IMG/VR virus record: IMGVR_UViG_3300031999_004559
Location: 1 to 32,786 of that record
Length of the DNA: 32,786 nucleotides
Source of the DNA: a virus
Direction: 5' to 3' (one strand)
The translations under genes and the position numbers were made by a program. Below are positions 1 to 32,786 of the stretch, in pieces. Below the pieces are notes generated by a model, which made no database searches, had not been told where the DNA came from, and saw only the letters and a list, made by a program, of their open reading frames with translations. Position 1 is the stretch's first letter. Each line of letters begins with the position of its first letter.

Positions 1-1
1 A

Positions 2-391
2 GAGGATTGGGAAAAAGAGTATAAAGAAAGATTTGCTTTTCCCGTGAGTAATGCTGACAATCCTACAATTTATTATAAAGAAAAATGGATAGACCAAAGA
101 GATATTGAAATTATTGATTTCATCCGCCAACTTCTTACTCAACAAAAACAAAAATGGGATAAAGACCACGAATTATTAGTAAACGCCATTATAGACACTT
201 ATAAAATGAAGATTAAAGATTTAAAGCACCAATACCGCCAAGAGATTTTGGGGATAATAGAAAAAATAATCAAAGAGCAAGAAAGAATATCAGATGAAGA
301 AATGAAAATAGGGGATAGTAAACCCTATCGTGAATTCGCAATTGGGCTTCTTTATAACCTAATCAAAGAACTAATAAATAAAGATGAATAA
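2..391 (+). CDS. Hypothetical protein, 5' end outside the window
   Basis: The frame is open from the left edge. A GTG at 44 could serve as a start, but it has no ribosome-binding site, and the 14 codons before it (charged and aromatic residues, no stop) read like continuous protein. I therefore take the gene to begin upstream of the window. The visible part is about 130 residues, rich in Lys, Glu and Ile, and probably all helical with coiled-coil character around the segment after the GTG codon. There is no Cys motif, signal peptide or membrane segment, and I do not recognise the family. Its stop codon overlaps the start of the HNH gene by 8 bases, so the two are probably translated from one message. 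Confidence 0.6.
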   Translation, partial: EDWEKEYKERFAFPVSNADNPTIYYKEKWIDQRDIEIIDFIRQLLTQQKQKWDKDHELLVNAIIDTYKMKIKDLKHQYRQEILGIIEKIIKEQERISDEEMKIGDSKPYREFAIGLLYNLIKELINKDE

Positions 392-734
392 ATTAAGAAG
401 ATTACAATTAAAAGCCGATAAACTAACCTATGAAAAATACTTACAAAAAAACTGCGAAATCTGCGGAAAAAGAGCAATCCAATTACACCATTTCTATCCC
501 AAAGGAGCTTATGGAGCGTTACGCTATACCCCAGAAAACCTCATCTCCTTATGTCTGGGTTGTCATTTCCGCCTTACCCATCAAAACCGCCGCTTGGAAG
601 ATATTATTAGAGAGAAAAGGGGAGAAGAGTGGTATAAAGAACTACATAAAAAATCGTTGGAAATAAAGTATAGTTATAAAAATCAAAAATACTACGAAGA
701 TATAATAGCTTATTTAGAGAAATTTATAAACTAA
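384..734 (+). CDS. HNH-type nuclease-like protein
   Basis: A 116-residue protein with a compact HNH (beta-beta-alpha metal) fold signature. C24-x2-C27 and C57-x2-C60 form the zinc ribbon frame, the His pair H35-H36 provides the general base position, N52 is the central Asn, and H61 directly follows the last Cys. The order C-x2-C, HH, N, C-x2-CH is typical of small phage HNH proteins, which range from homing-type nickases to packaging-associated nucleases and NinG-like recombination proteins. The C-terminal 50 residues are basic and helical and could bind DNA. It is far from the terminase (about 10 kb), so a packaging role is less obvious than in HK97-type phages. Assignment to the HNH superfamily is firm; the biological role is inferred. 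Confidence 0.8.
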   Translation: MNKLRRLQLKADKLTYEKYLQKNCEICGKRAIQLHHFYPKGAYGALRYTPENLISLCLGCHFRLTHQNRRLEDIIREKRGEEWYKELHKKSLEIKYSYKNQKYYEDIIAYLEKFIN

Positions 735-740
735 AAACTT

Positions 741-905
741 ATGAAGAAAGAAATAAAATGCGAAAATTGTAAATGGTGTTATGGTATTCACTTATTTGAA
801 TGTCGTAGATTTCCTCCTCAATTTCCAAGTATTGAACTTACGTATTTTTGCGGGGAATTTAAAAAAAGTCTAAACCCTAACTCTATTATCCAAAAGAGAA
901 TATGA
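741..905 (+). CDS. Small Cys-rich (zinc-binding-like) protein
   Basis: A 54-residue protein. Cysteines at 7, 10, 13, 21 and 37 give the pattern C-x2-C-x2-C...C...C, with the final Cys in a Tyr-Phe-Cys-Gly context. This is a common layout for phage mini zinc fingers of unknown role. The ATG lies 6 bases after the HNH stop codon, and its TGA overlaps the ATG of the transketolase N-terminal gene in an ATGA arrangement, which argues for translational coupling and for a real gene. No catalytic motif is visible. It may be a regulatory or scaffold-type Zn peptide; the function is unknown. Confidence 0.6.
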   Translation: MKKEIKCENCKWCYGIHLFECRRFPPQFPSIELTYFCGEFKKSLNPNSIIQKRI

Positions 906-1573
906 AAGACGATCGGGAAATAAGGCAAGAAATACTTACGGCTTCATTTAAAGCCCACGCCTGCCACATTGGTTCAGCTTTGAGTTGTGTCGAACTTTTA
1001 CAAGACATATTTTCTAAAATGAAAAAAGGGGATAGATTTATATTCTCAAAAGCAAGTGGTGCTTGTGCTTATTATGTAATGCTCGGTTATTCCGGAAAAA
1101 AGTTGGTCAATTACCTAAAAAAATACCCCTTATCTTCAAAAGAAGTTCCAGGAGTATTGCATTCTATCGGAAGTCTGGGACACGGACTTCCAGTGGCAGT
1201 AGGATTGGCACTTTCAAACAGAAAACGGGATGTCTATGTTTTGATGGGAGACTCAGAGCTCCAGTGTGGAACGACTTGGGAATGTCTATTATTTATCAGG
1301 CAACACGGACTAAATAACCTTAAAATCTATGTTGATTATAATGGACTTCAGGCCTGCGATAGGATAGACAATATCCTAAAAATTCCCAAATATTTTTTAA
1401 TTAAAAATGGATTTCACTTAATAGCCACCACTAAAGGAAAAGGAGTGGATTTTATTCAAAACAAGGTCGGGTGGCATTACTGGAATTTAACACCAGAACT
1501 TTATGAGAAAGCAATTTTTCAAATCCTTAATGGAGTTGGCGCGAAAAGACGAAAATATAATGTTTCTGACTGA
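902..1573 (+). CDS. Transketolase-like, N-terminal (pyrophosphate-binding) subunit
   Basis: A 223-residue protein matching the thiamine diphosphate pyrophosphate-binding half of split transketolases. Visible signatures are HIGSALS (22-28), GSLGHGLPVAVG (90-101), the metal/ThDP motif GDSEL (116-120) with N147 in DYNGLQ about 30 residues later, and the Lys-Gly-Lys-Gly motif near 178-181 followed by Trp-His at 191-192. The usual GDG is GDS here, and the GHA motif after the 'SK' segment is changed, so the substrate or activity may differ from classical transketolase. It is also shorter than the usual N-terminal subunits (about 270 residues). It overlaps the C-terminal subunit gene by 71 bases. 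Together they should move a two-carbon ketol unit between sugars; supply of an unusual sugar to the glycan cassette is inference. Confidence 0.82.
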   Translation: MKDDREIRQEILTASFKAHACHIGSALSCVELLQDIFSKMKKGDRFIFSKASGACAYYVMLGYSGKKLVNYLKKYPLSSKEVPGVLHSIGSLGHGLPVAVGLALSNRKRDVYVLMGDSELQCGTTWECLLFIRQHGLNNLKIYVDYNGLQACDRIDNILKIPKYFLIKNGFHLIATTKGKGVDFIQNKVGWHYWNLTPELYEKAIFQILNGVGAKRRKYNVSD

Positions 1574-1973
1574 TGATTTAGGATTCGGCTTCTTTGAGGA
1601 ATTTAAGAATAGATTTCCAAAACAATTTATAAACTGTGGAGTAATAGAACAATCAATGACCGGAATTGCGGCAGGATTAGCACTTGGAGGAAAGAAACCT
1701 TATATTTATGGCACTATCCCTTTTGTTTTGATGAGGAATTACGAGCAAATAAGGGATGATATAGCTTACGCCAATTTGAATGTGAAAATCGTGGGTTATT
1801 CAATGTCAGGATTCATAGGTTTCACCCATAATTTAGAGGGCAAGGAGAACGAAGAGGACTTATTAAAAAACCTCCCAAACATTAAAAGATATTATCCAAA
1901 AACGCCCAAACAGGTTGATCGGGCGATGATAAAAAGTTATTTAAATAAAAAACCAAGTTTTATACGATTATGA
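1503..1973 (+). CDS. Transketolase-like, C-terminal (pyrimidine-binding) subunit
   Basis: A 156-residue partner of the preceding gene. It has the pyrimidine-binding domain: the early Leu-Thr-Asp-Asp-Leu segment (22-26), the catalytic Glu in GVIEQSMTGIAAGLA (46-60, E49), and an EQIRDDIAY segment (81-89) as in transketolase central domains. The third, C-terminal transketolase domain is absent; the protein ends right after the pyrimidine domain. The ATG at 1503 fits the family's usual start, so the 71-base overlap with the upstream gene is probably genuine. Split transketolases are usual in archaea and many bacteria, but losing the third domain leaves a minimal enzyme. The active site would form only in the complex of both subunits. 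Confidence 0.8.
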   Translation: MRKQFFKSLMELARKDENIMFLTDDLGFGFFEEFKNRFPKQFINCGVIEQSMTGIAAGLALGGKKPYIYGTIPFVLMRNYEQIRDDIAYANLNVKIVGYSMSGFIGFTHNLEGKENEEDLLKNLPNIKRYYPKTPKQVDRAMIKSYLNKKPSFIRL

Positions 1974-2023
1974 AAATACTAAAGGTCGTAGCGCCAAAAG
2001 TAAAATATATAAGGTTAATATAG

Positions 2024-2200
2024 GTGGATCAACAACACATTCATAAATGCGATTGCGGGGAAACATTAGATAAAACTTCAGGAGAAGGAGAGGGCTGGAG
2101 CAAGCTTTATGAATGTATAAAATGTAAGAAATTATGGAAAGTTGAAGCAACAATAAAATTTAAAAAAATAGAGTTAGTCGAAAAAGAGGCAGGCAATTAG
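2024..2200 (+). CDS. Small zinc-ribbon-like protein, GTG start
   Basis: A 58-residue ORF with two Cys pairs, C9-x-C11 and C31-x2-C34, and a Lys-rich tail: a probable small zinc ribbon. GTG at 2024 is the only possible start because a TAG immediately precedes it; an AAGG at 2011-2014 lies at ordinary Shine-Dalgarno distance. In the same frame, directly upstream of that TAG, a 17-codon ORF starts at ATG 1970 and overlaps the transketolase stop codon. The gene may therefore originally have begun at 1970 and acquired the TAG, or the two are separate. TAG is used as an ordinary stop elsewhere here, for example at the ends of the regulator and aminotransferase genes. Function unknown. Confidence 0.5.
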   Translation: MDQQHIHKCDCGETLDKTSGEGEGWSKLYECIKCKKLWKVEATIKFKKIELVEKEAGN

Positions 2201-2264
2201 CTCCAAGGGGCTAAACCTACACGTTCCAAGGGACAGCCAGTTAATTTTTAATTGGTTGTTTTTT
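2198..2264 (+). promoter_or_regulatory. Three-hairpin leader before the HTH regulator
   Basis: Three consecutive stem-loops fill the gap before the regulator gene. The first is TAGCTC-CAAG-GGGCTA (2198-2213). The second is GTTC-CAAG-GGAC (2223-2234). The third is CCAGTTAA-TTT-TTAATTGG (2237-2255), followed by a T-rich tract to 2264. The first two share the loop CAAG and the context CCAAGGG. The third with its T tract resembles an intrinsic terminator, and the ATG of the regulator comes only four bases after the tract. This could be a terminator, an attenuator, or an RNA-binding-protein site with repeated hairpins. The foldings are read by eye; no energies were computed. Confidence 0.45.
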
Positions 2265-2267
2265 ATT

Positions 2268-2645
2268 ATGAAAAAATTTAAAAAAATAATATTACCTTAT
2301 GATGCGATAGACGCAGAAAATAAAAGAAAAGAATTTTGGAGACAAGAACATAGGGGACAATATACTACAAAAGATATGTTGTCTTTAGAAGAATTAAAAG
2401 AAAAAGAGTTTGAAGTTGGCGACAATGGAGAATTTGTTAATGAACTTAACGATAAAATAGACACTGATTTAATATTGGATAAATTAACACCCCGCCAAAG
2501 AGAAGTAATAGAATTGAGGATGGATGGTTATTCCTATAAGGAGATAGCGAAAGAATTGGGGATAAGTGAACAGGGGGCAAAAGACCATCACATGAAGGCG
2601 AATAGGCGACTTTCAGAAATAAGACAAGCACAAAATTCCGTATAG
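2268..2645 (+). CDS. Sigma-70 region 4-like HTH regulator
   Basis: A 125-residue protein with an N-terminal acidic/charged part and a C-terminal DNA-binding domain. LTPRQREV (73-80) followed by a helix-turn-helix at about 88-114 is the hallmark of sigma-70 region 4 and related RinA/ArpU/LuxR-type folds. Region 2 of sigma is absent, so it is not a complete sigma factor. Phages use such one-domain proteins as late-gene activators. I prefer ATG 2268 over the in-frame TTG at 2256 because the TTG lies in the hairpin/T tract. A hairpin leader precedes it and the glycan cassette follows. The last 44 bases of the gene form one copy of a repeat that recurs before the portal gene, so the regulator could control those units; this is inference. 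Confidence 0.75.
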   Translation: MKKFKKIILPYDAIDAENKRKEFWRQEHRGQYTTKDMLSLEELKEKEFEVGDNGEFVNELNDKIDTDLILDKLTPRQREVIELRMDGYSYKEIAKELGISEQGAKDHHMKANRRLSEIRQAQNSV

Positions 2646-2654
2646 TAGGAGGAT
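2602..2654 (+). repeat. Repeat copy R1 (gene-block-start element)
   Basis: The block ATAGGCGACTTT (2602-2613), 12 variable bases, then a 23-base block beginning AAGCACAAAATTCCG and ending TATAGTAG (2626-2648). Both blocks and the 12-base spacing recur exactly at 13979-14025. The 3' part overlaps the end of the HTH gene and runs into the leader of the aminotransferase. It holds a TATAGT that could act as a -10 box and an AGGAGG. A related but more diverged copy lies at 21233-21259. Confidence 0.7.
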
Positions 2655-2664
2655 GAAAAACAAC

Positions 2665-2712
2665 GCCAACTACTCTTATCGGGTTTTACTCACCTTGAGT
2701 GGGGTTTTTGGC
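2665..2712 (+). terminator. Hairpin with T tract before the aminotransferase (terminator or attenuator)
   Basis: ACTCA-CCT-TGAGT (2688-2700) followed by GGGG and five T (2705-2709), enclosed by a weaker outer pairing of GCCAA (2665-2669) with TTGGC (2708-2712). The inner stem is only five base pairs, extended by U-G pairs, so termination would be partial. A 21-codon ORF (ATG 2653, stop at 2718) runs through it and could be a leader peptide, but its AGGAGG sits directly against the ATG, which is too close to be a good ribosome-binding site. Confidence 0.4.
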
Positions 2713-2723
2713 ATTTAAAAAAT

Positions 2724-3791
2724 ATGAAAAAAATACCATTTGTTAATTTCGGATTACAATATAAAAAGATAAAGCCAGAGATAGACAAGACTATCAATGA
2801 TGTTTTATCCCGTGGTGATTTGATATTAAGAAAAGATGTTGAGGAGTTTGAGGAAAAACTAGCTAAATACATAGGAACACAATATGCCATAGGTGTCAAT
2901 TCAGGGACTGACGCCCTTTTGTTCTCCCTACTGACTACAAATATACATCAAGGAGATGAGGTTTTAGTTCCAGCCCATACATTTTTTGCCACCATAGAAG
3001 CAGTGATCCATTGCCGAAGGGCAACTCCAGTTTTGGTAGATGTCGGGGCAGATTTATTGATGGATTTAGAAGATGCTGAAAGAAAAATAACTTCTAATAC
3101 CAAAGCCATAATCCCAGTCCATTTGGCTGGCAATATGGTTGATATGTATAAGGTTATGAAACTGGCGGCAAAATATAATTTAGTGGTGATAGAGGATGCT
3201 TGCCAAGCATTGGGGGCGAAACAGGATAAGATGGCTGGTTCTTATGGGTTGACTGGATGCTTTAGTTTTTATCCGGCAAAGATTCTGGGTGCTTATGGCG
3301 ATGCTGGGGCAGTGGTTACAAACGATCCTTTGACTTGGATGAAGATAAGATTATTGAGAAACCACGGCGGAAAACCAAACAACTTATTTGTCGGGCATAA
3401 TTCACGGCTTGATAATTTACAGGCGGCGATATTGAACACTAAATTCAACCACTTAGATGACTGGCTAACGAGGAGGGCGAATATAGCATTGTCTTATAAT
3501 ACCAATCTGAAGGGGGTTGGGGATTTGGTATTGCCAGAAATGAAAGAAGGCCGTGTCTGGCAAGACTACATTATCAGAACAAACGCAAGGGATGCTTTAT
3601 TCAAGTTCTTACAGGAAAAGGGGATTGAAACCTTAATCAACAAATACCCCTTTCCTTCAGAATTCCAGATTCCAGAATATACCCAGTATGTCGGCAAGAC
3701 TTCTTTGAGACTGCCAATAGCGCCAGAACTGACTGATGCCCAGATAAAATATGTGATAACCCAAATTCAAAACTTCTATGAAAGAATATAG
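2724..3791 (+). CDS. DegT/DnrJ/EryC1 sugar aminotransferase (WbpE-like)
   Basis: A 355-residue PLP-dependent nucleotide-sugar aminotransferase, full length for the family. SGTDAL (60-65) binds the cofactor phosphate, D158 in EDACQALGA contacts the pyridine nitrogen, and K186 in FYPAKILGAYGDAG is the Schiff-base Lys. A conserved HNSRLDNLQAAIL-type segment follows in the second half. The family moves an amino group from glutamate to a keto-sugar nucleotide. The adjacent hexapeptide N-acetyltransferase, and the 6-dehydrogenase and Gfo/Idh/MocA oxidoreductase 3-4 kb downstream, favour the WbpE role: amination of UDP-3-keto-GlcNAc-uronic acid at C3. A C4 aminotransferase acting on the product of the neighbouring 4,6-dehydratase (PseC/PglE type) is the alternative. 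Its stop overlaps the next gene by 14 bases. Confidence 0.9.
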   Translation: MKKIPFVNFGLQYKKIKPEIDKTINDVLSRGDLILRKDVEEFEEKLAKYIGTQYAIGVNSGTDALLFSLLTTNIHQGDEVLVPAHTFFATIEAVIHCRRATPVLVDVGADLLMDLEDAERKITSNTKAIIPVHLAGNMVDMYKVMKLAAKYNLVVIEDACQALGAKQDKMAGSYGLTGCFSFYPAKILGAYGDAGAVVTNDPLTWMKIRLLRNHGGKPNNLFVGHNSRLDNLQAAILNTKFNHLDDWLTRRANIALSYNTNLKGVGDLVLPEMKEGRVWQDYIIRTNARDALFKFLQEKGIETLINKYPFPSEFQIPEYTQYVGKTSLRLPIAPELTDAQIKYVITQIQNFYERI

Positions 3792-4215
3792 TGGTAAATA
3801 TATCAATCTTTGGGGTAATGCCAAAATTGGAGACGGAACAAAAATTGGGAGTTTTGTTGACATCGGAGGAACAGTAGGGAGGAATTGTAAAATCCAGTCC
3901 TTCGTTTTTATCCCAGAAGGAGTGACTATCGGGGATAATGTTTTCGTCGGTCCAGGAACGACTTTCACTAATGACAAAAATCCTCCTTCTGGTGGTAAGG
4001 GTTGGGCACCCACTATGGTCAAGTCGGGGGCAAGAATTGCGGCAAGAGTAACCATACTTCCAGGAGTAACGATAGGAGAAAATGCTTTTATAGGCGCAGG
4101 TTCGTTGGTTACAAAAGATATACCTCCAAATGAACTTTGGTATGGTCACCCTGCTGTGTTTATAAGAAAATGCGAAACAAAGTTATCCTCATCACCGGCG
4201 GTGCAGGAAGCATAG
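3778..4215 (+). CDS. Left-handed beta-helix sugar N-acetyltransferase (WbpD/FdtC-like)
   Basis: A 145-residue protein made largely of hexapeptide (LbH) repeats such as IGDGTKIGSFVDIG and ILPGVTIGENAFIGAGS, which build a trimeric acetyltransferase. FTNDKNP (63-69) is the loop found in WbpD/FdtC-type nucleotide-aminosugar N-acetyltransferases, and the ending VTKDIPPNELWYGHPA matches the usual VxKDVPPN...GxPA. It should acetylate the amine made by the aminotransferase it overlaps, using acetyl-CoA. In the proposed pathway this gives UDP-2,3-diacetamido-2,3-dideoxy-glucuronic acid. The last 16 residues are outside the fold and overlap the dehydratase gene by 46 bases in another frame. Confidence 0.88.
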   Translation: MKEYSGKYINLWGNAKIGDGTKIGSFVDIGGTVGRNCKIQSFVFIPEGVTIGDNVFVGPGTTFTNDKNPPSGGKGWAPTMVKSGARIAARVTILPGVTIGENAFIGAGSLVTKDIPPNELWYGHPAVFIRKCETKLSSSPAVQEA

Positions 4216-4982
4216 GTTCAGAACTATGCCAACAACTGGCGGAACACAATAAGGTAATAGCGTTAGACCAAAATGAGTCTGGTTTATTTGATTTAAAAGG
4301 AGTGATACCAGAGATAGCCGACATTAGAGACCAAGAGAGATTAGAAGAGATATTTAATAAACACAAACCAGAGATAGTCTTCCACGCCGCCGCCTACAAA
4401 CATTTATCCCATTTTGAGAAAGACCATTTCTCGGAAGTGATAAAGACGAATATCTTCGGGACAATGAATATTTTGCGGTTGGTCAATTCCTATAAGACAA
4501 AATTCATATTTGTTTCAACCGATAAGGCGGTCAATCCAACCTCCTTAATGGGAACAACAAAACTAATAGGGGAAATAATAACAAAAAGATGCGGAGGGAT
4601 TGTGGTAAGGTTTGGCAATGTTTTAGGAAGCAGGGGTTCGGTGATACCTATTTGGCAAGAGCAGATTTCGGCAGGAAAACCGATAACCATAACCGATGAA
4701 AGAATGGAAAGGTTTTTTATGAGCATAGAAGAGGCGTGTGCCTTAGTAATTAAGGCGGCGGAAATAGGAAAAGGCGGCGAAATATTCATCCTTGATATGG
4801 GGAAGCCGGTGAAGATAATTGATTTAGCTAAAAAGATAATGAAAGAAGCCAGAAGTGAAGTTCCGATTAAAATAACTGGAGTCAAGCAAGGAGAGAAGTT
4901 GACCGAGGAACTTATGACGCCAGAGGAAAAATTGAGGGCAATTAAAAAAGATAAGTTTTTTATAATCTATGACAAAGTTTGA
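4170..4982 (+). CDS. UDP-GlcNAc 4,6-dehydratase-like SDR (FlaA1/WbpM/CapD family)
   Basis: A 270-residue extended short-chain dehydrogenase. GGAGSIG (10-16) binds the dinucleotide, AAAYKH (73-78) is the FlaA1-type active-site helix, STDKAVNPTS (116-125) carries the catalytic Thr-Asp-Lys, and Met127-x3-Lys131 replaces the usual YxxxK, as is normal in this family. RFGNVLGSRGSVIP (147-160) is the family signature. It should form a 4-keto-6-deoxy sugar from UDP-GlcNAc. It lacks the membrane and extra Rossmann domains of WbpM/CapD and is close in size to soluble FlaA1/PseB, though shorter (about 330 there). I start at ATG 4170 rather than 4137, because the extra 11 residues precede the beta-strand that always opens the fold. 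Its product could feed a second sugar of the same glycan. Confidence 0.9.
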   Translation: MRNKVILITGGAGSIGSELCQQLAEHNKVIALDQNESGLFDLKGVIPEIADIRDQERLEEIFNKHKPEIVFHAAAYKHLSHFEKDHFSEVIKTNIFGTMNILRLVNSYKTKFIFVSTDKAVNPTSLMGTTKLIGEIITKRCGGIVVRFGNVLGSRGSVIPIWQEQISAGKPITITDERMERFFMSIEEACALVIKAAEIGKGGEIFILDMGKPVKIIDLAKKIMKEARSEVPIKITGVKQGEKLTEELMTPEEKLRAIKKDKFFIIYDKV

Positions 4983-5067
4983 GGCGACATTACAAGTTAC
5001 CAAGGTTATTTTAATGATTTATGCCCTTTGGTGGGCATTCAATAAATTAAGTTGTTTATGTAAATAA
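4969..5067 (+). CDS. Possible small membrane peptide
   Basis: A 32-residue ORF overlapping the dehydratase stop by 14 bases and ending one base before the next ATG, as expected of a gene in a tightly packed operon. Residues 10-25 are hydrophobic and aromatic (VTKVILMIYALWWAF), enough for one membrane span, and the C-terminus has two Cys. No homology is recognised. The position fills an otherwise empty 86-base gap, but a chance ORF cannot be excluded. Confidence 0.35.
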   Translation: MTKFEATLQVTKVILMIYALWWAFNKLSCLCK

Positions 5068-5068
5068 T

Positions 5069-5812
5069 ATGTCGGCAAATACAAAAAAGAATGAAGAATA
5101 CTGGAGCAAAGAGGGTAGAAGAAAAACAGACAAAATAAACTGGCCATTTGTGACATCTAACGGGAAATTACTAACCGATTTAGATGAAATTGCAAAATCA
5201 AACTGGAGACAAGGTTACTTTGATCCTGATCATCCCCATCGGGACTTTCTAATCAAACTAATAAAAACATCCCCGCCAAAAAGGGTTTTGGAAATAGGTA
5301 TGGGTTGCGGGGCTAACTTATACAGGATTAAAAAGGAATTTCCCGACTGCACAATCTGCGGATGCGACATAAATTCCGATGCTATAGATGCAGCAAAGGA
5401 ATTGTTTAAAGAGGCATTTCCAGCCGAGATGTTTGTTATAAAACCGGGTGAAACAATATCGGAGATAGATTTCAGGGTAGGAAACATTATGGCCATTCCC
5501 TTTGATGGGGAACTTTTTGACCTGGTGATAACAGACGCCTGTTTGATTTATATCGGGCCGGATAAGATAGAAAGGGCATTTAGAGAAATAAGGAGAGTAG
5601 GATACGACAAGATGCTGTTTAATGAGTTCCATTCTGATAATTGGTTTAAGAGATTGAAATTAAAATCAATGACCAGATATTTCGCTTATAACTATTTTAA
5701 ATTATTATCCGACAACCATTTTAAATATATTATAGTAACTAAATTATCCCCAGAGATGTTCGGTGGTGAACCCTGGACTTCTTATGGGGCGGTGATGACC
5801 TGTATAAGATGA
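5069..5812 (+). CDS. Class I SAM-dependent methyltransferase
   Basis: A 247-residue protein. Motif I, VLEIGMGCG (73-81), and an acidic residue at the end of the second strand (D100 in CGCDINSDAI) define a Rossmann-type S-adenosylmethionine fold; a motif IV-like FDLVITDACLIYI segment follows at about 149-161. The N-terminal 60 residues, rich in Trp and His, form an extra segment often seen in small-molecule methyltransferases. It sits in the glycan cassette, 2 bases after the small peptide and overlapping the glycosyltransferase by 4 bases, so a sugar O- or N-methylation role is likely, but the substrate cannot be read from sequence. Confidence 0.8.
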   Translation: MSANTKKNEEYWSKEGRRKTDKINWPFVTSNGKLLTDLDEIAKSNWRQGYFDPDHPHRDFLIKLIKTSPPKRVLEIGMGCGANLYRIKKEFPDCTICGCDINSDAIDAAKELFKEAFPAEMFVIKPGETISEIDFRVGNIMAIPFDGELFDLVITDACLIYIGPDKIERAFREIRRVGYDKMLFNEFHSDNWFKRLKLKSMTRYFAYNYFKLLSDNHFKYIIVTKLSPEMFGGEPWTSYGAVMTCIR

Positions 5813-6489
5813 AAGTTTCCGTAATCATTCCCACAATTAAAAGACCAACATTAAAAGAGGCGGTGGAAAGCGTCAAGAACCAAACCTTCAAGGATTTTGA
5901 GTTGATTATTATTGAGGACAAGAAGCATCAAGGGATAGCCAAGACCTTAAACGCAGGGACAAGAAAAGCCAAAGGAAAGTATATCGCCATTTTGGCTGAT
6001 GATGATTCTTGGATAAGCAAAGACAAATTAGAAAGACAAGTTGAGTTCTTGGATAAACATAAAGACTATATCTTAGTTGGCACAAGTTCAATAGAGGTTG
6101 ATAAAACCGGAAAAGAGATAGCAAGATTTAACAGTAACTGTTTTATGAGTGCCTTTCCTCCCCATTCTTCGGTGCTTTATCGAAAAGAGGCGGGGGAATA
6201 TAGTGAGGATTTGAAACGGGCAATAGACCTTGATTTCTTTTTAAGAATTAGGAAGTTGGGAAAGTTTGGATTTATGCCCGATTGCTTTATAAAATATCGG
6301 GAAGATTCTGACACTAAAAATGTTGTGAAGAAGCGCCAAGAAGATTCTTTTTGGTGCTTAAAAGTATTCCTGCGCCATAAAGTTTGGAAAGAATATCCAA
6401 AGGCAGTTATAAGATATTTAGTATTTTCATTATTAAAGGTTTTTCCAGAACCATATTATTTATACAGAAAAATACGATATGAAAAATAA
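5809..6489 (+). CDS. Family 2 glycosyltransferase (GT-A fold)
   Basis: A 226-residue protein opening with the GT2 signature: a first strand VSVIIPT (3-9), then ELIIIEDK with the nucleotide-binding acidic residue near 36-37. QGIAKTLNAG (41-50) and the metal-binding DDD motif (64-66, in ILADDDSW) follow. AIDLDFFLRI in the second half holds the acidic residues expected near the catalytic base. The C-terminus is basic and aromatic and may lie on the membrane. It should transfer a sugar from a nucleotide donor; donor and acceptor are unknown. The ATG overlaps the methyltransferase stop by 4 bases (ATGA), consistent with coupled translation in the cassette. Confidence 0.88.
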   Translation: MKVSVIIPTIKRPTLKEAVESVKNQTFKDFELIIIEDKKHQGIAKTLNAGTRKAKGKYIAILADDDSWISKDKLERQVEFLDKHKDYILVGTSSIEVDKTGKEIARFNSNCFMSAFPPHSSVLYRKEAGEYSEDLKRAIDLDFFLRIRKLGKFGFMPDCFIKYREDSDTKNVVKKRQEDSFWCLKVFLRHKVWKEYPKAVIRYLVFSLLKVFPEPYYLYRKIRYEK

Positions 6490-7249
6490 AATAGGAATTA
6501 TGGGAGTAGGATTCGTAGGAGGTGCTTTGGCTAAGTGTTTAGAAGAGCCAATCTTATACGATCCGCCAAAAAGATTAGGTTCGGTTGAGGAACTGAATAA
6601 AGCTGATATAATTTTTATCTGTGTTCCTACGCCATACAATGAAAGGGGATTTGATGCCTCAATGTTAGAGGATGCCTTTTCTGTCATTAAGGGGAATAAA
6701 ATAGTGGTAATCAAATCGACAGTGATTCCTGGGACAACCGAAAGATTTCAGGCAATGTATCCTAACCTGAAAGTCTTGTTTAATCCCGAATTCCTGACCG
6801 AAAAGACAGCCGACTTTGATATGCAGAGGCCTGATAGGCAGATTATAGGATATACCAAGGAAAGTTATTCTGTGGCCGAGGATATTATACTGATGCTTCC
6901 TTTAGCCCCATTTGAAAGAATAATGCCAGCCAAAGAAGCGGAGATGGTAAAGTATTTCAATAATTCTTGGTTTGGGACCAAGGTAGTGTTCTGTAACCAA
7001 ATGTATGATTTATGCAAAAAAATGGGGGTAGATTATGACAGCATCAAAGAGTGTGTTTCAGCCGACAGGAGAATAGGAAAGACACACCTTGAAATATGGT
7101 ATCAAAAGAACTTCAGGGGATATTCTGGCAAGTGCCTGCCAAAAGATATAAAATCCCTACTTCAGTTTGCCGAAAAAATAGGGGCTGATTTAGAACTATT
7201 AAAAGTAGTGGATAAAATAAACGATAAACTAATTAAAATAACAAAATGA
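6479..7249 (+). CDS. UDP-GlcNAc/UDP-Glc 6-dehydrogenase-like, lacking C-terminal domain (WbpA-like)
   Basis: A 256-residue NAD-dependent nucleotide-sugar dehydrogenase. GVGFVG (9-14) binds NAD, STVIPGTT (80-87) and NPEFLTE (102-108) are family signatures, K158 in MVKYFNN is the conserved active-site Lys, and C219 in GYSGKCLPKD is the catalytic Cys of the double oxidation. Standard enzymes have 400-430 residues; this one stops where the C-terminal UDP-binding domain should begin, so it is a two-domain form. It would turn UDP-GlcNAc (WbpA role) or UDP-Glc into the uronic acid. The next gene acts on UDP-GlcNAc-uronic acid in known pathways, which favours WbpA. It overlaps both neighbours (11 and 4 bases). 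Confidence 0.87.
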   Translation: MKNKIGIMGVGFVGGALAKCLEEPILYDPPKRLGSVEELNKADIIFICVPTPYNERGFDASMLEDAFSVIKGNKIVVIKSTVIPGTTERFQAMYPNLKVLFNPEFLTEKTADFDMQRPDRQIIGYTKESYSVAEDIILMLPLAPFERIMPAKEAEMVKYFNNSWFGTKVVFCNQMYDLCKKMGVDYDSIKECVSADRRIGKTHLEIWYQKNFRGYSGKCLPKDIKSLLQFAEKIGADLELLKVVDKINDKLIKITK

Positions 7250-7974
7250 GATTCTCATTTTTAGGCACGGGTTTCATATTTCCAACCCATCTAAGGGCGA
7301 TCCAGGAGGTTGGAGGAGAAATAGTTGGTTATGATACTAATGAGGATTGCGTGGTTATATTAGCACCTAATGATAAACATTTTTCTCTTTGTTTGCAAGA
7401 AGTTAAAAAAGGGAAAAAAGTTTTATGTGAAAAGCCACTGGTTATTAGCAGTGTTGATGCAAAAATACTTGCCCAATTCCCAAATATTTATACTGTTTTT
7501 CAATTAAGGCATCATCCAATATTAAAGGAAATAGAAGTTAAAGATATAAACCACATTGATATGGATATAAGCGTTCATCGGGATGATAAATATTTTAATA
7601 GTTGGAAAGGCCAGAACGAGAGGTCGGGTGGAATAATATTCAATTTAGGAATCCACTTTTTTGATGTTCTTATACAATTATTTGGATTTCCTACTCATTG
7701 GGAAACCTTCCATTTTGATATAAAAGGAGCAAGTGGCCTTATGAGGGGGGATAAATATGAATGTAATTGGCGCTTAAAACTAGATGAAGATAAAAAAACC
7801 CAACGGAGGGTATTGAAAATAAATCAAAAAGAATACAACCTTTCAGCCAAAGAAAACCTTGCTTATGAAAATCTGCACAAATATGTTTATCAGGATTTAT
7901 TAGAAGGCAAGGGAGTTCAAGCCAAAGAAGTAGTCGAATTAATACACTTATTAGAGAAACTATCACTAAAATGA
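7246..7974 (+). CDS. Gfo/Idh/MocA oxidoreductase, WbpB/WlbA-like, compact
   Basis: A 242-residue protein. It has a degenerate N-terminal FLGTGFIFPTHLRAI (5-19), the hallmark CEKPL (61-65, catalytic K63), QLRHHP (86-91), SWKG (119-122) and GIHFFDVL (135-142, active-site H137). These motifs and their order match WbpB/WlbA, which oxidise UDP-GlcNAc-uronic acid at C3. Known members have about 310-350 residues. Here roughly 40 residues are missing between the first strand region (GYDTNED, 28-34) and the strand leading to EKP, and the C-terminus is short. It follows the 6-dehydrogenase directly with a 4-base overlap, and with the aminotransferase and acetyltransferase upstream it completes the diacetamido-uronic acid route. 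Confidence 0.85.
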   Translation: MRFSFLGTGFIFPTHLRAIQEVGGEIVGYDTNEDCVVILAPNDKHFSLCLQEVKKGKKVLCEKPLVISSVDAKILAQFPNIYTVFQLRHHPILKEIEVKDINHIDMDISVHRDDKYFNSWKGQNERSGGIIFNLGIHFFDVLIQLFGFPTHWETFHFDIKGASGLMRGDKYECNWRLKLDEDKKTQRRVLKINQKEYNLSAKENLAYENLHKYVYQDLLEGKGVQAKEVVELIHLLEKLSLK

Positions 7975-8891
7975 GAGACTTCCTTCATCTTTTAATGTGC
8001 CCCTTTACTGGTTTGGGATTGCATCAAGGTTATCGGGGGGATGATTGGTTTAAATATAGGATAGGGATATTCAAGCAGTATCCCCTAAGGGCATTATTAA
8101 ACCAGACAGAAAAGGATTTTGTATTATGGGTTTGTTTCAGGGAACAGGAAAGGGACAATCCTTTGACTAAAGAATTCTATAATGACCTGAATAAAACTGG
8201 ACTGAAGTTTATTTTCACCTTTGGCGGAATACCAATCCACGATGATAAATACCAGAATGATAATTTACTGGAAAGGTTAAAAGTTATTCTGCCCCAATTA
8301 AAGAGCGTTTATAATGGCGAGAAATATATTTATGAAACTTGCCAGCCCTCGGATGATTTTTACCACCAGAAAGAAGTGGAGGAAATCCAAAAGCAGGAAT
8401 ACAAAGATAGAAGAATCCTAACCCATAGCAGGGGATATGTTTTCAATCACCAGACGCAAAGACTGGCAGAATGGAATCCCATTATCAATCCGCCATTTTA
8501 TACGATTATGTATCCGGCGGATGTATTCTTTGATGCCGAGAAGCATTTTAAATATATGAGAAATTCTGAGAACCACGGTGATGTGGTTTGGATATTTGAC
8601 CAATTAAAAATGCCAAATTATAGATACTGCGTTCTGACCCACGGAAAGCAGATAAGCACAACTTGGTTTCATCCTTATCGGGAAGGGATGTTTAACTGGA
8701 ATTATGGCGGGCATATCTTAAAAGAATTTGGGATAGATATAGGGACATTTTCTGCAATTCGTTATGGGATAGCCGAGATAAGGGAATTTTTAAGGTATTG
8801 GATTTTCAGGTTATTCATTAAGGGCAGAGTTTATAAAGTGCTAAAAAAAATAAAAAATGAATACGAACACCTTACAAGAAATAGCAGATGA
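7971..8891 (+). CDS. Putative glycosyltransferase (rhamnosyltransferase-like)
   Basis: A 306-residue protein. The N-terminal pattern, a hydrophobic start, a Gly-rich loop (GLGLHQGYRG, 14-23), then DWFKYRIGIFKQYPLRALLNQ (25-45, abbreviated here as the DWxxYR...F...PL..LLNQ pattern) and FVLWVCF, resembles the putative rhamnosyltransferase family. I see no clear DxD in the usual place. The C-terminal 50 residues are basic and aromatic, suggesting membrane association. Position in the cassette between the 3-dehydrogenase and the FkbM methyltransferase supports a glycan role. It overlaps both neighbours (4 and 35 bases). The family assignment is tentative. Confidence 0.5.
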   Translation: MRDFLHLLMCPFTGLGLHQGYRGDDWFKYRIGIFKQYPLRALLNQTEKDFVLWVCFREQERDNPLTKEFYNDLNKTGLKFIFTFGGIPIHDDKYQNDNLLERLKVILPQLKSVYNGEKYIYETCQPSDDFYHQKEVEEIQKQEYKDRRILTHSRGYVFNHQTQRLAEWNPIINPPFYTIMYPADVFFDAEKHFKYMRNSENHGDVVWIFDQLKMPNYRYCVLTHGKQISTTWFHPYREGMFNWNYGGHILKEFGIDIGTFSAIRYGIAEIREFLRYWIFRLFIKGRVYKVLKKIKNEYEHLTRNSR

Positions 8892-9711
8892 TATTTTGTT
8901 TCGTTTGTCAAGACCAAGAATAAGAGAGATTCAGGGTTTTAGGATGTGGATCAACACAAAAGAGCCATCTTATTCTTTTAGAAAGACTTTGCGTTATTAC
9001 GACAAAGTAGAAGCCCACGAACCCTCAACAACCAAAATATTCAAAAAGATAGTGAAGCAGGGGGATGTGGTAGTTGATATTGGCGCCAATATGGGATACT
9101 TCTCTTTATTAGCTAAAAGTTTGGGGGCAGAAGTTTATGCCTATGAGCCAGAACCAAAGAGCTATGGTTATCTGGTTAAAAATGCGGAGATAAACAATTA
9201 CAACATAACAGCAAGGAGTTCAGCAATATCAAACATTTTGGGCAAGGAAAGATTCTATTTTTGTTCTTATGATTCGGGGCATCACACTTTAAAACAGAAT
9301 AAAGGGATAAAGGATTACAGAAAAACATCCTTGATAAGAAAATGTATGGATTTATTCCAGAAGAAATATATAGATATTTTCACCACAACTTTAGATGACG
9401 AGATAAAGGAGAGGGTGGATGTAATCAAGATGGATTGCGAAGGTTCAGAACTTTTGGCGATAAAGGGGATGAGTAGAATACTAATGGAGAACAAAGACTT
9501 GAAGATGATAATAGAGTTCTTTCCCTTATTATTGGAAAAAATGGGGTCTAATCCTAAAGACTTATTTGACATATTAAATAATCGTTTTAAAATATACATC
9601 ATACCAAATGATTATTCAGCCCAAAAGGGGTTGAGGGTCGATTCTTATTTGGATTTGATGAAGCACTTAACAAAGGTCGATTCACATTTAAATTTATTTT
9701 TAACAAAATGA
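8857..9711 (+). CDS. FkbM-family methyltransferase
   Basis: A 284-residue protein. VVDIGANMGYFSLL (72-85) is the SAM-binding motif typical of FkbM proteins, followed by the acidic YEPEP (96-100) and the C-terminal signature DVIKMDCEGSE (188-198) with the downstream EFFP segment. The family often methylates sugar hydroxyls in O-antigens, glycolipids and antibiotics. The gene starts inside the preceding one (35-base overlap) and its stop overlaps the next ATG, so it belongs to the cassette transcript. It would be the second methyltransferase of the cassette and probably acts on a different position or residue than the one at 5069. Confidence 0.85.
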   Translation: MNTNTLQEIADDILFRLSRPRIREIQGFRMWINTKEPSYSFRKTLRYYDKVEAHEPSTTKIFKKIVKQGDVVVDIGANMGYFSLLAKSLGAEVYAYEPEPKSYGYLVKNAEINNYNITARSSAISNILGKERFYFCSYDSGHHTLKQNKGIKDYRKTSLIRKCMDLFQKKYIDIFTTTLDDEIKERVDVIKMDCEGSELLAIKGMSRILMENKDLKMIIEFFPLLLEKMGSNPKDLFDILNNRFKIYIIPNDYSAQKGLRVDSYLDLMKHLTKVDSHLNLFLTK

Positions 9712-10196
9712 ATGAAATTATAATAACAATAATCCTTGTCACAATTGGAATAATTATTACTTGGAATTTTAAACCGAAAGACAAGAAAAAAGCATTTTAC
9801 CAACGATTGATAGATAAAATAGAAGAGGGTAGATGGAATGGCGAGTTGAGGATAATCGTATTAAAGCAGATAAGGGAAGGGATAAGACAGCAATTTGACA
9901 AGATATCCGATGTTATAAAGGGATTTGAGGATAATCTGGAAAAACTACGGTTAGAAAATCCACGACCAACCGAGAAGATAAATAAACTTCAAGACGAAAA
10001 GCACAAATACGAATTAGATGCCGACAAGATGAAAGAACAAATGATGGGAAAAGCAATAAAGGACAGGCCAGATGACCCCGAGTGTGTGGCAGAATACCAC
10101 GGCGGGATAGATGAAGAGATAAAGAGTATTGAACAGAATCTAATTGGCGGGGATGAATTTAGAAAAGTAATAGAAAAAGAACTTAAAAAACTATGA
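9708..10196 (+). CDS. Membrane-anchored coiled-coil protein
   Basis: A 162-residue protein of unknown family. Residues 2-20 form one strongly hydrophobic segment (IIITIILVTIGIIITW), with no cleavage site, so it is a signal-anchor placing the remainder in the cytoplasm or periplasm. After a Lys-rich stop-transfer stretch the protein is mostly charged helix, with a coiled coil around 60-110. A segment RPDDPECVAEYHGGIDEE near 119-136 is less charged and could be a conserved loop. It lies at the boundary between glycan and packaging genes and overlaps both neighbours by 4 bases. Possible roles include a membrane link for the glycan enzymes or a spanin/holin-like factor; none is supported by motifs. 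Confidence 0.55.
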   Translation: MNEIIITIILVTIGIIITWNFKPKDKKKAFYQRLIDKIEEGRWNGELRIIVLKQIREGIRQQFDKISDVIKGFEDNLEKLRLENPRPTEKINKLQDEKHKYELDADKMKEQMMGKAIKDRPDDPECVAEYHGGIDEEIKSIEQNLIGGDEFRKVIEKELKKL

Positions 10197-10348
10197 ACTA
10201 CTTAGATAGAAAACAAAAATTAGTAACAGAGTTCAATGAGTTAGAAGCAAGACAGAGAGAAATAATGGGGGCTATTAAAGTATTAGAAGAAATAGAGAAA
10301 GAAAATGAACCACAAAAAGATAAAAAAGAGGATACTAAAGCTAAATGA
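10193..10348 (+). CDS. Small charged coiled-coil peptide
   Basis: A 51-residue ORF whose ATG overlaps the upstream stop in an ATGA arrangement. It is a single amphipathic helix with a heptad pattern in its first 37 residues and a Lys/Glu/Asp-rich tail. No Cys, no membrane segment, no recognised family. The overlap and the pattern of charged third-position-AT codons, like its neighbours, support a real gene. Confidence 0.5.
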   Translation: MNYLDRKQKLVTEFNELEARQREIMGAIKVLEEIEKENEPQKDKKEDTKAK

Positions 10349-10433
10349 TTACTGGCATCCTGAACTATTCGTTCTAATGCCGGTGATTATTTATATCTGT
10401 ATAATTCTATGGTTGATATACCAGAAGATATAG
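10305..10433 (+). CDS. Possible small membrane protein overlapping two genes
   Basis: A 42-residue ORF in another frame, starting inside the coiled-coil peptide and ending inside the terminase small subunit gene. The first 13 residues are very basic, and residues 23-39 form a hydrophobic span (LVLMPVIIYICIILWLI-like). Basic N-terminus plus one span is a common layout for small phage membrane proteins. It covers the only 60-base gap here. It may be genuine, but no homology is recognised. Confidence 0.35.
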   Translation: MNHKKIKKRILKLNDYWHPELFVLMPVIIYICIILWLIYQKI

Positions 10434-10750
10434 CTGATAATCAGCAAGAAAACAACAAAAAAGTAATAGGAAAACCATTTCCTCCTGGAGTTTCGGGCAA
10501 TCCAAAAGGCAGACCGAAGGGCAAGACAATGAAGGAATATGCAAGAGAATTCTTAATGAGTATGACCGATGATAAGAAACTTGAATTTCTCAATACTTTA
10601 TCAAAGGAAGTCGTGTGGAAAATGGCGGAAGGAAATCCACATCAGGATACAGATATAAAGCACGATGTCTCTGATAATCTATTTGAGTTAATAAACAATG
10701 CAATTAGAGAGGAAGAAGGCGATACAATTCCAGGAGAAGATAAGGAATGA
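10409..10750 (+). CDS. Probable terminase small subunit (DUF5681-type)
   Basis: A 113-residue protein. KPFPPGVSGNPKGRPKGK (22-39) is the signature of the DUF5681 N-terminal domain, a Gly/Pro/Lys-rich segment found in proteins encoded just before large terminases in many phages. The rest is helical and acidic toward the C-terminus. The role is recognition of viral DNA and handing it to the large subunit. It overlaps the large subunit gene by 53 bases. There is no clear HTH, so assignment as small terminase rests on the motif and on position. Confidence 0.7.
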   Translation: MVDIPEDIADNQQENNKKVIGKPFPPGVSGNPKGRPKGKTMKEYAREFLMSMTDDKKLEFLNTLSKEVVWKMAEGNPHQDTDIKHDVSDNLFELINNAIREEEGDTIPGEDKE

Positions 10751-12071
10751 ACCTAAATGGTTTTTTGATACCATTCTTAAAAGACCTCTTTGGGCAAAAG
10801 AAGAGGAGATTTTGCTTGCTGTAAAAGATAATAGAGATGTATCTGTCAGGAGTTGTAATGCTTCGGGCAAGACTTATACGGCTGGCGGGATAGTTCATTG
10901 GTATCTTATGGGGTTTGAAGATGCTGTGGTTATCACAACCGCCCCAACAGGAAGGCAGGTTAAAGAAGTATTATGGAGAGAGATTAAAGCGGGTTGTTCT
11001 GGTAGGCACTTATATCCCATAAACTCTGTTTTAGAAACTAAAATAGGGCTTGGAGATAAATGCTTTGCTTTAGGATTGGCTACAGATACTCCCGATCAAT
11101 TTCAGGGGTTTCACTCAAAGAACTTGATGGTTATAGTTGACGAAGCGTCCGGTGTTGATGACACTATTTTTGAAGCAATAGACGGATTAAAACCAACAAG
11201 GATACTATTATTAGGAAACCCATTAAGGACAACTGGAAGATTCGCAAACACTTTTAAGGAAGAAGGAATTAAAAAGATTGCTATTTCGGCATTTGATACT
11301 CCAAACTTAAAAGAGGGAAGAATAGTAATTCCCGGGTTGATAACAAAAGAAGACGTAGAGAAGATTAAGCAAAGATATGGTGAAGATAGCGATGTTTATA
11401 GGGTTAGGATATTGGGGGAGTTTCCAAAAGCAGAATCAGATGTCTTAATTTCAATTGATGAGGTATATCAGGCAATAAATAGGGAAGTTGTTGTTAATCC
11501 GCAATTTGAAAAGAAAATGGGGGTTGATATTGCAAGATATGGAGATGACAGAAGTGTTATAGTAATTAGGCAAATGGAAAAGGTTTTAAGAAAAGAAGTT
11601 ATACAAGGGGCAGATTTAATGAGTTTGGCGGGGCAGATAATAAAGATAGCAAAAGAAGATTATGTGAAGCCAGAGAATATAAACTTAGATGTTATAGGAA
11701 TGGGGGCTGGAGTTGTTGACAGGTTGAGGGAACAGGGCTGGAAAGTTAATGGGATAAATGTTGCGATGCCAGCCCAAGATCCTGAACATTATGCTAATTT
11801 GCGGGCAGAACTTTATAATAAAATCAAAGATTGGATTAAGAAAGCACAACTGACGAAAGATGACGACTGGTATGAGTTAACAAATGTAAAATATAAATTT
11901 ACATCAAAAGGACAAATGATAATGGAGAAAAAGGAAGATATGAAAAAGCGGGGAATACCAAGCCCAGATGTTGCGGATGCCCTGACATTAACATTTGCAA
12001 GTATGGGAATAATATCTTATCAGCAGGCATCAAAACCTGTATTACCCTACTATCCCGAAATGGGATTTTAA
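10698..12071 (+). CDS. terL: Terminase large subunit
   Basis: A 457-residue packaging motor. The N-terminal ATPase has a Walker A variant SCNASGKT (52-59), Walker B VIVDEA (145-150) with the catalytic Glu, and a coupling motif LLGNP (171-175). The C-terminal RNase H-like nuclease shows D277 in GVDIARYGDDRSV, D331 in LDVIGMGAG, and D424/D427 in SPDVADALTL, the three acidic positions that bind metal. Length is ordinary for the family. It pumps DNA into the prohead through the portal and cuts it. The ATG lies inside the small subunit gene. Unusually, two glycan genes, a small ORF and a long non-coding region separate it from the portal gene. Confidence 0.96.
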   Translation: MQLERKKAIQFQEKIRNEPKWFFDTILKRPLWAKEEEILLAVKDNRDVSVRSCNASGKTYTAGGIVHWYLMGFEDAVVITTAPTGRQVKEVLWREIKAGCSGRHLYPINSVLETKIGLGDKCFALGLATDTPDQFQGFHSKNLMVIVDEASGVDDTIFEAIDGLKPTRILLLGNPLRTTGRFANTFKEEGIKKIAISAFDTPNLKEGRIVIPGLITKEDVEKIKQRYGEDSDVYRVRILGEFPKAESDVLISIDEVYQAINREVVVNPQFEKKMGVDIARYGDDRSVIVIRQMEKVLRKEVIQGADLMSLAGQIIKIAKEDYVKPENINLDVIGMGAGVVDRLREQGWKVNGINVAMPAQDPEHYANLRAELYNKIKDWIKKAQLTKDDDWYELTNVKYKFTSKGQMIMEKKEDMKKRGIPSPDVADALTLTFASMGIISYQQASKPVLPYYPEMGF

Positions 12072-12075
12072 ACAT

Positions 12076-12948
12076 ATGAAATACAAATCAATTATAGGTC
12101 TTAGTGGTGGTTTAGATAGTTCAATGACCGCTTGGTTAATCGGCAAAGAAAAGCCATTAGCTCTAATAGTCGATAACCATTGGAACACAGACATAGCCAA
12201 CAGGAATATAATAAGGATCATCAACCATTTCCAACTGGACTACCTATGGATTAAAGTTGACCGAGAGCAGTTCAGGGATTTGCAGTTAGCGTTTATAAAG
12301 TCTGGAATATCAAATATAGAAATCCCAACAGACCACATTTTATATGCTTTAGTTTATAAAGTAGCTGATATGGTTGGGGCTAAAGTTATTTACAATGGCG
12401 GTAATCCCCAAACAGAAGGGAATATGCCAGAAGAGTGGGGATATAATGCAAGAGACTTGAAGTTCATCAAGGCGATACATAAAAGATTCGGTGAAAAGCC
12501 GATGGATAAAGTGCCGACATTGTCTTTGCTGGGCTATCTCTATTACATATTCATCAAGAGAATCAAGATAGTCCAGCCATTAGAGGACACAGACTACAAC
12601 GTAAAAAGAGCGAAGGAACTATTAAAGAAAGAAATCGGCTGGGAGGATTACGGAGACAAACACGAAGAATCAATCTATACAAAGTGGTTTCAGCAGACTT
12701 ACTTGCCTGAAAAATTCGGAAGAGACAAAAGAATACCTCATTATCAGGCATTAGTTAATTCCTGGCAGATGACAGAAGAGGAAATGCAGGAAAGATTAAA
12801 GACAAAACCAATTAATAAATTAGAACCATTTAATATTGACTGGCGGAATATTCCCATAACAACATACAAGGATTATCCCAACGATTCTTGGGTATTCAAT
12901 CAAACCAGTCCTCTGATGAAGTTAGGAAGAAAAATAATAAAACATTAA
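12076..12948 (+). CDS. N-acetyl sugar amidotransferase, PP-loop ATPase (WbpG/PseA-like)
   Basis: A 290-residue member of the adenine-nucleotide alpha-hydrolase superfamily. SGGLDSS (10-16) is the PP-loop that binds ATP. IVDNHWN (31-37), DLQLAF (68-73), PTDH (84-87), NGGNPQTEG (107-115) and WGYNARDLK (121-129) match the sugar amidotransferase family, as does a late DYGDKHEESI segment. WbpG and PseA convert an acetamido group on a sugar into acetamidino, using ammonia supplied by partner HisH/HisF-like proteins, which are not in this window. The ATG is 4 bases after the terminase stop. In context it would amidinate the diacetamido-uronic acid made upstream. The family call is strong; the substrate is inferred. 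Confidence 0.88.
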   Translation: MKYKSIIGLSGGLDSSMTAWLIGKEKPLALIVDNHWNTDIANRNIIRIINHFQLDYLWIKVDREQFRDLQLAFIKSGISNIEIPTDHILYALVYKVADMVGAKVIYNGGNPQTEGNMPEEWGYNARDLKFIKAIHKRFGEKPMDKVPTLSLLGYLYYIFIKRIKIVQPLEDTDYNVKRAKELLKKEIGWEDYGDKHEESIYTKWFQQTYLPEKFGRDKRIPHYQALVNSWQMTEEEMQERLKTKPINKLEPFNIDWRNIPITTYKDYPNDSWVFNQTSPLMKLGRKIIKH

Positions 12949-13785
12949 ATGAAACTTTGCACTTCAACCTCACACGCTGAACCGAACAACAAGATTTCGT
13001 CTTTTGAGGTAAAGGCCCTGAAGGTTTGGAAGATGGAAAGATACGAATGGCCAAAAGACATTAGAGAACCGGTTGTATTTTTTGGAATGTATCATATCGG
13101 GGACTATCTTCGATTTATAAAGCACTGGGGAAAAAAGATTATTGTTTGGACTGGGGGAGATATTGTGAATCTCAAAAAGAAATACTTATTTAGCACTGGG
13201 AAAAACTTCTGGCTGTCAAAACTACTGACTTGGATTCCAGCTTATAAACTATTCCAAAATACAGAATCTTATTGCGAAAATGAATTAGAGCAAAGAGAAT
13301 TAAGGAAGTTAGGAATCAAATCAAAAATAAAACCTACTTTCTTAGAGGAGATAAATGACTTTCCGATTTCATTTAAACCATCAAAGAACCCGACTGTTTA
13401 TGTCTCAATAAGAAAAGGCACAGAAAACGATTATGGTTTTAAATTAGTGGAGAGGTTGCGAAAGATTCTTCCCGATATTAACTTCTATATCTTTGACGGG
13501 ACAACTTCAAACAGGGAATTCAACAAAAAGATAAGAAACTTCCATTGCGGCTTCAGACCAAACGAGCACGATGGATTTTCAGAGATAACAGCCAAGTCAG
13601 TTTTGATGGGGCAGTATCCGATAACAAGGATCAAATATCCGATGATAGACCATTATGAGACTGAGGAGGAACTAATTGTGTTATTGAAGGATTTAAAAAA
13701 TAAAAAAGAGCCAAATATAAAAGCCAGAGATTATTATAGAAAAATTCTCAATAATTTACCCTTCTTAAAATGTTGCAATCAATAG
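12949..13785 (+). CDS. Putative glycosyltransferase (GT-B-like)
   Basis: A 278-residue protein starting directly after the amidotransferase stop. The C-terminal half has the GT4/GT-B pattern: a strand TVYVSIRKG (149-157), a helix, then FRPNEHDGFSEITAKSVL (202-219), where the acidic residue and the Gly-Phe-Ser segment correspond to the donor-binding E-x7-E region, followed by MGQYPITRI, equivalent to the usual MA.G.PVI. The N-terminal half has FFGMYHIGDYL and IVWTGGD loops suitable for the acceptor side. It is shorter than most GT4 enzymes (about 350-400). Pairing with the amidotransferase suggests it transfers the modified sugar; this is inference. Confidence 0.6.
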   Translation: MKLCTSTSHAEPNNKISSFEVKALKVWKMERYEWPKDIREPVVFFGMYHIGDYLRFIKHWGKKIIVWTGGDIVNLKKKYLFSTGKNFWLSKLLTWIPAYKLFQNTESYCENELEQRELRKLGIKSKIKPTFLEEINDFPISFKPSKNPTVYVSIRKGTENDYGFKLVERLRKILPDINFYIFDGTTSNREFNKKIRNFHCGFRPNEHDGFSEITAKSVLMGQYPITRIKYPMIDHYETEEELIVLLKDLKNKKEPNIKARDYYRKILNNLPFLKCCNQ

Positions 13786-13982
13786 CCAAATCTAAAATAG
13801 AATTGGAGATAGAGAATATGCATCCGAAAGAGGCGGAATTATTAAAGGATTATTTTATTCTTTTAATTGGGGCCGGAATACATAAAATAAGGAATGGAAA
13901 ATTAATATTATATTTTAACGAAGATGGTTTAATGCAAATAGGAACAAATGAGATAATCTGGAAGAAAAAATGTAAAACATAG
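13770..13982 (+). CDS. Small hypothetical protein
   Basis: A 70-residue ORF that overlaps the preceding gene by 16 bases. It has an N-terminal charged helix, a hydrophobic segment FILLIGAGI (29-37) too short and mixed for a sure membrane span, and beta-strand-like segments KLILYFNEDGLMQI and EIIWKKK. No family is recognised. It is the last gene before the long non-coding region, and its stop codon falls in the first bases of repeat copy R2. Confidence 0.5.
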   Translation: MLQSIAKSKIELEIENMHPKEAELLKDYFILLIGAGIHKIRNGKLILYFNEDGLMQIGTNEIIWKKKCKT

Positions 13983-14031
13983 GCGACTTTTCGTTAAAAT
14001 TTAAGCACAAAATTCCGTATAGTAGAAGGAG
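13979..14031 (+). repeat. Repeat copy R2 (gene-block-start element)
   Basis: Second copy of the element at 2602-2654. ATAGGCGACTTT (13979-13990) and the 23-base AAGCACAAAATTCCG...TATAGTAG block (14003-14025) are identical to R1 and again separated by 12 bases. The spacer differs; here it begins TCGTTAAAAT (13991-14000), which is shared with the third copy at 21233. An AAGGAG follows at 14026-14031. Unlike R1 it is almost entirely non-coding. Confidence 0.75.
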
Positions 14032-14121
14032 TTAATAACGATAAGGTGAACTTTACGTTCATTTCATCGTTTATGTTTTTAACCCACTCGCCATTATCAC
14101 TTGGTTCAGCTCCCGCTTCTT

Positions 14122-14150
14122 TTGACACCTCCAAGGACAAAGGATTTAAG
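14122..14150 (+). promoter_or_regulatory. Weak sigma-70-type promoter candidate
   Basis: TTGACA (14122-14127) is a perfect -35 box, followed after 17 bases by TTTAAG (14145-14150), a four-of-six match to the -10 consensus. A transcript from here would start near 14157 and meet the terminator at 14231, giving an RNA of about 75 bases, unless termination is incomplete. The -10 is poor, so this is a suggestion only. Confidence 0.3.
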
Positions 14151-14180
14151 GAACAATTAAATAGTCTAACTCTTACATAG

Positions 14181-14234
14181 AGCGGACACAATAATATATC
14201 AATTAATTTTGGTATAGTTCTGTGTCCGCTTTTT
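14181..14234 (+). terminator. Strong intrinsic terminator
   Basis: AGCGGACACA (14181-14190) pairs perfectly with TGTGTCCGCT (14221-14230), and the T tract follows at once. The loop contains a second stem, TATATC (14195-14200) with GGTATA (14211-14216). It should end transcripts coming from the terminase/amidotransferase block and so separates them from the portal and later genes. Confidence 0.85.
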
Positions 14235-14320
14235 ATTTCAAGGGGGATGATTATTAGTATCTTCGGATACTTCACCCAGGCGTAATCAGTCGCCTTGAGA
14301 TAAAAACTAATTTATAAACT

Positions 14321-16048
14321 ATGGAAATAAATACTCAAACACCACTCATCAACGATGAACTAATGGTAAAACTAAACACTGAAAAGCGGTCGGCTTTGGA
14401 ATTTCAGAAGAGAAGGCACGAAGAATGGACAGATAATTACGAACTATATCGTAATAAAGTTAAGACCAACAGATTGACCCAAAGGCAGGCAGTAGTAGTG
14501 CCCCTAATGAAAGAATCTATTAAGACCCTGTTCTCAGAGATTGATGAAATACCCACTTTAGAGTTCAAGGAAAAAGGCGGGGACAGACAAAAGGAATTAT
14601 ACTTACAAGCTAGATGGGAAGATGACGCAGATAGGATAAACTTTGAGGGAGTGGATGCTATTGACAAAAAGACTGCTCTATTATATGGCAGGGCATTTAA
14701 AAAGATAAACTTTACCGGCGGCGAGTTTGAGGTTTATAACTTAGACAACTTTGATATTTTAATTGATCCATTGGTTAATCCTTTGGATATTGAAACAGCA
14801 CGATACATTACTCACCAAAACATTTTTAGAAGCTTACGTGACATCCTGGCTGATGACAAATACGAACCAAATGCCAAAAATCGGCTAAAAGACTATATTA
14901 ACTCAAAAGACATAATGGTTACCTCAGCCATAAATAAAGAGATATTTGAAGAAAAACAGGAAAGGTTAAAATCAATGGGGCTTGAGAAAGATGAATTCCA
15001 ATTATTCCCAGCGGGTGATGTGATAGTGAACCTAACTGAGCATTACACTTGGCTATGGGACAAGGCAACCAAGAAGTTTATCAGATACGTTATAGTTTAT
15101 GCTGATGACGCAATCAGGTTATATATGGCTCCATTAAAAGAAGCGATAGGAGTTGACTTTCTGCCTTTTGTAACTTGGGGCGAGGATATGGAAACACAGG
15201 ACTTTTGGAATGATGGGCCAGCAGATTTAATAAGGACTCCCAATAAAATACTGAATGTATTCTTTAGCCAGATGATAGAAAATAGAACCCTAAAGAACTT
15301 CCAGATGCATTGGTATGACGCCACTGCGCCAAACTATGTGCCACAAACTTATGAACCAGGGCCGGGAAGAATGTTGCCAGCTCCAGGAAAACCAGGAGAA
15401 GTAATACAGCCAGTAGAAGTTTCAGGATTAGAAGACGTGATGACCCAGATGGATTTCTTAATCAAGTTGATTGAGAGAGGAACTTCAGCAACTGCTATCC
15501 AAAAGGGAGTATCAGAAAAAGCCCAGATAACTTTAGGTGAAGTCCAAACCCTATTAGGTCAAGCAAAAGAAAAAGCCATAACAATGGCTAAATTTTACCG
15601 CAGATCGCACAAAGAATTAGGTATGAAGTATTGGCAGATGTTACAGGCCAACGATAAGGGCAAGAGGACTTTATATAAAGTATCTTCAAAGGGTAAGGTA
15701 TATCCCAAAGAACTAAGACCTTCTGATTGGATTTCAAAAGAAGGATACAAGGTTGAGGTTAAGTCAAGTTCAGAGCAGGAAGCGGAAGATGTTAAATCCA
15801 TAGAGAAGTGGACTTATATCAAGCAGCAATTCCCTGATAATCCGGTAGTAGCTAAGATAGCGGCCAGGAGAACGCTAGAGATAGGAGACGTGACGGCTGA
15901 AGAGTTAAAACAGATTGAGGAATTTGAGGAAAAGAAAGCGGAGATGATGATGCAACAGCCGATGATGGGGCAACAAATGGGACAGCAAATGGGACAACCG
16001 CAACCGCAAATACAACCAATGGCTAAACCATTAACACAACCAGCATAA
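14321..16048 (+). CDS. Portal protein
   Basis: A 575-residue protein of the size of short-tailed-phage portals. The opening helical region with Arg/Trp-rich residues 22-55, a segment VVVPLMKESIKTLFSEI near 61-77, a wing of mixed beta structure, and a long helix with RTPNKILNVFFSQMIEN near 305-321 fit portal folds. The C-terminus ends in a Met/Gln/Gly/Pro-rich tail (MGQQMGQQMGQPQ), often disordered in portals. It forms the dodecameric DNA entry ring that docks the terminase. It follows the structured leader, starts the virion block, and stops one base before the fibre-like gene. The call rests on length, pattern and gene order rather than one diagnostic motif. Confidence 0.8.
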   Translation: MEINTQTPLINDELMVKLNTEKRSALEFQKRRHEEWTDNYELYRNKVKTNRLTQRQAVVVPLMKESIKTLFSEIDEIPTLEFKEKGGDRQKELYLQARWEDDADRINFEGVDAIDKKTALLYGRAFKKINFTGGEFEVYNLDNFDILIDPLVNPLDIETARYITHQNIFRSLRDILADDKYEPNAKNRLKDYINSKDIMVTSAINKEIFEEKQERLKSMGLEKDEFQLFPAGDVIVNLTEHYTWLWDKATKKFIRYVIVYADDAIRLYMAPLKEAIGVDFLPFVTWGEDMETQDFWNDGPADLIRTPNKILNVFFSQMIENRTLKNFQMHWYDATAPNYVPQTYEPGPGRMLPAPGKPGEVIQPVEVSGLEDVMTQMDFLIKLIERGTSATAIQKGVSEKAQITLGEVQTLLGQAKEKAITMAKFYRRSHKELGMKYWQMLQANDKGKRTLYKVSSKGKVYPKELRPSDWISKEGYKVEVKSSSEQEAEDVKSIEKWTYIKQQFPDNPVVAKIAARRTLEIGDVTAEELKQIEEFEEKKAEMMMQQPMMGQQMGQQMGQPQPQIQPMAKPLTQPA

Positions 16049-16049
16049 T

Positions 16050-18908
16050 ATGAAAGAAGAATCAGTAGATGATATTTTAAAAAATGCCATTCAGAAAGCC
16101 GTTGATTTGGCTTCCCACGAAATGGCAATCCTTAAATCGACCGGCGAAATGGCAATCCTTAAATCGACCGGAAACAGGGCGATGTTTGAACGTAAGACAA
16201 AAGAACTGGAAGAGCATATAAACGACAAATACGCCCAATCAAGGGCGATAATAGAGGGAAAGATAAAACAACTGGAAGGAAAGATTCCAGAGAAGTTTGA
16301 CCCCAAAGAGATAAAGTCTGAGTTAGTATCGGCAAACAAGAAGATAGCAAAGAATCTGGCTGATATTAAAAAAATTATAACAAAGACAGTATTGCCAATA
16401 GAGGAAGGAATAGTAAAGTTGAACTTAAAGAGTGGGACTTTAAATGAGAAATTTGATAATTTGAAAGTTCCTTTAAAACATAAAGATTTAGAGGATATAT
16501 GGCCAGACGACCATCATCCTGAACTGCATTTATTAGAATCGCATCCTGGAGTCCAGGCAACATCCGCTGAATTGAATAGGTTAGTGGATGGTTCAGACGC
16601 TGGCCCGCTTCATACCCACGCTGAGTTAAGGAATATTATAATATCGGGTGGTGGGATGGGTGAGGCAAGAGTCATCGATTTGATAAATACTTATGGAGGA
16701 GCTGGCGGAATAAACAATATAGTTGAAGATTTAACCCCGCAATTAGGTGGAAATTTAGATGGACAGGCATTCACTATTACAACCACAAATACAATATCGG
16801 GGGGAATAGTAAGAACAAATAATTATCAGAATTTAGGCGGGACAGAAAGTTTTATCTGGAGTGCTGGAGATGATTGGTGGGAATTATCAGATGATTTTCA
16901 TATGGTTGGGGTAATAACTGGAGTTGCAAGTTATAACGGATTAGTCGTAACGGCTAACACTGGAGTAATTACGACCGGAACTTGGAATGGAACAGATATA
17001 GCAGTAGCAGATGGCGGAACTGGATTAGGAGCGATAGCTGATGGTTCTGTCTTGGTTACAAATGCGGCAAACGTCTTAAGTGCTATTACTTGGCACGCTG
17101 CAGGGACTAAGATTTTAACTAATATAGACGGAACTATATCTTGGGAGGCGGCAGGAGCTGGAGCACCAACTGCTTGGGATGATATTGGTGACCCAGATGC
17201 TGATGGAACTGTTGCTTTCGCGGGGTTTGAACAGACTTTGACTTCAACTTTAAATGAGGCGGCGCACACTACTTTAACAATTTATAACAGCACTGCTGAC
17301 TTAACGGCGGCAGTAACACTTTTAAAATTAACCTATAAAGATGATGGAGATGCTGATGGAACATTCTTAAATTGTTTAGATAATAATTCAGCAGATAGTA
17401 AATTCAGTATCGGGCAAGATGGTAATACTTTGATAGCGGGAACATTAGGGGTAACGGGAGCTATTACTGGAAATTTAACTGGTAATTGTTCGGGAACAGC
17501 CCTAACAGTAACACAAGCGGCACAAGGTGCGATTACATCGCTTGGAACTCTTACAACCCTGACAGTAGATGACATAACGATTAACGGAAACACAATATCT
17601 TCAGCGGGAGCTTCAACATTAGCAATCAATCCATTAGCAGGACAAGTAATAACATTTGATGCAACGGTTACTTTAGACGCTGGAGTAGTTGCAGGAATTA
17701 CATCTTTAACAGCAGATAATATAATTGCCAATACTGGAATAAAACCAGACGCAGACGGCGGGGCTTATCTTGGACAGGCAGGAACAGCTTTTGCAGATTT
17801 ATATTTAAAAGAAGGCGGGACAATAAATTGGGATTCAGGTGATGCAATTATTACCCAGACTGGAAACGACATAACTATTTCTGGCATTACTTCTTTCGGA
17901 TTAGGAACATCAACGGCAGTTACTCTTGGAACAATAGAGTTAGGAGCGGCGGCAGATACTACTATATCAAGAAGCGGTGCTGGGGCTATTCAAGTAGAAG
18001 GAGTTCAGGTTCTTTTATCAGGTGCGGCATTAGGAACGCCAGCCAGTGGAACAGTGACCAATTTAACAGGAACAGCATCAATAAATATAAATGGAACAGT
18101 CGGGGCGACAACTCCCACAACGATAGTGGGAACTACCATAACGGCTAACACTGGATTTTGTGCTGATGTTAATGACGGCTCTTATTTAGGAGTTTCAGGG
18201 ACTGCTTTTTCTGATTTATTCTTAGCAAGTGGAGCTGTGATAAATTTTCTTGCTGGAGCTGTAACTATAACTCACTCGGCTAATACACTTACCATAGCTG
18301 GAAGTGCTTATACGACTTTAGCTCTTGGAGCAACAAATATAACTTGCACAGGAACAATAGATAATTTAACAGCAGCTCACGTTACTACTTTATCGGTTGA
18401 CCATATTGGCGAGCATACTGGTTCGCACACAATAGTTGCTGATAACACGATTACTGCCGCAACTGGTGCATCAATAATTCTCCCAGCAGGCGGAGCAATA
18501 AAACTTACATTACCGACAACAGATGCACAATGCACTGGACATTATACAGATTCTTTTCAATCTGGTTATACCGCAGCCGCAGGAGATTTAGTCTATTACG
18601 GAACTGGTGGAAAATGGTTGGAAGTTGATGCTGATGCTGTGGCTACTTGTAAAGGACTTTTAGGGATAGCTATGGAAGCTAAAAATGACACTCAGGCAAT
18701 GAAAGTAGCACTTCCAGGTTCTATGGTTCATTTTGACGCTTGGACTTGGACAACTGGAGATACTTTATATGCAGGTGAAACTTTAGGGGCGATACAAAAT
18801 GCAATCCCAACGGGAGCTGACGCAGTAATCAAGGTCGTAGGTGTAGCGATAGATGCTGACACTATTTACTTTATGGGTTCACCCGACCAGCAAACAACAG
18901 TAGCCTAA
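16050..18908 (+). CDS. Fibre-like virion protein with coiled-coil N-terminus and repetitive shaft
   Basis: A 952-residue protein. Residues 1-145 are charged helix/coiled coil and contain a 9-residue tandem duplication, EMAILKSTG, at 24-41. A His-rich linker follows (154-190, with LHTHAEL), as in capsid-attached fibres. From about 195 to 800 the sequence is Thr/Gly/Ala/Ile-rich beta-repeat, including two related blocks near 560-595 and 696-731 that share the pattern NTG...D..YLG..GTAF.DL.L..G..IN. The last 140 residues form a globular domain with GDLVYYGTGGKW and VVGVAIDADTIYF, a type often found at the end of phage fibre-like proteins. It is probably a trimeric head or tail fibre. Position between portal and scaffold favours a head-associated fibre or decoration; this is inference. 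Confidence 0.7.
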   Translation: MKEESVDDILKNAIQKAVDLASHEMAILKSTGEMAILKSTGNRAMFERKTKELEEHINDKYAQSRAIIEGKIKQLEGKIPEKFDPKEIKSELVSANKKIAKNLADIKKIITKTVLPIEEGIVKLNLKSGTLNEKFDNLKVPLKHKDLEDIWPDDHHPELHLLESHPGVQATSAELNRLVDGSDAGPLHTHAELRNIIISGGGMGEARVIDLINTYGGAGGINNIVEDLTPQLGGNLDGQAFTITTTNTISGGIVRTNNYQNLGGTESFIWSAGDDWWELSDDFHMVGVITGVASYNGLVVTANTGVITTGTWNGTDIAVADGGTGLGAIADGSVLVTNAANVLSAITWHAAGTKILTNIDGTISWEAAGAGAPTAWDDIGDPDADGTVAFAGFEQTLTSTLNEAAHTTLTIYNSTADLTAAVTLLKLTYKDDGDADGTFLNCLDNNSADSKFSIGQDGNTLIAGTLGVTGAITGNLTGNCSGTALTVTQAAQGAITSLGTLTTLTVDDITINGNTISSAGASTLAINPLAGQVITFDATVTLDAGVVAGITSLTADNIIANTGIKPDADGGAYLGQAGTAFADLYLKEGGTINWDSGDAIITQTGNDITISGITSFGLGTSTAVTLGTIELGAAADTTISRSGAGAIQVEGVQVLLSGAALGTPASGTVTNLTGTASININGTVGATTPTTIVGTTITANTGFCADVNDGSYLGVSGTAFSDLFLASGAVINFLAGAVTITHSANTLTIAGSAYTTLALGATNITCTGTIDNLTAAHVTTLSVDHIGEHTGSHTIVADNTITAATGASIILPAGGAIKLTLPTTDAQCTGHYTDSFQSGYTAAAGDLVYYGTGGKWLEVDADAVATCKGLLGIAMEAKNDTQAMKVALPGSMVHFDAWTWTTGDTLYAGETLGAIQNAIPTGADAVIKVVGVAIDADTIYFMGSPDQQTTVA
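16119..16172 (+). repeat. 27-base tandem duplication in the fibre gene
   Basis: Two adjacent 27-base units, each starting GAAATGGCAATCC, identical except for the last base (16119-16145 and 16146-16172). The duplication keeps the frame and adds nine residues to the N-terminal helix. Near-identity means it arose recently. Confidence 0.95.
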
Positions 18909-18909
18909 T

Positions 18910-20256
18910 ATGCCAACAATAGACCAATCAAAACTTCCAATAGAAATAACCTCTAAGTATTCAATAGTGAATAATGCTTTTAAGTTAGATAAGGTTGTTA
19001 ATGCCGAATTAGATACTTATAAGAATGAGTCCAAAGACGAAATAAATGTAGAAATCGGGGATAGCAAACAAACTGAATTTTATCCCCAAATTAAGCTAAT
19101 GCGTTGGACGAATGAAACAAACTTTTCTGTCCGCTTAAAGGATACCGAATACGAAAAAGCCACAATTACAACCGATAAGGATAAAATAATCTGGGACAAA
19201 GATAATATAAAAATAGAGTTCTTTGATTATGCTGAAGGAGAAGGTGGGCACAAAATGATATGGTTCTTAAAAGAAAAACCACTAACCAACAAAGTTGAAT
19301 TTTCTTTACAAAGTAAAGGATTAGATTTTTTCAGGCAACCGCCATTAACGGAAGAATACCAAAATGGCTATTCAGAGGAATTTCAAAAAGAGATAGTAGT
19401 CACCGAAACCCAAGTCAAAGATTTAGACGGAAATGTTTTAGCGGAACGCCCCGAAAATGTCGTCGGCTCTTACGCTGTCTATCACCAAACCAAAGGCGGA
19501 ATGAATGATATTAACGGTAAGGAATACAAAACAGGGCAAATGGGAATGATTTATCCATCACATTTAACAGACGCAGAGGGAAAAGAAAGTAAAGTAAAAT
19601 TAGTTATAGATGTTATAAATAGCACTTTTACAGAAGAAATACCACAGGATTTTTTAGACACCGCTGTTTATCCAATCAGAGGGAATACTGATTTTGGATA
19701 TACAACACTTGCTGGAACAGCATCGGCTTTAAATAATATAGTTTCTGGCTCAAGAGATACCTCTGGTGGCACTGGAACATTGGTGAATATTACCGCTGGA
19801 ACATATAGGGCAGCAACGACCGCCAAAGAAAAGTGTGCTTTATATGATGATGCGAGTCCAGGTAATTTAATAGCTAATTCAGACACTCCTGAAAAAACAG
19901 GAGTAATAGCAAAGGATTGGGAAGTTTTTACTCCCACTTCCCCGCCATCAATATCAAATCAATATTATAAGATTATATTGTGGGGAAACGGCAATAATAG
20001 CACAGGTTATTGGAATACAACTTCTGGCATAAATAAATATTATTATAAAACAGCCGTAACATATAATGGATTTCCAGGAACTATTACTTTTAGTTCTTAC
20101 GATGGATATTCTTGGTCCACCTACGCCACCTATACGCCTGCGGGGGGAGGGGGGCCAGCTAATTTAAAAACCTATAATACTAATGCCAAAGCAAATATAA
20201 AAAGCATAGATACGAACTTAATAGCAAATGTTAAGACTTTAAATACTAACGCTTAA
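18910..20256 (+). CDS. Structural protein, beta-rich, with Asn-Thr-Asn C-terminal repeats
   Basis: A 448-residue protein of unknown family. The first 220 residues are mixed alpha/beta with charged strands; about 255-405 is Ser/Thr/Gly/Tyr-rich beta sheet, typical of virion surface domains. After a Gly-rich hinge (AGGGGP) the last 30 residues repeat the pattern TNxxANxKxxxTN (NTNAKANIK, DTNLIANVK, NTN). I associate similar tails with structural proteins of uncultured-phage contigs. It starts one base after the fibre gene stop. It could be a tail or surface-decoration protein; there is no enzyme motif. Confidence 0.6.
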   Translation: MPTIDQSKLPIEITSKYSIVNNAFKLDKVVNAELDTYKNESKDEINVEIGDSKQTEFYPQIKLMRWTNETNFSVRLKDTEYEKATITTDKDKIIWDKDNIKIEFFDYAEGEGGHKMIWFLKEKPLTNKVEFSLQSKGLDFFRQPPLTEEYQNGYSEEFQKEIVVTETQVKDLDGNVLAERPENVVGSYAVYHQTKGGMNDINGKEYKTGQMGMIYPSHLTDAEGKESKVKLVIDVINSTFTEEIPQDFLDTAVYPIRGNTDFGYTTLAGTASALNNIVSGSRDTSGGTGTLVNITAGTYRAATTAKEKCALYDDASPGNLIANSDTPEKTGVIAKDWEVFTPTSPPSISNQYYKIILWGNGNNSTGYWNTTSGINKYYYKTAVTYNGFPGTITFSSYDGYSWSTYATYTPAGGGGPANLKTYNTNAKANIKSIDTNLIANVKTLNTNA

Positions 20257-20277
20257 CAATCTTTGAACCATAATAAT

Positions 20278-20598
20278 ATGCATAAACTTTTAGAGCAATT
20301 ATTCAAAAAAAGGAAGATAACAAGTGTCAATGAATTGACTCCTGAAGAGGCACAGCAGTTTGATGATTGGCAGAAAATCCTATCAGAAGGGGAAATGTCG
20401 GTTGATAAGATAAAGCAATTCTGCGGACTGCAATTAGGAATTATAAAAGGGCAGATGAAGAATTTAGACAACACCCCGCAAAAGAATGAAAGATTGACAA
20501 CCTATTTTAACATCTATGACGCTTTAATAACTTTAATTAACTCCCCACAGGCCGAGAGGGAGAGTTTGGAGAAATACCTCAACCAATTACTCAAATGA
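20278..20598 (+). CDS. Small helical protein in the virion block
   Basis: A 106-residue, mostly helical acidic protein with a TPEEAQQFDDWQKIL segment near 20-34 and an amphipathic C-terminal helix. I start at ATG 20278 (AATATG context, like many genes here), not at the upstream in-frame TTG. It overlaps the next gene by 4 bases. Position before the scaffold suggests a chaperone, assembly or minor head role. No family is recognised. Confidence 0.55.
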   Translation: MHKLLEQLFKKRKITSVNELTPEEAQQFDDWQKILSEGEMSVDKIKQFCGLQLGIIKGQMKNLDNTPQKNERLTTYFNIYDALITLINSPQAERESLEKYLNQLLK

Positions 20599-20993
20599 CA
20601 AAGAAACCCAAAAAAGAAAAATCCCCCAAAATATCCCCAAAAGTAAACATTTTTAGGCCGATCGGATGGTGGAGCTCCGCCTTCACTACCGGAACTGCAG
20701 TCGCACCCACAATAAGGATGTTAGCAACCGGTGGAACATCGGGTGCAACCGCTTACGTTGCCTGGTTTTCAGTGCTTACTAGCGGAACTTGGGCGGCAAA
20801 TACAGCGGCTGGGACTATATATTTTTACAACCCATCGAAAAAGTTCACCGCTGGGGAGACAGTATCTTGGACTGGTGGCTCTTGTGTGATAACTACAGCC
20901 CTTATCCCGAATAGGGGGCACGCCGTGATTATTGATTTGGGGGATGTAGACGAGTTAAATATAAATAAATCAATTAAAAAAGTTTATAAATAA
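20595..20993 (+). CDS. Small beta-rich virion protein (decoration-like)
   Basis: A 132-residue protein. A Lys/Pro-rich N-terminus (residues 2-16) precedes a Gly/Thr/Ala-rich beta domain with the pattern GATAYVAWFSVLTSGTWAA...AGTIYFYNPSKKFTAGE. Alternating strands with SGTWAA and TAGE turns are a common repeat in phage capsid or tail structural proteins. A short charged tail ends the protein. It is probably a head-decoration or fibre-associated protein. It overlaps the helical protein by 4 bases and is followed one base later by the basic peptide. Confidence 0.55.
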   Translation: MTKKPKKEKSPKISPKVNIFRPIGWWSSAFTTGTAVAPTIRMLATGGTSGATAYVAWFSVLTSGTWAANTAAGTIYFYNPSKKFTAGETVSWTGGSCVITTALIPNRGHAVIIDLGDVDELNINKSIKKVYK

Positions 20994-20994
20994 T

Positions 20995-21126
20995 ATGCCA
21001 TTCAAATCAGAAAAGCAGAGAAGATACCTTTGGAAACACGAACCAGAAGTAGCCAAAAAATGGGCTAAGAAATATGGTTCTAAAATAAAAAAGTCGATAA
21101 AAAAAGCATCATTTAAAAAAGGTTAA
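20995..21126 (+). CDS. Small basic phage protein
   Basis: A 43-residue, very Lys-rich protein. MPFKSEKQRRYLWKHEPE (1-18) matches a widespread small phage protein type with the core SExQRRYLW...EPEVAKKW. Such proteins lie among virion genes in many phages; their role is unknown, though the charge suggests nucleic-acid contact. The ATG lies in AATATG context, with the stop codon of the preceding gene immediately upstream. Confidence 0.7.
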   Translation: MPFKSEKQRRYLWKHEPEVAKKWAKKYGSKIKKSIKKASFKKG

Positions 21127-21131
21127 ACAAT

Positions 21132-21188
21132 ATGAAATTAAGAAGAAGACACTGGACTGGGAATCAACGTGCAGGGTCAAGAGGATAA
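21132..21188 (+). CDS. Possible very short basic peptide
   Basis: An 18-residue ORF, MKLRRRHWTGNQRAGSRG, with an AATATG start six bases after the stop of the basic protein. Arg-rich, and could be a leader or nucleic-acid-binding peptide. It is too short to judge from sequence. Confidence 0.2.
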   Translation: MKLRRRHWTGNQRAGSRG

Positions 21189-21307
21189 TAAACTTCAGAG
21201 CCATTAAAGGCAAAGAGGCCGAGAAAGAAAACTCGTTAAAATAAGAGCACAAAAGCTCGTTAAAAAATGTAAAGGTCGACTATTCATAGTTAAGTCGTAA
21301 AATTACT
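21189..21307 (+). promoter_or_regulatory. Non-coding leader with repeat copy R3, before the scaffold gene
   Basis: It contains a diverged copy of the R1/R2 element: TCGTTAAAAT (21233-21242) and GCACAAAA (21247-21254) at the same spacing as in R2, followed by an N2-YCG-like stretch. CTCGTTAAAA is itself repeated at 21232-21241 and 21256-21265. GAGC (21245-21248) can pair with GCTC (21255-21258), and CGACT (21277-21281) with AGTCG (21293-21297). There is no consensus -35/-10 pair. It is likely to be a control region for the scaffold and capsid genes. Confidence 0.5.
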
Positions 21308-21961
21308 ATGCTTAAAAAATTAGAAGATGTAAAACCAGTTTCAGAACCATCACCTGAACCAATCGCTGAACCCGTCAACCCAGACGTTAAACCGGAGGAA
21401 AAGGTGCCAGTTACAGAGGAAATAGCACCAAAACCAGCGGCTCAAGAACCCGGTCCCGTTCCCTACAAGAGATTTCAAGAGGTGAACGACAAAGCCAGAA
21501 TTCTTGAGGAAGAGTTAAAAATAGCGAGAGAATCCTCTGTTTCTCCTGAGAAACTTGCTGAATTACCTGATTGGGAATTGATGACAGAAACCGAAAAATA
21601 TCTGGCCAAAGAACTGATGAACCTGAAGGAAAAGACTAAATGGGAAGAGGACTTTACTAGGGCAAAAAAGACATTCCCGGAATTAGGGGACAAAGCGGCA
21701 GAGTTCAAAGACTTTGCTTACAAGTATCCTAAATCTGTGGATGTAGAAGTTCTGGCAAAATCATTCCTATTCAAGCCAGCTTCAGAACCAGTTGAAAAGC
21801 CAGCCAATAAAGGATTAGAAAAACCAACAGGAGGTTCAAGGCAAGTTCCAGCACCCGGACTTACTCTGGATGAGATTAAGAGACTGAGGGAGAACCAACC
21901 CAAACTATACGAAAAGATGGTTATAGAAGGGAAACTCCCAAAAAAGTTGCCAGAGAAGTAG
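21308..21961 (+). CDS. Probable capsid scaffold protein
   Basis: A 217-residue hydrophilic protein directly before the major capsid gene. The N-terminal 55 residues are Pro/Glu/Val-rich and disordered (repeated PEP, PV and KPE pairs); 60-150 form charged helix with coiled-coil character; a second Pro/Gly-rich linker (about 160-190) leads to a final amphipathic helix, LTLDEIKRLRENQPKLYEKM, that ends in a basic tail. Disordered N-terminus, central coil and basic C-terminal helix that contacts the coat protein are the usual layout of scaffolds. No protease motif is seen, so it is probably not a protease-scaffold fusion. Confidence 0.75.
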   Translation: MLKKLEDVKPVSEPSPEPIAEPVNPDVKPEEKVPVTEEIAPKPAAQEPGPVPYKRFQEVNDKARILEEELKIARESSVSPEKLAELPDWELMTETEKYLAKELMNLKEKTKWEEDFTRAKKTFPELGDKAAEFKDFAYKYPKSVDVEVLAKSFLFKPASEPVEKPANKGLEKPTGGSRQVPAPGLTLDEIKRLRENQPKLYEKMVIEGKLPKKLPEK

Positions 21962-21973
21962 GGGACAGGTCGC

Positions 21974-22003
21974 AGGAGAAATCTTTATTAGATTTAGAAT
22001 ATG
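21974..22003 (+). promoter_or_regulatory. Ribosome-binding site brought into place by a hairpin
   Basis: AGGAG (21974-21978) is 22 bases from the capsid ATG, too far for ordinary use. Between them AAATCT (21979-21984) pairs perfectly with AGATTT (21990-21995) around a five-base loop. When the hairpin is folded, only AGAAT (five bases) separates the AGGAG from the ATG, an ideal spacing. Similar folded initiation regions are known for some T4 genes. Confidence 0.5.
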
Positions 22004-23281
22004 GCATTAACAAATTTTGGAGAAGCATTTGCGAAGAATTGTCTGAGAAAGTTTTATTTCAAAGCATTAGCTCCTGCAATTTGCAATACTGATTACGAAG
22101 GAGAGGTGAAAGCACTTGGAGATCAGGTTACTATCCTGATGTTCTTGAATGACATAGCGTTAACAACCTATGCGGCTAACACCAATATGACTACCGAGTA
22201 TCCGGTTGATACTGAATCCCATTTACAGATTGACAGAGCAAAATACTGGAACTTCAATATTGACAGAGTGGATAGGTTATTCACTTATGTTGATGACGAA
22301 GACAGCACCTTGATTGAGAACGCTGGTGATGTTTTAACTAAGGCGATTGACACTGATATGATTAAGAAAATATCAGAAGAGTGTCAAGCAGGGCACATTG
22401 TTCCTAATGGCCCATCAGAGGCAGGAACATTTAACCTTGTTATTGGAAGCGTCAACACTTATGTCACCATTACTACTGCGGCATCGTGGGGTGTAGCCAC
22501 CTTAACTGGTGTGTTTCAAGATGAACCCCGTATTGCTGGAGAAGCTAACGGCTGGCCTACAAATATAGTTGGAAGAGGGTTTAGAACCTGTTCGAGCAAG
22601 ATTAACTCACCGTGGTATAGGATCACAGCGAGAACAAACTCGTCAGTTATTACCTTCAACAACTGGGATGGAAGCACAACCGGCGATGGAATATCAGGTT
22701 GTTACATAAAGGGTATGTGGTTAGGAGCAGGTCTCACAGTCGGTGGAACTTGCGGAGTGAGTTATGGTTGCCAGATTGAAGGATACAGAGATACAGCAAT
22801 CACCGCAACTAATATATACGCATTGGTTTGCGAGGCAGCACAGAAACTTGATGAAGAGGGAATTCCGACAGAAGACAGGCACTTAATAATCCCAGCTTGG
22901 TTCAAGGCACGCTTGATTCAGGCGACACAACTCCAGCCAGATATTGCTATGTATTACACAGATACTGTAATAAACGGCAAGGTTGGAAGAGTGGCAGGAT
23001 TTGACTTACACCTGACATCAGATGACAGGTTTAGCACTTGTGTTTCACCCATAATAGATATGGGTTCTACAGGAGACTGGAGTGCGGTAACCGGAACAGG
23101 ATACTTGATACCAGCAGTTCATAAGAGCTTTATCACCTTCGCTCATAAATGGGCGGAATCAAGGGTGGTAGACGCTGAATTACAGTTCGCTAAGTTATAT
23201 CAGGGTTTGAACTTATGGGGTTTCAAGGTGTTACCTTTAAGAAGGAAAGCAGGTGCGGTTATCTACGGACACCCAGCTTAG
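22001..23281 (+). CDS. Major capsid protein (HK97-type fold, probable)
   Basis: A 426-residue protein after the scaffold. GDQVTILMFLNDI (40-52) and SHLQIDRAKYWNFNIDRVDRL (73-93, key pattern IDR.KYWNF.ID.VD) match the N-arm and E-loop/P-domain region of a common phage coat family, as do TDMIKKISEE near 118-127 and the EEGIPTEDRHLIIPAWF region (285-301) that begins the second half of the fold. Between them, about residues 135-268, lies a Gly/Thr/Cys-rich beta insertion with five Cys, not needed for the core fold. The protein builds the icosahedral shell. Translation probably depends on the folded leader just upstream. The fold assignment is by pattern; I cannot compare structures here. Confidence 0.85.
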   Translation: MALTNFGEAFAKNCLRKFYFKALAPAICNTDYEGEVKALGDQVTILMFLNDIALTTYAANTNMTTEYPVDTESHLQIDRAKYWNFNIDRVDRLFTYVDDEDSTLIENAGDVLTKAIDTDMIKKISEECQAGHIVPNGPSEAGTFNLVIGSVNTYVTITTAASWGVATLTGVFQDEPRIAGEANGWPTNIVGRGFRTCSSKINSPWYRITARTNSSVITFNNWDGSTTGDGISGCYIKGMWLGAGLTVGGTCGVSYGCQIEGYRDTAITATNIYALVCEAAQKLDEEGIPTEDRHLIIPAWFKARLIQATQLQPDIAMYYTDTVINGKVGRVAGFDLHLTSDDRFSTCVSPIIDMGSTGDWSAVTGTGYLIPAVHKSFITFAHKWAESRVVDAELQFAKLYQGLNLWGFKVLPLRRKAGAVIYGHPA

Positions 23282-23315
23282 TAGTTAGTTAGTTACGAAA
23301 TTTAACAACTTGTGG

Positions 23316-23382
23316 ATGTTCTGGATTCTTGGCCTCGTAGCGCAATCTGCGAAGGCCAAGACCAGATTGTGATTCAGAACAT
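23316..23382 (+). ncRNA. Long nested stem-loop after the capsid gene
   Basis: ATGTTCTG (23316-23323) pairs perfectly with CAGAACAT (23375-23382). Inside it CTTGGCCT (23328-23335) pairs perfectly with AGGCCAAG (23353-23360), and inside that CGCA (23341-23344) pairs with TGCG (23348-23351). There is no T tract after it, so it is not a standard intrinsic terminator. It could be an RNA-processing or stability element that raises capsid expression, or a small structured RNA. I considered a tRNA, but no T-arm or anticodon arm is present. Confidence 0.5.
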
Positions 23383-23394
23383 TACAATAAAACT

Positions 23395-24033
23395 ATGTGG
23401 TTTAAAAAGAAAATAACAAATATATTTGACCAACTGCCGATGTTGTGTTCTCACTGCAATAAGTCTTTTCCGAAAAATGTGATAGTTTGCCCCCATTGTA
23501 AAGAAGAATTAGTAAAGACATCGCCAAGACCAGGCAGAGACCAACAAACTTCAGTCCAGTATGGGGAAAGGCAGGGAAAAGAGTTATCCCAGCCGGTATT
23601 TAATACAGAGACGAACTCAATAGAACTTCATATCAGGGATGAAAAATACCCGATGAGATGTTTTCCCAGACACCACGTATTACACGGGCCATTAGCGCCA
23701 TTAAAAAGGTATATTAAGAATTTAGTGATAGAACAGTTGGTGAAATGCTTGCCCTACAAGATACCGGATGAGAATTTAGCCGAACCAGTAAGGGAAATAG
23801 CAAGAGTATTTGATTTATTAGTGGAAGTGGAAGATGAGCCGGAAATGAAACGGCTGATGGGACAGTTCAAAGACGCCATCTGTATGGTATTGCAAGAGGA
23901 TGACGCTTGGAGATATACAGTCCAGATGTTCCTGCAGAAGTTAGATATGAAAAAAATGAAATTAAGCGAGGCGGACATTTATTATTTTAAAGGCAAAAGT
24001 TTCGATGTCAACAAGGCACTAAACATTAAATAA
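23395..24033 (+). CDS. Zinc-ribbon protein in the virion block
   Basis: A 212-residue protein. An N-terminal zinc ribbon is formed by C18-x2-C21 and C32-x2-C35 (CSHC...CPHC). A Gln/Arg-rich linker leads to a mainly helical C-terminal domain of about 130 residues with no recognised motif. Zinc-ribbon proteins at this place, just after capsid, are seen in some phage contigs, perhaps as head-completion or assembly factors. It follows the nested stem-loop and is followed after one base by the propeller-like protein. The role is unknown. Confidence 0.6.
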   Translation: MWFKKKITNIFDQLPMLCSHCNKSFPKNVIVCPHCKEELVKTSPRPGRDQQTSVQYGERQGKELSQPVFNTETNSIELHIRDEKYPMRCFPRHHVLHGPLAPLKRYIKNLVIEQLVKCLPYKIPDENLAEPVREIARVFDLLVEVEDEPEMKRLMGQFKDAICMVLQEDDAWRYTVQMFLQKLDMKKMKLSEADIYYFKGKSFDVNKALNIK

Positions 24034-24034
24034 A

Positions 24035-25480
24035 ATGGGAATACTTTCATACATTATAAAATCATTCAGAGGCGGAATATCAGATGAAGCCGATAAGGGA
24101 ATAGCTGGTTCTTTTAAATACAGCTATTGCGCAGATATTCATAAAAAGAAAGATTCATTTTCCGCCCAGCAGGCAATGTTGAGGGAAACTTCGGGGGATT
24201 TAATGACTGACCTTCCGAGATGGTTTGTTCCCTGTTCGAAAGACGGGACTACCTATGCTTTTGGTGATGGCGGAACTATTTACACAAGGTCAGGTGGCGG
24301 GATTTGGGGCTCCCCATACCACGATGCCAACGGGGCTATTAAGGGCGCTTACTGTTGGACATTCCACGATGGTTCAACCTATCTTATTTGGGGGACAGAT
24401 ACTTCAGTATCAAGGAAACAAATCTGGACAACTAATTCGGGGGCGAATTGGGGAAATGTGGAGTTAAACTGGAAAACAAATCTGACTTCGGCTACCTGGC
24501 ACACAATGGAGAATGCCTGCGGAAACTTAATGATATGCAATGGGCTTTATCTGGCGATGATTGACTACACGGCCAACTACACGCCCGAGGCATTGAATAT
24601 AAGACCCGAAAATCTCACTAAATGCTTAGAGGAAAGGGATGATAATGTAATTATAGGTTCTACCCGGCCGGATAATGATGAAAGGAGTTATATCTGGTCT
24701 TGGATTACCACAGCCCTAAATTGGGTTCAGAAAAAGAAGATACCAGCACCAGGAGTGAATGCTTTGATTTATACCGAATATCCATTCTTACAAGCAGGAA
24801 CTAACGGGCAGTTATTCTATTCTGATTTTACTAATGTAGTTCCAGTTCATTCAGTTCCAGGCGGGGGATATTGTAATCCGGGTGGAGTTTGCGAAGATGA
24901 GAATCTGGCTTTATTTGGGATGTATGGCGGAACTTATCCTGGAATATGGTCTTATGGTAGGAAGAACAAAAACAGACCTTTAGTTTTAAATTATGAATAT
25001 AGGATGTCTCCGACAACAACGGGAAGCAACGTAACAGAGATAGGGGCGGTGGCGAATATAAATGGATTACTATTAGCTTCTTGGAAAACATTAGAAGGAA
25101 CGGCTGGCGAATTAAATTATGGGGTTGATTGTGCCAGCACATCGCAAAAAGCATCATCCATTTATGAGGGACTGGAGTTTGACGGCGAGATGCCGCACAT
25201 AGAGAAATACTTCCAGAATGTAAAGGTTTCAATGGAGCCATTGTCAGCTGGTTGTTTAGTCCAATGTAAATACAAGATAGACAGAGGTTCTTGGACAGAT
25301 GCCAAAACAGGCGAGGGTGGAATTTACTTTAATAAAACAGGGGCAACTGATGGAATTTTTGTAATAGGGCAAAGGGGAAAAATAATAGAAATAGGATTAA
25401 CTTTAACATCGAGTGGGAATTATAGCCCAGAAATATTAAGCATCACGACTTTTTTAGGTCGCGAGCAAGATGAATATTAA
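24035..25480 (+). CDS. Propeller-like tail/neck structural protein
   Basis: A 481-residue protein. The N-terminal segment FRGGISDEADKG (12-23) resembles the start of phage stabilisation/tail-hub proteins of short-tailed phages. The body is Trp/Gly/Tyr/Thr-rich with repeated blade-like stretches, for example TYAFGDGGTIYTR (68-80), STYLIWG and RKQIWTTNSG, which suggest a beta-propeller. Such proteins close the portal or anchor fibres in P22-like phages (gp10 role). Its position, two genes after the coat protein and before the adaptor candidate, agrees with this. The family is not certain. Confidence 0.6.
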   Translation: MGILSYIIKSFRGGISDEADKGIAGSFKYSYCADIHKKKDSFSAQQAMLRETSGDLMTDLPRWFVPCSKDGTTYAFGDGGTIYTRSGGGIWGSPYHDANGAIKGAYCWTFHDGSTYLIWGTDTSVSRKQIWTTNSGANWGNVELNWKTNLTSATWHTMENACGNLMICNGLYLAMIDYTANYTPEALNIRPENLTKCLEERDDNVIIGSTRPDNDERSYIWSWITTALNWVQKKKIPAPGVNALIYTEYPFLQAGTNGQLFYSDFTNVVPVHSVPGGGYCNPGGVCEDENLALFGMYGGTYPGIWSYGRKNKNRPLVLNYEYRMSPTTTGSNVTEIGAVANINGLLLASWKTLEGTAGELNYGVDCASTSQKASSIYEGLEFDGEMPHIEKYFQNVKVSMEPLSAGCLVQCKYKIDRGSWTDAKTGEGGIYFNKTGATDGIFVIGQRGKIIEIGLTLTSSGNYSPEILSITTFLGREQDEY

Positions 25481-25494
25481 ATAAATAAAACAAT

Positions 25495-26205
25495 ATGTTA
25501 TACGCAGATTTGCAATTACAAAGTATAGTTCGTATGGGCATTGATACAACATCAACATTTATAACCGAGACGATGATTAGAAATTGGCTTGATATGGGCC
25601 ATAAGTGGGCGGCCTCTTATAAGAAGTGGCCAATGACCGAGTATATGGACATTTCTGGAATATTTACTAATGGAACGATTGCTTATAATTATCCAAACAC
25701 CAATTTTAAGACAGATTCTATAAGAGGATTGGCAATAGGTTCTATGACCGCCGGGGGAGCAACCATATTTGAAAAGAAGATTTTTACTGATTTCGCAAAG
25801 TATATGGTGGACTATCCAACAGGGACAGATGAGATATTTTCCGATTATGGCAGGATTTTATATATCAATCCGAACTGCACATCAGGAACGATAATGTGTT
25901 TCGGCCAACTGACTCCGCCGACTTTAGGATTGGTGGCTTCTTCTACTGCCAGCACAGTATTTTCAAATTATGACGAGGAAGGAGATGATGCAATTATAGA
26001 CAAAGTTTGTTCTTATGGATTCAGGAGAATGAAAAAATTCCAGGAGGCGATAGATTTCGAGAATAGGGCAAGAATGACATTAGACGAACTATGGAAAAGG
26101 ATTCAAGACGAACAGGCGCTATACCAAACCAAAGACCGCCCAATTTGGGAAAGGTTTAATGTAGTCAAGGGCGAAAACGAAAACGAAAATCCATTGCAAT
26201 TTTAA
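25495..26205 (+). CDS. Head-tail adaptor-like protein (gp4-like, probable)
   Basis: A 236-residue protein. The N-terminal pattern, a helix ADLQLQSIVRMG, then FITETMIRNWLDMGHKW (22-38) and a Trp-Pro (45-46), resembles the small adaptor proteins of short-tailed phages, where helices bind the portal ring. A beta-rich centre (50-150) and a C-terminal helical part with FRRMKKFQEAIDFENRA follow. It would join the portal to the tail and seal packaged DNA. It begins in AATATG context and stops one base before the adhesin gene. The assignment is by pattern and context. Confidence 0.6.
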   Translation: MLYADLQLQSIVRMGIDTTSTFITETMIRNWLDMGHKWAASYKKWPMTEYMDISGIFTNGTIAYNYPNTNFKTDSIRGLAIGSMTAGGATIFEKKIFTDFAKYMVDYPTGTDEIFSDYGRILYINPNCTSGTIMCFGQLTPPTLGLVASSTASTVFSNYDEEGDDAIIDKVCSYGFRRMKKFQEAIDFENRARMTLDELWKRIQDEQALYQTKDRPIWERFNVVKGENENENPLQF

Positions 26206-26206
26206 T

Positions 26207-28240
26207 ATGCCAAGCGATATTTTATACAACGAGGAAAAAGATGATGAGCCATTAGTGTCGGTAACAACAGAAACAGACAATGCTTTACCAGTGGAAACCA
26301 CACCCCAATCGGCCCAGCTTTTAATAAGCCCGACAATAGTAGGAAAGTATTTGAATATAGAAGCAAACGGGGATGTGACGATAGGGGACTATGCGGCTGG
26401 GCAGGGGATATTCTGGGATCAATCAGCAGGAACATTGAGCATCTTAGGAGGATTGGTTGTTGACCATTTAGATATACCAGATTTGGTAACAGCCGATTCA
26501 TTCCACGTAGATACGGCAGGAAACACTTGGTGGGGGAGTGTGCTAATAGGAGGGGCAGTGGCTAAGATTTTAAAAACAGGAGTAGCAACCTTTACAAATG
26601 TAAATATAACTGGAGGTTCAGTAGCTACATCAACACTTAACGGAACACTGTCTTTTGCTAACCTGGATTTGGCGGTTCAGGGTTGGTCTCAGACTTGTGT
26701 ATTTTCAGTAACTGATGCTGATACAGTATCTTGGGCGGCGGGAACTTTTACAACTGCAGGTGGGACAACTTATAATATTGGAGTAGGAAATACTGGTAAT
26801 ATGGTGGCTAAGACTTATATCTATTTAGATACTGCAATTTCTACAATCGCTTATCAAATAACAACAACTCCTGGAACGGCAGTAGGTGCAGGAAAATGTT
26901 TAGTGGCAATAGCCCAAAATGCAGTAGGTGAAGCGACATATACAGTTATGGATGGTATGGGTGGGCAGAATATAGATGCGGCGAATATAGTGGCGAACAC
27001 AATCACCGCCAATGAATTGGCCACATCTATCACTTATGCTGGAGCTTTAATTATAGATACCAATGGGGTTATCCGAGGAGGTCAAACCACTTACAATACT
27101 GGCGCTGGCTGGTTTATAGGATATTCAGGTGGTGCTTATAAATTATCAATCGGAGATGGAACAACAGCAAATAGTTTAACTTGGAATGGGACGACTTTGT
27201 TAGTAAAAGGACAATCGCTTACTTTTCAAGATACTTTCGGAGATGGTTCAGACGGGGCAAAAACAGTAGCCGCAGATGAAACATTGACATCTGATAAATA
27301 TTATACAGATTTAACAATTAACAATACTAAAGTCCTGACCACAGGAGGATTTAGAATCTTTGTGACAGGGACTTTAACTAATAATGGGACTATTTCAAGA
27401 GTTGGAAATACTGGTGGTAATGGAGTAGCTGGTGCTAATGGTGGTTCTGGCGCTGGAACAGGTGGGACAGCAGGTGCTGCATTAGTTTCTGGTTCATTAC
27501 CTGCTGGAAAAGCAGGAGTGGCTGGCGGTCTCGGTGGCAGTCCAGGTTCACCGCCCCAAAGCGGATTTGCTGGAACTGCAGGTAATGCCGGAATTGATGC
27601 AGATAAGAGTGTCGGTTCAGCTGGAAATAATGGAGTCTTAGCTGGAGCAGGAGGAAACGAAACAGAAGCCCCATTCAAAACAGGTGGCGCAAGCGGTGCT
27701 GTCGGAACAGGAGGAACACAAACAGGAACTGTTTTTAATAAAGTAAAAAACTTTTCAAATGCTTATTTTTTAGTTGATTTCTTGCCAGCAACCGCAATGT
27801 TAACTGATTCTGCCGGTTCGGGTGGAGCGCCTGGAGGCGGTGGAGGAATGAGCCACAATGCCACAGGAGGTCAGGGTGGCGGTGGTGGAGGTTCAGGTTC
27901 AACTGGTGGAATTATCTTTATTTCCGCAAAAAATTTAGTCAATGCGGGAACGATAAGTGTTGCCGGAGGAGTTGGTGGAAATGGAGGAAATGGTGGTAAT
28001 GCAAATGCAGGTCAAGCCAGTGGAGGTGGAGGTGGAGCTGGTGGAAATGGAGGGACGGGTGGAGTAATGATTTTAGTCTATTCAACAAAATCAGGTGCTG
28101 GTGCTTATACTTACACAGGTGATGCGGGAGGAACTAAAGGAACTGGCGGGGCAAGAGGAGGGCAGGATGATGAGGTTGGTTACAATGGGACTGATGGTTC
28201 AACCGGAGCAACCGGAAAATTAATTGAATTAGTAGTTTAA
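26207..28240 (+). CDS. Tail fibre/adhesin with polyglycine-rich C-terminal domain
   Basis: A 677-residue protein. The N-terminal 100 residues include an attachment-like segment (GKYLNIEANGDVTIGDYAAG, 46-65) and precede a Thr/Ala/Gly beta-rich shaft (about 120-345) with LGG...VDHLDIPDLVTADSF-type repeats. From about residue 399 on, long Gly-rich runs alternate with short strands, as in GGNGGNGGNANAG and GGQGGGGGGSGS. This is the composition expected of a polyglycine type II helix sandwich, as in phage gp38-type tip adhesins. It is probably the receptor-binding fibre. The Gly-rich tip would meet the host surface, and if the glycan cassette alters that surface the two could be functionally linked; this is speculative. 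Confidence 0.65.
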   Translation: MPSDILYNEEKDDEPLVSVTTETDNALPVETTPQSAQLLISPTIVGKYLNIEANGDVTIGDYAAGQGIFWDQSAGTLSILGGLVVDHLDIPDLVTADSFHVDTAGNTWWGSVLIGGAVAKILKTGVATFTNVNITGGSVATSTLNGTLSFANLDLAVQGWSQTCVFSVTDADTVSWAAGTFTTAGGTTYNIGVGNTGNMVAKTYIYLDTAISTIAYQITTTPGTAVGAGKCLVAIAQNAVGEATYTVMDGMGGQNIDAANIVANTITANELATSITYAGALIIDTNGVIRGGQTTYNTGAGWFIGYSGGAYKLSIGDGTTANSLTWNGTTLLVKGQSLTFQDTFGDGSDGAKTVAADETLTSDKYYTDLTINNTKVLTTGGFRIFVTGTLTNNGTISRVGNTGGNGVAGANGGSGAGTGGTAGAALVSGSLPAGKAGVAGGLGGSPGSPPQSGFAGTAGNAGIDADKSVGSAGNNGVLAGAGGNETEAPFKTGGASGAVGTGGTQTGTVFNKVKNFSNAYFLVDFLPATAMLTDSAGSGGAPGGGGGMSHNATGGQGGGGGGSGSTGGIIFISAKNLVNAGTISVAGGVGGNGGNGGNANAGQASGGGGGAGGNGGTGGVMILVYSTKSGAGAYTYTGDAGGTKGTGGARGGQDDEVGYNGTDGSTGATGKLIELVV

Positions 28241-28267
28241 ATAATACATTTTAAAAAGGTATAAATT

Positions 28268-30328
28268 ATGGCAGTAAATAAAACAATTATAGGAAAAGAG
28301 GTTTTACCCGATGGTAGAATTTTAGAATATGGGGCAAGAGACCCCGTGACGGGTCAGAGATATGAAATATTACATCCAGCACCAACTCCAACAGGGACAA
28401 CGCCAACAACTCCAACTCCTACTTCGACACCAACACCTACTCCGACTTCAACTCCAGCACTCGGAGAAACAACGGTTTATCGTTTAAATCCGACTACGGG
28501 AAAATTACAATCTGGTAATGTTACTGATCCTGGAAATGCTTTGAAAAGTGGATGGTATGCAAGTCCTGAAGTGATACCAGGATATGCTATCACACAGTCT
28601 TTAGGGACACCAACGCCAGGAAATTATTACTGGACTATTAAAAATGGGGCAGCGGTGATAGTTGATGCCTCTGGAAATCCAGTAGACACAACTACCCAAA
28701 CTAATATTTTAATGAATGTTGGCTGGGATTTTACTAAGATACCTAAATATGGGGCAACTACTCCCACAACACCGACTGCACCAACCACATCGCAACCAGT
28801 AGCGCCTTCACCGATTAGTGGGGCAACTACTATTCCAAAAACTATTAAGGTTCAAGGATTTGATATTGATCCTACAACTGGAGAACCAATAAATATACAA
28901 ACTGGTCAACCATTAACTCCAACTCAACCACAAACACCGACTCAAACTACAACTACACCCATGACTCCAAAAACAACTACCCAAACAACCCCGCAGATAG
29001 AAGCAATTCAAGCACAACTTAAAGACCTTCAGGCGCAACAGGCGGCAATGACACAATATGGAGTAAGTGATACTAATATGCTGGAAAAAGATGTTAATGG
29101 GAATTATGTGCCAAAAGAAGTTGCACCAAAAACGCCAGACCAAGTAAGGGATGAGGTTTATACAAAATATGGAATAGATACTGCGATTAAGGATTGGGCA
29201 AATGCGCCAACTAAGAGTTTTGAAGAAATCTATAAAGAAATCCTTACCAATTCAGGAATAGCCGATATTAAGGCAAGTATAGATAAGATAACCGCTGATA
29301 TAAATAAAGCAGATGCTGATTATAATACGGCGGTAGGGGATATAAACGATAACCCTTGGATTTCTGAAGCTGGCAGGGTAGGAAAAATAGAAAAATTAAA
29401 TATAAACTATGAACAGACAAGAAAGAGACTGGATAACCAACTTACATTAGCAACCGGACAACAGGATAAATTAAAAGAAGAAGCATCAAAGATAGCAACA
29501 GAAACTTTAACTGCTTATGATAAACAACATCAATATGATAAAGCGATCTTGGATTTCTATATTACAAGGGCGGAAGCGGAAATTGAAGCCGAGTTGACAG
29601 CCCAAACAGAGGAACAGACGTTTAGGTATCAGACCTACCCTGATTACTTAACGAAAATGAAAGCATTAACTACGCCTGAAAAACCAACAATAGTAGGAAG
29701 TGAAAAACTTGGCTATTATGCTTATTATCCAGATGGAACTAAAACATTGATATTGGGAGGCGTGGGAGAAAATTCAGAATTAGGGGAATTATTAACAATA
29801 GATCAATCCGCCAAATATGGAGTTCCCTATGGAACAACCAAAGGACAACTTATGGGACAAACCTTATCGGCAAACGCAGGAAAAGCAGAAAGTAATTATG
29901 TGAAGATAGGATTAGAAGCCGTCAAGGCAATTAAGAGTTTAGATGGTTTTGCCGTTACCGTTGAATCAGATGGAACTTGGAAATATGATTCTAATAGAGT
30001 AAAAGGCTTAACCGGAGAAATACATAAACTAAATTCTATGATGAATCCAGATGCCAGAACTCTAAAAATGAATATAGATAGTGCTATTTTATCTATGATT
30101 TATAACAACACTGGTAAAACAATGAATGAAAAAGAATTAGATGCTCAAAGAGGTATATATATGCCTCAATATTGGGATGATGCAGATTCGGCGATGAAAA
30201 GAATCGCAAAACTTGAAACAGACTTTATGCTAAGTTTTGCTGGCTCTTATGCCTATCAAGAAGTAGGCGAAGAATATACTTCGGGGTCGGTCGTAAGTAT
30301 TAACGGAACAAATTCTACAGTTCAATAA
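28268..30328 (+). CDS. Large Pro/Thr-linker virion protein, possibly ejected
   Basis: A 686-residue protein. An N-terminal beta-rich part is interrupted by three Pro/Thr-rich linkers (37-64, about 165-185 and 222-248). From about 245 on it is helical with coiled-coil segments (PQIEAIQAQLKDLQAQQAAM, 245-264, and long charged helices near 330-480), then a C-terminal alpha/beta part. AAAAGG lies 9-10 bases before the ATG, one of the few ordinary ribosome-binding sites here. Size, linkers and place before the hydrophobic protein suggest an internal (ejection) protein or a tail spike base. No peptidase or lysozyme motif is seen. Confidence 0.5.
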   Translation: MAVNKTIIGKEVLPDGRILEYGARDPVTGQRYEILHPAPTPTGTTPTTPTPTSTPTPTPTSTPALGETTVYRLNPTTGKLQSGNVTDPGNALKSGWYASPEVIPGYAITQSLGTPTPGNYYWTIKNGAAVIVDASGNPVDTTTQTNILMNVGWDFTKIPKYGATTPTTPTAPTTSQPVAPSPISGATTIPKTIKVQGFDIDPTTGEPINIQTGQPLTPTQPQTPTQTTTTPMTPKTTTQTTPQIEAIQAQLKDLQAQQAAMTQYGVSDTNMLEKDVNGNYVPKEVAPKTPDQVRDEVYTKYGIDTAIKDWANAPTKSFEEIYKEILTNSGIADIKASIDKITADINKADADYNTAVGDINDNPWISEAGRVGKIEKLNINYEQTRKRLDNQLTLATGQQDKLKEEASKIATETLTAYDKQHQYDKAILDFYITRAEAEIEAELTAQTEEQTFRYQTYPDYLTKMKALTTPEKPTIVGSEKLGYYAYYPDGTKTLILGGVGENSELGELLTIDQSAKYGVPYGTTKGQLMGQTLSANAGKAESNYVKIGLEAVKAIKSLDGFAVTVESDGTWKYDSNRVKGLTGEIHKLNSMMNPDARTLKMNIDSAILSMIYNNTGKTMNEKELDAQRGIYMPQYWDDADSAMKRIAKLETDFMLSFAGSYAYQEVGEEYTSGSVVSINGTNSTVQ

Positions 30329-30332
30329 AAAT

Positions 30333-32036
30333 ATGGACATAATATCTAAAGAACAATTACAACAACTTAAAGCTAAGGGAGCTTCTATTAAAGTGATTTC
30401 AAAATCAATACAGACTGGTGGTTATGTTCCCCCAAAATTTACACCCTCCAGTGGAACAACTTCAGTCAAAAAACCATTCTTAGAAAAAGTAGGTGATATT
30501 TTCACTCCTTTACTTACAACCTTTGGAAGGACTTTGGCAATGGGCGACTATATAAAGGCCCAGGATGCAGGAATGAAATCTTGGCAAGATATTGGAAATG
30601 TAATGATGAATAGATGGAAAACAAATCCCAACTTAACAAAAGAACAAAAACAGAAAGAGTTTAAAGTATGGCAAGATTCAGTGCCAAAAATAATAGAACA
30701 GCATCCCGATTTTAATAAGACAATAGGACAGATAGCTGGTGAGGCATTACAAACTGGAACGACACTATTAACTTTAGCAGAAGCAGTTCCAGGGATAGCC
30801 AAAGGAATTACAGGAATGGTAGGCAAAATTCCTGGAGTTGGAAAGGGATTAGCACAATTAGGAGCAACAGAAATCGCCACTCCAACATTAGGCAAAACAT
30901 TAGGGATGAAATTCTTGGCTGTTCCAGAAGGATTTACCAAATCAGCAATTCTTCAAAGGGCAGGAATTAGCGCTATTTATGGAACAACCTATGGGGTAGC
31001 GAAAGCATTAAAAGAAAAACAAGACCCATTAAAGGCCTTCCAAACAATAGCAACTGGAGGAATTTCTTCTGGTTTGATTTCTTTAGGAGTGGACGGGATT
31101 TTGTTAGGAATAAATAAGTTTATTGAAAAATATGGCCCATCAATATCGGAAACAATGACAGGTAGACCAAAACAGGCATTTAAGACCCAATATGAAAATC
31201 CCGAAGAGGCAGAGGCGGCCTTTAAGCGAGTTAGTGAAGAATCAAAGAAATTTAAATATGGTGGCGGTGAAAGGGTTGTTACAGAAGAGGCAGAGGGTGC
31301 TATTAAAGATTTCAGAACTGGATTAAGTAAAGAATATAAACAAAATGTGGCAAAATTGGCAAAAACATACAAAGGTCCGGATATGATACTTAATGAAGAC
31401 CAACAAAGATTACTTTTAAAAATTAAAGATGATTTTCCAACAGCATTACCCAATCTGCCAAAAGATATTTCAGGACCAATGAGTCCAAGGTCCTTCGTTG
31501 ATTTATATGAAGATATAAATAATATTGGAAGAAAAATGGTGGGAAAACCAACTGATGCTGCTCAACGAATAATGGAAGCCAAAGATGTGTTTAAGAATTT
31601 AGGAATAAAATCTTATGGTGGAAAGACTGGAGAATTTGCGACAATGCTAAGTGATTATTCTACGAAGGTAACTATCCTTAATAATATGGATGATATGGTT
31701 AACGCCTGGAAAACAAATCCAAGAGCAGTCACGGGAGCAACCAAACAATTATTGGGGGCATTTAAAGAGAATTATTATTCTTATCTTGATACGATAGGAA
31801 AATTTGAGCAATTAACTGGAAAGAGTTTTATAAATGAAATATCAACCTTAGTAACACAAAAATATATGCCAGTTTATGGGGCAGTTGATTCCAGCGATAT
31901 TATGAGAGTTTTAGGACTTCCATTATTCTCACCAAGAATTCACGCAGCAATAGGAAGAGGAATAATCACCACTAATGCGAAAATCATCAATGATTTAATA
32001 TTGAGAAAGTATATTATTCCGCAAGGTTGGAAATAA
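30333..32036 (+). CDS. Probable internal/ejection protein with hydrophobic segments
   Basis: A 567-residue protein. Gly/Ala/Ile-rich hydrophobic helices near 140-175 (AEAVPGIAKGITGMVG) and about 205-260 (RAGISAIYGTTYGVA, TGGISSGLISLGVDGILLGI) are long enough to enter a membrane, while the second half (270-567) is charged helix. Ejection proteins of short-tailed phages, which form a channel across the host envelope during DNA entry, have such mixtures. It starts four bases after the Pro/Thr protein. A structural role as a minor tail protein is the alternative. No enzymatic motif is visible. Confidence 0.55.
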   Translation: MDIISKEQLQQLKAKGASIKVISKSIQTGGYVPPKFTPSSGTTSVKKPFLEKVGDIFTPLLTTFGRTLAMGDYIKAQDAGMKSWQDIGNVMMNRWKTNPNLTKEQKQKEFKVWQDSVPKIIEQHPDFNKTIGQIAGEALQTGTTLLTLAEAVPGIAKGITGMVGKIPGVGKGLAQLGATEIATPTLGKTLGMKFLAVPEGFTKSAILQRAGISAIYGTTYGVAKALKEKQDPLKAFQTIATGGISSGLISLGVDGILLGINKFIEKYGPSISETMTGRPKQAFKTQYENPEEAEAAFKRVSEESKKFKYGGGERVVTEEAEGAIKDFRTGLSKEYKQNVAKLAKTYKGPDMILNEDQQRLLLKIKDDFPTALPNLPKDISGPMSPRSFVDLYEDINNIGRKMVGKPTDAAQRIMEAKDVFKNLGIKSYGGKTGEFATMLSDYSTKVTILNNMDDMVNAWKTNPRAVTGATKQLLGAFKENYYSYLDTIGKFEQLTGKSFINEISTLVTQKYMPVYGAVDSSDIMRVLGLPLFSPRIHAAIGRGIITTNAKIINDLILRKYIIPQGWK

Positions 32037-32049
32037 GAGTAAATTAGCC

Positions 32050-32074
32050 GTATGTGTTTTTTAATATCACATAC
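32050..32074 (+). other. Hairpin after the last large virion gene
   Basis: GTATGTG (32050-32056) pairs perfectly with CACATAC (32068-32074) around an 11-base AT loop. No T tract follows on the + strand (five A follow), so it is at best a weak or processing-type terminator. The rest of the gap to 32161 is AT-rich and shows nothing else convincing. Confidence 0.45.
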
Positions 32075-32161
32075 AAAAATCCTACAACAATAATGAAGAT
32101 TACAAATCCGAGAATAAAAATCATATTATTCCATTATACCTAACCCAATAACAAAGTCAAT

Positions 32162-32368
32162 ATGAAAGAAAATAACAAACAAAATATAGACATAGCCCGG
32201 GTAGAGGAAAGACTTACCTCCTTAGAAGAGAGGTTTGAGAGGTTCTGTAATAATGAATTCAAGCACTTACAGGACAAATTTGATGAAATGTCCACCAAGT
32301 TATTCTGGGGCTTTATTGTGGGAATAGCAAGTATTTTGATAGTTCAAGTCTTATTGAAATTTTTTTAA
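32162..32368 (+). CDS. Holin-like protein (coiled coil plus one membrane span)
   Basis: A 68-residue protein. Residues 10-45 are charged amphipathic helix with heptad spacing (VEERLTSLEERFERF), and residues 48-66 form one membrane span (LFWGFIVGIASILIVQVLL). This architecture is that of XhlA/haemolysin-like small phage proteins, often encoded next to lysis genes. No endolysin is in the window, so a lysis role is likely but unproven. It starts with an AATATG and is followed by the promoter of the next gene. Confidence 0.6.
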   Translation: MKENNKQNIDIARVEERLTSLEERFERFCNNEFKHLQDKFDEMSTKLFWGFIVGIASILIVQVLLKFF

Positions 32369-32373
32369 ATAGC

Positions 32374-32403
32374 TTGACAACATCGCTTGCTCTCTGATAT
32401 AAT
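32374..32403 (+). promoter_or_regulatory. Near-consensus sigma-70 promoter
   Basis: TTGACA (32374-32379), 18 bases, TATAAT (32398-32403): both boxes are perfect, the spacer one base over the optimum. Transcription should begin near 32410. CTCTCTG (32390-32396) and CAGAGAG (32417-32423) form an inverted repeat around the -10 and start site, a possible repressor operator. Confidence 0.85.
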
Positions 32404-32414
32404 TCAAATACCAC

Positions 32415-32452
32415 ACCAGAGAGTAGGCTTTTAGCTTAAATCTGGTTTTTTT
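32415..32452 (+). terminator. Attenuator-like hairpin between promoter and phosphoesterase start
   Basis: ACCAGA (32415-32420) pairs with TCTGGT (32441-32446), enclosing TAGGCT (32424-32429) with AGCTTA (32433-32438) around a TTT loop; seven T (32446-32452) follow, and the ATG comes next. This has the form of an intrinsic terminator inside a leader of about 40 bases. It could produce a very short RNA or control read-through into the gene. Confidence 0.6.
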
Positions 32453-32786
32453 ATGATTTATTTAGAATGTGCGATACAGGAAAAATGGGCATATATTTTG
32501 CCTTTGGGCGATCTTCATTTTTCCGACAAAGCATTCAGAGAATTGAGTTATAAAAAGTTGTTAGGATACAGGGATTGGGTATTAGAAAATCCTAACGCAA
32601 GAGTAGTTCTGGGCGGGGATATGTTTAATGTGGCAACTTTGATAAGCAAAACCTCTCCTTTTAGCCAGAGAATGTCTATGAATGATGAAATGAAAGAGAT
32701 TGTGGAGATACTTTCCCCGATCAAAAAACAGATAGCCGGAGCAATAGAAGGCAACCACGAGTTTAGGGCTATGGATTTTATGGATT
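32453..32786 (+). CDS. Metallophosphoesterase, 3' end outside the window
   Basis: The first 111 residues of a calcineurin-like phosphoesterase. GDLH (19-22) gives the first metal ligands (usual form GDxH), GGD (54-56) the second, and GNHE (100-103) the catalytic Asn-His. A His ligand near the C-terminus would lie beyond the window. Phages use members as nucleases, for example SbcD-like repair/recombination exonucleases, or as phosphatases. The ATG is in the T tract of the attenuator hairpin, with no Shine-Dalgarno. It begins a new transcription unit under its own strong promoter, perhaps the early/replication block. Confidence 0.85.
   Translation, partial: MIYLECAIQEKWAYILPLGDLHFSDKAFRELSYKKLLGYRDWVLENPNARVVLGGDMFNVATLISKTSPFSQRMSMNDEMKEIVEILSPIKKQIAGAIEGNHEFRAMDFMD

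Follow-up and report, generated by a model that had tools for sequence, protein, structure and literature searches.

A two-chain, two-domain transketolase-family pair beside sugar-nucleotide genes on a phage contig

Which reaction might a phage carry out with a transketolase that is divided between two small chains and has no third domain? The question is raised by the virus contig IMGVR_UViG_3300031999_004559, whose whole stretch of 32,786 bases was analysed and is called the window here. It encodes a terminase large subunit (10698-12071), a major head protein (22001-23281) and the following gene pair:

902..1573, + strand: TktN, the PP (ThDP diphosphate) domain subunit, 223 aa (profile matches, model, PDB match 6yak_AAA)
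1503..1973, + strand: TktC, the Pyr domain subunit, 156 aa, C-terminal end SFIRL (profile matches, model, PDB match 6yaj)

Domains of the TktN/TktC pair

A first-pass annotation had described two genes, overlapping by 71 bases, for the PP and Pyr domains of a ThDP enzyme, and this description was borne out by the open reading frames (902-1573 and 1503-1973, in different frames) and by the profile matches. TktC matched Transket_pyr at 2.1e-20. The matches of TktN to DXP_synthase_N and TPP_enzyme_C were weak, yet above their cut-offs, and its score against Transketolase_N (21.8 bits) was marginally below the 22-bit cut-off; its best NCBIfam match, the transketolase model NF004559, reached 90.5 bits against a cut-off of 488, and TktN is therefore remote from every curated equivalog. 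AlphaFold2 single-chain models had a mean pLDDT of 93.1 (TktN) and 92.9 (TktC), and their first PDB matches both came from the split transketolase of Carboxydothermus hydrogenoformans (ChTK): its N chain (6yak) for TktN and its C chain (6yaj) for TktC. ChTK was the best PDB match in both sequence and fold for the two window chains (fold-match identity 30% and 33%). The models thus confidently predict that both chains are transketolase domains. A programmed frameshift fusing the two reading frames was also considered and ruled out, because the overlap is not conserved among the six viral members of the clade described below (71 bases in the window, 32 in its sister, 4 in L112, 56 in L113, 1 in L143 and a 17-base gap in L114) and because the extra tail of TktN (the last ~13 aa) was modelled with low confidence.

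ChTK resembles the window in having PP and Pyr on separate chains (6yak/6yaj, PMC7661550), and a passage of that paper states that its single chains are inactive and its alpha2beta2 form is active. By analogy, TktN and TktC would most likely assemble as alpha2beta2 and would meet at the ThDP site. Unlike the window, transketolases of the ChTK type carry the TKC domain as well on their second chain, according to the same paper; in TktC of the window it was not found. The claim that the third domain is absent agreed with a six-frame profile search of the window record, in which Transketolase_C (PF02780) was not found. This search was positive in 14 of 14 control genomes and in two of three long-form viral records; since it missed the third (L115), a highly diverged third domain could evade detection. 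PF02780 was likewise absent from all 37 short-form viral records searched (the window and 36 of the 43 short forms counted below) and from four of four Campylobacter phage records. The retained catalytic and cofactor residues sit outside the third domain, so that its loss, to judge from the sequence, need not stop catalysis; a view cited in a passage of PMC7661550 is that TKC was added in the course of evolution.

Residues kept and changed

Residue roles (Mg ligands, catalytic Glu, substrate-side contacts) are given after E. coli TktA. Key positions in the window are:

965..967, + strand: TktN H22, equivalent to E. coli TktA H26; His in 46 of 46 rows
1247..1255, + strand: GDS replacing GDG, from the alignment; D117 (equivalent to D155, Mg ligand by homology) kept, Gly 118 changed to Ser
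1340..1342, + strand: TktN N147, equivalent to E. coli N185, Mg ligand by homology; Asn in 46 of 46 rows
1475..1477, + strand: TktN H192, equivalent to E. coli H261, placed via the WH motif; His in 46 of 46 rows
1647..1649, + strand: TktC E49, equivalent to E. coli E411, the catalytic Glu; Glu in 43 of 43 rows

TktN E127 (E165 in E. coli TktA) is also kept, as are R2 (R358), D25 (D381), F74 (F437) and H109 (H473) of TktC. The window pair therefore has the PP and Pyr domains with the Mg-binding Asp/Asn and the catalytic Glu that mark the transketolase/DXPS superfamily, and lacks the GDG that opens its ThDP motif. Three residue-level claims had been made from the sequence, namely that GDG is changed to GDS, that the GHA motif is altered and that the catalytic Glu is kept, and the alignment upheld each of them. 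The TktN motif reads MGDSEL, and Ser 118 is private to the window among the 46 aligned rows, the other 45 having Gly; the sister phage reads SDGEL at this site and retains Gly at 118. SKGH is changed to SKAS, and Ser occupies the H66 position in four phages (4 of 46 rows). Glu at E49 is invariant, as listed. A loss of cofactor-binding residues was not observed, all of them being kept save the third-position Gly of GDG.

Relative to E. coli TktA, the window shows H66 changed to Ser, H100 to Tyr, G156 to Ser and E160 to Cys in TktN (the last two being Ser 118 and Cys 122), and F434 to Thr and D469 to Ile in TktC; the equivalent of R520 lies past the end of the shortened TktC, and the S385 column consists of gaps in nearly all rows. 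At the four pentose-phosphate contacts H66, H100, D469 and R520, the window thus has Ser, Tyr, Ile and, by truncation, nothing. Loss of H66 is particular to the window clade among short viral forms, since all 30 other short viral rows retain this His; within the four-phage subclade of the window, H66 is Ser, H100 is Tyr in three members and His in one, and D469 is Ile or Leu. At the D469 column none of the 13 genome rows on the surface-sugar side of the tree has Asp; of the remaining genome rows 1 of 21 does, and of the remaining short viral rows 10 of 30. Of those 30, 15 have Arg at the position of R520. Because these two positions vary widely among relatives, they are a weak guide to a role in surface-sugar synthesis. 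Furthermore, beyond residue 172 TktN of the window is gapped at 29 alignment columns that are occupied in half of the rows or more. The changes at H66, H100, E160 and G156 could mean weaker catalysis or an altered reaction.

Comparison with the sister phage (L001) gave a dN/dS of about 0.17 for TktN and about 0.07 for TktC, values that are rough, as dS exceeds 1. In the same comparison, dN of the pair was two to six times below that of the DegT, hexapeptide and PseB genes nearby, for which dS has reached saturation. Judged by these ratios, the TktN/TktC pair is under purifying selection. The best annotated PHROG families of the terminases differ between the window phage (phrog_2) and L001 (phrog_38), and the pair therefore seems to have been transferred between unlike phages.

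Distribution and phylogeny

Relatives were collected from viral contigs (the best 80 of 131 kept) and from bacterial and archaeal genomes (the best 80 loci among the matches listed), both ranked by similarity to an alignment of five rows with the window at its head, which biases the frequencies; scans with single proteins or two-row alignments recovered only L001 and L003, which lie on one contig. Among the best 80 of 131 viral relatives, TktC was too short for a third domain in 43 and long in 37. The virus contig L119 was scored as long; it carries two split transketolase pairs, in which TktC is long and short, respectively. Of the best 80 genome loci among the matches listed, 73 were long, four were short, including L105, which is cut by the contig end, and in three TktC was not found; the true short forms in this set were L033 and L035 (Candidatus Staskawiczbacteria) and L082 (Campylobacteraceae). 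L105 and the three loci without a TktC (L096, L102 and L109) were not scored as short, yet they are within the 59 'other' genome loci used below. The L033 and L035 genomes each also encode a separate Pyr-domain protein of 317 or 326 aa, and the short form is therefore not their sole one. PF17289, the sole terminase family searched across all records, was present in 9 of 37 short-form viral records.

Several matches in the phage collections resemble bacterial chromosome and none of these was counted as phage. The faecal MT83xxxx records L004, L006, L007 and L008 were rejected as phage relatives on account of full-size subunits and chromosome-like neighbours, and the records of an Acinetobacter 'phage' (MD-2021a) and of Salmonella houtenae were rejected because their genes are chromosomal. 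As a group, L004, L006, L007, L008, L016 and L017 (MT83xxxx clones, with Acinetobacter phage MD-2021a among them) look like pieces of bacterial chromosome.

Five Campylobacter phage records comprised three with both minimal chains (CP220, CP21 and WX1), one with Pyr only and one with neither. Their pair corresponds to PHROG 18761 and 23258 and, like that of the window, is made up of small proteins, here of 192 and about 150 aa; unlike in the window, the genes are far apart, and at about 23% and 35% identity to the window the proteins are very diverged. CP220 keeps the equivalents of H26, D155, E165, N185, E411 and H473, as the window does, and differs from it at H66 (Tyr) and G156 (Ala); H261 is unaligned. 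The pair is annotated in part as putative transketolase, and the PHROGs entry reads unknown function; the minimal TktN of CP220 (L028:11305-11883) is annotated as hypothetical and has a ThDP fold. The claim of a minimal split transketolase in a phage is thus confirmed and can be widened, for the form recurs in 43 of the best 80 of 131 viral loci and in these three cultured Campylobacter phages.

For phylogenetic analysis, 162 rows were reduced to 104 (28 viral long forms among them, and 35 viral short forms in addition to the window and CP220) by dropping viral rows with at least 90% and genome rows with at least 65% identity to a kept row, L188, and rows with no TktC or under the length limit. 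From these, 56 rows were picked by hand for a second tree, which excluded CP220 (long branch); L033, a near copy of L035, had been dropped earlier. In the 56-row tree the window grouped with L111, L112 and L113 (bootstrap 100, SH-aLRT 99), and the addition of L114, L143 and L035 from Staskawiczbacteria gave a seven-row clade (100/96), itself nested within a clade of 28 rows comprising 20 viral short, six viral long and two genome short forms (97/97). A firm placement with pentose-phosphate transketolases, the question set by the first-pass annotation, was not obtained: a tree constrained to unite the seven-row clade with E. coli TktA and the gut bacterial split transketolases L004 and L007 was rejected (p-AU 4.15e-05, with rows picked after the first, 104-row tree). 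A single origin of the short form was not rejected by the AU test (p-AU 0.129); the free 56-row tree has two changes between short and long, and the 104-row tree, built quickly, needs four for the label 'viral short'. Because the short forms in the 56-row tree are nested among long forms, loss of the third domain is more likely than an ancestral two-domain state.

Sugar genes around the pair and possible functions

Downstream of the pair, the window encodes a set of enzymes for sugar modification:

2724..3791, + strand: DegT/DnrJ/EryC1/StrS sugar aminotransferase, cassette partner (profile matches)
3778..4215, + strand: hexapeptide-repeat sugar acyltransferase (profile matches)
4137..4982, + strand: PseB-like (Polysacc_synt_2) nucleotide-sugar dehydratase, cassette partner (PseB match below the curated cut-off); the real start is probably inside this reading frame
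6479..7249, + strand: shortened UDP-sugar 6-dehydrogenase (no match listed for the C-terminal UDP-binding domain)
7246..7974, + strand: shortened GFO/IDH/MocA sugar oxidoreductase (profile matches)
12076..12948, + strand: WbuX-like N-acetyl sugar amidotransferase (130.5 bits, below the 203.2 cut-off)

We take the DegT, hexapeptide, UDP-sugar dehydrogenase, GFO/IDH and WbuX-like genes to resemble a compact version of the Pseudomonas O5 UDP-ManNAc(3NAm)A pathway. Neighbours of the other loci were searched with the window and L001 proteins as seeds, a search that misses divergent genes. A PseB-like gene and a DegT gene both occurred within 6 kb of the pair in six of six viral clade members, and these constant partners, a dehydratase and an aminotransferase, suggest ketol transfer on an intermediate of their pathway. 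Among the other short viral loci, PseB was found in 0 of 38 and DegT in 8 of 38, and among long viral loci PseB in 8 of 37 and DegT in 15 of 37. GFO/IDH lay near the pair in two of the six clade members (the window and L114), and a WbuX-like relative within 6 kb in three (L112, L114 and L143); the WbuX family model, run on L114 and the window gene only, gave 197.7 bits for L114, below the cut-off. For genome loci (best 80 among the matches listed), DegT and PseB each occurred in 9 of 18 loci on the sugar side and in 2 of 59 and 0 of 59 other loci, respectively (Fisher p 1.3e-05 for DegT and 3.0e-07 for PseB), where the 18 loci were selected from the tree after inspection and include near relatives that inflate the significance. 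In L033 and L035 the neighbour of the pair is a GlmS that passes its NCBIfam cut-off, and PseB and DegT were not seen there; this neighbour allows a sugar-phosphate substrate. The flanks of 30 other short viral loci contained 16 radical SAM and 14 epimerase/dehydratase family proteins among the 106 scanned (of 112, six minus-strand ones being left out). Radical SAM genes lie on both sides of the minimal pair in virus contig L147 (adjoining) and in L082 from Campylobacteraceae (two genes off). Given such neighbours, functions may differ among the short forms.

The bacterial split transketolases beside DegT/PseB-type genes (for example Pelagibacteraceae L031 and L039) are the nearest on the three-domain side and have the same partners; unlike the window, they have a long TktC and a longer TktN, and all 13 rows keep H66, 12 of them also H100. 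We put the probability slightly above even that the pair acts as a ThDP-dependent ketol transferase, with its two domains on two chains, in a phage-encoded surface-sugar pathway that includes the PseB-type dehydratase and the DegT aminotransferase. The pair would descend from three-domain surface-polysaccharide split transketolases. The dehydratase, of the kind making 4-keto sugars, and the aminotransferase would act in the same pathway, and the single most likely chemistry would be the shift of a two-carbon ketol unit onto or off one of its intermediates, a keto or amino sugar, by which the phage might change or add a sugar on the host surface or another glycan. Domain content, the retained cofactor and catalytic residues, the position in the tree and the conserved neighbours are observations; the tetramer, the activity, the donor, the acceptor and the benefit to the phage are parts of this scheme that we infer. 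On genomic context, an activated (nucleotide-bound) sugar, instead of a sugar phosphate, may be the substrate.

Other functions are conceivable for such a pair. If it were a trimmed general transketolase that feeds pentose phosphates or erythrose 4-phosphate in infection, as other viral metabolic genes do, the retained fold, catalytic Glu and R358 equivalent would be accounted for, and passages in two papers file viral transketolase genes under the pentose phosphate pathway (PMC3877843) or, as tktA/tktB in a metagenome study, among auxiliary genes (PMC13390420). This function is nevertheless improbable, because union with pentose-phosphate enzymes was rejected by the tree test, H66 and H100 are lost and the R520 equivalent is cut off, and the neighbours identified are sugar-nucleotide genes. 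The rejected union (p-AU 4.15e-05), the changes at H66 and H100 and the nucleotide-sugar neighbours also speak for the first-pass suggestion of a specialised enzyme, and, as far as sequence can tell, a specialised ketol transferase of the transketolase family is more likely than a pentose-phosphate enzyme. Somewhat less improbable, although still unlikely, is an enzyme for amino-sugar phosphates fed by DegT or, in Staskawiczbacteria, by GlmS. It would follow the example of rifamycin orf15, an amino-sugar transketolase in a transaminase-containing pathway, which converts aminofructose 6-phosphate to iminoerythrose 4-phosphate (a passage of PMC8788734) and is likened to the proposed role of the window pair by description, not by sequence, its own role being in secondary metabolism. 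Besides this precedent, the combination of a split transketolase with DegT and GFO/IDH in the window and L114, and GlmS adjoining the pair in L033 and L035, would fit; GFO/IDH, however, is near the pair in just two of the six viral clade members, and a sugar kinase or aminoshikimate gene was not found among the scanned window proteins, several of which were compared with PHROGs only.

A decaying or non-catalytic pair whose fold is kept for another use would agree with Ser 118 and Cys 122 and with the missing third domain and 29 TktN columns. The low dN/dS (about 0.17 and 0.07), the invariant Mg ligands and catalytic residues and the Gly at 118 in the sister phage make this very unlikely. We return therefore to the two-domain ketol transferase of a surface-sugar pathway, of which a bolder version, tentative and rather doubtful as a whole, would be that phages carry recurrent, little-annotated two-domain split ketol transferases cut from surface-sugar transketolases, and that the four-phage subclade of the window, with a new donor or acceptor, makes a novel sugar, such as a branched sugar, keto or amino, assembled on a nucleotide-linked 4-keto sugar.

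Split transketolases (a passage of PMC7661550) and viral transketolases are each already known, and no publication on split or two-domain transketolases of phages was found in the open-access literature. If our reading is true, the third transketolase domain has been lost in many natural phage enzymes, leaving small two-domain ketol transferases, phages are tied to surface-sugar chemistry and functions are suggested for two PHROG families of unknown function. Certain viral tkt genes now assigned to the pentose phosphate pathway may then be surface-sugar genes. CP220 also has a compact UDP-glucose dehydrogenase (L018:14033-14803), far from its TktN, and this 256-aa relative matches the length of the shortened UDP-sugar dehydrogenase of the window (6479-7249).
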